Source: Salinisphaera sp. T31B1
GTDB taxonomy: Bacteria; Pseudomonadota; Gammaproteobacteria; Nevskiales; Salinisphaeraceae
NCBI RefSeq assembly: GCF_040361275.1
Contig: NZ_APNH01000004.1
Location: forward strand, 310,001 to 374,000
Direction: 5' to 3'
Length of the DNA stretch: 64,000 bases
Numbering within the stretch: position 1 is the first letter of the stretch; every line of letters begins with the position of its first letter. The notes beneath the pieces were generated by a model, which ran no database searches, had not been told where the DNA came from, and saw nothing but the letters and a program-made list of their open reading frames with translations. Shown piece by piece: positions 1 to 64,000 of the stretch. Position numbers and translations under genes: made by a program.

Positions 1-735
1 TTGGGCACGCAAGGCGTGTTAGAGGCGCTCTACCAGGCGTTCTTCTCGCTGAGCCTCGGCAGCGGCGTGATCGTGGCATTCGGGGCCTATCTGCCCGACG
101 ATGCCCGTGTGGTTCGCTTGTCGTTGATCGTGATCCTGGCGGACGTACTCGCCGCGCTGACGTCGGCGTTCGTGCTGGGCGTATTCGTCAGCGGCAGCGG
201 CATGCATCTGGGCGAGGGCGTTCAGAGCGTGTTCGAGATTCTGCCGGTCGCGCTCGACGGCAGTTGGCGCGCTCCGATCGTATTCGTGCTGGTCGCACTC
301 GTGTGTGTATCGACCGCGATCGGGCTGTTCGAGCCGGTCGTGCGCACGGTCGAGCGCCGAAGCGGGTTCTCGCGTCTCCGATCGAGCCTGTATGCCGGCC
401 TGGGCCTCACCCTGGTGGGGCTGCTGGGTTTGATGTCATTCGGTGCGCTGGGAGACTGGCGCCTGCTGGGTTACGACCCGTTTGGCTGGTTGTTGCTGGC
501 GGCCACACACGTCATCGGGCCGATCTGCGGGCTGCTGTTATGTGTGCTGCTCGGACGCGTGCTCGCACGGCGTCGGCTCGTGGAGGCCTGGCACGCCGAC
601 GACCGGCCTCGGCGTGCTGTCGGCTTCGCGGTCTGGCATGGGTTGTTACGCTATCCTTGCCGCATCGCACTGGTGGTGATGCTGGCCTACGCACTTGGCG
701 TGTTCACGCTGGCCAAACGGATCTGGGGGTTATGA
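1..735 (+). CDS. sodium-dependent symporter (NSS/SNF family), C-terminal part
   Basis: The reading frame is open from the first base of the window, so the 5' part of the gene lies outside. The visible 244 residues are strongly hydrophobic, with about six membrane segments. The motif QAFFSLSLGSG near residues 12-22, followed by a GAYL-type segment, is typical of bacterial neurotransmitter:sodium symporters, which import amino acids or related solutes with Na+. The stop overlaps the rnfH start (ATGA), so the two genes are translationally coupled. The substrate cannot be deduced. The family call is fairly sure; the true start is unknown. Confidence 0.8.
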   Translation: MGTQGVLEALYQAFFSLSLGSGVIVAFGAYLPDDARVVRLSLIVILADVLAALTSAFVLGVFVSGSGMHLGEGVQSVFEILPVALDGSWRAPIVFVLVALVCVSTAIGLFEPVVRTVERRSGFSRLRSSLYAGLGLTLVGLLGLMSFGALGDWRLLGYDPFGWLLLAATHVIGPICGLLLCVLLGRVLARRRLVEAWHADDRPRRAVGFAVWHGLLRYPCRIALVVMLAYALGVFTLAKRIWGL

Positions 736-1013
736 ACGACGCGTCGATCGAAGTCGTACTGGCACTGCCGGGGCGCTGCTGGCGTGAACGCGTGGCCCTG
801 ACCGCTGGGCTGACCGTAGAGACGGCTGCCACAGCGTCCGGGCTGGCCGGCTTGTGCGAGCGCTTGACCGGTGAACGGCCGGCCTACGGTATCTACGGGC
901 GCAAGGTCGATGCGCAACAGTCGTTGCGCGTCGGTGATCGGATCGAACTCTATCGAAGCCTGCTGGCCGATCCGCGGGCGCGCCGCCGCGCACGCGCGCG
1001 GGATCAGGGCTAG
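732..1013 (+). CDS. rnfH: RnfH family ubiquitin-like protein
   Basis: A 93-residue protein of the RnfH/UPF0125 family, small beta-grasp proteins of uncertain biochemical role usually encoded beside ratA, bamE and smpB. Family signatures seen are the IEVVLALP start, VETAATASG, YGIYGRKV and LRVGDRIELYRSL, and a basic Arg-rich tail. The ATG at 732 overlaps the symporter stop and gives the normal family length; an upstream in-frame start at 264 would run antiparallel to nothing sensible and was rejected. It converges with bamE, leaving only 12 bp between the stops. ratA, often found next to rnfH, is not present here. Confidence 0.88.
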   Translation: MNDASIEVVLALPGRCWRERVALTAGLTVETAATASGLAGLCERLTGERPAYGIYGRKVDAQQSLRVGDRIELYRSLLADPRARRRARARDQG

Positions 1014-1025
1014 CCGACAGCTGGC

Positions 1026-1511
1026 TCAGGTACCCGGCAGCGGGGCGCCGATGGTGCTTTCCCGAGCGCCGGGGCCATCGTCATAGGGCCCCAGTTCGTC
1101 GTCGTAAGGGCCGGGGCCATCGTTATCCGGGCCCGGTGAGACCTCGCTCGGCAGAGGGTTATCGTCGTCCAGTCCGGGGGCGCCGTCCATCACGCTGGCG
1201 GTGTATTCGTCATCGCCCTCGATCTGGGCGAGCTGGCCGTTGGCAAAGTACAGGTTCAGCTCGCTCTGGCGCACGTGCGCGCGTGGATCGCGATAATAGA
1301 AGACGTAGTCCCAGCGGTCCTTTTCGAAGCTGCTGTCGATGAGCGACGTGCCCATGACGTACTGGACCTGACGCTTGGTCATGCCGAGCTCGAGCTGACC
1401 GACGTTCTTCGCGGTCACCACGTTGCCCTGGACTACCGGTACCCGGAAGAAGACCGGCAGGCTGCAGGCGGACAGCATCAGCAGCGTGGCTAGCACGAAC
1501 AGTGTTCTCAT
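1026..1511 (-). CDS. bamE: outer membrane assembly lipoprotein BamE (SmpA/OmlA)
   Basis: BamE is the small lipoprotein of the BAM complex, which folds beta-barrel proteins into the outer membrane. The ATG at 1511 gives a lipoprotein signal with lipobox LSAC near residue 17. The BamE core follows: QGNVV, then LELGMTKRQVQYVMGTSLI, then WDYVFYYRD. Upstream in-frame starts would place charged residues before the signal and were rejected. After the core, roughly residues 105-161 form an acidic, proline/glycine-rich tail with repeated GPYDD-like units; the usual protein of about 110-120 residues lacks this. It lies downstream of recN on the same strand and has its own promoter-like sequence at 1573-1602. 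Confidence 0.9.
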   Translation of the reverse strand: MRTLFVLATLLMLSACSLPVFFRVPVVQGNVVTAKNVGQLELGMTKRQVQYVMGTSLIDSSFEKDRWDYVFYYRDPRAHVRQSELNLYFANGQLAQIEGDDEYTASVMDGAPGLDDDNPLPSEVSPGPDNDGPGPYDDELGPYDDGPGARESTIGAPLPGT

Positions 1512-1572
1512 ACGACCATAATCCCTGGTGGAACGACGGCCGGTGGCCGTCCGCGTCCGAGATGCGAACCGC

Positions 1573-1602
1573 ATCATACGGCAGGGCTTTTGTGCCTGCC
1601 AA
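1573..1602 (-). promoter_or_regulatory. probable sigma-70 promoter for bamE
   Basis: Read on the minus strand, TTGGCA (1597-1602) and TATGAT (1573-1578) are separated by 18 bp. Both hexamers match the vegetative consensus well. The predicted start, near 1566, lies about 55 bases before the bamE ATG. Small inverted repeats (1561-1575 and 1581-1600) occupy the same recN-bamE gap. Confidence 0.55.
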
Positions 1603-1628
1603 ACAGCGTGCTGCTCGGCGAGGCGGGC

Positions 1629-3302
1629 TCAGCGCTGGGCACGCGCGATCATGTCGGCGGCATGTGCTCGGGTCTGGGCGGTGAGTTCGACCCCGCCAAG
1701 CATGCGCGCCAGTTCTTCGACCCGGCTGTCATCGTCCAGCGTGGTGATCGACGTGGAGGTCTGGCCGCCGGCCACCTGTTTGGCTACGCGTAGATGCTGG
1801 CCGGCCAGCGCGGCGACCTGGGGAAGATGAGTCACGCACAGCGACTGGCCGGCACTGCCCAGTGCTCGCAGCTGGCGGCCGACGATCTCGGCCACACCGC
1901 CGCCGATACCCGTGTCGACTTCATCGAAGACCAGGGTGGGCACCCGGGTACGACTGGCTGCAACCACCTCGATGGCCAGGCTGATACGCGACAGCTCGCC
2001 GCCGGAAGCCACACGATCCAGAGGGCGTGCCGGCTGGCCCGGGTTGGCGGCAATCAGGAACTCGATCTCGTCGGTTCCGGTGGGCGCGACGCGTGACGCG
2101 GCGCCGGGGCTCACCTGGACCTTGAAATCGCCCTCGGGCATACCGAGCGTGCGGATGATCTCGCTGATCGCATCGCCGAGCTGTTCAGCCGCGCTCTGTC
2201 GGGCACGGCTGAGCGCGGCAGCGGCTTCGTCGTAGTCGGCCACCTGTCGCGCCTCGGCCTGTCTGAGTGCTGTCAGCCGCTCGCCGGCATTCTCGAGTTC
2301 GGCCAGTTCATCGTTCAGGCGAAGAGCGAGGCTCGGCAGATCGGCGGGGTTTACGTGATGCTTGCGGGCCAGATCCTGAATGCCGGCCAGGCGCTGTTCG
2401 ACCTCGCGGAAACGCTGCGGGTCGATATCCAGCCCGTCGATATGGTGACGCAGATCGTCTGCCGCCTCCTGTGTCTGAATACGCGCACTGGTGACCAACT
2501 CGGCGATCGGGCCGAAACCGGCATCGATGCTGCCCAGATCCGTCAGCAACCGCTCGGCCATGCCAAGCTGATCCATGGCGGCCCCTTCGTCGGCTTCGAA
2601 CAGCGCGGCGAGCGCCTGCTGACCGTCCGCGATCAGCCGTTCTGCGCTGGCCAGGCGACGGTGTTCGGCGCCGAGGGTGTCGATTTCGTCGTCGGCCAGA
2701 GCCAGCGCGTCCAGTTCGCCGACCTGGTAGCGCAGCAGGTCGATACGCATGTCGCCGGAGGCATCGACCTGCTCGATCCGTTCGATGGCCGTCCGGGTAT
2801 CGCGCAGCGCCCGGGCGGCGTCGGCGGTTGCGGTCAGCTCGGCGTCGTAGCTGCCGTACTCGTCGAGCAGCTGACGCTGTGCCCCGCGGCGCAGAAGCGA
2901 TTGGTGGGCGTGCTGGCCGTGGATATCAACCAGCGTCTGACCGAGGGCGCGCAGCTCGCGCACCGGCATGGGTGTGCCGTTTATCCAGGCTCGGCTGCGA
3001 CCTTCCCGGGCGACCAGCCGGCGGATGACGCATTCGTCGTCGTCATCGAGTTCGTGTTCTGCCAGCCAAGCCGCGGCTGCCGGCGCGTCGGCCAGCGTGA
3101 ACCGCGCGGTGATATCGGTTCGGTCCGCGCCCTCGCGGATCGCCTCTACATCGGCGCGATCGCCCAGGATCAGATTGAGCGCGCCGACCAGGATCGACTT
3201 GCCGGCGCCGGTCTCGCCCGAGAGCACCGTCATGCCCGGCCCGAATTCCACGGCCAGGCGGTCGATGATGGCGAAATTGCGGATCGTGATCTCTGCGAGC
3301 AT
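1629..3302 (-). CDS. recN: DNA repair protein RecN
   Basis: An SMC-like ATPase that handles double-strand breaks during recombination. At 557 residues it matches the usual length. The N-terminus MLAEITIRNFAIID is diagnostic. Walker A SGETGAGKS lies near residue 30, and the C-terminal ABC half carries VASGGELSRISLA followed by VFDEVDTGIGG (Walker B). Coiled-coil arms fill the middle. It starts 3 bases after the nadK stop and so is probably co-transcribed with nadK. No LexA-type box was seen immediately upstream, although recN is SOS-induced in several relatives. Confidence 0.97.
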   Translation of the reverse strand: MLAEITIRNFAIIDRLAVEFGPGMTVLSGETGAGKSILVGALNLILGDRADVEAIREGADRTDITARFTLADAPAAAAWLAEHELDDDDECVIRRLVAREGRSRAWINGTPMPVRELRALGQTLVDIHGQHAHQSLLRRGAQRQLLDEYGSYDAELTATADAARALRDTRTAIERIEQVDASGDMRIDLLRYQVGELDALALADDEIDTLGAEHRRLASAERLIADGQQALAALFEADEGAAMDQLGMAERLLTDLGSIDAGFGPIAELVTSARIQTQEAADDLRHHIDGLDIDPQRFREVEQRLAGIQDLARKHHVNPADLPSLALRLNDELAELENAGERLTALRQAEARQVADYDEAAAALSRARQSAAEQLGDAISEIIRTLGMPEGDFKVQVSPGAASRVAPTGTDEIEFLIAANPGQPARPLDRVASGGELSRISLAIEVVAASRTRVPTLVFDEVDTGIGGGVAEIVGRQLRALGSAGQSLCVTHLPQVAALAGQHLRVAKQVAGGQTSTSITTLDDDSRVEELARMLGGVELTAQTRAHAADMIARAQR

Positions 3303-3305
3303 GAA

Positions 3306-4193
3306 TCAGGCCAGCTGCTGGCCGCGGCCCCACTGGAGCTTGTTGCGCAGTATGTTGAAGTAATCATAGCCCGGCGGGTGGATCAGCTGCAGGTTGTGCG
3401 GCGCCCGTTCGATATGCACGCGATCACCGCCCGACAGGGCCTGGGTGACCTGGCCGTCGCTGGTGAACAGCGCCGAGCCATCGAGATTGTTGGCCACGTG
3501 CACTTCGATGCGGTGGTCGGCATCCACGATCAGCGGCCGGTCGGACAGGGTATGCGGACAGATCGGTACCAGCGCCAGCGCGTTCAGCCCGGGGTGGAGC
3601 ACCGGGCCGCCGCCGGACAGGGCATAGGCTGTCGAACCGGTAGGCGTGGCCACCACCATGCCGTCGGCCCGATGATGGCTGATGAAGACGCCGTTCATGT
3701 AGGTGTCGAAATCCAGCACCCGGGCAAAGGCCTGGTTGCGGATTACGCACTCATTGATCGCATCAAAGGCGTCCTTTTCGAACTGGCCGCTGGCGCGTTC
3801 GATTCGGGCAGACAACATCAGCCTCGATTCGGCGATATACCGGCCGGCGAAGACGTCATCGAGCGTGGCTCGCATATCGCGAGGCAGCACGTCGACCATG
3901 AAACCCAGGCGCCCGAGGTTGACCCCGAGCAGCGGCGTGCCGGTGGCGGCCACGAGGCGACCGGCATCGAGCAACGTGCCATCGCCGCCGACCACCACCA
4001 CGAGATCGCAGCGCTGGCCGAGCGAAATGCGCGGGCAGCGGTCGATGCCGTCGGCAATATCCTCGTGGCTGTCGTCGACGAGCACGGTCTTGCCTCGGCC
4101 GAGCAGGTCGTCCACCAGGGCATGCAACGTCGTGCGCACGCTGTCGCCGTCCTTCTTGGCAAGAATGCCGATGGTTTCGAACTCGTGCGCCAT
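3306..4193 (-). CDS. nadK: NAD kinase
   Basis: Phosphorylates NAD to NADP using ATP. The 295-residue product shows the family GGDGTLL motif (VVVVGGDGT), the NLGRLGFMVD segment, the NECVI segment and the glycine-rich ATPTGSTAYALSGGGPVLHP block. The ATG at 4193 is chosen because the protein then begins directly before the first beta strand (FETIGILAK); a start 11 codons upstream is possible. It is divergent from grpE, and the 172-bp gap holds the grpE sigma-32-type promoter. recN follows immediately downstream. Confidence 0.95.
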   Translation of the reverse strand: MAHEFETIGILAKKDGDSVRTTLHALVDDLLGRGKTVLVDDSHEDIADGIDRCPRISLGQRCDLVVVVGGDGTLLDAGRLVAATGTPLLGVNLGRLGFMVDVLPRDMRATLDDVFAGRYIAESRLMLSARIERASGQFEKDAFDAINECVIRNQAFARVLDFDTYMNGVFISHHRADGMVVATPTGSTAYALSGGGPVLHPGLNALALVPICPHTLSDRPLIVDADHRIEVHVANNLDGSALFTSDGQVTQALSGGDRVHIERAPHNLQLIHPPGYDYFNILRNKLQWGRGQQLA

Positions 4194-4271
4194 GGCCCGT
4201 CTGTCTCTCGCGACTCCAACGCACAAGCATTCACGCCTTGGCCGATAATTTCAACGCGCGCGACGATATCG

Positions 4272-4300
4272 CTTGAAATGACGACAGCCAGCCCAATCAT
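4272..4300 (+). promoter_or_regulatory. candidate sigma-32 heat-shock promoter of grpE
   Basis: CTTGAAA at 4272-4278 is a perfect sigma-32 -35 element. After 13 bp comes CCCAATCAT (4292-4300), close to the CCCCATNT -10 consensus. It lies about 65 bases before the grpE ATG. The dnaK upstream region carries a similar, stronger pair, which supports the call. Confidence 0.65.
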
Positions 4301-4365
4301 GCTCGCCAACGGGACAGTCGAACACGGGTTGCGACTGTCCAGGTCATTCAAGCGGGGATTTGCCA

Positions 4366-4992
4366 ATGAGCCAACAAGACACGCCCAAGACGCCGCATGG
4401 CGAACAGGACTCGGCCGCGGAAAATGCGCCGCAGCCGGATATCGAGGCCGTTCAGGACGGCACCGAGGATTATGTCGATGCCGGCGGCGCGAGCGCCGAT
4501 AGCCTGGCCGAGACCGAAGAGCTACAGGCCGAGCTCGACCAGGCGCGCGCCGAAGCTGCCCAGTACCGCGACCAGGCGGTGCGCGCAGCGGCCGAGATGG
4601 AGAACGTGCGCAAGCGCGCCGCGCGCGATGTCGAGTCCGCCCGCAAGTTTGCGCTCGAGAAATTCGCAGCCGATCTGCTGGGTGTGCGCGACAGCCTGGA
4701 GCTGGGTCAGCAGGCCGCCGAAGAACACAGCGGCGACTTCGACAAGCTCAAGGAGGGTATGGACATGACCGCGCGCATGCTGGCGACCAGCATGGAGAAG
4801 GCGGGCATCGAGCCGATCGACCCCCAGGGCGAGTCGTTCGATCCGGAGTTTCATGAAGCCGTGTCGACCCAGCCGACCGACGACATGGCGCCCAACACGG
4901 TCGCTGCGGTCATGCAGAAGGGTTACACGCTCAATGGACGTGTGCTGCGCGCGGCCATGGTCGTGGTCGCAAAGCCGGCCGAAAAAGGCTGA
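4366..4992 (+). CDS. grpE: nucleotide exchange factor GrpE
   Basis: GrpE releases ADP from DnaK. The 208-residue protein has an acidic, disordered N-terminus, a long coiled coil (about residues 45-110, including the AAEMENVRKRAARDVE segment) and the C-terminal beta domain ending in GYTLNGRVLRAAMVVVA, which is diagnostic. The ATG at 4366 is preferred over a TTG two codons upstream; GGGGA precedes it. It starts the grpE-dnaK-dnaJ heat-shock cluster. Confidence 0.96.
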   Translation: MSQQDTPKTPHGEQDSAAENAPQPDIEAVQDGTEDYVDAGGASADSLAETEELQAELDQARAEAAQYRDQAVRAAAEMENVRKRAARDVESARKFALEKFAADLLGVRDSLELGQQAAEEHSGDFDKLKEGMDMTARMLATSMEKAGIEPIDPQGESFDPEFHEAVSTQPTDDMAPNTVAAVMQKGYTLNGRVLRAAMVVVAKPAEKG

Positions 4993-5018
4993 CCACGGTC
5001 GTCTAACTCGCCGCGGCG

Positions 5019-5047
5019 CTTGAAAAGGCAACGGCCGCGCCCCAAAT
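5019..5047 (+). promoter_or_regulatory. candidate sigma-32 heat-shock promoter of dnaK
   Basis: CTTGAAA (5019-5025) and CCCCAAAT (5040-5047) are separated by 14 bp, almost exactly the sigma-32 consensus. The expected transcript start, near 5055, leaves a short leader before the dnaK ATG. A 6-bp hairpin (CGCCGT/ACGGCG, 5074-5089) lies in that leader. Confidence 0.75.
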
Positions 5048-5110
5048 CGAAGAGCAAGTCAAGTTTTGCAAGACGCCGTTTATACGGCGCACAGTCAGAG
5101 GGACTAGAAC

Positions 5111-7057
<1,947 letters not shown>

Positions 7058-7080
7058 CGTCGGTTAATTCGACCCAGCAG

Positions 7081-7114
7081 CCGGGGTAACGCCAGCCGTT
7101 GCCCCGGCCTTTTT
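7081..7114 (+). terminator. Rho-independent terminator or attenuator between dnaK and dnaJ
   Basis: An 11-bp stem (CCGGGGTAACG, 7081-7091, with CGTTGCCCCGG, 7097-7107; one G-U pair) and a 5-base loop are followed by a run of five T. Because dnaJ starts 20 bases later with no obvious promoter, partial read-through may set the DnaK to DnaJ ratio. Confidence 0.75.
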
Positions 7115-7134
7115 GGTTATAAGGTTTTCGATTC

Positions 7135-8265
7135 ATGGCGAAACGCGATTACTACGAAGTGCTCGGTGTGTCCAAGGGCGCGGGCAAGGACGAGATCAAG
7201 AAGGCCTATCGACGGCTCGCGATGAAGAATCATCCGGATCGTAATCCGGACGATGCCGAGGCCGAGGCCCGTTTCAAGGAGGCCTCCGAGGCCTACGAGG
7301 TGCTGTCGGACGATCGCAAGCGCCAGGCCTACGACCAGTTCGGCCATGCCGGGCTGGGCGGCGCGGCCGGCGGGGGAGGCCCGGCGGGCGCCGGCGGGTT
7401 CGGCGATATCTTCGGCGATATCTTTTCTGACATTTTCGGCGGCGGCATGGGCGGTGGCCGGCAACGGGCCTCACGCGGTGCAGACCTGCGCTACGACCTC
7501 GATCTGGATCTGGAAACCGCGATCGACGGCGATACCGTCGAGATACGTATTCCCACGCTCGACGAGTGCGACGCCTGCGACGGCAGCGGTGCCGAGAAGG
7601 GCTCGCCCGTGGATACCTGCGGCACCTGTCAGGGTATGGGTCAGGTGCGTATCCAGCAGGGCTTTCTCTCGATTCAGCAGACCTGTCCGGATTGTCACGG
7701 AACCGGCAAGAAGGTCCGCAATCCCTGCCGGAAATGCCACGGCGAAGGGCGAGTGCAGTCATCCAAGACGCTGTCCGTCAAGGTGCCGCCGGGCGTGGAC
7801 AACGGCGATCGCATCCGTCTCTCGGGCGAAGGCGAGGCCGGCGAGATGGGCGGTCCGGCGGGCGATCTGTATGTTCAGATCAACGTCAAGTCGCACGAGT
7901 TCTTCATACGCGATGGCAACAATCTGCGTGCGAACGTGCCGGTCGACATGATCACAGCAGCCCTCGGCGGGGAGATCGACGTGCCGACGCTCAAGGGCAA
8001 GGTGAGCCTTCGCATCCCCGCGGAGACCCAGTCGGGCAAAACGTTCCGTCTGCGTGGCAAGGGTGTGCAATCGGTGCGTACCTCCGCGCCTGGTGATCTG
8101 CTGGTCAAGGTCAGTGTGGAAACGCCGGTCAACCTCAACAGCAAGCAGAAGAAGCTGCTCGAAGAGCTGCGTGAAAGCATGGACGATAGCGGCCGCAGTC
8201 ACAGCCCGGCCACGGCCAGCTGGCTGGATAAGGCCAAGCGCTTTTTCGGCGAACATCTGAGCTAG
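7135..8265 (+). CDS. dnaJ: Hsp40 co-chaperone DnaJ
   Basis: Stimulates DnaK ATPase and delivers substrates. Domains in order: J domain (residues 1-70, with the HPD motif in [10 protein letters not shown]), a Gly/Phe-rich linker (about 75-120), four zinc-binding CxxCxGxG repeats ([32 protein letters not shown]), then the C-terminal substrate-binding domain. At 376 residues it is the normal length for type I DnaJ. The start follows the family sequence [12 protein letters not shown]. Confidence 0.98.
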
Positions 8266-8414
8266 ACAGCTCGCCCGCCGGTACGCCGCTCGTTTTCGGC
8301 CTCGTACGACTCGGAAGGCCCGCGGCAGGCGTGGTGAACGCGCATCGGCCCGGCTGACAAGCCGCCGGACCGTATATGGTTAATAACATCTTGTACGACA
8401 CCGGGAGACAGGGT

Positions 8415-9224
8415 ATGACACGGGTAGCCATCAACGGCGCTGCCGGGCGCATGGGTCGGGAATTGGCCGTGGCGTGCCTTCGCCGTGACGACCTGTCGCT
8501 GGCAGCGGCTTTCGAGGCGCCGGGCAGCGACTCGATCGGTCAGGATATCGGTCGGCTGGCCAACGGCGAGGATCTGGGCGTGGCCATCGCCTCGGCGGAC
8601 GATCGTGGCACGGCCGAGTTCGATGTGCTGATTGATTTCACCCGCCCGGGGCCCTGTCTGGCCGCACTTGCCGACTGCCAGGCGCGGGGCGCGGCGATGG
8701 TGATCGGCACCACCGGTTTCGACGAGAACCAGCTGGAAACCATTGAGCGGGCCGCGGAACAGATCGCGATCGTGATCGCCCCGAACTTCAGTGCCGGCGT
8801 TAACTTGACGCTAAAACTTCTTGATATTGCAGCCAAAGCGCTCGGCGATGATTTCGATATCGAAGTGGTCGAGGCTCATCACCGGCACAAGGTGGACGCG
8901 CCCTCCGGCACGGCGTTGCGTATCGGCGAAGTGCTGGCCGATGCCACCGGACGCGATCTGAGCGATTGCGCGGTCTACGCACGCCACGGCCATACCGGCG
9001 AGCGCGAGCGGCGCACGATCGGTTTCCAGACCATTCGCGGGGGCGATATCGTGGGTGAGCATACCGTGTTGTTCGCCGGCGACGGCGAACGCGTGGAGAT
9101 CACGCATAAGGCCTCTTCGCGTCAAACGTTCGCTGGCGGCGCGATGCGTGCCGCGGCCTGGGCTTCCGATCAGGGCCCTGGACGCTACGACATGACCGAC
9201 GTGCTCGGCCTGAGCGACGACTGA
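8415..9224 (+). CDS. dapB: 4-hydroxy-tetrahydrodipicolinate reductase DapB
   Basis: Catalyses the NAD(P)H-dependent step towards diaminopimelate and lysine. Seen: the Rossmann glycine motif [12 protein letters not shown] at the N-terminus, [15 protein letters not shown], and the substrate motif [15 protein letters not shown] with its catalytic His/Lys. The ATG at 8415 is preceded by a good ribosome site (GGGAGACAGGG) and yields 269 residues, the standard length; the 13-codon upstream extension is not conserved. The dnaJ-dapB-carA order matches Pseudomonas-type genomes. Confidence 0.97.
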
Positions 9225-9234
9225 AACCGGTCAC

Positions 9235-9284
9235 GGCTGGCCGACGCCAGCCGGAGCCGCTATAATTTCGCGCCGCATGCGGCC
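9235..9284 (+). promoter_or_regulatory. carA promoter region with -10 box, hairpin and palindrome
   Basis: A perfect TATAAT sits at 9261-9266. A 7-bp inverted repeat (GGCTGGC/GCCAGCC, 9235-9252) ends dapB transcription or overlaps the -35 position, where no good hexamer is seen. The 12-bp palindrome GCCGCATGCGGC (9272-9283) lies right at the expected transcript start and is a possible operator. No ArgR or PurR box could be recognised with confidence. Confidence 0.5.
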
Positions 9285-9339
9285 AGTCGGCCGCTATCCC
9301 GGCCTGATGCCCGCTCGATCACCGTAACCGGAGTCATAG

Positions 9340-10476
9340 TTGCGCCCGACAGCCCTGCTTGCGCTCGAAGACGGTAGCCTTTTCCACGGTCGCGCCATCG
9401 GCGCACTCGGCAGTACGGTTGGAGAGGTGGTCTTCAACACCGCCATGACCGGCTACCAGGAAATTCTTACCGACCCCTCTTACCGTCAGCAGATGGTCAC
9501 GCTGACCTATCCGCATATCGGCAACACCGGAGCCAACGCTCAGGACGTCGAATCGGCGCGGGTGCAGGCGGCCGGCCTGATCGTGCGGGAGATTCCGCGC
9601 ACGCCAAGCAACTGGCGCACGGACGGCAGCCTGATCGACTACCTCGAGGCCAACGATATCGTTGGCATCGGCGATATCGATACGCGTCGGCTGACACGCA
9701 TCCTGCGCGAGAAGGGTGCCCAGAACGGCTGTATCGTGGCCGGCGACGACATCGACGCCGACGATGCGCTTGCCCGGGCGCGGGCGTTTCCGGGGCTCAA
9801 GGGGGCCGATCTCGCCGCCGAGGCCGGGACCTCCGAAGTCTACGAGTGGGACGAGCCGAGCTGGGTCGGGCCTAACGACAGCCACGAGCCGGCTCCAGCG
9901 CAGTATCACGTTGCGGTCTACGACTACGGTGTGAAGTACAACATTCTGCGCCGCCTGGTCGACTGCGGCGCGCGGGTGACGGTCGTGCCACCACGGATGC
10001 CGCTCGACGAGGTTCTGGCGATGAACGTCGATGGCGTGCTGCTGGCCAACGGGCCGGGCGACCCCGAACCGTGCGACTATGCGATCGCCACGTGTCGCGA
10101 GCTCATCGAACGAGAGGTGCCCACCCTCGGTATCTGTCTGGGGCATCAGATTCTCGGCCTGGCAGCCGGCGGCCGAAGCCTCAAGATGAAGTTCGGCCAT
10201 CACGGCGCCAACCACCCGGTGATCGACGTTGCGTCCGGCGAGGTGATGATCACCAGCCAGAACCATGGCTTCGCTATCGACGAGGCCAGCCTTCCCGACA
10301 CGGTGCGCGTGACGCATCGGTCGCTGTTCGACGGATCGCTCCAGGGTATCGAGATAATCGGCAAGCCGGTCTTTTCGTTCCAGGGGCATCCCGAGGCGAG
10401 CCCGGGTCCGCACGATGTGGCGCCGTTGTTCGAGCGCTTCATCGGTGCCCTGCACGCCCGAAGCGCCGGCGCCTGA
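9340..10476 (+). CDS. carA: carbamoyl-phosphate synthase small subunit
   Basis: The glutaminase subunit that supplies ammonia to CarB for arginine and pyrimidine synthesis. The 378-residue protein has the CarA N-terminal domain ([17 protein letters not shown], then [21 protein letters not shown]) and a class-I glutamine amidotransferase domain with the nucleophile Cys266 in GICLGHQ and the catalytic His/Glu in [11 protein letters not shown]. Translation must start at TTG 9340: the conserved N-terminus begins there, and GGAG lies 6 bases upstream. Confidence 0.97.
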
Positions 10477-10481
10477 ATATC

Positions 10482-10506
10482 GAGGCATCGCTTTAATTGA
10501 TGCCTC
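10482..10506 (+). other. intercistronic hairpin between carA and carB
   Basis: A perfect 8-bp inverted repeat, GAGGCATC (10482-10489) with GATGCCTC (10499-10506), loop of 9 bases, lies just after the carA stop. There is no T-run, so it is more likely an mRNA stability or processing element than a terminator. Confidence 0.5.
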
Positions 10507-10573
10507 CAATTTAATGATCTAGAACGCGAATATCGGCCCCAGCGAGTTTGCGGGCCAGCCAGCGAGCCAAGCC

Positions 10574-13798
<3,225 letters not shown>

Positions 13799-13839
13799 TC
13801 GGGACGCCGTGGCGGGCAGAAAATTCTGTCGTGACTCGC

Positions 13840-13845
13840 TATAAT
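13840..13845 (+). promoter_or_regulatory. candidate -10 element of the ect operon
   Basis: A consensus TATAAT preceded by C (CTATAAT) with no recognisable -35 hexamer at the right distance. This pattern fits an RpoS-type osmotic-stress promoter. An imperfect palindrome CAGAA-AA-TTCTG (13817-13828) lies just upstream. A start near 13852 would leave only about 14 bases before the annotated ectA codon. Confidence 0.45.
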
Positions 13846-13865
13846 GCGGGCCAAACATCCACCGA

Positions 13866-14420
13866 TTGAACGTCATTACAAAAGTCATTAAGCAAGCATC
13901 GGACGATGTGAATTTTCGTGCGCCGCTCAAGCAGGACGGCGCGGACATCCTGCGACTCGTGCATGATCTGGGCGTGCTCGACGCCAATTCGGCCTATGCC
14001 TACATGCTGATCGGCGAGCATCATTCCGATACCAGCGTGGTCGCCGAAATCGACGGTCGTCTGGTCGGGTTCATCACCGCCTATATCCTGCCGCGCCATC
14101 CCGATATCGTCTTTGTATGGCAAGTCGGTGTGGCCGAGGCCGGCCGCGGCCGCGGGCTGGCGACGCGCATGCTCTTCGAGATTCTCAAGCGTCCGGCGTG
14201 TTTCGATGTCCACTACATGGATACCACGATCGGTCCGAGCAACGAGCCGTCTCAGGCGTTGTTCCGTGGCCTGGCCCGTCGCCTGAACACCTACGTCGAG
14301 GAAAGCGAACTCTTCGCCAGCGATCTGTTCGGCGATTTCGACGACGAAGAGCACGAGCCCGAGATACTGTTTCGTATCGGCCCGTTCGATGCGAAGACCG
14401 TGCGCGGCGCGCTCGAGTAG
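13866..14420 (+). CDS. ectA: L-2,4-diaminobutyrate N-gamma-acetyltransferase EctA
   Basis: Acetylates diaminobutyrate, the second step of ectoine (compatible solute) synthesis. A GNAT-fold protein of 184 residues with family motifs LDANSAYAYMLI, FVWQVGVAEAGRGRGLATRML (acetyl-CoA loop) and DTTIGPSNEPSQALFRGLAR. The only start giving the full N-terminus is TTG 13866, which has no clear Shine-Dalgarno; GTG 13908 would shorten the protein by 14 residues. It is first in ectABC, in the usual order. No ectR, ectD or ask_ect gene is adjacent. Confidence 0.93.
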   Translation: MNVITKVIKQASDDVNFRAPLKQDGADILRLVHDLGVLDANSAYAYMLIGEHHSDTSVVAEIDGRLVGFITAYILPRHPDIVFVWQVGVAEAGRGRGLATRMLFEILKRPACFDVHYMDTTIGPSNEPSQALFRGLARRLNTYVEESELFASDLFGDFDDEEHEPEILFRIGPFDAKTVRGALE

Positions 14421-14473
14421 TCCTGCCGATCCAGTCTATTTCGATTCCACCCGAGCCAAGCTCAGGAGTTTCC

Positions 14474-15751
14474 ATGGAAACCATCAATCGACTCGAATCC
14501 GAAGTACGCGGTTATGTGCGTGGCTTCCCGACCGTATTCACCACGGCCAAGGGCAATTGCCTGACCAACGACAAGGGCGAGTACTATCTCGACTTCTTCG
14601 GCGGCGCCGGCGCGCTCAACTACGGCCATAACGACGAGACCATGAAGGCCGCGCTGCTGGAGTACATCCAGGGCGACAACATCTGCCACGGCCTGGACAT
14701 GGCGACCGACCAGAAGCAGATCTTTCTCGAGACATTCGAAGAAGTGGTGATGAAGCCGCGGGGCATGGACTACAAGATCCAGTTCCCCGGGCCGACGGGC
14801 ACCAATGCCGTTGAGGCCGCGCTCAAGCTCGCGCGCAAGGTGAAAAAGCGCGATCGGGTGCTTTTCTTCACCAATGGTTATCACGGCATGACGCTCGGCT
14901 CGCTGGCGGTCACGGGCAACGCGTCCAAGCGTGCTGGTGCGGGCGTGTGCCTGTGTCATTCCTCGCCGATTCCGTTTCACGACTACTTCCGCGACGGCCG
15001 GGACACTGCGTCCGACCTGGAAATGCTGCTCGACAACAGTTCCAGCGGTCTGGAAAAGCCGGCCGCCGTCATTCTCGAGACAGTGCAGGGCGAGGGCGGC
15101 ATCAACGTCGCCAGCAACGAGTGGCTCCAGCGTATCGAGAAGGTCTGCCGCAAGCACGACATGCTGCTGATCGTGGACGACATCCAGGCCGGTGTCGGGC
15201 GTACTGGGCCGTTCTTTTCCTTCGAGCCTTCGGGTATCAAGCCGGACATCATCACGCTGTCCAAGTCGCTGTCCGGCTTCGGACTGCCGCTTGCGATCAC
15301 CATGATTCGCCCCGATCTGGATATCTGGGAGCCGGGCGAGCATAACGGTACGTTCCGTGGCAACAACCACGCGTTTGTGACCGCTGTATCGGCGCTCAAC
15401 AAGTTCTGGCGCGACGACGCGTTCGAAAAGGAAACGCTGCGCAAAGGTGAGCACATGCGCAAGCGCCTGCAGGAGATCGTCGACAGCCATTCCGGGTTCG
15501 AAGCCGAGGTGCGCGGACGCGGCATGTTCATCGGCGTCGACTGCGAGGATGCCGATATCGCCGGTCAGATCGTGGCCGAATGCTTCGAGCGCAAGCTGCT
15601 GATGGAAACGGCCGGCCCGCGCGACAGTGTGATCAAATTCATGCAGGCGCTGACCACCACAGATGCTGATATCGACAAGGGGCTGGATATCGTGGCCGAC
15701 TCGGTGCAGAGCGTGCTCGAGAAGCATGGTCTGGCCAAGGGTGCCGCCTAG
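14474..15751 (+). CDS. ectB: diaminobutyrate-2-oxoglutarate aminotransferase EctB
   Basis: A PLP enzyme converting aspartate semialdehyde to L-2,4-diaminobutyrate with glutamate as donor, committing carbon to ectoine. The 425-residue protein shows NYGHND, the FPGPTGTNAVEAALKLAR segment, NGYHGMTLGSLAVTGN, IVDDIQAGVGRTG and the PLP-lysine motif TLSKSLSGFGLP. The ATG at 14474 is preceded by CAGGAG. It lies 53 bases after ectA. Confidence 0.97.
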   Translation: METINRLESEVRGYVRGFPTVFTTAKGNCLTNDKGEYYLDFFGGAGALNYGHNDETMKAALLEYIQGDNICHGLDMATDQKQIFLETFEEVVMKPRGMDYKIQFPGPTGTNAVEAALKLARKVKKRDRVLFFTNGYHGMTLGSLAVTGNASKRAGAGVCLCHSSPIPFHDYFRDGRDTASDLEMLLDNSSSGLEKPAAVILETVQGEGGINVASNEWLQRIEKVCRKHDMLLIVDDIQAGVGRTGPFFSFEPSGIKPDIITLSKSLSGFGLPLAITMIRPDLDIWEPGEHNGTFRGNNHAFVTAVSALNKFWRDDAFEKETLRKGEHMRKRLQEIVDSHSGFEAEVRGRGMFIGVDCEDADIAGQIVAECFERKLLMETAGPRDSVIKFMQALTTTDADIDKGLDIVADSVQSVLEKHGLAKGAA

Positions 15752-15777
15752 TAGGCGACCGTCGGTCGTTTGGTCAT

Positions 15778-15812
15778 TCGCTTGCGAGCGTTGTACGCAC
15801 GCTCGCAAGCGA
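15778..15812 (+). repeat. strong intercistronic hairpin between ectB and ectC
   Basis: CGCTTGCGAGCG (15779-15790) and CGCTCGCAAGCG (15800-15811) are a perfect 12-bp inverted repeat, extended to 13 bp by flanking T and A, with a 9-base loop. No T-run follows, so it is not a typical terminator. It probably stabilises or separates the ectAB and ectC portions of the message. Confidence 0.7.
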
Positions 15813-15846
15813 GTACAAATAATTCCACCCAAGTAAAGGAGTTGGT

Positions 15847-16236
15847 ATGAAGATTGTTCGCACCGAAGACCTGCGCGGCACCGACCGTGAAGTCATCAGC
15901 GAAGGCGGCTGGACCAGCGTTCGCTGGTTGCTCGCCAAGGACGGTATGGGGTTCTCGTTCCACGAAACCACCTTTCCGCCCGGCCTCGAATTCGACATGT
16001 GGTACAAGCATCATCTGGAAGCGGTGTTTTGCTACCAGGGTGAAGGTACCCTCGTGAACCGCGATACCGGTGAAGAGCACAAGATCGAGCCGGGCACCGT
16101 GTATGCGTTGGATAACCACGACAAGCACACGCTCAAGGCCAAGACCGAAATGAAGCTGGTCTGCGCGTTCAACCCGCCGGTTACCGGTCGTGAAACCCAC
16201 GACGCAGACGGTGCCTACGTGCCGCCGAAGGACTAA
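15847..16236 (+). CDS. ectC: ectoine synthase EctC
   Basis: A cupin-fold, metal-dependent cyclase that closes N-gamma-acetyl-diaminobutyrate to ectoine. The 129-residue protein starts MKIVRTEDLRGTDREV and contains the cupin segments GFSFHETTFPPGLEFDMWYKHH and EAVFCYQGEGTL, plus IEPGTVYALDNHDKH, all characteristic. AAAGGAG lies 5 bases before the ATG. A strong terminator follows, ending the operon. Confidence 0.98.
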   Translation: MKIVRTEDLRGTDREVISEGGWTSVRWLLAKDGMGFSFHETTFPPGLEFDMWYKHHLEAVFCYQGEGTLVNRDTGEEHKIEPGTVYALDNHDKHTLKAKTEMKLVCAFNPPVTGRETHDADGAYVPPKD

Positions 16237-16272
16237 GTCCTGCTGCGGGCATTTGCATGCTTGCATACGAAG

Positions 16273-16302
16273 GCCCCGGCGCTGAGCCGGGGCTTTTTTT
16301 TT
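16273..16302 (+). terminator. Rho-independent terminator of ectABC
   Basis: The stem GCCCCGGC/GCCGGGGC (16273-16280 with 16286-16293) has a 5-base loop and is followed by nine T. The 178 bases from here to 16480 hold no convincing gene on either strand. Confidence 0.9.
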
Positions 16303-16480
16303 GCGTCGGCAGGGGTGAGTTCGGCGACTGACGGCTCGTCAGCCGGTGTTGCCTCCTCCGCCAAAGCAAGACGGAGCGCCGGCACAGTCCGCCGGCGGTC
16401 GGCCCGGGTCGGCAAGGGCCCCATGCAGGTGCCAGCCCGCTCGGGCCACGACTGGCTGTGGCGCATGGCCACCGTAACGG

Positions 16481-16792
16481 TTAGGCCGTCAGCCCACCCA
16501 CCAGCGCACCTGCCAACAGCGGCAGGCTCTGGACGACGATGAGCACGAACAGCCCGGCGCCGGCGATTGCGCCGATGATGGGCATCCCGATAAGTGCGGT
16601 GCCAAACCCGACCAGGACAAAACACAGTACGGCGGCCGGCAATACGGCGGCCAGCAACCCGCGACCGGCATTGCCTGCGGTGCGTCCCCCCACGAAACCT
16701 GCCAACAGTGGGCCGATCAGTGGCAGCCAGAACAGCAGCAGGGAAAGTACCGCCATCCAGATCATGGCCATCACGAGACTGCCTTGCTTCAT
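16481..16792 (-). CDS. small integral membrane protein, unknown function
   Basis: A 103-residue, almost entirely hydrophobic protein with about three membrane segments rich in Gly and Ala (LIGPLLAGFVGGRTAG, GMPIIGAIAGAG, LLAGALVGGLTA), suggesting tightly packed glycine-zipper helices. I do not recognise a named family with confidence. The ATG at 16792 has AAGGA about 10 bases upstream; a TTG six codons earlier is possible. It is divergent from queH, with a perfect 8+8 palindrome between them that could control one or both. Confidence 0.7.
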   Translation of the reverse strand: MKQGSLVMAMIWMAVLSLLLFWLPLIGPLLAGFVGGRTAGNAGRGLLAAVLPAAVLCFVLVGFGTALIGMPIIGAIAGAGLFVLIVVQSLPLLAGALVGGLTA

Positions 16793-16846
16793 CTTTTTTG
16801 AGTCCTTCAAAACGTTGTGTGCATGGACTGGCCGGCATCAAAGCCG

Positions 16847-16864
16847 GACAATAGGGCTATTGTC
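16847..16864. promoter_or_regulatory. palindromic operator candidate between the membrane-protein gene and queH
   Basis: GACAATAG-GG-CTATTGTC is a perfect 8-bp inverted repeat with a 2-base spacer, 21 bases before the queH ATG and 54 bases before the divergent gene. Its size and symmetry are those of a dimeric repressor or activator site. I cannot assign it to a known regulator. Confidence 0.5.
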
Positions 16865-16885
16865 GCAAAGCAACCGAGTCCGCGC

Positions 16886-17614
16886 ATGAACCGCTTCAGC
16901 CTGGATCAGTACGAACGTCCGGAACTCGAGCCGCCCGAGCAGGATACTAAATTGCTCATGCATTCCTGCTGTGCCCCCTGTGCAGGCGACGTGTTGGCCG
17001 CGGTAAAGGCTTCGGGTATTGATACCACCGTGTACTTCTACAATCCGAATATTCATCCGGTGGCCGAATACGAGATGCGCAAGGCCGAGGATATTCGCTA
17101 CTGCGAAGAACTCGGCATTCCGCATATCGACGGCGATTACGACACGGACCGCTGGTTCGACCGGATTCGTGGTCTGGAGAACGAGCCGGAGCGCGGGCGC
17201 CGTTGTACCGTGTGTTTCGACATGCGGTTCGAACGAACCGCGCTCTATGCCGCTGAGCACGGCTACGGGTTGATCTCCAGTACCCTGGGTATTTCGCGCT
17301 GGAAGAACATGGCCCAGATCAACGAGGCCGGCGTACGCGCGGCCGCCCGCTATCCGGATGTCATCTATTGGACCCTGAACTGGCGCAAGGAGGGCGGTGC
17401 GGCGCGCATGATCGAGATCGCCAAGCGCAAGGGCTTCTATCAGCAAGAGTACTGCGGATGCGTATACAGCCTGCGCGATACTAATCGGCACCGAAAAACC
17501 CGAGGCCGTGAGCGTATCCAGAAAGGGGTCAAATTCTATGGCCGGGAAGCGATTACCGGCACCGCGCCGGGGCGTGGCGAATATCCTACATTGAAGACGC
17601 CGGCCGACGACTGA
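16886..17614 (+). CDS. queH: epoxyqueuosine reductase QueH
   Basis: The last step of queuosine tRNA modification, reducing epoxyqueuosine, by the metal-cluster QueH family (formerly DUF208) that substitutes for QueG. The 242-residue protein carries the defining cysteines: HSCCAPC near residue 33, [10 protein letters not shown], and [10 protein letters not shown]. Other family segments are [16 protein letters not shown] and [12 protein letters not shown]. The ATG at 16886 is chosen because the family begins with a short leader before the CCAPC block. queF, another queuosine-pathway gene, lies at 53199-53588. Confidence 0.92.
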
Positions 17615-17623
17615 TCGGCCGGC
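17599..17623. repeat. inverted repeat at converging gene ends
   Basis: GCCGGCCGA and TCGGCCGGC form a perfect 9-bp repeat with a 7-base loop across the queH stop. It lies 11 bases from the stop of the opposing DUF4168 gene. There is no T-run on either strand, so it is at best a weak bidirectional terminator. Confidence 0.4.
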
Positions 17624-17633
17624 ATCGAAGGCC

Positions 17634-18029
17634 TTAACGCATCTTTTGGATACGTTGGGCCAGTTCCGGATTCTGCTGGGCCGCGCGGGCGATCTCGTTG
17701 TAATCGGACACCGACAGGTCGTTGTCCTGAACCGCTTCGACCATCTTCTGGTTGGCCTTGTTGCGGTTGGCCATCATCGATTCCTGATCCTGGCTGTTTT
17801 TCATCTGCTGCTGGATATCGGCGCGCACCGAACGGACGTCTTGTTGGGCGGCGGCGAACTTTTCCAGTTTCGCGTCGGAGACGTTGGCGGCCGACGTAGC
17901 CGGTTGCGGCGTCTGGGTTTGCCCGGATCCGCCGTACGACGACTGGCCGTCCTGAGCGAAGACCGGTGCAGCACAGGCCAGGGTTGCGCCCATGAGCGCC
18001 GTCGCAGCGATACGGTTGGCTGAAAGCAT
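17634..18029 (-). CDS. DUF4168 secreted protein
   Basis: A 131-residue exported protein: signal peptide about residues 1-25 (cleavage after VFAQ), a Gln/Gly/Ser/Thr-rich linker, then a helical DUF4168-type domain (KLEKFAAAQQDV, MVEAVQDNDLSVSDYNEIARAAQQNPEL). Function unknown; members are periplasmic or surface proteins. The ATG at 18029 has AAGGAGTCACC upstream. Its promoter region carries an ECF-type element matching that of the neighbouring sigma gene, so it is probably a direct target of that sigma factor. Confidence 0.85.
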   Translation of the reverse strand: MLSANRIAATALMGATLACAAPVFAQDGQSSYGGSGQTQTPQPATSAANVSDAKLEKFAAAQQDVRSVRADIQQQMKNSQDQESMMANRNKANQKMVEAVQDNDLSVSDYNEIARAAQQNPELAQRIQKMR

Positions 18030-18086
18030 GGTGACTCCTTGCTTGAATTAAGTGTCGCGAACGGCAAAAAGCCGTACGCACGATCA

Positions 18087-18114
18087 CCAACGCCGACACG
18101 CCGCGATCGGTTCC
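18087..18114 (-). promoter_or_regulatory. ECF-type promoter of the DUF4168 gene
   Basis: Read on the minus strand, GGAACC (18109-18114) and CGTTGG (18087-18092) are separated by 16 bp, i.e. GGAAC-N17-CGTT. The expected start near 18080 is about 50 bases before the ATG. The same extended boxes, ATGGAACC and CGTTGGT, occur in the divergent promoter of the ECF sigma gene. Confidence 0.7.
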
Positions 18115-18159
18115 ATGGTTTTTCCGCTCGCATCGAATGTTCCTCATAACGGCTTGGAT

Positions 18160-18186
18160 GGAACCAAACGCGCCAACAGCCGTTGG
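18160..18186 (+). promoter_or_regulatory. ECF-type autoregulatory promoter of the sigma factor gene
   Basis: GGAACC (18160-18165) and CGTTGG (18181-18186), 15 bp apart, i.e. GGAAC-N16-CGTT. This is the consensus form reported for EcfG/ECF26-like sigma factors. The expected start near 18193 is about 54 bases before the sigma start codon. Its extended boxes are identical to those in the divergent promoter at 18087-18114. Confidence 0.7.
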
Positions 18187-18246
18187 TAGCGATGTGGACA
18201 GTCAACCAACGCCAATGGCGGCCGACCGGGCACCGAGGACGGGCGA

Positions 18247-18768
18247 GTGATTCAGGCGCACATGATCGAGGCCGAGATTCCGCATTTGCGGCGGTATGCC
18301 CGCTCGCTATTGCGCGGCCATCGCGAAAGTGCCGACGACCTGGTACAGGACACGCTCGAGCGCGCCTGGAGCAAGCGCTGGCTATGGCGGCCGAGCGGCC
18401 GCTTGCGCAGCTGGCTGTTCCGGATTCTTTACCGGCTGTATCTCGACCGCATGCCGGTCGTCACCGCAGCTCACGGCAATCTGATCGCACTGGATGCAAT
18501 ACGCGAACCAGTCTGCGGCCGGGCGCGGCCGGACAGTACGCTCCACTGTCGCGACGTACTCGACGCCATTGATGCGTTGCCCGACACCCAGCGTGCGGTA
18601 CTGTTGCTGGTTGCCGTCGAGCAGCCCAGCTATAGCGAGGGCGCTGCCATGCTCGGTATCCGCGTGGGCACGTATCGCTCACGGCTGTCCCGGGCGCGTG
18701 AGATGCTCGGCGAACGACTCGAGCTGCGCCCGTCACCCCTATCGGCAAAGGAGGGTCAGCATGGCTGA
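18247..18768 (+). CDS. ECF RNA polymerase sigma factor
   Basis: A 173-residue extracytoplasmic-function sigma factor. Region 2 shows LRRYARSLL, then DDLVQDTLERAW, then LRSWLFRILYRLY; region 4 shows ALPDTQRAVLLLVAVEQPSYSEGAAMLGIRVGTYRSRLSRARE. The overall look is like ECF26-type factors. GTG 18247 (preceded by GAGG) gives the longest form; ATG 18262 is an alternative. The stop overlaps the downstream anti-sigma gene by 8 bases. The two ECF-like promoters flanking it suggest that it controls itself and the DUF4168 gene. Confidence 0.93.
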   Translation: MIQAHMIEAEIPHLRRYARSLLRGHRESADDLVQDTLERAWSKRWLWRPSGRLRSWLFRILYRLYLDRMPVVTAAHGNLIALDAIREPVCGRARPDSTLHCRDVLDAIDALPDTQRAVLLLVAVEQPSYSEGAAMLGIRVGTYRSRLSRAREMLGERLELRPSPLSAKEGQHG

Positions 18769-19630
18769 ATCGGACAACCCCGGCATCGATCACGAACGTA
18801 GGGTGGCATTCCATACCGGACGGCTCGGCGCCGCGCGGCAGCGGACGGGCGGGTGCCGCTTGCAGCACGATCGGGATGCGACGCATCGCGCCCACCGCGC
18901 CGCGGAAGCCGAATGGATCGTGCGCGACCGCTATGCGCCTGTTCTGGACGAGCCCATACCGCGCCGATTGCTTGTCCACGCTCAGCGACGAACGGCCAGT
19001 GGGTGGGCGCGTGGCATGGCCACGATCATGGTGGTCGCCACTGCAGCAGGCGGTGGCTGGTGGGTCGGCGCGCAGCGCGAACCCGGTACGCCCTCGGCCG
19101 CCTTTGGGCAATTGGTGGTACAGGCCACCCGTGAGCAGTCCTCCACGATGCGCCGAGTGGCCTCGGCCAACATGCCGGCGACCACGGCGTCGCCTGGCGA
19201 GCCCGATCTTTCGAGCCATGGGTTCTTTCTGACCCGCCGGCATCAGCTGGCCCAGAACGGGCATCCGATGTCGGAATTCGTCTATCAGGACGACGGTGGA
19301 CGCACCGTGAGAGTCTATGCCCAGAACATGCAGCCAGGCGTCGGCGCGTCGCCACGCGTGTTCTCGCACGACGGTCTGTCCCTGGCACGGTGGGAGACGG
19401 GCGGCTTCAACTATGCGCTGGTGGGCAGTCTGCCGACGTCCGATTTGCAGTCATTGGCCGTTGAGGCCGCACGCGCGGATTCCGATGCGACACACGGTGA
19501 GACGACGGGGCAGCCGAAATCCATCCGGCCGCACGCCCCGGAGACAGCCGGAACGGCGACGGTCAATGACGCGCCGCCGGCCAGTGTGGTACCGGCCGGC
19601 GCGTCAGCGCCCGGCGCCGGCACGATGTGA
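18761..19630 (+). CDS. membrane anti-sigma factor
   Basis: A 289-residue single-pass membrane protein. The N-terminal cytoplasmic part (about 1-82) resembles the anti-sigma domain partnered with ECF26-like factors, including AEWIVRDRYAPVLDEPIPRRLL. One membrane helix spans about 83-103. A periplasmic region includes FVYQDDGGRTVRVYAQN and LARWETGGFNYALVG, as in sensor parts of this family, and ends in a low-complexity Pro/Ala tail. There is no classical zinc HxxxCxxC motif. It overlaps the sigma gene (ATGGCTGA), as expected for stoichiometric expression. Confidence 0.85.
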   Translation: MAESDNPGIDHERRVAFHTGRLGAARQRTGGCRLQHDRDATHRAHRAAEAEWIVRDRYAPVLDEPIPRRLLVHAQRRTASGWARGMATIMVVATAAGGGWWVGAQREPGTPSAAFGQLVVQATREQSSTMRRVASANMPATTASPGEPDLSSHGFFLTRRHQLAQNGHPMSEFVYQDDGGRTVRVYAQNMQPGVGASPRVFSHDGLSLARWETGGFNYALVGSLPTSDLQSLAVEAARADSDATHGETTGQPKSIRPHAPETAGTATVNDAPPASVVPAGASAPGAGTM

Positions 19631-19671
19631 GCGCGCTGCGGACGGTTCGTCGGCTGTCGCGGTCGGCCTCG

Positions 19672-21036
19672 CTAGTAGGCGAATTCGCTGAAGACCGGAT
19701 CGACCGACTGGCCCCAGCGGCCTTCGTAGAGCGATAGCAGATGCTCGGCCGGGGTCACGCCGGTTTCGGCGATTTCGGCCAGCTGGTTCAGGAACATGCT
19801 TTCATCCCGGTCGTGGGCATCCAACCGCGCGCGTCGGGCCAGACCGGCCTGGGCGAGCGCAACGACCTCGCGTGCCAGGTCCTGGAGCGTGCCGCCGCGA
19901 AACGGCGTCTTCAGACCCTGGATCGGTGCCTGATCGCGCAGATGATTGCGTTCGGCGGCGGTGAAATCGCGGCACAGCTGCCAGGCGCCGTCCAGCGACT
20001 GGCTGTCGTAACACAGGCCGGCCCAGAGGGCGGGCAGCGCGCAAAGGCGCCGCCAGGGGCCGCCGTCGGCGCCGCGCATTTCCATGAAACGTTTGAGCCG
20101 GACTTCCGGAAACAAGGTGGTCAGATGATCGTCCCAGTCGGAGAGCATCGGCCGTTCGCCGGGCAGCGCCGGCAACTTGCCGGCCAGGAAATCGCGGAAT
20201 GACTGGCCCGAGGCGTCGATATACCGGCCGTCGCGATAGACGAAATACATGGGTACGTCGAGCGCGTAGTCGATATAGCGTTCGAAGCCCATGTCGTTGT
20301 CGAACACCCAGTCGAGCATGCCGCAACGATCGGGATCGGTATCGGTCCAGATCTGGCTGCGATATGACACGAAGCCGTTGGGCTTGCCGCGGGTGAAAGG
20401 CGAATTCGCGAACAGCGCCGTCGCCACCGGCTGCAGTGCGAGACCGACTCGGAATTTCTCGATCATGTCGGCTTCGGAGCCGTAGTCGATATTGACCTGT
20501 ACGGTGGAGGTTCGAAGCATCATGTCCAGGCCGAGGCTGCCGACCTTGGGCATGTACGCTTTCATGATCTCGTAGCGCTGTTTGGGCATCCACGGGCAGT
20601 CCTCGCGAGCCCATTTCGGCTGGAAGCCCAGCCCGATCAGGCCGACGTTCATTTCCTGCGCGACTTCCTTGACCTGTGCCAGATGTGTATGCACCTCGTC
20701 GCACGCTTCATGGATGGTTTCCAGCGGCGCGCCGGCTAGCTCGAGCTGGCCACCCGGCTCGAGGGTGATATGGCATCGGCCGAGTTCGAGTGCGATCAGG
20801 TGACCGTTTTCGGTCATCGGCTGCCAGCCAAAGCGGGTGAGCTTGTCGAGGAACGCCTCGATGCCGCGTTCACCGTCGAATGGCAACGGGCGCAGGGTCT
20901 CGCGATCGAAAACGAACTTCTCGTGTTCGGTGCCCAGCCGCCAGCGGCTCGGCGGCTTGCAGGCATTTTCGAAATATTCGACCAGCTGGCGCCGGTCGGT
21001 GATCGGCGCGCCGCCGGATTGCGATGGAGCGGACAT
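19672..21036 (-). CDS. gshA: glutamate-cysteine ligase, plant/alphaproteobacterial type
   Basis: Makes gamma-glutamylcysteine, the first step to glutathione. The 454-residue protein belongs to the GCS2/plant-like class: [66 protein letters not shown] and ITLEP-type active-site motifs. Many enteric and Pseudomonas species use a different GshA class; the plant-like type is known from Xanthomonas and alphaproteobacteria. The ATG at 21036 is the natural start. gshB is not in the window. It is divergent from ubiA. Confidence 0.95.
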
Positions 21037-21112
21037 GGGTTCTCCAATCAGGCACGGCGCCCGGGTCTGCCGGCGCTGCGTGCTGCAGTCTGAATTTGCT
21101 GCATGGTAACTT

Positions 21113-21124
21113 TAAACGATCGTT
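21113..21124. promoter_or_regulatory. palindrome between gshA and ubiA
   Basis: AAACGATCGTTT is a perfect 12-bp palindrome within an AT-richer patch of the 176-bp divergent gap. It could be an operator for either gene, but it is short enough to arise by chance. Confidence 0.3.
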
Positions 21125-21212
21125 TTCGGGATGGTTGTCTCATGCAATCAATAATTTCGAGTACCGAGCCCGGCGTGTATGCGCCCCGGCAGCGCGCTGT
21201 GACCAGGATGGA

Positions 21213-22094
21213 ATGCGCATGAGCTACACGCCTGCGCTGTCGCAGCGACTGGATCGTTACCTGCGTCTGACTCGTCTGGATCGGCCGATCGGCATCTTTC
21301 TGGTGGTATGGCCGATGCTCTGGGCGCTGTGGCTGGCCGCCGGCGGTCTGCCCGATCCATGGGTATTGCTGGTATTCGTGGTCGGGGCGGTGTTGATGCG
21401 CTCGGCCGGATGCGTGATCAACGACTACGCGGATCGCCATATCGATGGGCATGTCGAACGGACGCGCGCGCGTCCACTGGCCACCGGTGAAGTATCGTCG
21501 GGCGAGGCGTTGACGCTGTTCGTCGTGCTTTGTCTGATGGCGTTCGTTCTGGTGCTCACCCTCAACGGCCTGACTATCGCCATGGCGTTCGTCGGCGCGG
21601 CGCTTGCCACGCTCTATCCGTTCACCAAGCGGGCGACGCACTGGCCGCAGATGTTTCTCGGCGCCGCGTTCGGCTGGGCCGTGCCGATGGCGTTTGCCGC
21701 CCAGGCGGGATACGTGCCATTGGGCGGCTGGATCCTTTTTCTGGCCACGCTCATCTGGGCACTGGTCTACGACACGTTCTACGCGATGGTCGATCGCGAC
21801 GACGATCTGAAAATCGGGGTGAAGTCCACGGCCATACTGTGGGGCCGCCACGACCGAGCCATCATCGGCGTGTTCCAGTGTCTATGGTTGGCGCTGCTCG
21901 TGGGGGTGGGGCTGTCGTTCGCAATGGGGCCGGTGTTCTATTGCGCGCTGGTATTGGCGGGTGCGACCGCGATTTATCACCAGTGGCTGGCCCGGCATCG
22001 CGATCGGGCGGGATGCTTCAAGGCGTTCATGCACCACAACGTACTCGGTGGCGTGGTGTTCGCCGGCATTGTGATCGATCTGGCGTTTCGCTAG
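21213..22094 (+). CDS. ubiA: 4-hydroxybenzoate polyprenyltransferase UbiA
   Basis: A membrane enzyme that prenylates 4-hydroxybenzoate in ubiquinone synthesis. The 293-residue protein has about eight to nine membrane helices and the two Asp-rich motifs [10 protein letters not shown] (after RSAGCVI) and [17 protein letters not shown]. The family start [16 protein letters not shown] lies just after the N-terminus. ATG 21213 and ATG 21219 are both possible, with AGGA upstream. ubiC is not adjacent. Confidence 0.95.
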
Positions 22095-22133
22095 CCTGCG
22101 CCGTCGCCCGACCACGCCCAGCGAGCCTTTCGC

Positions 22134-23174
22134 ATGACCCAGATTCGTATTCTGCACCACGGCGTGTTCGCCTGCTTCGATGCCGGATTGACCGACGCCG
22201 ACGGCGCGCTGGCCAATGTCGAAGTCTCGGCGGTCGCCTGGGATGGACGCCATCTGGTGATGGCCAGCGACAAGGACGTTCCGGGCGACGATCGCTCGGC
22301 GGTGTTCGCCGTGGAGTGTGTGGACGGTCGGCCGGCGCCGGACACCCTGCATTTCTATAACGCGCCGCTGATCAGCGGCGCGCGCAAGTACGAGGACTTT
22401 GCGCTGACCGTTGCCGGCCACCATCTGGTGGCCACCACCGGCTTCGATCGTATCGACAACGCGTCGGCCGAGCTAGACCACTACAACCGACTGCTGGTAT
22501 GGCCGGTCGGCCAGCCTGACGCGGTTCGCCTGGTGGCTGATCGTACGGCCGATGGCGTTCGCAGTTCGGCCAACCTGCGTGCCGATCTCGAGACCGCGCT
22601 CGGCGCGCCGTACTACAAGGTCGAGGGCCTGGCCGCGATCCCGGCCGCCGATGGCGGCGATGACGAGCTGGCGTTCGGTATCCGTGAAGTCGGATGCGAT
22701 CACGAGCATTTCGACTATGTCTGTCGCGTAGTCGCCGCGCCGTATCGTATGGCGGACGACGAATTGGTGTTCACTGGCCCATTCCGCGTCATCTATGAAT
22801 TCGAGCCCGCGCGATGGACGGGCGTACGTTTCGATGTCGGCCTGTCCAGTCTGGAGTACGACCCGAAGCGCGGCCTGATCTATTTCCTGACGAGCTTCGA
22901 GGTAGAAGACGCACGGGGCGAGCAGCGTATCGGTGCTTATCTCTGGCGGATGACGCTGGCCGATTTCCATGCCGGCCTGGACCCGGAACTGGTGATGGCC
23001 GAAGACGGCAGCGTGTTCGAGTTCACCAACAAGGCTGAAGGCGTGGCGGTGCTCGATGACAACAGGCTGTTCGTGGTCTACGACCCCGATCGGGTGAAGG
23101 CGCTGGCCGACGAGCACCCCCGCGATCGCCGGGAGGCGCACGAGGCGCCATACACGCTGCTTGCCGTGGACTGA
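22134..23174 (+). CDS. uncharacterised protein, probable beta-propeller
   Basis: A 346-residue soluble protein without signal peptide or membrane segment. It is rich in short beta-strand repeats with Asp/Gly turns. Two segments, KVEGLAAIP near residue 164 and KAEGVAVLDDNRLFVVYDPDRV near 300, recall the EG(L/I/V)A blade signatures of esterase-like phytase or SdiA-regulated-type propellers. I cannot assign a reaction. It lies 39 bases after ubiA and 27 before bioA, all on one strand, so it may be co-transcribed with them. Confidence 0.65.
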   Translation: MTQIRILHHGVFACFDAGLTDADGALANVEVSAVAWDGRHLVMASDKDVPGDDRSAVFAVECVDGRPAPDTLHFYNAPLISGARKYEDFALTVAGHHLVATTGFDRIDNASAELDHYNRLLVWPVGQPDAVRLVADRTADGVRSSANLRADLETALGAPYYKVEGLAAIPAADGGDDELAFGIREVGCDHEHFDYVCRVVAAPYRMADDELVFTGPFRVIYEFEPARWTGVRFDVGLSSLEYDPKRGLIYFLTSFEVEDARGEQRIGAYLWRMTLADFHAGLDPELVMAEDGSVFEFTNKAEGVAVLDDNRLFVVYDPDRVKALADEHPRDRREAHEAPYTLLAVD

Positions 23175-23201
23175 ACGATTTCGCGACCAAGGCTGATTTC
23201 A

Positions 23202-24572
23202 ATGACGAACGACGAACTCATCGCACGTGATCTGCAGGTGGTGTGGCATCCCTGCACGCAGATGAAAGACACCGAAGCGCTTCCGCCCATCCCGATTCGC
23301 CGCGGCGAGGGCATCTGGCTCGAGGATTTCGATGGCAACCGTTATATCGATGCCGTGAGTTCCTGGTGGGTCAATATCTTCGGGCATGCCAACCCGGCGA
23401 TCAACGACCGTATCAAGAGCCAGCTCGATACCCTCGAACACGTCATGCTGGCCGGCTTCTCGCACGAGCCGGCGGTGGCGCTGGCCGAGCGGCTCGTTCA
23501 GGCTACCCCGGCCGGGCTGACGCGCGCCTTCTACGCCGACAATGGCTCGGCTGCCGTGGAAGTCGCGCTGAAGATGAGTTTTCATTACTGGCGCAATACG
23601 GGGCATGGCGAGAAGACCCGCTTCATCAATCTGTCGAACAGCTATCACGGCGAGACCTTGGGCGCCTTGGCTGTAGGCGATGTCGATCTTTACAAGAAAA
23701 CCTACGAGCCGCTTCTGCTCAAGCCGCTGACGGCTCGCTCGCCGGACTGCTACCACCGGGATGCGGGGGTGAGCTGGGAGGCACACAGCCGCGCCGTGTT
23801 TGCCGACATGGAGGCATTGCTGGCCGAGCATGCCCACGAAACCTGTGCGGTGATCGTGGAGCCGTTGCTGCAGTGCGCCGGCCATATGCGCATGTACCAT
23901 CCGGTGTATCTCGAACTGCTGCGCGAGGCCTGTACGCGCCACGGCGTCCATCTGATCGCCGACGAGATCGCGGTGGGTTTCGGTCGAACGGGTACGCTGT
24001 TCGCCTGCGAACAGGCAGGGCCTGAGGGCGAGCACCGCGGCATCACGCCGGACTTCATGTGTCTGTCCAAGGGCCTGACCGCGGGTTATCTGCCGTTGTC
24101 GATCACCATGACCACGGACGACATCTATGAGGCGTTCTACGACGATTACGCGAATCTGACGGCATTTCTGCACTCGCATTCCTATACCGGCAATCCGCTG
24201 GCCTGTGCCGCGGCGCTGGCGACGCTCGACGAATTCGAGCGTCGCGACCAGATCCATTCCAACCGGGCCCTGGCACGGGCGATGGGTGAATCGGTCGCAC
24301 CGTTGGCCGATCATCCGAACGTCGCCGAGGTCCGCCAGACCGGGATGGTGCTGGCCATCGAGATGGTCGCGGACAAAGCCACCCGGACACCGTTCGACTG
24401 GCGCGAACGACGCGGACTGGCTGTCTATCGATATGCCTTGAGCCAGGGCGCACTTCTGCGGCCGCTGGGCGACACGATCTACTTCATGCCGCCTTATGTG
24501 ATCACCCCCGATCAGATCGCGCATCTTGGCCGTGTGGCCGCCGAGGGCATCGAACGCGCCGTCTCGACTTGA
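23202..24572 (+). CDS. bioA: adenosylmethionine-8-amino-7-oxononanoate aminotransferase BioA
   Basis: A PLP enzyme of biotin synthesis that uses SAM as amino donor to make 7,8-diaminopelargonic acid. The 456-residue protein has VWHPCTQMKD at the N-terminus, SSWWVNIFGHANPAI, FYADNGSAAVEVALKMS, NSYHGETLGALAVGD, LIADEIAVGFGRTG and SKGLTAGYLPLS with the PLP lysine. It stands alone here, without bioB, bioF, bioC or bioD. A terminator hairpin follows. Confidence 0.96.
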   Translation: MTNDELIARDLQVVWHPCTQMKDTEALPPIPIRRGEGIWLEDFDGNRYIDAVSSWWVNIFGHANPAINDRIKSQLDTLEHVMLAGFSHEPAVALAERLVQATPAGLTRAFYADNGSAAVEVALKMSFHYWRNTGHGEKTRFINLSNSYHGETLGALAVGDVDLYKKTYEPLLLKPLTARSPDCYHRDAGVSWEAHSRAVFADMEALLAEHAHETCAVIVEPLLQCAGHMRMYHPVYLELLREACTRHGVHLIADEIAVGFGRTGTLFACEQAGPEGEHRGITPDFMCLSKGLTAGYLPLSITMTTDDIYEAFYDDYANLTAFLHSHSYTGNPLACAAALATLDEFERRDQIHSNRALARAMGESVAPLADHPNVAEVRQTGMVLAIEMVADKATRTPFDWRERRGLAVYRYALSQGALLRPLGDTIYFMPPYVITPDQIAHLGRVAAEGIERAVST

Positions 24573-24646
24573 AACGCCGTCGCTGCTAGCCTGAGAGCCA
24601 CGTTGCCGGCCGATATACAGGGCCGGCCCAACCGATTGTTCCCGGA

Positions 24647-24679
24647 AACGGTCGCCATCGAGGCGGCCGTTTTATTTTT
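24647..24679 (+). terminator. Rho-independent terminator after bioA
   Basis: A 10-bp stem AACGGTCGCC/GGCGGCCGTT (24647-24656 with 24662-24671; one G-U pair), with a 5-base loop and TTATTTTT after it. It marks the right end of the accessory segment just before greA. Confidence 0.8.
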
Positions 24680-24708
24680 GAGAACCGAATCCTTGCAGGG
24701 TGGATACG

Positions 24709-25191
24709 ATGGACAGAACACCGTTGACCCAGACCGGCGCTGACGCGCTGCGCGACGAACTCAAGAAGCTCAAGAAAGTCGAACGCCCGCGGATCGTGGC
24801 CGCGATCGAGGAAGCGCGCGCACACGGCGATCTGAAAGAGAACGCCGAATACCATGCGGCCAAGGAAGAGCAGGGTTTCAACGAAAGCCGTATCGCCGAG
24901 ATCGAGAGCAAGCTGGCTACCGCCCAGATCATCGACGTGGCCAGAGTCGGCGCGCAGGCCAATGGGCGAGTGGTGTTCGGGGCTACGGTCGACCTGGCCG
25001 ACGAGGACTCTGGCGACGAACTGACCTACAAGATCGTCGGCGAGGACGAGGCCGATATCAAGAATGGCATGCTCTCGTTCGCCTCGCCCATCGCACGGGC
25101 CCTGATCGGCAAGACCGAAGGCGACGTGGTCGATGTGGATGTGCCCAGCGGCAAGCGCACGCTCGAGATCGTCGAGGTGCGCTATATCTGA
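24709..25191 (+). CDS. greA: transcription elongation factor GreA
   Basis: Rescues backtracked RNA polymerase by stimulating transcript cleavage. The 160-residue protein has an N-terminal coiled coil with the acidic tip ([33 protein letters not shown] region) and a C-terminal FKBP-like domain ending [19 protein letters not shown]. The ATG at 24709, with AGGGTGG 5 bases upstream, fits better than GTG 24700. In Pseudomonas-type genomes it follows carB directly. Confidence 0.96.
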
Positions 25192-25206
25192 GGTGCGCGG
25201 CGCGCC

Positions 25207-25527
25207 TTACCGTCGGCGTTTCGGCGCGGCCTTCTTCTCGGGCTTGTCGGCGTCCGGGTTGGGGCGATAAAGCGTGGCGGTACGGCCGATCTGTTGAACA
25301 CAGGCTGCGCCGAGGCTATCGCAGGCGGTGGCCACGTCGGCACGAACGCCTGCCTTGTCATCGGCCGCGAGCTTGATCTTGACCAATTCGTGATCGACCA
25401 GTGCGCGCTCGATCTCAGCGAGCACCGGCTCGCTGAGACCGGCCGCACCGGTCTGCACGATCGGCTTGAGGTGATGCGCCTGTTTTTTCAGGGCGCGGCG
25501 AGTATCCGCATCGAGCGATAGCGACAT
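25207..25527 (-). CDS. yhbY: YhbY-type ribosome assembly RNA-binding protein
   Basis: A CRM-domain protein associated with 50S subunit assembly. 106 residues, with KKQAHHLKPIVQTGAAGLSEPVLAEIERALVDHELVKIKL, the diagnostic CRM helix-strand block including the GxxG-like loop, and QQIGRTATLYRPN. A basic Lys/Pro/Arg tail ends the protein. The ATG at 25527 gives the normal family start. It is divergent from rlmE, the usual arrangement. Confidence 0.94.
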   Translation of the reverse strand: MSLSLDADTRRALKKQAHHLKPIVQTGAAGLSEPVLAEIERALVDHELVKIKLAADDKAGVRADVATACDSLGAACVQQIGRTATLYRPNPDADKPEKKAAPKRRR

Positions 25528-25578
25528 GTATAGATCGGCCTGGTCGTTGGGCTGGTAACGCGAGGCAGTATACGGCTC

Positions 25579-26196
25579 ATGAGCAAACGCAGCGACACAC
25601 GACGCTGGTTGGACAAGCATCGTAGCGACCCGTACGTGAAGGCCGCCCAGAAGGACAATTACCGGTCGCGAGCGGTTTACAAGCTCGCGGAAGTCGACGA
25701 ACGCGACCGACTGCTGGCCGGTAAGCGCTGCATCGTCGACCTGGGGGCCGCGCCCGGCGGCTGGAGCCAGTATTGCCGCCGCGCCCGGCCGACCGCGCGT
25801 ATCGTGGCCCTGGACCGCCTGCCCATGGATCCGATCGAGGGCGTGGAGTTCTTGCAGGGTGATTTCGCCGAACAGGCGGGTCTGGACGCGCTGGCGAAAG
25901 CACTGGGAGACGATCGCGTAGACCTTGTACTTTCCGACATGGCCCCCAATCTCACCGGAATCATGGTGGCCGACCAGGCCGGCGTGATGCAGCTGGCCGA
26001 ACTGGCGCTCGCGCTGTGCGATCAGGTGCTGGTCGGCGGCGGAGATCTCCTGATCAAGGTGTTCCAGGGCGAGGGATTCGACGAGTTGCTACGCGACATG
26101 CGGGGCCGATTCGGCAAGGTGGCGGTTCGCAAGCCCAAGGCTTCGCGGGATGCCAGCCGTGAAATGTATCTGCTGGGCAAGGGCTGGCGTACATGA
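25579..26196 (+). CDS. rlmE: 23S rRNA 2'-O-methyltransferase RlmE (FtsJ/RrmJ)
   Basis: Methylates U2552 of 23S rRNA (E. coli numbering). The 205-residue protein shows the catalytic Lys in the YRSRAVYKL segment, the SAM motif VDLGAAPGGWSQY, LSDMAPN with the catalytic Asp, and LLIKVFQGEGFD with the catalytic Lys. It begins 51 bases from the divergent yhbY and precedes ftsH, a conserved pairing that is heat-inducible in enteric bacteria. Confidence 0.96.
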   Translation: MSKRSDTRRWLDKHRSDPYVKAAQKDNYRSRAVYKLAEVDERDRLLAGKRCIVDLGAAPGGWSQYCRRARPTARIVALDRLPMDPIEGVEFLQGDFAEQAGLDALAKALGDDRVDLVLSDMAPNLTGIMVADQAGVMQLAELALALCDQVLVGGGDLLIKVFQGEGFDELLRDMRGRFGKVAVRKPKASRDASREMYLLGKGWRT

Positions 26197-26306
26197 CCGA
26201 TGCATGATGCACCGCGGGCCGGGCCCCGGTTTGTTTATACTGTGACGAACAAGACACGCACGAAGTATTCACACGACCGCACGTGCCGCGGTCGAGGACG
26301 ACGATC

Positions 26307-28280
<1,974 letters not shown>

Positions 28281-28299
28281 CGCACCGCACTATGGACAG

Positions 28300-28331
28300 G
28301 GCCGGCAGCCTGGGCTGTCGGCCTTTTTTTT
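28300..28331 (+). terminator. Rho-independent terminator after ftsH
   Basis: The stem GGCCGGCAGC/GCTGTCGGCC (28300-28309 with 28314-28323; one G-U pair), with a 4-base loop, is followed by eight T. folP begins 22 bases later, so folP and glmM need read-through or an overlapping promoter. Confidence 0.85.
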
Positions 28332-28352
28332 GCACGTTCGGAGCTGCCACGC

Positions 28353-29237
28353 ATGATCGTCAGCAACCCGCCGACCGCGTCGACGCCCGTGTTCGGGTCG
28401 GCGCGACGCGTCTGTGATCTGTCCCGTCCCGTGGTCATGGGCATCGTCAATGTCACGCCGGATTCGTTTTCCGATGGCGGGGCGTATGTCGATACTGCGG
28501 CCGCGGTCGCGCACGCCCTGGCGTTGATCGACCAGGGCGCGGCCATCGTGGATATCGGCGGTGAATCGACCCGGCCGGGCGCTGAGCCGGTCGACGAGGA
28601 GGTCGAATGCGCGCGCGTGGTGCCGGTGATCGAGGCATTGCGCCGACAAAGCGATGTGTTCATTTCCGTGGACACGCTCAAGCCGGGTGTGATGCGTGCG
28701 GCCTGCATGGCTGGCGCGGACATGGTCAACGACGTGAATGCTCTACAGGCGCCCGGCGCGATCGATGCGGTGCGCGAGACCGGCGCGGCGGCGTGTCTGA
28801 TGCATATGCAGGGTCAGCCGCGCACCATGCAGCAGGCGCCCGTCTACGGCGACGTGGTGGGCGAGGTGGCAGGGTTTCTGCGTCAGCGCGTGGCCAGCTG
28901 TTTCGAAGCCGGCATTGCACGCGAGCGGCTGTGTATCGATCCCGGTTTCGGCTTCGGCAAGACGTTGGACCATAATCTGGCACTGCTTCGCGAACTGGAT
29001 CGGTTCACTCACGGCGACCGCCCGGTGTTGGTCGGGGTGTCGCGCAAGTCGATGTTCGCCCGTCTGCTCGATACCCCGTCGATGGACGCCCGTATTCACG
29101 CCAGTGTCGCCGCGGCATTTTGGGCAGCGACGCGCCAGGCGCGTATTATTCGCTGCCACGACGTGGCGCCGACCGTGCAGGTGCTCAGGCTGGCGCAGGC
29201 GCTCGGACCACACGAAACGTTCAGAACAGGACAATAA
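28353..29237 (+). CDS. folP: dihydropteroate synthase FolP
   Basis: Condenses 4-aminobenzoate with dihydropterin pyrophosphate in folate synthesis; the sulfonamide target. The TIM-barrel protein of 294 residues has both family signatures, [16 protein letters not shown] and [11 protein letters not shown], as well as [28 protein letters not shown] and VGVSRKS. One base separates its stop from the glmM start codon. Confidence 0.97.
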
Positions 29238-29238
29238 G

Positions 29239-30627
29239 TTGGCGCAACGTTATTTCGGGACCGATGGCATCAGGGGCGAGGTCGGCCAGGCGCCGATGAC
29301 GCCCGATTTCGCGCTCAAGCTTGGCTGGGCCGCCGGCCGCGTGCTTGCGCGCAGGCGCGGCGAACGCGGCGTGCCAGACACCGCGCGCGAGCGTCCACAG
29401 GTGCTTATCGGTAAGGACACCCGCTTGTCAGGCTACATGTTCGAGTCCGCCCTGGAAGCCGGGTTTGCCGCGGCTGGCGTCGATGTGTTGCTGGTCGGCC
29501 CGATGCCGACGCCGGCGGTGGCCTATCTGGCCCGAACATTCCGGGCCGCCGCGGGCGTGGTGATCAGTGCCTCCCATAATCCATACCATGACAACGGCGT
29601 GAAATTCTTCTCGCATTTCGGCCAGAAGCTGGACGATGCGTTGGAGGCCGAGATCGAAGCGCAACTCGATCGGCCGTTGGAATGCGTGGCCTCCGATCAG
29701 CTCGGGCGCGCGCGGCGTGTGGAGAGTGCGCCGGGGCGATATGTCGAGTTCTGCAAATCCACGGCGCGCTTCGAGAACGGGGGGCTGTCCGGCTTCAAGA
29801 TCGTGCTCGACTGCGCGCACGGCGCGACCTACCACGTGGCACCCGACGTCTTCCGCGAGCTGGGTGCGTCGGTCGAGGTGATCGGCGATCGTCCGGATGG
29901 GCTGAATATCAACCGCGACGTGGGTTCCACGCATCCGCGCGGACTGGTCGAGGCCGTCCGTGCCGGCGGTGCCGATGTCGGCATCGCGCTCGACGGCGAC
30001 GGCGATCGCTGCATCATGGTCGACCATGAGGGCAGTATCGTCGACGGCGATCAGATTCTTTATGTCATTGCCAATGCGCGTCGCGCAGGCGGCGATCTCG
30101 CCGGGCCCGTGGTCGGCACGCTGATGAGCAATCTCGGACTGGAGCTGGCGTTCCGCAAGGACGGCGTCGACTTCGAGCGTGCCAAGGTCGGCGATCGCTA
30201 TGTGTTCGAACGCCTCAAAGCGCGCGGCGGGATCGTTGGCGGCGAGTCCTCGGGGCATGTGTTGTGTCTCGACCGGGCCACCACCGGAGATGGTATCGTC
30301 ACCGCGCTCCAGGTTCTGGCGGCAATGGTCGCGAGCGGGCAGAGCCTCGAACGACTGATAGCGCCCGTCGACAAATGTCCACAAACGCTCATCAACGTGC
30401 GTATCGGGCGGGGCACGGCCGATACGGTCATGGCCGATCCCCGGGTGGATGCATCGATACGTGATGTCGAACACACCCTCGGCGAGGCGGGTCGGGTATT
30501 ATTGCGCCCCTCGGGCACCGAGCCGCTGCTGCGGGTCATGGTCGAAGGGCTCGACGGATTGGCCGTTGAAGAGTGCGCGAATCGCCTCGCAGATACCGTT
30601 CGGCAGGTGGTTGGACACGGCGCGTAG
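29239..30627 (+). CDS. glmM: phosphoglucosamine mutase GlmM
   Basis: Interconverts glucosamine-6-P and glucosamine-1-P for peptidoglycan and LPS. The 462-residue protein begins (TTG)[12 protein letters not shown]. The catalytic Ser112 lies in [11 protein letters not shown]; the metal loop is DGDGDRC; sugar-binding GGESSGH; phosphate-binding [16 protein letters not shown] precedes the TTG by 7 bases and no other start preserves the conserved N-terminus. It is slightly longer than the E. coli enzyme because of an Arg-rich insertion near residues 35-50. Confidence 0.96.
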
Positions 30628-30669
30628 GCGCTGGACGCAGCGGTAAACGAACAGGCAAGGGAACAGCAT

Positions 30670-31425
30670 ATGACGCGCAGGATGATGGTCGCCGGCAACT
30701 GGAAGATGAACGGCAGCGCTGCTGCGGTGGATCGTTTTGCCGAAGAGATATCGACAGCGGTCGACGGGCTGGCCGCGCAGCTGCTGATCTGCCCGCCGGC
30801 GGTCTATATCGAGCGTCTCGGCCGTCAGGTGTCGGGCGTCGCAGTGGCCGTGGGTGCGCAGAATGTGGCGGCCGAGCGTGAGCCCGGTGCGTTCACGGGC
30901 GAGACCAGTGGCGAGATGGTAGTCGACGCGGGCGCGACCTACGCGATCGTCGGCCACTCCGAGCGCCGCGCGCTGTACGGGGAAACCGACCAGGTCGTGG
31001 CCACGAAAGCCAATGCGGCCGCTGCTGCGGGCCTGGTGCCGATCATCTGTGTGGGTGAGACGCTCGAGCAGCGCGAGGCAGGGCAGGCCGAGGCCGTGCT
31101 GGCTGCTCAGCTCGATGCTTTGTTCGATCACGCCGATCAGGACACCTTGTCGATAGCCGTGATCGCTTACGAACCAATTTGGGCAATCGGTACGGGTCAT
31201 TCAGCCACGCCGGATCAGGCGCAGGAAATTCATGCGTTTATCCGGTCACACATCCGAGACAGGAATGCTACAATGGCGGAATCGGTTCAGCTGCTTTACG
31301 GCGGTAGCGTGAAGCCCGATAATGCCGCGGCGCTTTTTGCCGGGGCAGATGTCGACGGGGCACTCGTCGGCGGCGCTTCGCTCAAGGCCGATTCATTTTT
31401 GGACATCGCCCGCGCGGCCGGTTAG
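30670..31425 (+). CDS. tpiA: triosephosphate isomerase
   Basis: Interconverts dihydroxyacetone phosphate and glyceraldehyde-3-phosphate. The 251-residue barrel has the catalytic Lys in AGNWKMNGS, His in IVGHSERR and Glu in [13 protein letters not shown], plus the phosphate loop [12 protein letters not shown]. The position between glmM and secG is conserved in gammaproteobacteria. Confidence 0.98.
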
Positions 31426-31451
31426 GCTCGCGGTCGATTTAAGGCCCTAGT

Positions 31452-31949
31452 ATGGTTTATACAATTCTGGTCATCGTCCAGGTCGTCATTGCGCTCGGCT
31501 TGATCGGGCTGATTCTCGTTCAGCACGGCAAGGGTGCTGATGCGGGTGCGGCTTTCGGTAGCGGTGCATCGGGTACGGTTTTTGGCGCCAAGGGGTCGGC
31601 GAACTTCATGACGCGGGCGACCGCGGCATTGGCGACCGTGTTCTTTGCGATCAGTCTTACGCTGGCGTATCTGATCAATGGCGTGAGTACGCCGACCGGC
31701 AGCGTGACCGACCAGATGAACCAGGAGGCGCCGGGTTCGTCGCTGCTTTCCGACAGCGATAACAACGGCGTGCCTGGTGACGAACAGATTACCGGCGAGC
31801 AGCGCGCTCAGAACAGCGAGCGACGCGCTGCTGCCGAGAATGCTCAGGACAACGGTCAGGCCGGCGGCGACTCGGCCGGCTCGCAATCAACTGGTGGCAC
31901 GGGCGACGACGCCGGTGCTTCCGAACCCGGTGCGCAGATCCCAGACTAG
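31452..31949 (+). CDS. secG: preprotein translocase subunit SecG
   Basis: A non-essential partner of SecYE in export. Two membrane helices (about residues 3-22 and 52-72) flank the conserved cytoplasmic loop LIGLILVQHGKGADAGAAFGSGASGTVFG. The remaining half, from about residue 80 to 165, is an acidic, Gly/Gln/Asn/Ser-rich hydrophilic tail longer than in the roughly 110-residue E. coli protein. The tRNA-Leu gene begins 19 bases after the stop. Confidence 0.95.
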   Translation: MVYTILVIVQVVIALGLIGLILVQHGKGADAGAAFGSGASGTVFGAKGSANFMTRATAALATVFFAISLTLAYLINGVSTPTGSVTDQMNQEAPGSSLLSDSDNNGVPGDEQITGEQRAQNSERRAAAENAQDNGQAGGDSAGSQSTGGTGDDAGASEPGAQIPD

Positions 31950-31968
31950 GGGCGCCCGGGCAAGTCAT

Positions 31969-32053
31969 GCCGACGTGGTGGAATTGGTAGACACGCTATC
32001 TTGAGGGGGTAGTGGCGAAAGCTGTGCCGGTTCGAGTCCGGCCGTCGGCACCA
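31969..32053 (+). tRNA. leuU: tRNA-Leu (anticodon GAG)
   Basis: An 85-base class II tRNA with a full cloverleaf: acceptor GCCGACG/CGTCGGC, anticodon stem CTATC/GGTAG with loop TTGAGGG (anticodon 32003-32005), a short variable stem, T arm GCCGG-TTCGAGT-CCGGC, encoded A73 and CCA. It reads CUC/CUU codons. Position and anticodon correspond to E. coli leuU downstream of secG. There are 19 bases to secG and 33 to nqrA, without terminator or promoter signals, so it appears embedded in a protein-coding transcript. Confidence 0.97.
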
Positions 32054-32086
32054 TACAATCGGGGTAAGAGGCACGCCAGCGGCGAA

Positions 32087-33442
32087 ATGCAAGTCACGAT
32101 ACGCAAAGGGCTTGATCTGCCCATCGAAGGTGCGCCGAACCAGATCATCGAAGATGCGGCGCCGGTTACTCGGGCTGCCGTCGTCGGTCTGGATTACCAT
32201 GGGATGAAGCCCACCATGCTGATCGCCGAGGGTGATCAGGTGGCGCTGGGTCAGCCGCTTTTCGAAGACAAGAAAACGCCGGGCGTGTTCTACACCGCGC
32301 CAGCTGGCGGCGAGGTTGTCGCGATCAATCGTGGCGCCAAACGTGTCCTGCAGTCGATCGTTATTCGTGTCGCCGGTGACGAGCTCGACGGTCAGCGTAC
32401 GTTCGAATCGCATGCCAGTGATTCGCTGAGCGGACTGTCGTCCGCGACCATCGAGAAGACGCTGCTTGATTCCGGTCAGTGGACCGCGCTTCGGACGCGT
32501 CCCTTCTCCAAGGTTCCTGCGCCGGGCACTCGGCCCCACGCAATATTCGTTACCGCCATGGACAGCAATCCGCTGGCCGCGGACCCTTCCGTTGTTATCA
32601 ACGAGCGCCGCGAAGCGTTCGTCGACGGCCTGCAGGTGCTGGCGCGTCTGACCGACGGGCCGGTGTATGTCTGCAAGGCGCCGGGCGCCGATATCCCGAG
32701 TGCCGCGGGCGATCGTTTCGTGGTGGCAGAGTTTGGCGGCAAGCACCCGGCCGGTCTCGTGGGTACGCATATCCATCATCTGCACCCGGTCAGCGTGGAT
32801 GCGCCGGTATGGCATATCGGCTACCAGGATGTAATGGCGTACGGCCATCTGATGACGACCGGTCGGATCGATGTCCAGCGCGTGATCGCACTGTGCGGGC
32901 CGGCGGCTGCGAATCCGCGACTGCTTCGTACGCGTATGGGTGCGAGTACGGACGAATTGCTCAACGGTGAGGTCGAAGGGCCCGAAGTGCGCGCGATTTC
33001 CGGTTCGGTTCTGTCAGGACGGCGGGCAGCAGAGTGGGGCTCGTATCTGAGCCGCTACGATACGCAGCTCACCCTGTTGCCGGAAAGCCGGGAAAGGCCG
33101 TTCATGGGCTGGCTGATGCCGGGCCGTGACCGGTTCTCGAAGATCAACGTCTTCGTGTCGAGCCTGCTCAAACCGTCGCGGTATCGGTTCAATACCTCGC
33201 AGAACGGCAGTGCTCGCGCAATGGTGCCGATCGGTAACTACGAGGAAGTAATGCCGCTCGATATCCTGCCGACCCAGTTGCTGCGCGCGTTGCTCGTGCG
33301 GGATACCGATACAGCCCAGGCGCTGGGGGCAACAGAGCTCGACGAAGAGGATGTCGCGCTGCTGTCGTTCGTCGATGTGGCGAAATACGATTTCGGCCCG
33401 CACCTGCGTGCGACGCTCGAGATCATCGAACGCGAAGGTTGA
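32087..33442 (+). CDS. nqrA: Na+-translocating NADH:quinone reductase subunit A
   Basis: The peripheral subunit of Na+-NQR, the respiratory sodium pump of marine and halophilic bacteria. The 451-residue protein starts MQVTIRKGLDLPIEGAP and shows DYHGMKPTMLIAEGD, ALGQPLFEDKKTPGV and YTAPAGGEVVAINRGAKRV, all typical. The ATG at 32087 is chosen; the longer frame would run into the tRNA gene. It is first of six adjacent nqr genes. Confidence 0.97.
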   Translation: MQVTIRKGLDLPIEGAPNQIIEDAAPVTRAAVVGLDYHGMKPTMLIAEGDQVALGQPLFEDKKTPGVFYTAPAGGEVVAINRGAKRVLQSIVIRVAGDELDGQRTFESHASDSLSGLSSATIEKTLLDSGQWTALRTRPFSKVPAPGTRPHAIFVTAMDSNPLAADPSVVINERREAFVDGLQVLARLTDGPVYVCKAPGADIPSAAGDRFVVAEFGGKHPAGLVGTHIHHLHPVSVDAPVWHIGYQDVMAYGHLMTTGRIDVQRVIALCGPAAANPRLLRTRMGASTDELLNGEVEGPEVRAISGSVLSGRRAAEWGSYLSRYDTQLTLLPESRERPFMGWLMPGRDRFSKINVFVSSLLKPSRYRFNTSQNGSARAMVPIGNYEEVMPLDILPTQLLRALLVRDTDTAQALGATELDEEDVALLSFVDVAKYDFGPHLRATLEIIEREG

Positions 33443-33443
33443 T

Positions 33444-34706
33444 ATGGCCGGTCTGAGACATACCCTGGATCGCTTGCACCCACTGTTCGCCAAGGGCGGG
33501 CGCTATGAGCGCTTCTATGCGCTCTACGAGATGGTGGATACGTTCCTCTATTCCCCGGCGGATACGACCCGGGCGGCACCGCATGTGCGCGACGGCATTG
33601 ATCTCAAGCGGGTGATGATCTATGTCTGGCTGGCGACGTTTCCGTGTATCTTCATGGCCTGCTGGAATACCGGTTTCCAGGCGAATCTGGCCATGGGGCA
33701 GATGGGTGTTTCCACGGTCGACAACTGGCGCCAGCTGCCGTTGCAGCTGATGGGCGTGTCGCACGACCCCCAGAGTTTCTGGGATAACTTCGTGCTCGGC
33801 TTCTGGTATTTCGCACCCCTGTATTTCGTGACTTTCGTTGTCGGCGGCCTCTGGGAAGCGCTGTTCGCGGCGGTTCGCAATCACGAGATCAACGAAGGCT
33901 TCTTCGCCACTTCGATTCTCTACACGCTCACGTTGCCGCCGGCGCTGCCTTTATGGCAGGCGGCGCTGGGCATCAGCTTTGGCATCGTGGTGGGCAAGGA
34001 GGTCTTCGGCGGCACCGGCAAGAACTTCCTCAACCCGGCGCTGACTGGTCGTGCATTCCTGTTCTTTGCCTTTCCGGCTTACATGTCGGGCGATAGCGTA
34101 TGGACGGCGCTGGACGGTTGGTCCGCGGCCACGCCGTTGGGCCTGGGCGCGACCGATGGCATGAGTGCCATCACGAGCCAGATCACCTGGTGGGATGCGT
34201 TTGCCGGCGATATCCAGGGCTCGATAGGCTCGACGTCTACACTGGCGATTCTGCTCGGCGCCGCGTTCTTGCTCTACACACGCGTCGCGTCCTGGCGAAT
34301 CATGGCCGGCTGTGTCGGTGGCCTGGTTGCAGTGACCCTGCTGTTCAATCTGATCGGCAGCGAAAGCAACCTCATGTTCGCCATGCCGTGGTACTGGCAC
34401 CTCGTGATCGGCGGGTTCGCCTTCGGTGCGGTATTCATGGCCACGGACCCGGTCAGCGCCGCGATGACCAACACCGGCCGGCTCATCTACGGTGGTCTGA
34501 TCGGCGTCATGACCGGTCTCGTACGCGTGATCAACCCGGCGTTTCCGGAAGGCATCATGCTCGCGATTCTGTTCGGTAACATCTTCGCGCCGCTGATCGA
34601 CTATTTTGTGGTGCAAGCGAATGTGCGTCGCCGTCAGAAGCGTCTGGCCAGTCGTCGGGCCGGGTCGCCGGAGACGGCGGGTCAGGACACCGTGGCCGCG
34701 GAGTAA
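33444..34706 (+). CDS. nqrB: Na+-NQR subunit B
   Basis: A membrane subunit carrying a covalent FMN and riboflavin and forming part of the sodium channel. The 420-residue protein has about ten helices. The flavinylation threonine is probably Thr230 in the WSAATPL segment (SxAT motif). GKEVFGGTGKNFLNPALTGRAFLFFAFP is a family hallmark. ApbE, encoded downstream, should attach the FMN. One base separates the start from the nqrA stop. Confidence 0.97.
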   Translation: MAGLRHTLDRLHPLFAKGGRYERFYALYEMVDTFLYSPADTTRAAPHVRDGIDLKRVMIYVWLATFPCIFMACWNTGFQANLAMGQMGVSTVDNWRQLPLQLMGVSHDPQSFWDNFVLGFWYFAPLYFVTFVVGGLWEALFAAVRNHEINEGFFATSILYTLTLPPALPLWQAALGISFGIVVGKEVFGGTGKNFLNPALTGRAFLFFAFPAYMSGDSVWTALDGWSAATPLGLGATDGMSAITSQITWWDAFAGDIQGSIGSTSTLAILLGAAFLLYTRVASWRIMAGCVGGLVAVTLLFNLIGSESNLMFAMPWYWHLVIGGFAFGAVFMATDPVSAAMTNTGRLIYGGLIGVMTGLVRVINPAFPEGIMLAILFGNIFAPLIDYFVVQANVRRRQKRLASRRAGSPETAGQDTVAAE

Positions 34707-34709
34707 ATC

Positions 34710-35522
34710 ATGCCCGGAATCATCAGTTTCTCCCGTGACGGCGTCGGCTATATCGTAGTAGTCGCACTGGCTGTCTGTCTGGTCTGCTCGGTACTCGTGG
34801 CCTCCGCGGCGACGTTTTTGAAGCCGCTGCAGACGGTCAACGCCAAGGCGGACCGGCGCAGCAACATCCTCGACGTCGCGGGCCTGCCGACCGGGCCCGA
34901 TGTCGACGTCAACGCCGTGTTCCGCGACCGGATCGACTTGCGTGTGGTGGATCTGGCCACGGGTGAGTATGCCAAGGACGTCGACGTGTCCAAGTACGAC
35001 CAGCGTGCTGCGGCCTCGGACCCGGATAAGAGCATCAAGATCGCGCCGAGCGACGATATTGCCGATATCAAGCGACGAGCCAAGTATGCTGAGGTCTATC
35101 TGGTACACGACGAGCAGGGCAAGCTGAGCCGTATCGTGCTGCCCATCCACGGATACGGCTTGTGGTCCACGATGTACGGATTCCTCGCCCTGGAGCCCGA
35201 TGCCAACACGGTAGACGGCATCAAGTACTACGAGCAGGGTGAAACGCCGGGTCTTGGTGGTGAGGTGGAGAACCCGCGCTGGCGTGCCAAATGGGACGGC
35301 AAGCAGATCTATGGCGACAACGGCGATGACGTCCGGCTGAGCGTGATCAAGGGCAGCGTGGGCGCGAATACGCCCAACGCGGAGTACAAGGTCGACGGCC
35401 TGTCCGGGGCTACGCTGACCAGTCGCGGTGTCTCGAACATGATTCATTACTGGATGGGTGAGAACGGTTTCGAGCCCTTCCTCAAGAATATCCGGAGCGG
35501 CAAGCTCGCCGCGGAGGGTTAG
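34710..35522 (+). CDS. nqrC: Na+-NQR subunit C
   Basis: A periplasmic FMN-bearing subunit with one N-terminal membrane helix (about residues 12-36). The FMN-binding domain contains LSGATLTS with the acceptor Thr235. [31 protein letters not shown] and [17 protein letters not shown] are typical. 270 residues. It follows nqrB by 3 bases. Confidence 0.97.
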
Positions 35523-35527
35523 TCGTT

Positions 35528-36193
35528 ATGGCACAGAGTCAGGCAATGAAGGTGTTGACCGAACCGCTGGTCAACAACAATCCCATCGCACTACAGATCC
35601 TCGGTATCTGCAGTGCACTGGCGGTTACCAATCAGGTTGCGACCGCGTTGCTGATGAGTGTCGCACTCACGGCGGTCACCGCATGCTCGAACTTCTCGAT
35701 CAGCCTGATTCGGAATTTCATTCCCTCGAGTATCCGCATCATCGTGCAGATGACCATCATCGCCTCGCTGGTCATCGTGGTCGACCAGTTGCTCAAGGCG
35801 TTTGCGTTCGATCTGGCGAAGTCCATGTCGGTGTTCGTGGGTCTGATCATCACCAACTGCATCGTCATGGGCCGGGCCGAGGCGTTCGCGATGAAGGAGC
35901 CGCCGGGTCTGGCGTTTCTGGACGGCATCGGCAACGGGCTCGGTTACAGCCTGATCCTGATCCTGGTAGGCACGATTCGTGAACTGTTCGGTTCCGGTTC
36001 GATCCTCGGTTATCAGATCTTTACGCTGGCCAGTGCCGGCGGCTGGTATGTGCCGCTGGGCATCATGCTGTTGCCGCCGAGCGCGTTCTTCATCATCGGC
36101 TTTCTCATCTGGGGTCTGCGCAGCTGGAAATCCGAGCAGGTCGAACAGGCCGAGTATCAGATCCATCAGGTGCATCGCACCGAAGTGGTTTAA
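35528..36193 (+). CDS. nqrD: Na+-NQR subunit D
   Basis: A six-helix membrane subunit homologous to RnfE and NqrE, helping to form the intramembrane [2Fe-2S]-containing core. 221 residues; [62 protein letters not shown] and LIWGLRSW are characteristic. Confidence 0.97.
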
Positions 36194-36221
36194 GCGCGCC
36201 CGCGTTTAATCGGAGAGTCGC

Positions 36222-36830
36222 ATGGAAGACTATCTCAGTATTCTGATCAAGTCGGTTTTCATCGAGAACCTGGCGCTCGCGTTCTTTCTCGGCATGTGCA
36301 CGTTCCTGGCGCTGTCCAAGAAGATCTCGACGGCCATCGGTCTCGGTATTGCCGTGATCGTGGTCCAGGGGCTGACCGTGCCGGTCAACAATCTGATCTA
36401 TCAGCATCTGCTCAAGGACGGCGCGCTGGCCTGGGCCGGTCTGCCCGATGTGGATCTGAGCTTCCTCGGACTGATCAGCTACATCGGCGTGATTGCCGCC
36501 ATTGTCCAGATTCTCGAAATGTTTCTGGATCGCTTCATGCCGGCGCTGCACAGCGCGCTGGGTATCTTCCTGCCGTTGATCACGGTCAACTGCGCAATCA
36601 TGGGTGGCTCGCTATTCATGGTCGAGCGCGACTACGGTTTCGGCGAGAGTCTGACCTACGGTTTCGGCAGCGGCATCGGGTGGGCCCTGGCGATTGCGGC
36701 TCTGGCCGGCGTGCGTGAGAAGCTCAAGTACTCGGACGTGCCGGAAGGGCTTCAGGGTCTGGGCATCACCTTCATCACGGTCGGCCTGATGTCGCTCGGG
36801 TTCATGGCTTTCTCGGGCATTCAGCTTTAA
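36222..36830 (+). CDS. nqrE: Na+-NQR subunit E
   Basis: Membrane partner of NqrD, homologous to RnfA. 202 residues and six helices; [23 protein letters not shown] at the start and [28 protein letters not shown] in the second half are diagnostic, with the cysteine that helps bind the shared iron-sulfur centre in VNCAI. Confidence 0.97.
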
Positions 36831-36860
36831 GGACCACGATCTTGCGAAAACGAGACAACC

Positions 36861-38090
36861 ATGGGTGAAGTAGCACAAATCAGTCTGGGTGTGACGGTGT
36901 TCACCGGCGTCGTCCTGTTCCTGGTCGTGGTGATCCTGCTGGCCAAGTCGCGCCTCGTGGCTACGGGCAACGTCAATATCGAGATCAACGGCGAGAAAAC
37001 GATCAAGGCACCGGTCGGCAGCAAGCTGCTGGGCGCTTTGGCCGACTCCAAGCTGTATGTCTCGTCGGCCTGCGGCGGCGGCGGCACCTGTGCACAGTGT
37101 CGCGTGAAGGTTCTGGACGGGGGCGGTGCGATCCTGCCGACCGAGGAGTCGCATATCAACAAGCGCGAAGCGCGCGAGGGCGATCGCTTGTCCTGTCAGG
37201 TAACCGTCAAGCAGGACATGAAGATTCGCGTGCCCGAAGAAGTCTTCGGCGTGAAACAGTGGAAGTGCAAGGTCCGCTCGAACGACAACGTGGCCACCTT
37301 CATCAAGGAATTGGTACTCGAGTTGCCCGAAGGCGAACACGTGAACTTCCGTGCCGGCGGCTATATTCAGATCAGCTGCCCGCCGCACGAAGTTGCGTAC
37401 AAGGATTTCGTCATTGACGAGCGTTTCCACGAGGACTGGGACACCCATAATCTGTGGCGCTACGTCTCGCGGGTGGATGAAACGGTCACCCGTGCTTATT
37501 CGATGGCGAACTATCCGGAAGAGGCGGGCATCATCATGCTCAACGTGCGTATTGCCACGCCGCCGCCGCGCAACCCGGACGTCAAGCCTGGTGAAATGAG
37601 TTCCTACATCTTCGGTCTCAAGCCGGGCGATGAGGTCACGATTTCGGGGCCCTTCGGCGAGTTCTTTGCGAAGGATACCGATGCCGAAATGGTATTCGTC
37701 GGCGGCGGCGCCGGCATGGCGCCGATGCGTTCGCACATCTTCGATCAACTCGGACGTATTAAAACCGACCGCAAGATGAGTTTCTGGTACGGCGCGCGCT
37801 CGAAGCGCGAGATGTTCTATGTCGGCGATTTCGACAAGCTCGCCGCAGAACACGACAACTTCGAGTGGACCGTGGCGCTGTCGGACGCCAAGGAAGAAGA
37901 CGAATGGCAGGGTGAGACCGGATTCATCCACAACGTCCTCTACGAGCGTTACCTGAAGGACCACCCTGCGCCGGAGGATTGTGAGTACTATCTGTGCGGT
38001 CCGCCGATCATGAATGCGTCGGTGATCAACATGCTCGAGGATCTGGGCGTCGAGCCGGAAAACATCATGCTGGACGATTTTGGCGGCTGA
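36861..38090 (+). CDS. nqrF: Na+-NQR subunit F (NADH-oxidising)
   Basis: The entry point for electrons: oxidises NADH via FAD and a [2Fe-2S] ferredoxin domain. The 409-residue protein has one N-terminal helix and a plant-type ferredoxin domain with cysteines in [12 protein letters not shown] and RLSCQV. A ferredoxin-NADP reductase-like FAD domain (RAYSMANYP) and an NADH domain ([27 protein letters not shown]) follow. A terminator hairpin follows the gene. Confidence 0.98.
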
Positions 38091-38127
38091 TCGTCATCGT
38101 CGACTGTCGGCATAGCCGCGCCCTCAG

Positions 38128-38158
38128 CCCCGTGTCAGTCCGCTGCGCGGGGTTTTTT
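38128..38158 (+). terminator. Rho-independent terminator after nqrF
   Basis: The stem CCCCGTGT/GCGCGGGG (38128-38135 with 38145-38152, including G-U pairs), with a 9-base loop, is followed by six T. It separates the structural nqr genes from apbE-nqrM and may lower expression of the maturation genes. Confidence 0.75.
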
Positions 38159-38203
38159 GTGGAAGACCGCCGATCACCACCACGACCTTATAAAGACCGA
38201 TTG

Positions 38204-39259
38204 ATGCAAGACCCGAAAACACAGACAGCACGCGCCGGCCGGTATGGTCGGTTGCTGATTCTCTGGGTGTGTGCGATCGCGCTGGCCGGTTGCAGTCCGC
38301 GCGACGAACCCATCCGGGTCAGCGGTCCGGCCCAGGGGACGACATTCAACGTGACCGTCATGTCACCGGATGGCGTTGACCAGGCATCGGTCGCGTCTGC
38401 CGTTCAACGGGTGATCGATACGGTTGATGATCAGATGTCGACCTGGCGTGACGACTCCGAAATCTCCCGATTCAACCGTGCGCCGGCCGGTGAATGGGTG
38501 CCGGTATCCGGCGATCTGGCAAAGATCACCCGTCAGGCATTGGCGCTGGGTCGTCAGACCAACGGCGCGTTCGATGTCACCCTGGGGCCAATCCTGAAGG
38601 TGTGGGGCTTTGGTGCGGGTGCAGACGTGCCCAGTAAGCTGCCAACCACTGAAACGCTCAATGCGGCCAGAGAAAAAACAGGCATCGGACAGATCGATGT
38701 CCGCATGGAGCCCCCCGCGCTTCGCAAGAAAGTCGACGGCATCACGCTGGATCTGGCCGGGCTGGCCCAGGGTTATACGGTCGACCGAATTGCCGATGCG
38801 CTTCGGCAACTCGGCGCCGAGCATTTTCTGGCCGAACTGGGCGGCGAGCTCTACGCTCAAGGCACGAAGGAATCGGACAAACCGTGGCGCATCGGCGTGG
38901 AAAAACCGGAGGCGGGGGTGCGCACGATTGAACGTGTCGTGGGGTTGGCCGATGCCGGAATGACGACCTCGGGTGATTATCGCGATTATTTCGAACTCGA
39001 CGGCCACCGGTTCTCGCATACGATCGACCCGCGAACCGGGCGGCCGGTCGCACACGACTTGCGAGCGGTGACCGTGATTGCGCAGGACGCGATGACAGCC
39101 GATGCCATGGCGACCGCGTTGCTGGTCATGGGCCCGGAGGCCGGTTTGCGATATGCCAATGCCAATGGCATCGCGGCCTTGTTCGTTCGGGGGAACGACG
39201 ACGCGTATACTGAGTCTAACTCCAAGGCGTTCGAGCCCTATCTGAAGGAGGCCCCATGA
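38204..39259 (+). CDS. apbE: FAD:protein FMN transferase ApbE (lipoprotein)
   Basis: Attaches FMN covalently to threonines of NqrB and NqrC in the periplasm. The ATG at 38204 gives a 351-residue protein with a lipoprotein signal and lipobox LAGC near residue 29. Family motifs: GPAQGTTFNV, FDVTLGPILKVWGFG, DLAGLAQGYTVDRIAD, FLAELGGELYAQG, SHTIDPRTGRPV and DAMTADAMATALLVMG. The stop overlaps the nqrM start (ATGA). Confidence 0.96.
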   Translation: MQDPKTQTARAGRYGRLLILWVCAIALAGCSPRDEPIRVSGPAQGTTFNVTVMSPDGVDQASVASAVQRVIDTVDDQMSTWRDDSEISRFNRAPAGEWVPVSGDLAKITRQALALGRQTNGAFDVTLGPILKVWGFGAGADVPSKLPTTETLNAAREKTGIGQIDVRMEPPALRKKVDGITLDLAGLAQGYTVDRIADALRQLGAEHFLAELGGELYAQGTKESDKPWRIGVEKPEAGVRTIERVVGLADAGMTTSGDYRDYFELDGHRFSHTIDPRTGRPVAHDLRAVTVIAQDAMTADAMATALLVMGPEAGLRYANANGIAALFVRGNDDAYTESNSKAFEPYLKEAP

Positions 39260-39459
39260 CGCAGTTTTTCGTTCTCATTCTTGTTGCGTTCGGTGTGATG
39301 GCTGCCGTGGTCGGCGCCATGGCGATCGGCGTCATGGTCACCGGTCGTGAGATCAAGGGGAGCTGTGGCGGCGTTGGGGGTGGTGACTGTGCTTGTAGCA
39401 AAGGCGGCAGCTGCCCGACCGAGGACGCACCTGGCGATGGACTGCGGAGCCACGGATGA
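39256..39459 (+). CDS. nqrM: Na+-NQR maturation protein NqrM
   Basis: A 67-residue single-helix protein (formerly DUF539) required for assembling Na+-NQR, probably by delivering iron to the NqrD/E site. An N-terminal membrane helix (about 4-28) is followed by the cysteine cluster GREIKGSCGGVGGGDCACSK and a further Cys. It overlaps apbE upstream and the CBS gene downstream by ATGA junctions, so three products are coupled. Confidence 0.95.
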   Translation: MTQFFVLILVAFGVMAAVVGAMAIGVMVTGREIKGSCGGVGGGDCACSKGGSCPTEDAPGDGLRSHG

Positions 39460-39857
39460 ACGCGTCGAGTACCTTGATCATCAAGGACCACATGCGCGAG
39501 GTCATGGTGTCGTTCACGCCGGAGACCGCCGTGCTGCGCGCGGTAGATCAGCTGCTTGAGCAGGAAGTCTCGGGCGCTCCGGTGCTCGACCAGCTTGGCA
39601 ATATCGTCGGCTTCCTTTCTGAGCGCGACGTCATGGCGGTAGCGCTGGATTCCGGTTATTACGACGACCCGGCTGGCAAGGTGGGTACGTTGATGTCCAC
39701 CACCATCCATACCGTCGATGCCGAAGACAGTATCGTGGCCGCCGCGCGCATTTTTCGTGATACACCGGTCAAGACCCTGCCGGTGCTCAAGGATAGTCGG
39801 TTGGTCGGCATGATCACTCGTCGTGATGTGTTGCGTGCCTTCGTCCGACAGCGGTAG
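39456..39857 (+). CDS. CBS-domain pair protein
   Basis: A 133-residue protein made of two CBS motifs (about 10-65 and 75-130; DHMREVMVSFTPETAVLRAV, VVGFLSERDVM-like strand-helix, then TLMSTTIHTVDAEDSIVAAARIF and LVGMITRRDVLRAFV). CBS pairs bind adenine nucleotides and regulate partners. Coupling to nqrM suggests a link to respiratory or energy state, but no catalytic domain is present and the target is unknown. Confidence 0.85.
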   Translation: MNASSTLIIKDHMREVMVSFTPETAVLRAVDQLLEQEVSGAPVLDQLGNIVGFLSERDVMAVALDSGYYDDPAGKVGTLMSTTIHTVDAEDSIVAAARIFRDTPVKTLPVLKDSRLVGMITRRDVLRAFVRQR

Positions 39858-39975
39858 AGAGGGCCGCCGGCACGGTCGATGTCCTTTCGGGGCTCGCCAT
39901 GCCATGTCGAATTTAGTACACTACGAACCATCGGAAACGCGAAGCCACTGAGTTAAAAATAATTTCTCACAAGGC

Positions 39976-40004
39976 TTGCGTTAGTCGAAGCGCATCAATA
40001 TAAT
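39976..40004 (+). promoter_or_regulatory. strong sigma-70 promoter for initiator tRNA
   Basis: TTGCGT (39976-39981), 17-bp spacer, perfect TATAAT (39999-40004), then a GC-rich discriminator (GCGCAG), the usual form of stringently controlled stable-RNA promoters. The start should be near 40011, about 9 bases before the tRNA. Confidence 0.8.
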
Positions 40005-40019
40005 GCGCAGCTCATCGGG

Positions 40020-40096
40020 TGCGGGGTGGAGCAGTCTGGCAGCTCGTCGGGCTCATAACCCGAAGGTCGCAGGTTCGAATCCTGCCCCCGCTACCA
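40020..40096 (+). tRNA. metY: initiator tRNA-fMet (anticodon CAT)
   Basis: A 77-base initiator tRNA, anticodon 40054-40056, with the three consecutive G-C pairs in the anticodon stem (TCGGG/CCCGA) and encoded CCA. Positions 1 and 72 are T and T, giving the required unpaired end but not the usual C1-A72. The location upstream of rimP-nusA matches E. coli metY. Confidence 0.97.
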
Positions 40097-40110
40097 CATC
40101 TTGGTTAGTG

Positions 40111-40139
40111 AAAAGCCCCCGATGAGGGGCTTTTTTTTT
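40111..40139 (+). terminator. Rho-independent terminator between tRNA-fMet and rimP
   Basis: AAAAGCCCC (40111-40119) pairs with GGGGCTTTT (40126-40134) around a 6-base loop, ending in nine T. rimP starts only 33 bases downstream, so expression of the rimP-nusA-infB operon implies read-through or a promoter inside this gap. Confidence 0.88.
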
Positions 40140-40171
40140 ACTGGCGATTCGTATCGCCCTTCTGGCGTTCT

Positions 40172-40624
40172 ATGTCGCAACGGCTTCATCATCTACTCGC
40201 CCCGGTCGTCGCCGATCTCGGCTACGAGCTATGGCATCTTGAATCCACCGGCGCGGGCCGCAGCAGTATTTTGCGGTTGTATATCGATGCGCCCGACGGC
40301 ATCGCGCTCGAGGATTGTGAGAAGGTCAGCCGTGAAGTCAGCGCGGTGCTGGATGTTGAGGATGCGAGCGGCGGCGAGTATCAGCTGGAGGTATCCTCCC
40401 CGGGGCTTGATCGACCGCTGATTACTGCTGAGCATTTCCGGCGGTTCATCGGTGAAAGAGCGCGCATCAACATGTATGCGCCGGTGGACGGCAAACGCAA
40501 GCTGCGCGGCGTGATTCTGGCGGTCAACGGCGATACGGTTGATTTTGGCTGTGGCGACCAGACATACAGTCTCTCGACGGGTGACATGGCCAAGGCACGA
40601 CTGGAGCCGGTATTTGAAGAGTAG
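40172..40624 (+). CDS. rimP: ribosome maturation factor RimP
   Basis: Helps assemble the 30S subunit. 150 residues: N-terminal alpha/beta domain (LHHLLAPVVADLGYELWHLE, LRLYIDAPDGIALEDCEKVSREVSAVLDVED) with the hallmark YQLEVSSPGLDRPL, then an Sm-like C-terminal domain. The Shine-Dalgarno before ATG 40172 is weak. First gene of the rimP-nusA-infB operon. Confidence 0.96.
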   Translation: MSQRLHHLLAPVVADLGYELWHLESTGAGRSSILRLYIDAPDGIALEDCEKVSREVSAVLDVEDASGGEYQLEVSSPGLDRPLITAEHFRRFIGERARINMYAPVDGKRKLRGVILAVNGDTVDFGCGDQTYSLSTGDMAKARLEPVFEE

Positions 40625-40684
40625 AGCCGCCACGCACAAGGGCGCACCGGTCAAACGCAACACGAACGATTTCGGGTGGCAGCG

Positions 40685-42211
40685 ATGAACAAGAATGTCC
40701 TTTTGGTCGCCGAAGCGGTCTCCAACGAAAAAGGCGTCGACAAGGAAATCATCTTCGAGGCGATCGAGGCCGCACTGGCGTCCGCGACCCGCAAGAAGCA
40801 TGGCGGCGAGATCGCTGTGCGGGTTGATGTCGACCGCAAGAGCGGCCATTACGAAACCTTTCGCCGCTGGGAGGTGATCGAGCCGGGCGCAGAAAATGAA
40901 GACGGCGAACCCGTGTTCATCGATGCGCCCGATCGTCAGATATCGCTCGAAGCCGCGCAGGAAAAGGATCCGGCGCTGCAGCGCGGCGATTTCATCGAAG
41001 AGCCGATGGAGTCGGTCGAGTTCGGCCGTATCGCTGCGCAGGCCGCAAAGCAGGTCATCGTGCAGAAGGTGCGTGAAGCCGAGCGCGCCCAGATCGTGGA
41101 GCAATACCAGCACCGCGTGGGCGAGCTGATCACCGGGCTGGTCAAGCGCATGGAGCGAGGTGCGGTTATACTGGATCTGGGTGGTAACGCCGAGGCGATC
41201 ATTCCCCGAGATCAGATGATCCCGCGTGAGCCCATGCGGCCCGGGGATCGAGTGCGTGGTTTTCTGTATGACGTGCGCCCTGAGCAGCGCGGTCCGCAAT
41301 TGTTCGTCTCGCGTACCAAGCCGCAGTTTCTCATCGAGTTGTTCAAGCTTGAGGTCCCGGAAGTCGGTCAGGGGCTGATCGAGCTCCGCGGTGCTGCGCG
41401 CGATCCTGGGCTTCGTGCCAAGATTTCAGTGCTCGCCAAGGATCGACGCATTGATCCGGTGGGCGCCTGCGTCGGCATGCGCGGTTCGCGCGTACAGAGC
41501 GTGTCGAACGAGCTCGCCGGCGAACGTATCGACATCATCATGTGGAACGAGAATCCGGCCCAGTTCGTGATCAACGCCATGGCGCCTGCCGAGGTCGAGT
41601 CGATCGTGCTGGACGAGGATTCCGGGAGCATGGATCTGGCCGTGGCCGAAGACGTGCTGGCCAAGGCGATCGGCCGGGGCGGCCAGAACATCCGGCTGGC
41701 CTCCGAGCTGACCGGCTGGCAGTTGAACGTGATGACGCTGGAAGACGCGGACGCCAAGAGTGAAGCAGAAGGCGAAGCCCTACAGGCGATGTTCCGCGAA
41801 CAGCTGGATGTCGATGACGAGGTTGCGGTGATCCTGGTTCAGGAGGGTTTCACCACGACCGAGGAAATCGCCTATATCCCGGTCGCCGAGTTGCTCGAGA
41901 TCGAGGAGTTCGACGAGGATATAGTCGAGGAACTGCGCAACCGTGCGCGCGACTATCTGCTGTCCAAGGCCATTTCCAGCGCCGAAGGAACCGACGTCGC
42001 CCCGCAGGACGATCTCCTCGAGGTCGACGGTGTCGACCCCGAATTGGCGGCCGCGTTGGCGGCCAAGGGCGTGGTCTCGCGCGACGACCTGGCGGATCTG
42101 GGTGCCGACGAGTTGGCCGAACTCGTCGAAATGGATGAGGCGGAGGCCGGTCGTCTGATCATGGCGGCACGTGCTCACTGGTTTGCCGACGAGCAGGCCG
42201 GCGCCGAATAA
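40685..42211 (+). CDS. nusA: transcription termination/antitermination factor NusA
   Basis: Binds RNA polymerase and modulates pausing and termination. 508 residues: N-terminal polymerase-binding domain, S1 domain (about 135-200, [24 protein letters not shown]), two KH domains ([27 protein letters not shown] and [18 protein letters not shown]), then two C-terminal acidic repeats with helix-hairpin character, as in E. coli. ATG 40685 matches the family N-terminus [18 protein letters not shown]; a GTG three codons earlier is possible. Confidence 0.97.
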
Positions 42212-42277
42212 TTGTCCCGAATTAACGGGGCCCGCCGCGGCGAGTAACCGCCTCGGGACCCATGGAGTAATCAGAAT

Positions 42278-44902
42278 ATGGCGCAAACGACAGTCAAACA
42301 GCTGGCATCGGAAGTCGGAATTCCGGTGGAGCGACTGATCTCGCGCTTGGCCGAGGCGGGTGTGACCGCGTCGTCGGAAACCGATCAGATCAACGATGAC
42401 GACAAGCTCAAGCTGCTGCGGCATCTGCGCGATGTCGGCTCGACCGGTAAAAGCGGCAAGCTGAGCACCGGTGGACGAAGCAAGGTCTCGTTGCGTCGTC
42501 GGTCGACCTCGGAACTCAAGGTCAACACCGGTCGCGGTGCGACCTCGGGCCGCACGGTAAGCGTCGAGGTGCGCAAGCGCCGGACTTATGTCAATCGTGC
42601 ACAGCAGGCCGAGGAAGACAAGGCACGGGAAGCCGAAGAGCAGGCCAAGGCGGCTCAGGACAGCGCTGCACAGGAACAGGCAAAGATCGAGGCCGAAAAG
42701 GCCGAGGCCGAGCGTGCAGAAGCCGAGCGTGCAGAAGCCGAGGCACAGCGCGAGCGCGAGGAGGCCGAACGCCTCAAGGCTGAGGAAAAGGCCAAGCGAG
42801 ACGCCGAGGTCGCAGCCCAGCGCGCTGCCCAGGAGCAGGCCGACCGCGAGGCGCTCGAGAAAGAGCGCGCCAAGCGTACGGTCAAGGTCGACGACGCGCG
42901 CTCGCGTGCGCAGGAAAATCTGCGCCGCGCCGCCGAGAGCCACGGTCGGACCGAAGAGGATGTCGAGCGTGAGCGCAATCGCGGCAAGCGCACGGAGCTC
43001 CATGTCGCCGAGGGCAAGCAGGGCCGCCGCAAGAGCAAGAAGAAACGCGTCACACGGGGCGCCAAGGTCAATGTGGCGACCGATCATGGTTTCGAGCGTC
43101 CGACCGCACCGGTGGTTCGCGACGTCGAAATTCCGGAGCTCATCACCGTGGCCGAGCTGGCTCAGCGGATGGCCGTCAAGGGTGGCGACCTGATCAAGCG
43201 CATGATGAAGCTCGGTGTCATGGCCACCATCAACCAGACGGTCGACCAGGATACGGCGACCATTCTCGTCGAGGAGATGGGCCATAACCCGAAGATGGTC
43301 AAGACTGAAAGCGCCGAAGAGGCGCTGGTCGAGGAAGTACGCGCCGAGGAGCAGGAAGTCGAAGGCGTCTCGCGTGCCCCGGTCGTGACCATCATGGGTC
43401 ACGTCGACCACGGCAAGACGTCGCTGCTCGACTATATCCGTCGTACCAAGGTCCAGGCGGGCGAGGCTGGCGGCATCACCCAGCATATCGGCGCGTATCA
43501 CGTGAAGCACGCCAAGGGCGCGATCACGTTTATCGATACGCCCGGCCATGCGGCGTTCACCCGGATGCGGGCACGTGGCGCCGAGATCACCGACATTGCG
43601 ATTCTGATCGTAGCCGCCGACGACGGCGTCATGCCGCAGACCAAGGAATCGATCCAGCACGCGCGCGCTGCGGGCGTGCCGATCGTGGTTGCGGTGACCA
43701 AGATGGACGTGTCGAGCGCAGACATCGAGAAGGTGAAATCGGGTCTCGCTGCCGAAGACATCATTCCCGAGGATTGGGGCGGCGATATCCAGATCGTTCC
43801 GGTGTCCTCGCACACGGGCGAGGGTGTCGACGATCTGCTCGACGCTATCCTGTTGCAGGCCGAGGTCAGCGAGTTCAAGGCGCCGGTGGATGTGCCCGCA
43901 CGTGGCACCGTCATCGAATCCAGCCTCGAGAAGGGCCGTGGGCCGGTCGCCACGATTCTGGTCAAGGCCGGCACGCTCAAGCGTGGCGACAGTATTCTGG
44001 CTGGCCCGCACTTCGGGCGTGTCCGCGCCATGTTCAACGAGCTCGGCGAGCAGGTTAAATCGGCCGGCCCGTCCATTCCGGTGGAGGTGCTCGGCCTGTC
44101 GGGTACGCCCGAGGCCGGCGACGATGCGTTCGTCGTCGCCAACGAAAAGCGGGCCCGCGAGATCGCCGAACAGCGTGAGGAGCATCGCCGCGAGAACAAG
44201 CTTGCCCAGCAGCAGGCCGCTCGCCTCGAAGAGGTCTTTTCGGCCATCGGAGAGGACGGTCCGGCCAAAAGCAAGGATCTCAATCTGCTCATCAAGGGTG
44301 ACGTGCAGGGCAGTGTGGAAGCACTGGTCGAATCGCTGGGCAAGATCCCATCCGAAGAGGTCAAGATCCGGATCATCTCCAGCGGTGTGGGCGGTATCAG
44401 CGAGTCGGACGTCGAGCTGGCGCTCGCTTCGCAGGCCATCATCCTCGGGTTCAACGTGCGTGCCGATGCCAAGGCGCGGAAGTCGATCCAGGAATCCGGT
44501 GTGGATGTGCGCTATTACAGCGTGATCTACGAGGCCATCCAGGACGTCACCGACGCGGTGAGTGGCCTGCTTGGCACCGAACTTCGCGAGGAAATCATCG
44601 GTCTGGCCGAAGTGCGCGATGTCTTCCGCTCATCCAAGCTGGGTGCGATCGCCGGTTGTCTGGTCGCCGACGGCAACGTCGTACGTGGCCAGCCGATTCG
44701 CGTATTGCGGGATAACGTCGTGATTTACGAAGGCGAACTGGAGTCGCTGCGTCGGCACAAGGACGACGTCAACCGGGTACCGGCGGGCACCGAGTGTGGT
44801 ATCGGCGTCAAGAACTACAACGATATCAAGCCGGGTGACCAGATCGAGGTGTACGAACGCACCGAGGTCCAGAGAGAAGTCCAGACCGCAGAGCCCGCGT
44901 AA
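42278..44902 (+). CDS. infB: translation initiation factor IF-2
   Basis: A GTPase that delivers fMet-tRNA to the 30S subunit. The 874-residue protein has an IF2_N domain ([28 protein letters not shown]), a long charged Glu/Ala/Arg-rich coiled stretch (about 100-260), a second IF2_N domain ([26 protein letters not shown]), and the G domain with GHVDHGKT near residue 373, DTPGHAAF and TKMD. Domains II-IV follow. GGAG precedes the ATG. Internal starts giving shorter isoforms, as in E. coli, are possible but unproven. Confidence 0.98.
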
Positions 44903-44928
44903 GCGGGCCGCGGCAGGCGGATATCGCA

Positions 44929-45360
44929 ATGCCGAGGGAATTCACGCGTCGTCATCGTGTCGCCGAAGAGCTCAAGCGTGAGCTCGGGATCTTGCTAACC
45001 ACTGAAGTCAAGGATCCTCGCGTTCGTCTGGTCGCGATTACCGACGTCGAGGTCTCGCCGGATCTGAAATATGCCAAGGTCTATGTCGGCAGCTTTGATG
45101 TGACCGCCAGCGCCGATCCGGTGCCCGATATGCTTGACGGCCTGCGAGCCGCGCGCGGCTTTCTCAAACGCGCGCTGGGCAAGCGGATGCATCTGCGTGT
45201 CATGCCGGAATTGCGCTTCATAGAGGACGCCACCGAGCGTGAGGCCCACCGTCTGGAAAGCGTCATCAAGGCCGCGGTGGACGCCGATCGGGAGCACGCA
45301 GGCGATCCGGAGGATGCTTCGCAGGATCTGCCTTCTTCGTCGGGCCATGGGCCGACGTAA
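44929..45360 (+). CDS. rbfA: 30S ribosome-binding factor RbfA
   Basis: Assists late 30S maturation. 143 residues of KH-like fold: RRHRVAEELKRELGILLTTEVKDPRV, ITDVEVSPDLKYAKVYVG, RALGKRMHLRVMPELRFIEDATE. An acidic Ser-rich tail overlaps the truB start by 14 bases, so the two are translationally coupled. Confidence 0.96.
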   Translation: MPREFTRRHRVAEELKRELGILLTTEVKDPRVRLVAITDVEVSPDLKYAKVYVGSFDVTASADPVPDMLDGLRAARGFLKRALGKRMHLRVMPELRFIEDATEREAHRLESVIKAAVDADREHAGDPEDASQDLPSSSGHGPT

Positions 45361-46270
45361 ACGCGGGCGCGATATCGACGGCATCGTCCTGTTGGACAAA
45401 CCGCTGGGCTGTTCGTCGAATTCCGCGCTTCAGCGCGTCCGGCGCGCCTTCGATGCTCGCAAGGCCGGCCATACCGGCAGTCTCGACCCGCTGGCCAGCG
45501 GGCTGTTGCCGGTCTGCCTCGGGGAGGCGACGAAGGTGTCGTCGTATCTGTTGGCGGCGGACAAACGCTATCGGGTGACCGCCTTGCACGGTATCCAGAC
45601 CGCGACCGGCGACCGCGAAGGCGAGGTCATTGCCCGTAGCGATGTGCCCATGCCGGATCGCGAGCGCCTGGATGCCCTCCTGGCCGATTTCGTCGGCGCG
45701 CAGCAGCAGATTCCGCCGATGTACTCGGCGCTCAAGAAGGACGGCAAGCGTCTCTACGAACATGCGCGCGCCGGGGAGACCATCGAACGCGAGCCGCGCG
45801 ACATTACCGTGCATGAAATCCAGCTGCTGGACTGCGACGCTGAGTCGTTTACGCTCGAAGCGCGCGTATCCAGCGGCACCTATATCCGGACCCTGGTCGA
45901 GGATATCGCAGCCGCCTGGGGCGGAGTCGCCCATGTGGGCACGCTCCATCGCACCGCCATTGGGAGATTGGGTCGCGACCTGGGCATGACCCCGTTGGCC
46001 GAGATCGAAGCGCGTGCCGAGCGCGGCGATGACCTCGGCGACTGGCTGTTGCCGGTGTCGATTGCGATCGCCGACCGGCCCCGGGTCGTGCTCGATGCCG
46101 ATCGTGCCGCCGCCATGGGCCACGGACGGGCGGTGGAGTGCGATGTGCCTGCCTCGCAAGCCGAAACGCTGCGAATCGAGGACGAGCAAGGCTGTCTGCT
46201 CGGTCTGGGCTATATCGACGATGCCGGTCGTTTGGCCCCGCGCCGGCTGTTTGCACGCGCGCAGCGCTGA
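45347..46270 (+). CDS. truB: tRNA pseudouridine-55 synthase TruB
   Basis: Makes pseudouridine 55 in the tRNA T loop. 307 residues: DGIVLLDKPLGCSSNSALQRVRR, the catalytic motif KAGHTGSLDPLASGLLPVCLGEATK with the active Asp, PPMYSALKKDGKRLYEHARAG, SSGTYIRTLVEDI and a C-terminal PUA-like domain. ATG 45347, inside the end of rbfA, gives the normal start. Confidence 0.97.
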   Translation: MGRRKRGRDIDGIVLLDKPLGCSSNSALQRVRRAFDARKAGHTGSLDPLASGLLPVCLGEATKVSSYLLAADKRYRVTALHGIQTATGDREGEVIARSDVPMPDRERLDALLADFVGAQQQIPPMYSALKKDGKRLYEHARAGETIEREPRDITVHEIQLLDCDAESFTLEARVSSGTYIRTLVEDIAAAWGGVAHVGTLHRTAIGRLGRDLGMTPLAEIEARAERGDDLGDWLLPVSIAIADRPRVVLDADRAAAMGHGRAVECDVPASQAETLRIEDEQGCLLGLGYIDDAGRLAPRRLFARAQR

Positions 46271-46329
46271 GTTGGCCCGATGCCGGGCAACCAATGGGTG
46301 ATTGACGGCATCGGTCCCGCGAAACTGTG

Positions 46330-46359
46330 TTGTACAGCGCGGTGACAAGCCGCTAGAAT
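46330..46359 (+). promoter_or_regulatory. probable rpsO promoter
   Basis: TTGTAC (46330-46335), 18 bp, TAGAAT (46354-46359). Initiation near 46366 would give a leader of about 165 bases containing the folded element at 46408-46477. Upstream, CCGATGCC and GGCATCGG (46277-46284, 46307-46314) form another inverted repeat near the truB end. Confidence 0.55.
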
Positions 46360-46365
46360 ATGCGC

Positions 46366-46530
46366 CTCGCGGCACAGGCGGCTGCTGCCCGGTGAATGGA
46401 TTGCACGGGCTTTTTCCAAACCGTTCAGTGGGGATGAGAGCAAACGGCTCACCCCGGTTCGCTGTTTGGAAAAGGCCGGGCTTTCCAGCTGGGCGGGGCT
46501 GCGGTGTTTGTATTGTTATTTGGAGTAAAC
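46366..46530 (+). promoter_or_regulatory. structured rpsO leader, candidate S15 autoregulatory RNA
   Basis: A 14-bp stem (46408-46421 with 46464-46477, one G-U) encloses an inner hairpin GGGG-A-TGAG / CTCA-CCCC (46430-46438 with 46448-46455, A46434 bulged). The inner loop AACG (46443-46446) can pair with CGTT (46422-46425), forming a pseudoknot. AACCG (46419-46423) can alternatively pair with CGGTT (46455-46459). Mutually exclusive pairings before an S15 gene suggest translational feedback, known for several unrelated rpsO leaders. Confidence 0.55.
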
Positions 46531-46800
46531 ATGGCCCTGTCCACCGAAGAAAAAGCCGAAGTCATCAACAAGCACAGTCGTGGTACCGGTGACACCGGCT
46601 CTCCCGAGGTGCAAGTTGCCTTGCTGACGACTCGTATCAGTCAGCTCGGTGCCCATTTCGATAAGCACAAGGCCGATCATCATTCGCGCCGTGGTCTGCT
46701 CAAGATGGTCAACCAGCGCCGCAAGCTGCTGGACTACATCAAGCGCCACGATGCTTCGCGCTACAAGGCCTTAATCAGCGACCTGGGCCTGCGTCGCTAA
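46531..46800 (+). CDS. rpsO: 30S ribosomal protein S15
   Basis: An 89-residue primary 16S rRNA-binding protein. [50 protein letters not shown] and [21 protein letters not shown] are the family sequence throughout. ATG 46531 has TGGAG five bases upstream; the longer frame is not conserved. It is followed by a terminator and pnp. Confidence 0.98.
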
Positions 46801-46826
46801 GCGGCAACGCATAGAGCGCCCAATGC

Positions 46827-46863
46827 AAAGCGCCCCTCGGTGATCCGAGCCGGGCGCTTTTTT
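46827..46863 (+). terminator. Rho-independent terminator between rpsO and pnp
   Basis: A long stem, AAAGCGCCC plus CTCGG against CCGAG plus GGGCGCTTT (two unpaired bases on the right arm), with a 4-base loop, ends in six T. pnp starts 27 bases downstream, so read-through is likely, as in E. coli. Confidence 0.85.
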
Positions 46864-46889
46864 GTTTGAAGAATAAACAGGAACATACC

Positions 46890-49016
46890 GTGAGCAACGT
46901 CACAGTAACCAGCAAGCAGACATTCCAGTACGGCGCGCACGCCGTGACCCTGGAGACCGGCGAGATTGCCCGTCAGGCCGACGGTGCGGTCAAGGTGAGC
47001 ATGGGCGATACCGTCGTGCTCGTCACCGCCGTGGGCAAGAAGGAAGCAGCGCCGAACGCCGCCTTCTTCCCGCTGACCGTCAATTATCAGGAACGCACCT
47101 ATGCCGGCGGCAAGATTCCGGGCGGGTTTTTCAAGCGTGAGGGCCGGCCGGGCGAAAAGGAAACCCTGACGTGCCGCCTGATCGACCGTCCCATTCGTCC
47201 GCTGTTCCCGAAGGGCTTTTATAACGAAGTCCAGATTGTCGCTACGGTCATGTCGGTGGACCCCGAGATCGATTCCGACATCCCGGCAATGATCGGCGCC
47301 TCAGCGGCTCTGGCGATCTCCGGCATGCCGTTTGCCGGGCCGATCGGCGGTGCGAGAGTCGGCTATGCCGACGGCGAGTACGTGCTCAACCCGAGCGCGT
47401 CCCAGCTCAAGGCAGGCGAGCTCAACTTGGTCGTCGCCGGCACCAGCGATGCGGTGCTCATGGTGGAATCGGAAGCCAAGCAGCTCTCCGAAGAGATCAT
47501 GCTTGGCGCCGTATTGTTCGGCCACGAACAGCTTCAGGTGGCGATCCAGGCAATCGAGAAGCTGGCGGCCGAAGCTGGCAAGCCGAGCTGGGACTGGCAG
47601 GCTGCACCCACCGATGAATCGCTCGCTCAGGCAGTCGAGCGGGTGGCCAAGGACGACGTGACCGCGGCCTACCAGATCGCCGACAAGCAGGATCGCGGCG
47701 CTCGCCTGTCCGAGATCAAGGAAGCCGTCGTAGCCGAGCTGGCCGTGGAAGAGGGCGAGAACGGCTGGAGCCGTGATGAGGTCAAGGGCGCGCTTGGTGC
47801 GCTCGAGAAGAGGACGGTTCGCTCGCGTATTCTCGAAGGCGAGCCGCGGATCGACGGGCGTGATACCCGTACCGTGCGCCAGCTGACCATCCGTACCGGC
47901 GTTCTGCCGCGTACTCATGGTTCGGCCCTGTTCACCCGAGGCGAAACTCAGGCGCTGGTCGTGTCGACCCTGGGCACCGGTCGGGACGCGCAGATGATCG
48001 ACGCCGTCGAAGGCAAGTACGACGATCCGTTCATGCTGCACTACAACTTCCCGCCGTATTGCGTGGGCGAAACCGGCTTCATGGGTAGCCCCAAGCGTCG
48101 CGAGATCGGCCACGGCAAGCTCGCCAAGCGCGCGATCATGGGCGTGCTGCCGGACCTGGAGAAGGAATTCCCCTACGTCATGCGTGTGGTCTCCGAGGTC
48201 ACCGAGTCCAACGGCTCATCGTCAATGGCTTCGGTGTGCGGCACGAGTCTGGCGCTGATGGACGCCGGCGTGCCGATCAAGGCACCGGTAGCCGGTGTGG
48301 CCATGGGGCTGATCAAGGAGGGCGACAAGTTCGCCGTGCTGACCGATATTCTCGGCGACGAGGATCACCTGGGCGACATGGACTTCAAGGTGGCCGGTTC
48401 CACCGAGGGCGTGACCGCGCTGCAGATGGACATCAAGATCGGCGGTATCACGCGCGAGATCATGGAAGTCGCACTGGACCAGGCCAAGGAAGGGCGGTTG
48501 CATATCCTGGGCGTCATGGCCGAGGCTATCGACAAGCCGCGCGAGGAAGTCTCGGAATGGGCGCCGCGTATCTTCACGATCAAGATCGATTCCGACAAGA
48601 TTCGTGACGTCATCGGCAAGGGCGGCGCGACCATTCGCTCGATCACCGAAGAGACCGGCGCGAGCATCGACATCGAGGACGACGGCACGATTCATGTCGC
48701 GGCAGTCGACAAGGAAGCCGCCGACATGGCGATCAAGCGGATCGAGGATATCACCCGCGATATCGAGGCCGGCCAGGTCTACGAAGGCAAGGTAGTGCGC
48801 ATCGTCGACTTCGGCGCGTTCGTCAACCTGGTGCCCGGACGTGACGGGCTGGTGCATATCTCGCAGATTGCCGACCACCGTGTGGAAAAAGTCAGCGACG
48901 AACTGTCGGAAGGTCAGATCGTTAAGGTCAAGGTGCTGGAAGTCGATCGTCAGGGACGTGTGCGCCTGTCGATGAAGGAGCTGGCCGAGTCGGAATCCGC
49001 CGACGCCGAGGGCTGA
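46890..49016 (+). CDS. pnp: polynucleotide phosphorylase
   Basis: A 3'-5' phosphorolytic exoribonuclease of the degradosome. 708 residues: two RNase PH domains ([29 protein letters not shown] in the first; [16 protein letters not shown] and [15 protein letters not shown] in the second), KH ([21 protein letters not shown]) and S1 ([31 protein letters not shown]). The start is taken as GTG 46890 because AGGA lies 7 bases upstream and the family begins there; the longer TTG frame overlaps the terminator. Confidence 0.97.
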
Positions 49017-49036
49017 TACGTATCGGTCGAATGATC

Positions 49037-49065
49037 AAAAGGCGCCTTCGGGCGCCTTTTTTTTT
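49037..49065 (+). terminator. Rho-independent terminator of pnp
   Basis: AAAAGGCGCC and GGCGCCTTTT form a perfect 10-bp stem with a TTCG tetraloop (49047-49050), followed by nine T in total. An ideal terminator. Confidence 0.95.
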
Positions 49066-49297
49066 GCCGGCGGGTCATATTCGCGGGATCGGGGCGGCTC
49101 TGCCTGTTTCCGTTCGCGGAACAGATCACGGCATATCACGGTGAGGGCGCCGCTCTGCCACCTCCCGCCGGTCCCGGGTAGCGCGGCCGGGTGCGCTCGC
49201 GAACGGATGATCGGTGGAAGAGGGTCGGTCGACACGCCGAGTGATGTGAACCGGGCGTCCTGAAGGTCCACCGTATCGCGATTGGTTGATCGCAGCC
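49066..49297. other. non-coding stretch between pnp and the candidate small RNA
   Basis: No convincing open reading frame, promoter or repeat was found here on either strand. Short frames that cross it lack ribosome sites and family resemblance. Together with the small RNA and its promoter it forms the 459-bp gap between pnp and phaR. Confidence 0.5.
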
Positions 49298-49391
49298 AAA
49301 AAAAAGCCCCCTAGGGTAAGGGGGCAAAGTGCGAGAAAGGCCGTTAGGCCTTTCGGAGGAGATTAGGTTGTCAGCGTGTCTGCTGATGTTG
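49298..49391 (-). ncRNA. candidate trans-acting small RNA (about 94 nt)
   Basis: On the minus strand a near-consensus promoter is followed by a transcript of about 94 bases ending in a terminator. The RNA folds as follows: hairpin 1 (TCAGC/GCTGA), an unpaired stretch with CTAATCTCCTCC (about 49354-49365), hairpin 2 GAAAGGCC-TAAC-GGCCTTTC (49335-49354), then terminator hairpin GCCCCC/GGGGGC (49306-49325) and eight U. The exposed CTCCTCC is complementary to ribosome-binding sites. It contains no open reading frame worth calling. I do not recognise it as a known family. Confidence 0.6.
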
Positions 49392-49397
49392 CGTTGC

Positions 49398-49426
49398 AGT
49401 ATAGGGCCGTCTACGACTTTAGTCAA
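49398..49426 (-). promoter_or_regulatory. promoter of the candidate small RNA
   Basis: Minus-strand TTGACT (49421-49426), exactly 17 bp, TATACT (49398-49403): five of six matches to consensus in each box. The start would be near 49391. It lies 50 bases downstream of the phaR stop and reads away from phaR in the same direction. Confidence 0.75.
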
Positions 49427-49475
49427 ATACTTCGTGGACAAATTGCCAACAACTTATCAATGATCACGATTGGCT

Positions 49476-50000
49476 CTAGTTATGACCCGTCGTGTCATCT
49501 TTAGTTTCGGCCGTGGTGCGATTTTCTGAAGTCTCCTCGGCTTTTTCGCGGCGCTTGAGGTTGGCGAGGAATTCGCGACGTACGGTCCGCCAGATGGGCA
49601 CCTGATACTGCGACAGCTCGCGGAGCGTCACCAACGGGTTGTTTGCGCCGATCAGCCGGCGCATGCGGTCCTTGAACTGCTGCTGTTGTTCGGAAAAGAA
49701 TTCCAGGGACAGCTCCAGATAGGAGCTGACCGTGCTCTGCATCGAGTCGCCGTAAAAGCGGATGATGTTGCGCAGCACTTCCGTACGGAATATCGGATCT
49801 CCGCCTTCTTCCTGCTCGCTGATCACCTGCAGCAGGATCGTGCGGGTGATGTCATCACCGCTGCGCTTGTCGATCACTTGAAAATCCTCGCCGCGGATCA
49901 CCAGCTGGCGGATATTTTCCAGCGTGATGTATCGGCTGACCTCGGTGTCGTACAGACGCCGATTCGGATACTTCTTGATGATCCGTTTTTCCTCACTCAT
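49476..50000 (-). CDS. phaR: polyhydroxyalkanoate synthesis repressor PhaR-type regulator
   Basis: A DNA-binding regulator of polyhydroxyalkanoate storage genes. The 174-residue protein begins with the diagnostic domain RIIKKYPNRRLYDTEVSRYITLENIRQLV, then the PHB accumulation regulatory segment TRTILLQVISEQE and helices around VLRNIIRFYGDSMQSTVSSYLELSLEFF, with a charged tail. ATG 50000 is chosen; ATG 50012 is possible. No pha synthesis genes are in the window, so its targets are elsewhere. Confidence 0.9.
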   Translation of the reverse strand: MSEEKRIIKKYPNRRLYDTEVSRYITLENIRQLVIRGEDFQVIDKRSGDDITRTILLQVISEQEEGGDPIFRTEVLRNIIRFYGDSMQSTVSSYLELSLEFFSEQQQQFKDRMRRLIGANNPLVTLRELSQYQVPIWRTVRREFLANLKRREKAEETSENRTTAETKDDTTGHN

Positions 50001-50105
50001 CGCGGGCCCCATCGTGTGCCAGGCAATGACTTGTTGCATTGCGGTATAACGATTGTGCCAGATCGTGTGCTTGTTTGGGCAGACGAAGGCGAGCGGTCGC
50101 CGGAC

Positions 50106-50136
50106 AAAAAAAACGCCCGCCGGGATCGGCAGGCGT
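50106..50136 (-). terminator. Rho-independent terminator of dksA
   Basis: On the minus strand, ACGCCTGCCG pairs with CGGCGGGCGT (50127-50136 with 50113-50122; one G-U) around a 4-base loop, followed by a run of T (A at 50106-50113 on the plus strand). Confidence 0.88.
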
Positions 50137-50162
50137 CGAGAGCCACGGCCCGGTGCGGTCGA

Positions 50163-50606
50163 TCAACGTCCGAGCTGACGCTCGCGAATTTCGTCGAGGC
50201 TCTTGCAATCGACACACAGGGTGGCGGTCGGCCGTGCTTCCAGACGACGGATGCCGATCTCGGTCCCACAAGTGTCGCAGAAGCCGTACTCGTCGCGGTC
50301 GACCCGGCCGATGCCCTGGTCGATCTTGCGAATCAACTTGCGTTCGCGATCACGGGTACGCAGCTCCAGGCTGAACTCGGACTCCTGGCTTGCCCGGTCG
50401 GTCGGATCGGGAAAGTTCGCGGCCTCGTCCTTCATGTGGTGCATGGTGCGATCGACCTCTTCCATGAGTTCGCGCTTCCAGTTCACCAGGATGCTGCGGA
50501 AGTGATCGCGCTGCGCCTCATTCATGTACTCCTCACCCTCTTTCGGGGTGTAGGGTGTAAACTGCTGAGGCGCATCAAGTTTTGATGCTTTCGAGGTGGC
50601 AGCCAT
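50163..50606 (-). CDS. dksA: RNA polymerase-binding transcription factor DksA
   Basis: Enters the polymerase secondary channel and, with ppGpp, mediates the stringent response. 147 residues: coiled coil with the acidic tip (MHHMKDEAANFPDPTDRASQESEFSLELRTRDRERKLI region) and a zinc finger CDTCG...CVDC (GFCDTCGTEIGIRRLEARP, then TLCVDCK). The ATG at 50606 gives the usual start; the longer frame is unsupported. It has its own terminator. Confidence 0.97.
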   Translation of the reverse strand: MAATSKASKLDAPQQFTPYTPKEGEEYMNEAQRDHFRSILVNWKRELMEEVDRTMHHMKDEAANFPDPTDRASQESEFSLELRTRDRERKLIRKIDQGIGRVDRDEYGFCDTCGTEIGIRRLEARPTATLCVDCKSLDEIRERQLGR

Positions 50607-50748
50607 GGTGGCCTCGTGTCGGAAAACAGCGCGTACGTTTAGCAAATAAATCGCATTGGTGCAATATATGGTGTGCACAGATGCGCCGCTGCGGCTGATC
50701 TGGCAGACTCGCGCCGTTTCCACCGACCCGTCTCGCGACGCCCGCCCT

Positions 50749-51573
50749 ATGAGCCTTGGCGCCCTGTTATTCGATGTCGACGGCACGCTCGCCGATACCG
50801 AGCCCGACGGCCACCTGCCGGCCTACAATCGCGCGTTCCGTGAGCACGGACTGGAGTGGCGATGGACCAAGGCGTTGTATCGCAAGCTCCTGCTGATCTC
50901 TGGCGGTCGTGAGCGAATCGATCACTATCTGGACAATTACGATCCGGCGCTGGGCGAGCACGATGCCAGCGTGCGGAGCGACCGACAGGCCTGGATTGAA
51001 CGCCTTCATCAGAGCAAATCCCGTCATTTCCGCGAACGGCTGGAACAGGGCGAAGTGCCGCTGCGGCCCGGTGTTGCGCGGCTGATGAAGGAGGCCGGCG
51101 AGGCCGGAATGCGGATCGCCATCGTCACCAATGCGACCCGCGCGACGCTCGAACCGTTTTTGGATCACGCCCTCGGCGATGCCTTGCGGGGCTATGTGGA
51201 ACTGACCGTCTGCGGCGACGAGGTCGACCGGAAGAAGCCGGCGCCCGACCCCTACCGCCTGGCCTGCGAACGTCTGGGTTGTCGTCCGTCCACCTGTATT
51301 GCGGTCGAGGATTCCAATGCCGGCGCGACCGCTGCCTATGCCGCGCGTATTCCCGTGCTGGTCACCATCAACGACGATACACGCCGGCAGCGCTTCAACG
51401 CGGCCAGCGCGGTGGTGGACTCGCTCGGCGAGCCCGGCCAGCCGGTGCGGATTATCCGCTCGCCGGGATTCGACTTCGAGTATGTCGATCTGGCGGTGCT
51501 GCGCCGGATCAATGCCGCGTCCCGCGACGGTAGCCGGCCGGAGGATCCCGATCGCGCGTCCGCGGACGACTAG
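50749..51573 (+). CDS. HAD-superfamily hydrolase, CbbY/phosphoglycolate phosphatase-like
   Basis: A 274-residue haloacid-dehalogenase phosphatase. Motif I DVDGTLADTE holds the nucleophile Asp; motif II is IVTNAT; motif III has the Lys in DRKKPAPDPY; motif IV is AVEDSNAGATAA. A cap domain (about 20-110) places it with CbbY-like phosphatases acting on sugar phosphates. The substrate is unknown. ATG 50749 begins right before motif I. Its stop overlaps the opposing cysZ stop by 4 bases. Confidence 0.88.
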   Translation: MSLGALLFDVDGTLADTEPDGHLPAYNRAFREHGLEWRWTKALYRKLLLISGGRERIDHYLDNYDPALGEHDASVRSDRQAWIERLHQSKSRHFRERLEQGEVPLRPGVARLMKEAGEAGMRIAIVTNATRATLEPFLDHALGDALRGYVELTVCGDEVDRKKPAPDPYRLACERLGCRPSTCIAVEDSNAGATAAYAARIPVLVTINDDTRRQRFNAASAVVDSLGEPGQPVRIIRSPGFDFEYVDLAVLRRINAASRDGSRPEDPDRASADD

Positions 51574-52364
51574 ATCGTCGGCCGATCAGCGGGCAGCGCC
51601 GCATCCAGGGCATCGCCCTGTGTTTCCAGGTAGAGCAGGGTCGCGCCGACTACCGCGGCGGGCATGACCACCAGGTTGGCCAGTGGAATGGCGGTCGCCA
51701 GCGTCACGAGGCTGCCAAAACCCAGATGCCGCCAGCGCCGCGCGCGCAGGCGTACCAGCTTGTTGTCGAAGGTCAGGCCCCGATTGGCCATGGGTTGGTC
51801 GAGATATTCGAACGACAACATGAACGCCCCGAACACGAACCATAGCGGTGCGATCGCAAGGTTGGCCAACGGTATGAACAGCAGTACCAGGCTCAACAAT
51901 CCCAGCAGCACAGCGCGCCCGGCATACCAGCGCAGCCGGCGCAGTTCGCCGAACACGCCGTCGGCCATTTCACCGGCCAGGGTCATTCCCGATTCAGGCG
52001 CGCGCCCGGTCACGAGTTTTTCGACCTGGGCGGAGAGCAGGCCGTTGAACGGGCTGGCGATCAGATTGGCGAGAAGCGTGAAGACATAGCAGAAGGCGAG
52101 CGTGGATAGCACCACGGCGATCCACCAGATCAGCGTCTCCAGCCAGGACAGCCAACCCGGTAGTCCGGCGAGCCATCGGTCCAGCCAAGCGTCTAGCTGC
52201 CAGCCGAACAGGCTTACCAACGCCACGATCAACGCGATGTTGATCAGAATCGGAATCACCACGTAGCGTCGCAGCCTGGGCTGGCTCAGCAGGCCGAAGC
52301 CGCGCAGAAGATAGCTGGGACCAAGGGCGAATTCGGCGATCGGATTGCGGGGTCTGGGATTCAT
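51570..52364 (-). CDS. cysZ: sulfate transporter CysZ
   Basis: A membrane protein that imports sulfate for cysteine synthesis. 264 residues with four to six hydrophobic helices; GPSYLLRGFGLLSQPRLRRYVVIPILINI at the start, LLANLIASPFNGLLSAQVEKLVTG, and FVFGAFMLSFEYLDQPMANRG near the end are characteristic. The start is ATG 52364, with a plausible leader before it. Confidence 0.93.
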   Translation of the reverse strand: MNPRPRNPIAEFALGPSYLLRGFGLLSQPRLRRYVVIPILINIALIVALVSLFGWQLDAWLDRWLAGLPGWLSWLETLIWWIAVVLSTLAFCYVFTLLANLIASPFNGLLSAQVEKLVTGRAPESGMTLAGEMADGVFGELRRLRWYAGRAVLLGLLSLVLLFIPLANLAIAPLWFVFGAFMLSFEYLDQPMANRGLTFDNKLVRLRARRWRHLGFGSLVTLATAIPLANLVVMPAAVVGATLLYLETQGDALDAALPADRPTI

Positions 52365-52472
52365 GTCGCGTTCGGTTAGGGCGAATATACTGTCGCGCAA
52401 GCAGCAGGCGTGGATCGTGGCTGATCCGCGTTGTTGTCGGCACAGTGTAGAAGAATCGATCGGAGTTCCGTC

Positions 52473-53156
52473 ATGTCCCTCATGCGCTCGTTTCAGACTT
52501 TTTTGATCATCGGTTTGTTGTCGCTGGCCCTGGCGGGCTGTTCGCAGAACGATGCCGAGGATGCCCAGGCCAAGGTCGAACAGGCCAACGCGGATCTGGA
52601 GTCGGCGCAGGCCGATCTTGAAGCCGCTCGGCAGCAGAAGGCACAGGCCGAGGCGGAACAGGAAAAGGCGGCTGCTGACGAGCGTGTACAGAAGGCCGCC
52701 GCCGAAAAGCGCCAGGCCGAGCAGAAGCAGGCCGATGCGCGCAAGAAGTCCGATCAGGCGACACAGACGGCTCGCGCAGAGGCCCGGCAAGAGGCGAAGG
52801 CCGATGAGCAACCGGTTTGTGGCGATTGCGGCACGGTCAGTTCCGTGACACCCGTCACCCAGAATATCGAGCATGGTTCGGGCGTGGGCGCCGTGGCCGG
52901 CGGTGTCGCCGGCGCTGTCGTCGGCAGCCAGATCGGCAGTGGCTCGGGCAAGACGATCGCCCAGATCGCCGGGACACTGGGTGGCGCGTTCGCAGGTAAC
53001 GAAGTCGAAAAACGTGTCCGTAAGCAGACCTATTACCAGGTCAACGTCGCGATGGACGCCGGCGGTTCGCGCTCGGTCAAGGTCGACACCGCCGACTCGG
53101 TCAGCGTGGGCACGCGGGTGCGCGTGCAGGGCAACAACCTGGTGCTGATGCGCTAA
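52473..53156 (+). CDS. lipoprotein with coiled coil and glycine-zipper domain
   Basis: A 227-residue envelope lipoprotein. Signal with lipobox LAGC near residue 23; then an Ala/Gln/Glu-rich coiled coil (about 30-110); a CGDCGT cysteine pair; and a Gly-zipper 2TM segment (GVGAVAGGVAGAVVGSQIGSGSG, then GGAFAGNEVEK) of the 17-kDa surface antigen/SlyB type, ending in a small beta domain. ATG 52473 follows CGGAG. Probably an outer-membrane-associated stress or stability protein; the precise role is unknown. Confidence 0.82.
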   Translation: MSLMRSFQTFLIIGLLSLALAGCSQNDAEDAQAKVEQANADLESAQADLEAARQQKAQAEAEQEKAAADERVQKAAAEKRQAEQKQADARKKSDQATQTARAEARQEAKADEQPVCGDCGTVSSVTPVTQNIEHGSGVGAVAGGVAGAVVGSQIGSGSGKTIAQIAGTLGGAFAGNEVEKRVRKQTYYQVNVAMDAGGSRSVKVDTADSVSVGTRVRVQGNNLVLMR

Positions 53157-53198
53157 CGGCTACTGATGCATCAGGCGATCGCGGCCGCTCGCTGGCCG

Positions 53199-53588
53199 TC
53201 AGGGCAGCGAGACGGCCGTGCCGGGGTGCCAGTTATCGGCTCGATGCTCGGCGATGACCGCGGTGTCGATACCGCCGCGCATCCAGAATTCTGCGCGTAC
53301 GCGCATGAATCGCGGCTCGGTCGCGGCAACGAGATCCTCGAGGATACGGTTGGTCACCGCTTCATGGAACGCGCCTTCGTCACGGAACGACCAGATATAG
53401 AGCTTGAGCGACTTCAGTTCCACGCAGGTCGCCTCCGGCACGTATTCGAGGTGAATCGTCGCGAAATCCGGCTGGCCGGTCTTCGGACACAGGCAGGTGA
53501 ATTCAGGGATCCGCATGCGGATCGTGTAATCACGTGCCGGCGTCGGGTTGGGGAAGGTGTCCAGATCGCGGTTCGGCTGGGTCGACAT
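53199..53588 (-). CDS. queF: NADPH-dependent preQ0 reductase QueF (short type)
   Basis: Reduces 7-cyano-7-deazaguanine to preQ1 in queuosine synthesis. 129 residues of the single-domain QueF type: [14 protein letters not shown] with the nucleophile Cys and Asp, [28 protein letters not shown] with the NADPH-binding E(S)L..K...FR pattern, and [16 protein letters not shown]. It is divergent from smc. QueH, encoded at 16886, acts later in the same pathway. Confidence 0.95.
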
Positions 53589-53762
53589 CGTTCACCTCGC
53601 GGGCAAAGGCTGCAAAATCGGAAGGCCGCTAGGGTACACTAGCCGGCTTTACGCGCGTCGCCGTACGCGTAGCCTGGTTCGACACCGTTTCGCGGAGGCC
53701 GATGTGCGTCGGGTTCGCCTACAACGCCAATCGTCACAGCGCCTGTCGGCGGCGATCAGCCC

Positions 53763-56700
53763 GTGCGCCTGAGCTCCATCCGCCTGGCCGGCTTCAAGTC
53801 GTTCGTCGATCCGACGACGCTGTCGCTGGCCTCCAACCTCACCGGCGTGGTCGGGCCCAACGGGTGCGGCAAGTCCAACGTGATTGACGCGGTGCGCTGG
53901 GTGACCGGCGAATCCAGCGCGCGGCAGCTGCGCGGCGAGGCGCTGGAAGACGTCATCTTCAACGGGTCCAAGGCACGCAAACCGGTGGGCCGAGCGTCCG
54001 TCGAACTCCGTTTCGACAACAGTGAAGGCAAGCTTGGTGGCCAATACGGCGCCTTCAGCGAGATATCGATCCGTCGCGAACTCGCTCGCGACGGGGGTTC
54101 CCGCTACGCGATCAACGGCACCCGCGCGCGGCGTCGCGATGTGATCGATCTGTTCCTGGGCACCGGGTTGGGCGGACGCAGCAACTACGCGGTCATCGAG
54201 CAGGGCGCGGTCAACCGGCTGATCGAGGCCCGGCCCGAGGATATGCGCCAGGTTCTGGAAGAAGCAGCAGGCATTTCCAAGTACAAGGAACGCCGGCGCG
54301 AGACCGAAAACCGGATTCGCCATACGCGCGAAAATCTCGATCGTCTGAACGATCTGATCGGCGAGGTGAGCCAGCGTCTGACCGTGCTCAAGCGTCAGGC
54401 CGCAAACGCCGAGAAATACAAGACCTTCAAGGCCGATGAACGTCGGCTGCGTGCCGAGCTGCTGGCCCTGCGCTGGTCGAGCCAGAACGAACAGACCCGC
54501 GCCGCTGAAGCGCAGTTGAGAGCGACCGAAGACCGGCTCCGTCAGGCGATCTCGGTTCGGCGTGAAGCCCAGGCTGCACGCGACGCCGATCAGGCCGAAC
54601 AGCAGGCGATTCAGACCCGGGTTCAGCAAGCCCAGGCTGCGTTCTACGATGCCCAGGGGCGTGTCGGTCGGATCGAGCAAGCGCTCGCCCATGCGCGCGA
54701 GGTCTCGGACATGCGCGAGCGCGAGCACAAGGCACTGCTCGACCAGATCGCGGCGCTGGAGGCCCGCCGCGACGAGGATGAGCGGCGCCGCGGCGAGCTT
54801 GTCGTCGAAGGCGAGCGTCTCGAACGCCAGCGCAGCGAGGCGGACGCACAGCTGATTCAGGCACGCAGCGCGCGCGATGCTGCACAAGCCGAAGCACGGG
54901 CGGCCGAGCAGGCCTGGGACGAGCACAATGCCGCCGAGCACAACCCGGTCCAGCAGCTGGATGCCGAGCGGACCCGTGCCGATTACGCACGACAACAGCG
55001 TGACAAGCTCGCCGAGCGCGACCGGGTGCGCCGCGGCGAGCGCGAGGCGATCCCGGCCCTCGATCAGGCCAGCCTAGACCGACAGGCCGACGAACTGACC
55101 GAGCGCGAACGTGCGCTCGCCGCGGATCTCGACGCCGCCGAACGCGAGGCCGAGGCCGATCGCGGTCTGCGTTCGCGCCTGGTCGAACTGGAGCGCGAAG
55201 TCGCCGAGCGCACGACAGCACTGGCCGAACAGCAGGCCGAGCTGGCCTCCGAGCGCAAGATGCAGCAGGCGGTGCTGCGCGAGGACGACGATCGTATCAA
55301 CGCGTGGCTGGCCGCACGTGGTCATGGCCAGGCGCGCGGCGTTGCCCGCCGGATTCGGGTCCGCGAGGCCTGGCGAACGGCGGCCGAAGTCGCGCTCGGG
55401 CCGCTGCTGCGCGGGTTTGTAGTCGAGTCCCTGGATGCCGGCACAACCGGCGACTGGCCTGGTGAGCCCGTTGCCCTGATCGAAGACCGCGACTGGACGC
55501 TCGAATCGTCTTCCGCGCCCGCGCCCGCCGAGTGCCTGGCCGATGGCCTGGAAGGCCCGGCCGCGATCCGCGCCGCGGCCGGGCGGCTGTTCGTAGTCGC
55601 TGACCTGGCCACCGGGCTGGCGATGCGCCACCAGCTACGCGGCGACCAGCAGCTCATCACGCTCGACGGTTGCCGTATCGGTCCGGCGAGTCTGATCACC
55701 CCGGCCGGCCAGTCCGCCGAACAGGGTGTGTTCGAGCGCGAGCAGCGTATCGAATCATTGGCGGCCGCCGTGGATGAGGGGCAGCAGGATGTCGAAGCCC
55801 GGCGGCACTCCCTGGCCGAATGCCGTGAACACCAGCAGGCAACCCAGGCCCGCTGCGCTCGTTTGGACCAGGGGATCGGCGAACAGCGGCGCGCGATCGA
55901 GACCGCCGGCGCACAGCTGCAGGGCGAACAGCTCCGCGCCGAGCAGAACACGCGCCGACGCGCCGAGATCGATAGCGAACTGGCCGAGCTGGCCGAGCAG
56001 GTGGCCAGCGCCGACGAAGACCATCGTCAGGCCGCGGTCCGGGTCGAAGAGCTGGAAAGCCAGGCGCGTATCTTTGCCGACGACCGAAAAACCATCCAGG
56101 CGCGGCGTCATGCGGCGCGCAACGCCCTCGAGCGTGAGCGCGCCACCGCGGCGCAGGCGGAACGTCAGCTGCGTGATCTCGAGGTCGAGCAGACGCGCAT
56201 CGCCGATCGTGCCGAGAGCGTGGCCGTGCGTATCGGCGATAGCGAACAGGCGCGCGCCGATCTGGCAGCCAAGCTCGAGCGCTTCGAGGCCCAGCAGCCG
56301 GCGGACAACGGCGAACATCACAGCGCCGACGATCTGGCCGAGGCTCGGCAGGCCCAGCAGGCGGCCGACCGGAGCCTGCGCGAGGCGCGCAGCGCGCTGT
56401 CGGCGTGTGAACAGGCGATGCAGGATAAGGCGCGGGCCGTCATGGCTGCCGAGCAGGGGGTAGAAGACATACGCGATGCACTTCAGCAGGCGCGTATCGA
56501 TGTCGAGACCGCCGGCGTGCGTCGGGCCGGGCTGACCGAACAACTCGAGGAGCTCGGCGAGGCGCCGCTGCCCCTGTTGGAGGCACTGCCCGAGGACGCC
56601 GACGCCGCGCAATGGGGCGAAGCCATCGAAGCGCTCGAACGCAAGATCCAGCGGCTGGGTGCGATCAACCTGGCCGCGATCGAGGAATACGACGCCGAAG

Positions 56701-57266
56701 CCGAGCGCGAGGCCTATCTGGCCGAGCAGCACACCGATCTGTCGGAGGCGCTGGCTACCCTGGAAGCTGCCATCGCCAAGATCGATCGTGAAACGCGTGC
56801 GCGTTTCAAGGCGACCTACGAACAGGTCAACGCACGTTTTGCGGAAATGTTTCCGGAGTTGTTCGGCGGCGGGGAAGCGGCTCTCGAACTCACCGAGGAC
56901 GACTGGCTGGCCACTGGAATCCGTGTGATGGCGCGTCCGCCAGGCAAACGCAATGCATCCATCCAGATGCTGTCGGGCGGTGAGAAGGCGCTCACCGCCG
57001 TGGCGCTGCTGTTCGCGCTGTTCGAGCTCAACCCGGCGCCGTTTTGTATGCTGGACGAAATCGATGCGCCGCTGGATGATGCGAACGTATCGCGGTTTTG
57101 CGAACTTGTGCGCCGTATGTCTGCCCAAGTGCAGTTCATCGTCATCACTCACAACAAGCTGACGATGTCGCTGGCCGAGCAATTGCACGGCGTGACCATG
57201 GCCGAACCGGGCGTGTCACGCCTGGTCAGTGTCGATATAGAACAGGCGCTGGACATGGCCGGCTGA
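53763..57266 (+). CDS. smc: chromosome segregation protein SMC
   Basis: The ATPase arm of the condensin that organises the chromosome. 1167 residues: N-terminal Walker A GPNGCGKS near residue 31, long coiled coils (about 170-500 and 660-1000), a hinge around residues 500-650, and a C-terminal head with LSGGEKA near 1070 and LDEIDAPLDDANV. The family start MRLSSIRLAGFKSFVDPT begins at GTG 53763. Partners ScpA/ScpB are not nearby; zipA and ligA follow, a conserved trio. Confidence 0.97.
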   Translation: MRLSSIRLAGFKSFVDPTTLSLASNLTGVVGPNGCGKSNVIDAVRWVTGESSARQLRGEALEDVIFNGSKARKPVGRASVELRFDNSEGKLGGQYGAFSEISIRRELARDGGSRYAINGTRARRRDVIDLFLGTGLGGRSNYAVIEQGAVNRLIEARPEDMRQVLEEAAGISKYKERRRETENRIRHTRENLDRLNDLIGEVSQRLTVLKRQAANAEKYKTFKADERRLRAELLALRWSSQNEQTRAAEAQLRATEDRLRQAISVRREAQAARDADQAEQQAIQTRVQQAQAAFYDAQGRVGRIEQALAHAREVSDMREREHKALLDQIAALEARRDEDERRRGELVVEGERLERQRSEADAQLIQARSARDAAQAEARAAEQAWDEHNAAEHNPVQQLDAERTRADYARQQRDKLAERDRVRRGEREAIPALDQASLDRQADELTERERALAADLDAAEREAEADRGLRSRLVELEREVAERTTALAEQQAELASERKMQQAVLREDDDRINAWLAARGHGQARGVARRIRVREAWRTAAEVALGPLLRGFVVESLDAGTTGDWPGEPVALIEDRDWTLESSSAPAPAECLADGLEGPAAIRAAAGRLFVVADLATGLAMRHQLRGDQQLITLDGCRIGPASLITPAGQSAEQGVFEREQRIESLAAAVDEGQQDVEARRHSLAECREHQQATQARCARLDQGIGEQRRAIETAGAQLQGEQLRAEQNTRRRAEIDSELAELAEQVASADEDHRQAAVRVEELESQARIFADDRKTIQARRHAARNALERERATAAQAERQLRDLEVEQTRIADRAESVAVRIGDSEQARADLAAKLERFEAQQPADNGEHHSADDLAEARQAQQAADRSLREARSALSACEQAMQDKARAVMAAEQGVEDIRDALQQARIDVETAGVRRAGLTEQLEELGEAPLPLLEALPEDADAAQWGEAIEALERKIQRLGAINLAAIEEYDAEAEREAYLAEQHTDLSEALATLEAAIAKIDRETRARFKATYEQVNARFAEMFPELFGGGEAALELTEDDWLATGIRVMARPPGKRNASIQMLSGGEKALTAVALLFALFELNPAPFCMLDEIDAPLDDANVSRFCELVRRMSAQVQFIVITHNKLTMSLAEQLHGVTMAEPGVSRLVSVDIEQALDMAG

Positions 57267-57316
57267 ACGCCGGCCCCGGTGCGCCCAAGACAATCGCTGC
57301 GGAAGAACAATCGACT

Positions 57317-58219
57317 ATGTCTATCGTGCAATGGTTTCTGCTGATTCTGGTCATCGCCGTGGTGGGCGGCGCGTACTGGTATCTGCGTCGTCAGTCGGCC
57401 AACGATCCCTGGCAGGGGATGGAGGAGGATGCCCCCGTCGACGACGAAGCCCTTGACCGGGGCGAATCGCTCGGTGGCGACTCCTATATCGTGGGCGTGC
57501 GTACGCTCTCGAAAGAGACGCCGGCCAGTCGCAAGGCGGGCCACGGAGCCAGCGCGCCGCCACCGGTGGACGAGCCGGAGGCCGACGAGCTCAATGACGC
57601 GGCGGCCGAAGCGTCGTGGCGCGCCTATAAGGAACGCGCGCAGGAACGCCCGGCCGAGGTTGCCGCGCCGGTCGATGACGCGCCCGAGTCGGAACAGCCG
57701 CCGGCCTCGGCCGCCGCGTCGCTTTCCCGGCCGTCGGGCGAACGTGTCGAGGATATTCGTCCGCAGCGACCGCCGGCCGACGGGCAGCAGCATGTGTTCA
57801 TTCTGCATGTCGCTACGCCCGACGGTCGCTTTTTCGATGGCCCGGATATTCACGCCGCGTTGACCGACGAAGGACTCAAATTCGGGCTCAACGATATTTA
57901 TCATCGGGTAACCGAGACCAACGGCATCCCCGAGTCGGTGTTCGCGGTGGCAAACATGCTCAAGCCGGGCACGCTCGATCCGGTCGATCAGGACCACCTG
58001 GCCACGCCCGGGCTGACGTTCTTTCTCGTGTTGCCCGGGCCGATCGACGGCATGCCCGCCATGCGAGAGATGATGGAGACCGCCAATCGGATCGCCGAGG
58101 CGCTGGGTGGCGAGGTGCTGGACGACAAGCGCGCGCTGCTCAAGGCGCAGACGGCGCAATACATGCTCGATCAGATCGCCGATATCGATCGGCGTGCGAA
58201 GATCGCCCAGCGCCGCTGA
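57317..58219 (+). CDS. zipA: cell division protein ZipA
   Basis: Anchors FtsZ to the inner membrane. 300 residues: N-terminal membrane helix (about 4-23), an acidic then Pro/Ala-rich disordered linker (about 30-160), and the globular FtsZ-binding domain (HVFILHVATPDGRFFDGPDIHAAL, GLKFGLNDIYHR, PGLTFFLVLPGPIDGMPAMREMM). ATG 57317 is preceded by GGAAG. Its stop TGA abuts the ligA ATG. Confidence 0.95.
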   Translation: MSIVQWFLLILVIAVVGGAYWYLRRQSANDPWQGMEEDAPVDDEALDRGESLGGDSYIVGVRTLSKETPASRKAGHGASAPPPVDEPEADELNDAAAEASWRAYKERAQERPAEVAAPVDDAPESEQPPASAAASLSRPSGERVEDIRPQRPPADGQQHVFILHVATPDGRFFDGPDIHAALTDEGLKFGLNDIYHRVTETNGIPESVFAVANMLKPGTLDPVDQDHLATPGLTFFLVLPGPIDGMPAMREMMETANRIAEALGGEVLDDKRALLKAQTAQYMLDQIADIDRRAKIAQRR

Positions 58220-60322
<2,103 letters not shown>

Positions 60323-60347
60323 CCGGCGACCGCTCGGAGAATCCCCG

Positions 60348-60647
60348 ATGAATACATGGTCTCGACGCGGCTGCTACGGATTGGTCGTTGCGCTGGCCGC
60401 CGGCCTGACCGGCTGCAGCGGACTGCTGATCTCACCCGATGACAGCACCTGCACCATCGATCTGAAGCGTGTCGAGCAGAGCGCACGGGACGCCCGCGCC
60501 GAACTGGCCAGTGGCATGGCCGTCGAGCAGCGTCAGGTCGGGCTGTCGCGCATGGTGGAGGCCGCCGCGCGTGCGCGGGCGACCTGTGGCTACGAAGTGC
60601 CCGATACCAAGGGCGCCCGCCGTGCCCGTCAGCCCAAGGCCGGCTAG
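60348..60647 (+). CDS. small lipoprotein of unknown function
   Basis: A 99-residue protein with a lipoprotein signal and lipobox LTGC near residue 23, then a short soluble part with a predicted amphipathic helix (DLKRVEQSARDARAELASGMAVEQRQ) and two cysteines (TCTIDL, ATCGYEV) that could form a disulfide. No family recognised. It lies 25 bases after ligA with CGGAG upstream, so it may be the last gene of the smc-zipA-ligA operon. Confidence 0.7.
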   Translation: MNTWSRRGCYGLVVALAAGLTGCSGLLISPDDSTCTIDLKRVEQSARDARAELASGMAVEQRQVGLSRMVEAAARARATCGYEVPDTKGARRARQPKAG

Positions 60648-60731
60648 GCATCGAGCGCCCGCTGTCTTGTAGGATTCAACGCCACGGCTTACGCTTGGCC
60701 GCCGTTCAGGCGAAAACCAAGGCAGGCATCC

Positions 60732-61139
60732 GTGGCGCGTAGCTGGCTCGAAGTCACCACCGACGAAGTACAGTCCAAGCTGGGGTCGAACCAGCGTCTG
60801 GCCGAACGGCGAGATAGCATGGCCGCCCGGGCGCAGGCGGTGGTCGAGCAGGTGGCCGCGCCGGTGTTCGAAGCCGCCGCCGAGGCCCGTGGCTGGGTCT
60901 ATCGTGAAGTCCACAACACCGAATGGTCGGTGGTCTGCTGCGGTATTCATGCCCCCGGCGAGGTCGAGCGTGATCCGACCGTTGCATTCTGCATGGCCGA
61001 GTTCGACGCCTACCAGCCGCTGGTCGTGCTGCGTCGCAAGGCCGACGGCGCGGCGGCCGAACCGGTCTCACGCATTGTCATGCTCGGTGATCTCGACGAA
61101 GCGGCGCTAAAGACCTTTCTCGCAGAGGACACGGACTAG
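60732..61139 (+). CDS. hypothetical protein
   Basis: A 135-residue soluble protein starting at GTG 60732 (AAGGCAGG about 9 bases upstream). It has an N-terminal helical half (EVQSKLGSNQRLAERRDSMAARAQAVVEQV) and a C-terminal alternating strand/helix half (RIVMLGDLDEAALKTFLAE), with adjacent cysteines in WSVVCCGIH. I do not recognise a family. Codon use resembles the neighbouring genes, which supports its being real. Confidence 0.6.
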   Translation: MARSWLEVTTDEVQSKLGSNQRLAERRDSMAARAQAVVEQVAAPVFEAAAEARGWVYREVHNTEWSVVCCGIHAPGEVERDPTVAFCMAEFDAYQPLVVLRRKADGAAAEPVSRIVMLGDLDEAALKTFLAEDTD

Positions 61140-61364
61140 ACGGGACCGGCTGCGCGCAACCGCACACCGGTCAGGCAGACTGATGGCCTGCCGTGCACGC
61201 AGCTACCGCAGGCCTAGCTGCGACGGCCTGCAAGCGAACGCAGTAGCCGGCTTTCAGCCACTGTCCGGCTGCTGAAACCGATATCGCGTCGGCGACGCCG
61301 GCCTGCACTCCCCCTTGCGGGGCTGAACAGGCCGCCGGGGCCCGCCATCCAACAAGGCGGATGT
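61140..61364. other. non-coding gap between converging genes
   Basis: No gene is supported. It contains inverted repeats that could end transcription from both sides: GCAGGCC/GGCCTGC (61208-61214, 61225-61231) and CCCC-TTGC-GGGG near 61310-61325. None has a long T-run. Confidence 0.45.
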
Positions 61365-63455
61365 TCACAGCTCATAGCTCAATCCGGCATAGAAGCTGCG
61401 ATCCGGCGCGGGCTCGTAGTAGCGCCCGCCGAAAGCGTTGATCCGGATGTTGTCGAAGTAGACTTCGTCGAAGATGTTGTCGACCCCCAGATACACCGTC
61501 ACGCGCTCATCAGCGGACGGAATGGTCCTGCCGATCCGGCCGTTGAATACCCAGGCGTGGTCGATCTTCGCGGTATTGGCATTATCGGCGAAGAAGCTCG
61601 ACGCGTAGCGCATGTCCAGCACGGCAAAACCCACGCCTTCGCTGCGCCAGGCCAGTTCCCCGAACAAAGTCTCCTCGGGCAGGCCGGGCAGATCGCGGCC
61701 GGCATAGTCGTTGCCGTTGACGTCGACGAACTGGCGGTACTCGTAGCTGGCCAGGGTATACGCCGCGGTTGCGCTGAGTTGCTCGGTGAGTTGGCCGGAG
61801 AGCTTGGCCTCGATTCCCTTGCGGCGCGATCTGCCGGAATTTTCGAAGAAATCGCGCGCGCCGGTATTGTTGAATACCACGAGCTCGTCACGCACGTCGA
61901 TCCAGAACGCGCTGATCTGGTAGCGCGCCACGTCGTTGAGGCTGCCCTTGGCGCCGACTTCATACTGGACGGCCTTCTGTGGCTCCAGATTGTCATTGAA
62001 GCCACCGTTGCCCGCGGGATTGGCGAATTCGGTGAACGTGGGCGATTCGAACGCGTTGGCGATATTGAAATAGACCCGCTGGTCGTCGCGCCAGGCATAA
62101 CTCAGCCCGGCGTTGGCCGAAACCTCGTGATAAGTACGCCCGCCGGAGTCGTCCGGATCGGCAGCCGATACCGGGAAATTGTCGTCGATATCGAAATCGA
62201 GATAGTCGTAGCGCAGCCCGGTGGTCAGATCCAGCGACGGGGTAACGGAGAAGACGTTCTGGGCGAATACGCCGACGCTGGTCGCGGTCTGATCCTCATC
62301 CAGGCCGAGGATGCCACGCTCGCCGGCGATATTGTCGTAGCGCTGGCGATCGTCCTGCTGAATCTGCACGTCCACGCCAGCGACGAGCTGATTCTCGCGG
62401 CCGAACAGGTCGTCGAAACGCGTGGTCTGGATGCCGCCGCCGAAAAAATCGCGATCGTAGCTGACCACGCCGCCATCCTCGAACGGTAGAAACTGGATGA
62501 AGTCACGGTTGGTGTAGAACAGGTTGGCCTGATAGGCCTGCTGCTCGGTGAGCTGGTCTTCATAGACCAGGCCCACCGTCTGTTGAGAGGCCGACTGGCG
62601 CGCATCGAAGGCGATATTGGCGTCGCGTGCGGAGCGACGGTCGGCGCGGGCGGTCGCCCGCGTGACGCCGCCAGGGTCCAGCGTATCCGGCGCATCGAGA
62701 ATACGGGTGATCACCCGCACCGTGCCGGTGGTGCCGACATCGCGCTCGAGCTTGCCGGTGATCTGCTGCTTCTTGACCCGGCCGTGTTCGCGATAGCCGT
62801 CCAGATCCAGCTGCGAGGCAGTAATCGCATAGCCCCAGTCGTCCAGGCGGCGCGCCGAGGCGACTTCCTCGCGCCGGTAGCCATTGCTGCCGGCGGTCAG
62901 CTCGGCTCGGTCGACCGGACCCGAGCCCGGCGTGGTGGTGGTGACATCGATGACGCCACCGGTCGCATTGCCGTAGAGCGCTGAAAACGGCCCACGCAGG
63001 ACCTCCAGACGTTCGACCGCGCCCAGGTCGATAGTGTCGGTCTGGGCCTGACCGTCGGGCAGGGTCTCTGGAATGCCGTCGACGATTACGCGTACGCCGC
63101 GCACCCCGAACGCCGAACGGGCGCCGAACCCCCGAATCGATACGCGCAGATTCTGGGCGAAGTTGGAACCGTTGTTGGCGTAGACGCCGGGCGTGCGGTT
63201 GAGCGCGTTGTCGAGCTGGGTCTTGCGCCGGCCCTGCTGGACATCCTGGCCTTCGGTCACGTCCACCGCCGCCGGGGTCGTGAGTATGTCAGTGGTCAGG
63301 CGCAGGCTGTCGACTTCGATCGGGGCCAGTGACCCGAGTGAATCGAGCGTTGCCGGTTCGTCCGTCACCGGCTCCTGTGCCCGGACCGGGCCGTTGAGGG
63401 CGCCGGCCAAGGCCAGCGTGATGGCCGCCAGCGCGGGCTTTGTTGTTGTAATCAC
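61365..63455 (-). CDS. TonB-dependent outer membrane receptor
   Basis: A 696-residue beta-barrel receptor, probably for a ferric siderophore or similar complex. Signal peptide about 1-26 (ending VRAQ), a possible TonB box near APIEVDS, a plug domain (LDNALNRTPGVYANNGSNFAQNLRVSIRGFG region, VIVDGIPETLPDGQ, ERLEVLRGPFSALYGNATGGVIDV), then barrel strands and a C-terminal YAGLSYEL. GTG 63455 is preferred: GGGGG lies 5 bases upstream and the signal peptide follows directly; a longer frame would add 29 polar residues. It lies 49 bases after bolA on the same strand. Confidence 0.9.
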   Translation of the reverse strand: MITTTKPALAAITLALAGALNGPVRAQEPVTDEPATLDSLGSLAPIEVDSLRLTTDILTTPAAVDVTEGQDVQQGRRKTQLDNALNRTPGVYANNGSNFAQNLRVSIRGFGARSAFGVRGVRVIVDGIPETLPDGQAQTDTIDLGAVERLEVLRGPFSALYGNATGGVIDVTTTTPGSGPVDRAELTAGSNGYRREEVASARRLDDWGYAITASQLDLDGYREHGRVKKQQITGKLERDVGTTGTVRVITRILDAPDTLDPGGVTRATARADRRSARDANIAFDARQSASQQTVGLVYEDQLTEQQAYQANLFYTNRDFIQFLPFEDGGVVSYDRDFFGGGIQTTRFDDLFGRENQLVAGVDVQIQQDDRQRYDNIAGERGILGLDEDQTATSVGVFAQNVFSVTPSLDLTTGLRYDYLDFDIDDNFPVSAADPDDSGGRTYHEVSANAGLSYAWRDDQRVYFNIANAFESPTFTEFANPAGNGGFNDNLEPQKAVQYEVGAKGSLNDVARYQISAFWIDVRDELVVFNNTGARDFFENSGRSRRKGIEAKLSGQLTEQLSATAAYTLASYEYRQFVDVNGNDYAGRDLPGLPEETLFGELAWRSEGVGFAVLDMRYASSFFADNANTAKIDHAWVFNGRIGRTIPSADERVTVYLGVDNIFDEVYFDNIRINAFGGRYYEPAPDRSFYAGLSYEL

Positions 63456-63504
63456 CCCGTCCCCCTGATTGGCCGGTGCCTGAGCTGCCGGCGTTATGTC
63501 CGCT

Positions 63505-63771
63505 TCATTCTTCCGGTGCCACGGCCCGGATCGATACGGCATGAATATCGGTATGCATCAGCTCGCCGAGCGCTTCGTAGACGAGCTTGTGGCGCTCGAT
63601 CGGCGAACAGCCCGAGAACCGGTGCGAACGGACCGTGACATGAAAATGGCCGAGCCCGCTGGCCGCGCCGGCATGGCCCACATGCAGGTGACCATCGTCA
63701 CGGATGGCGATGTCGTCGGTATCCAGCCCCGCCTGAAGCGCCTGCCGGATACGCAGGATGCGATCGCTCAT
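63505..63771 (-). CDS. bolA: BolA family protein
   Basis: An 88-residue KH-like protein that partners with monothiol glutaredoxins in iron-sulfur handling and affects morphology under stress. Family features: LRIRQALQAGLDTDDIAIRDDGHLHVGHAGA, GLGHFHVTVRS and RHKLVYEALGELMHTDIHAVSIRAVAPEE, including the conserved His residues. It follows the partial yciI gene, a common arrangement, and precedes the TonB receptor. Confidence 0.92.
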   Translation of the reverse strand: MSDRILRIRQALQAGLDTDDIAIRDDGHLHVGHAGAASGLGHFHVTVRSHRFSGCSPIERHKLVYEALGELMHTDIHAVSIRAVAPEE

Positions 63772-63818
63772 GAAAAGCGTTCCCTGGTGAAGTCGAGAAT
63801 GGCCGTGCGCTTCAGCGC

Positions 63819-64000
63819 TCAGAAAACCTTCTTGTAAGGATAGACAGTGCTTTCCATATACACGCCCTGAGCGTTGTACGGGTCCACTTTTGCCCAGGCG
63901 CGTGCGGACTCGAGACTCTCGAACTGGGCGATGATGATGCTGCCCTGGAAACCGTCGACGATCTTGCCGTAGGCGTCCTCGCGTGGCAGCGGACCGGCGG
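63819..64000 (-). CDS. yciI: YciI-like protein, C-terminal part
   Basis: The last 59 codons of a gene that runs off the right edge. The translation contains GPLPREDAYGKIVDGFQGS, IIIAQFESLESARAWAKVDPY and VYMESTVYPYKKVF, matching the YciI family of small ferredoxin-like-fold proteins. It is not complete, so the start is unknown. yciI next to bolA is common in gammaproteobacteria, where yciB/ispZ often lies further upstream. Confidence 0.85.
   Translation of the reverse strand, partial: AGPLPREDAYGKIVDGFQGSIIIAQFESLESARAWAKVDPYNAQGVYMESTVYPYKKVF

Follow-up and report, generated by a model that had tools for sequence, protein, structure and literature searches.

A predicted small RNA with an exposed anti-Shine–Dalgarno sequence and a PhaR-type operator, encoded between phaR and pnp in Salinisphaera and its relatives

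Comparable described RNAs and the predicted RNA

Control of a CU-rich small RNA by the storage-polymer regulator PhaR is already known for MmgR of Sinorhizobium meliloti, which is the sole precedent for this wiring. MmgR (RF00519, alpha-r8) has a PhaR box at its promoter and a CU-rich single strand and, in those parts of the literature that were available, is tied to polymer storage, repressed by PhaR (AniA) and also under nitrogen control. Small RNAs with anti-Shine–Dalgarno motifs are represented by NmsRA and NmsRB of Neisseria meningitidis, which block the translation of metabolic genes; the accessible portion of the report describes them as RelA-linked, directed at TCA-cycle enzymes and adjoining lrp (PMC5362039). 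The consensus of RF02278, the toxic small RNA of Betaproteobacteria, places CUCCUCC near the 5′ end, followed by a hairpin and a terminator. Lastly, ncS35 of Burkholderia cenocepacia belongs to a phasin-bearing host, and a phasin-like gene was altered in an ncS35 deletion mutant; as far as the available text goes, ncS35 has been reported only from Burkholderia. Other literature was likewise available in part (PMC5760752, PMC8401924, PMC10888616, PMC9049629). Among the matches listed in the open-licence literature there was no PhaR-controlled RNA outside rhizobia, an absence that carries little weight, and no paper on small RNAs of Salinisphaera.

The window analysed here is a 64,000-nucleotide stretch of the genome of Salinisphaera sp. 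T31B1. On its minus strand, a sigma-70-type promoter, TTGACT-17-TATACT (49426–49398), consists of a -35 hexamer at 49421–49426, the TTGA of which is nearly invariant in alignment A1, and a -10 hexamer at 49398–49403. It is followed by a predicted small RNA of approximately 93 nt (49298–49391), supported by the promoter and terminator positions, the fold and the homologues, with a 5′ end inferred to lie 7–8 nt past the -10. A 5 bp hairpin (49371–49386), which differs among species, is predicted at the 5′ end, and the fold prediction leaves CUAAUCUCCUCC unpaired between this hairpin and a second, perfect hairpin of 8 bp, GAAAGGCC-UAAC-GGCCUUUC (49335–49354). The unpaired anti-Shine–Dalgarno sequence UCUCCUCC occupies 49355–49362. 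A linker, UCGCACUUU (49326–49334), leads into an intrinsic terminator (49298–49325) that has a 7 bp GC stem (49325–49306) and eight T residues after it, ending at 49298. The predicted RNA (49392–49299) has a folding energy of -35.1 kcal/mol (z = -5.9), and none of 200 shuffled sequences folded as well. The initial annotation had proposed this promoter, with a GC hairpin and eight U behind it, and both were located on the minus strand as claimed; its unpaired anti-Shine–Dalgarno stretch between a 5′ hairpin and an 8 bp hairpin is borne out by the fold. Its placement of the element downstream of pnp was correct but incomplete. The RNA does lie between pnp (46866–49016, plus strand; Pfam RNase_PH, PNPase, KH and S1 domains), a convergent neighbour with a terminator-like hairpin at its 3′ side (49037–49060, plus strand), and phaR, the PHA/PHB accumulation regulator gene (49476–50039, minus strand; PF07879, E 3e-30 to 3.9e-30; PF05233, E 2e-16), but it is also 3′ of phaR, and on the phaR strand.

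A search of Rfam with the window RNA returned nothing at the gathering score, and six further loci (family members or look-alikes) gave nothing relevant, so that the earlier statement that this is no described family stands as far as Rfam is concerned. The best sub-threshold match was RF00519 (mmgR/suhB), at 23.1 bits (E 0.0066) against a cut-off of 41; RF02278 scored 17.3 bits against a cut-off of 50, and none of four genomes of the order searched with stricter filters matched RF02278 at E 0.01. Membership of either family was rejected on these scores, which lie far under the cut-offs, and on layout. In the RF00519 consensus the CU motif stands between the hairpin and the terminator, whereas in the window RNA it is 5′ of the hairpin, and the RF00519 alignment deletes five positions of the mmgR CU-rich stretch. 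RF02278 has its elements in the same order as the window RNA, but its hairpin and linker sequences are unlike those found here. The RelA link, targets and lrp neighbourhood of NmsRA and NmsRB also differ from what is seen at this locus, as do the neighbours of ncS35 in the available accounts; PhaR repression, described for MmgR, is inferred for the window RNA.

Because consensus scans on their own came close to chance, with two promoter-like sites against 1.0 expected and seven terminator-like sites against 3.3 expected, the case for the RNA rests on conservation. Within the order, 71 of 85 genomes (the own genome counted) have a homologue, and none of 15 other genomes of the class does (BLAST at E <= 0.001 with a 161-base query against 99 relatives and the own genome; counts taken from the match table). 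When 84,980 species genomes were scanned for the exact pattern, 60 sites on 59 stretches were retrieved. Going by their titles, 49 stretches come from Salinisphaera, Nevskia, Solimonas, Sinimarinibacterium, Hydrocarboniphaga, Panacagrimonas, Algiphilus, Oceanococcus and their kin. The remaining ten have different or uninformative labels: six are bins named ‘Gammaproteobacteria’, three are single bins named Ectothiorhodospiraceae, Lysobacteraceae and ‘Bacterium’, and one is an isolate assigned to Endozoicomonas. Of the 61 loci made up by the window and the 60 scan sites, 46 have phaR upstream in the same orientation, 45 have pnp convergently downstream, and 40 have both. Some copies away from these genes have a phaR-side copy in the same genome (L038/L051 and L077/L082, paired by title).

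The invariant part of the RNA is its core. TCTCCTCC, UCUCCUCC and, within the linker, TCTCGCAC are unchanged across 27 aligned loci, but the 5′ leader is not conserved; one copy outside the aligned set has the anti-Shine–Dalgarno sequence CCUCCUCC and the core stretch CCTCCTCC. All 53 distinct cores have a second hairpin of 7–8 bp and a predicted terminator stem of at least 5 bp. The anti-Shine–Dalgarno sequence and the first five hairpin pairs were fixed by the search pattern used to collect the cores. Pair 6 is G–C in 50 cores and A–U in three, and pair 7 is C–G in 52 and U–A in one, that is, two-sided changes in three sequences and one sequence, respectively. These pairs were counted per sequence, since a one-base slip at the CC(A)GAAAG indel affects both MAFFT alignments, A2 and A3, and left RNAalifold with only three pairs on A2. 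The one-base indel beside the anti-Shine–Dalgarno sequence argues against a coding role. In 51 full-length RNAs (92–170 nt), the mean unpaired probability of the anti-Shine–Dalgarno sequence was 0.78, and it fell below 0.5 in three. The initial annotation would have been refuted had relatives failed to keep promoter, CU stretch and terminator together; the comparison was run, and across the order the three are conserved together, along with the hairpin. Transcription is inferred, and there is very little doubt in our minds that this small RNA is real.

PhaR-type boxes at the RNA, phaR and phasin promoters

What the earlier reading of this locus missed is the PhaR-type operator and, with it, the link to storage granules. 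The 12 bp box TGCNNYGCARCR is present in 52 of the 61 small RNA promoters, where mononucleotide shuffles predict 0.08, and abuts the -10 in all 52 (TATACT in 45 of them); the exact box is missing in nine. In the window, the operator reads TGCAACGCAACA (49387–49398, minus strand), its first T being common to the -10 and the operator, and it fits the form of a PhaR box, with two GC steps 3 nt apart and a TGC-rich sequence. Two experimentally bound sites are available for comparison from partially accessible reports: in Ralstonia eutropha, PhaR binds a phaP1 oligonucleotide in which TGCGCCGCAACA is present (PMC3570403), and PhaR of S. meliloti binds the mmgR promoter at TGCACCGCAGCA, with the motif core NYGCRNYGCR (PMC12542648).

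The sequence TATACTGCANYGCAACA occurs at 68 sites in 59 of the 85 genomes, against none for the reversed control. Among 32 of these sites that were inspected, 30 run to an exact TCTCCTCC within 180 nt, one does so with a single mismatch and one leaves the contig. Judged from sequence, this promoter looks private to the RNA. Exact TGCANYGCAACA sites number 13 in the window genome against four in the control and, apart from the one at the RNA promoter, two precede genes for a FabG-like reductase and a thiolase. The window genome also has CATACTGCAACGCAACA (L091, approximately 1501–1512, minus strand), with the same layout of -10 and box and no anti-Shine–Dalgarno sequence in the stretch behind it.

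The phaR promoter of the window has a box of its own, CGCAATGCAACA (50032–50043, minus strand), after TATAC at 50048–50044, and the whole segment, TATACCGCAATGCAACA (50032–50048), repeats the layout of the small RNA promoter. As the longest-ORF start, 50039, falls inside this layout, the real start of phaR is probably the ATG at 50000 (MSEEKR...). A close form of the box was found at 31 of 43 phaR upstream regions, against 0.09 of 43 in shuffles, and was missing at 12. Upstream of short phasin genes of the order, the box TGCNNYGCARCA was present in 17 of 19 cases, which were our pick from a longer phasin list and not all of its members; it often directly follows the -10 and in others stands between the -35 and the -10. 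The idea that every phasin gene has the box was rejected and holds for short phasins only, as none of the 30 best-scoring long phasin-domain genes had it within 250 nt of the chosen start. The only phasin detected in the window genome is without it. Control of the RNA promoter by PhaR is, on this evidence, well supported and quite likely, with repression inferred and no binding data to hand.

Proposed mechanism, candidate targets and competing explanations

Our data are consistent with a model that we judge likely as a whole, in which a PhaR-repressed, trans-acting small RNA blocks translation through its anti-Shine–Dalgarno sequence, most likely on uptake and catabolic messages. The RNA family, the operator, the neighbourhood and the link to the presence of PhaR come from sequence; transcription, repression by PhaR, pairing, the target class and any need for Hfq are inferred. 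Of the traits expected in an Hfq-dependent RNA, a U-rich terminator is the only one seen. Without storage polymer, PhaR would sit on TGCAACGCAACA, over the -10 and the start site, and RNA polymerase would be blocked. Polyhydroxyalkanoate granules, once formed, would titrate PhaR off the DNA (binding of PhaR by nascent granules is established in Cupriavidus/Ralstonia, according to the portion of the literature available), and the RNA, phasin and PhaR itself would then be derepressed together. The exposed UCUCCUCC would pair with Shine–Dalgarno sequences of the GGAGGAG type, block ribosome entry and lower translation. We consider this block of translation probable; the pairing is inferred, and there are no translation data. 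The likeliest targets would be messages for nutrient uptake and catabolism, in Salinisphaera those for TRAP, ABC and tricarboxylate solute receptors, so that the RNA would act as a storage-full brake.

GGAGGAG-N2-9-ATG occurs at 40 sites in the window genome against ten in the control, and 14 of the 33 ORFs of more than 100 aa at such sites encode uptake components: six DctP, two DctM, TctC, NMT1_3, NMT1, Peripla_BP_6, one ABC ATPase and MadL. One of these, the site of the ABC ATPase (L258), can pair with the RNA over 14 consecutive nucleotides, provided that the second hairpin opens at its foot; a further GGAGGAG site belongs to the solute receptor gene (L259) immediately upstream. In another genome (G007), the 23 ORFs include 12 uptake genes, the majority of them for periplasmic receptors. 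Two further genomes, of family f2, gave seven ORFs with DUF1302 or DUF1329 (40 of 62 sites examined, yielding 30 ORFs of more than 100 aa, of which 15 were picked by eye for Pfam).

The uptake theme is clear, but it may reflect the use of strong Shine–Dalgarno sequences by uptake genes. In a control set built on AAGGAGG, uptake receptors made up two of 14 unshared ORFs, and the comparison of 14/32 with 2/14 (one of the 33 left out) is borderline (Fisher p 0.052); uptake targets stay a proposal because the control test reaches no further, and the target classes were assigned after the fact. A background sample of 864 kb held two solute receptors of these families, neither with GGAGGAG; the hypergeometric figures for this sample assume 4000 genes. 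Solute-receptor families are thus rare and yet often have GGAGGAG, which cannot separate targeting from a preference for strong Shine–Dalgarno sequences. As an independent hint, in S. meliloti, where PhaR represses MmgR, approximately 30 % of the PhaR-activated proteins in rich medium belong to ABC or TRAP transport, according to the accessible part of the report (PMC12542648). Uptake as the main target class is the leading candidate, unproven, and our confidence in it falls somewhat short of even.

The same pairing potential could serve a broader end, with the RNA acting as a general damper of translation that titrates many ribosome-binding sites in polymer-full cells and slows growth, in the manner of the toxic anti-Shine–Dalgarno RNAs of Betaproteobacteria. 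The exposed UCUCCUCC would fit any GGAGGA site, the window RNA has its sub-threshold alignment (17.3 bits) to RF02278 and, in the part of the report available, nmsRB could not be introduced into Escherichia coli and nmsRA slowed the growth of E. coli (PMC5362039). However, duplexes with the canonical AAGGAGG sites are weaker than those with GGAGGAG, at a mean of -15.1 against -19.4 kcal/mol, and GGAGGAG start sites are few, even at 40 genome-wide against ten in the control. We regard such a general damper as unlikely, while keeping it in view.

Alternatively, the same PhaR-repressed RNA could limit phasin or other storage-polymer proteins. Published excerpts on MmgR of Sinorhizobium describe just this arrangement, a PhaR-repressed RNA that lowers the phasins PhaP1 and PhaP2, and the box common to the small RNA and phasin promoters is in keeping with it. 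The start regions of the short phasins nevertheless fit the seed poorly: in the 17 of 19 with a settable start, the longest run complementary to the order-wide seed was 4–7 nt, with duplexes of -9 to -16 kcal/mol, whereas, with the window seed, the GGAGGAG genes of the window genome give runs of 7–14 nt, a minimum of 7 being built into their selection. An MmgR-like role in limiting phasins accordingly seems improbable to us.

A different doubt concerns the regulator: some other protein might read the box, and phaR might merely be a neighbour of the RNA. There are no binding data in this organism, and in some Salinisphaera (four of 61 copies) an inverted repeat, TACGANNNTCGTA, lies at the promoter in place of the box. 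At the promoters of L032, L050, L073 and L085, the inverted repeat TACGAAAGTCGTA occupies the position that the PhaR box has in other species, an arrangement that, from sequence, suggests hand-over to another regulator; half of TACGAAAGTCGTA is present in the window promoter. Against this doubt, the box matches the two experimentally bound PhaR sites, occurs at phasin and phaR promoters, and is absent where PhaR is absent. PhaR (PF07879) was detected in 81 of the 85 genomes of the order. Three of the four genomes without it, G001 (99 % complete), G009 (87 %) and G013 (99 %), keep the RNA and lack the box (L073/L011, L085/L017 and L050/L015, respectively), and in the fourth, G010 (81 % complete), the RNA was not found. 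Speaking against a simple dependence, PhaR is encoded beside the RNA in G002, G005 and G007, yet the RNA has no box; G002 and G005 are without a box at phaR too (L089, L032). The box is further missing in L049 (one of its two copies), L051 (which has a near-match), L054 and L068. A regulator other than PhaR is, in our assessment, quite unlikely.

The possibility that the element is merely the shared terminator region of phaR and pnp with a stray promoter, for which the terminators expected of two convergent genes and the near-chance promoter scan could be cited, can hardly be sustained given the conservation of UCUCCUCC and the second hairpin next to a variable 5′ part, and the ten of 61 copies with neither gene within 3.2 kb, nine of which have the same promoter box nonetheless.

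Elements beyond the order and their biological meaning

A search with RF02278 over 369 genomes of the class matched 138 genomes at E <= 0.01, with only two members above the cut-off. One of these (L104/L248) has TGCGTCGCAGCA upstream of the -10 and PhaR in the genome; because of it, PhaR may also control some members of the toxic small RNA family. The second member (L103) comes from a genome with PhaR and has no box.

Thirty RF02278-like loci were fetched (L103–L132), and 24 of them are a different element, next to rplM-rpsI and on the same strand. This element (L105–L132) is a widespread anti-Shine–Dalgarno sequence, typically ACTCCTCCATCCTCCTTTGGTGG, followed by a GC terminator, and many copies have the common promoter TTGACA..TATTAGAAAAT..ACATACTGATT; its matches to RF02278 are sub-threshold. 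It shares the strand of the genes in all 24 loci where rplM was found and lies 15–398 nt upstream in 21; an open frame overlaps it in three loci, with the start unresolved. Its role could be that of a ribosomal-protein leader or of a small RNA in its own right.

The pattern GGAGGAG..TGYTGCRNNGCA matched 59 of the 369 genomes and, among the matches listed, these were mostly chance occurrences in GC-rich genes. Twelve stretches were taken, from which eight sites in five families were kept by eye on the basis of a promoter and a terminator, and stretches L249, L250, L252 and L253 were dropped. The anti-Shine–Dalgarno RNAs with a PhaR-type box and terminator fall in families f73 (three copies, two in tandem), f77, f92, f111 and f170. 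Stretch L243 has a tandem pair of near-identical anti-Shine–Dalgarno RNAs (2406 and 2686), separated by 280 bases and each provided with a PhaR-type box. A genome of family f112 (G190) was included for its RF02278 match with a box; its anti-Shine–Dalgarno sequence is CUCCUCU. In all, the combination of box and anti-Shine–Dalgarno RNA was seen in seven genomes outside the order, six of which encode PhaR; the seventh, G293, is 86 % complete. For comparison, PhaR was present in two of ten hand-picked genomes in which the RF02278-like element has no box.

Work on the control of storage polymers has mostly dealt with proteins. Throughout this order, an RNA encoded beside phaR appears to be under the command of the granule sensor, and such an RNA would make translation elsewhere in the cell depend on how full the carbon store is. 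As a tentative interpretation, which we would not yet press, the RNA could be a satiety signal, turned on when the filling store draws PhaR from the DNA to the granule, that shuts down carbon and nutrient uptake, by a circuit that arose repeatedly: as MmgR in Alphaproteobacteria, as the Salinisphaerales/Nevskiales family described here, and as other anti-Shine–Dalgarno RNAs with PhaR-type boxes in five or more additional families of the class. Because the circuit would have arisen more than once, PhaR together with an anti-Shine–Dalgarno RNA could be a general module. PhaR control of such an RNA would offer one possible account of the reported dependence of many S. meliloti transport proteins on PhaR, which may favour them by keeping down an RNA that represses them. 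The circuit lends itself to direct tests and is useful for bioplastic production.
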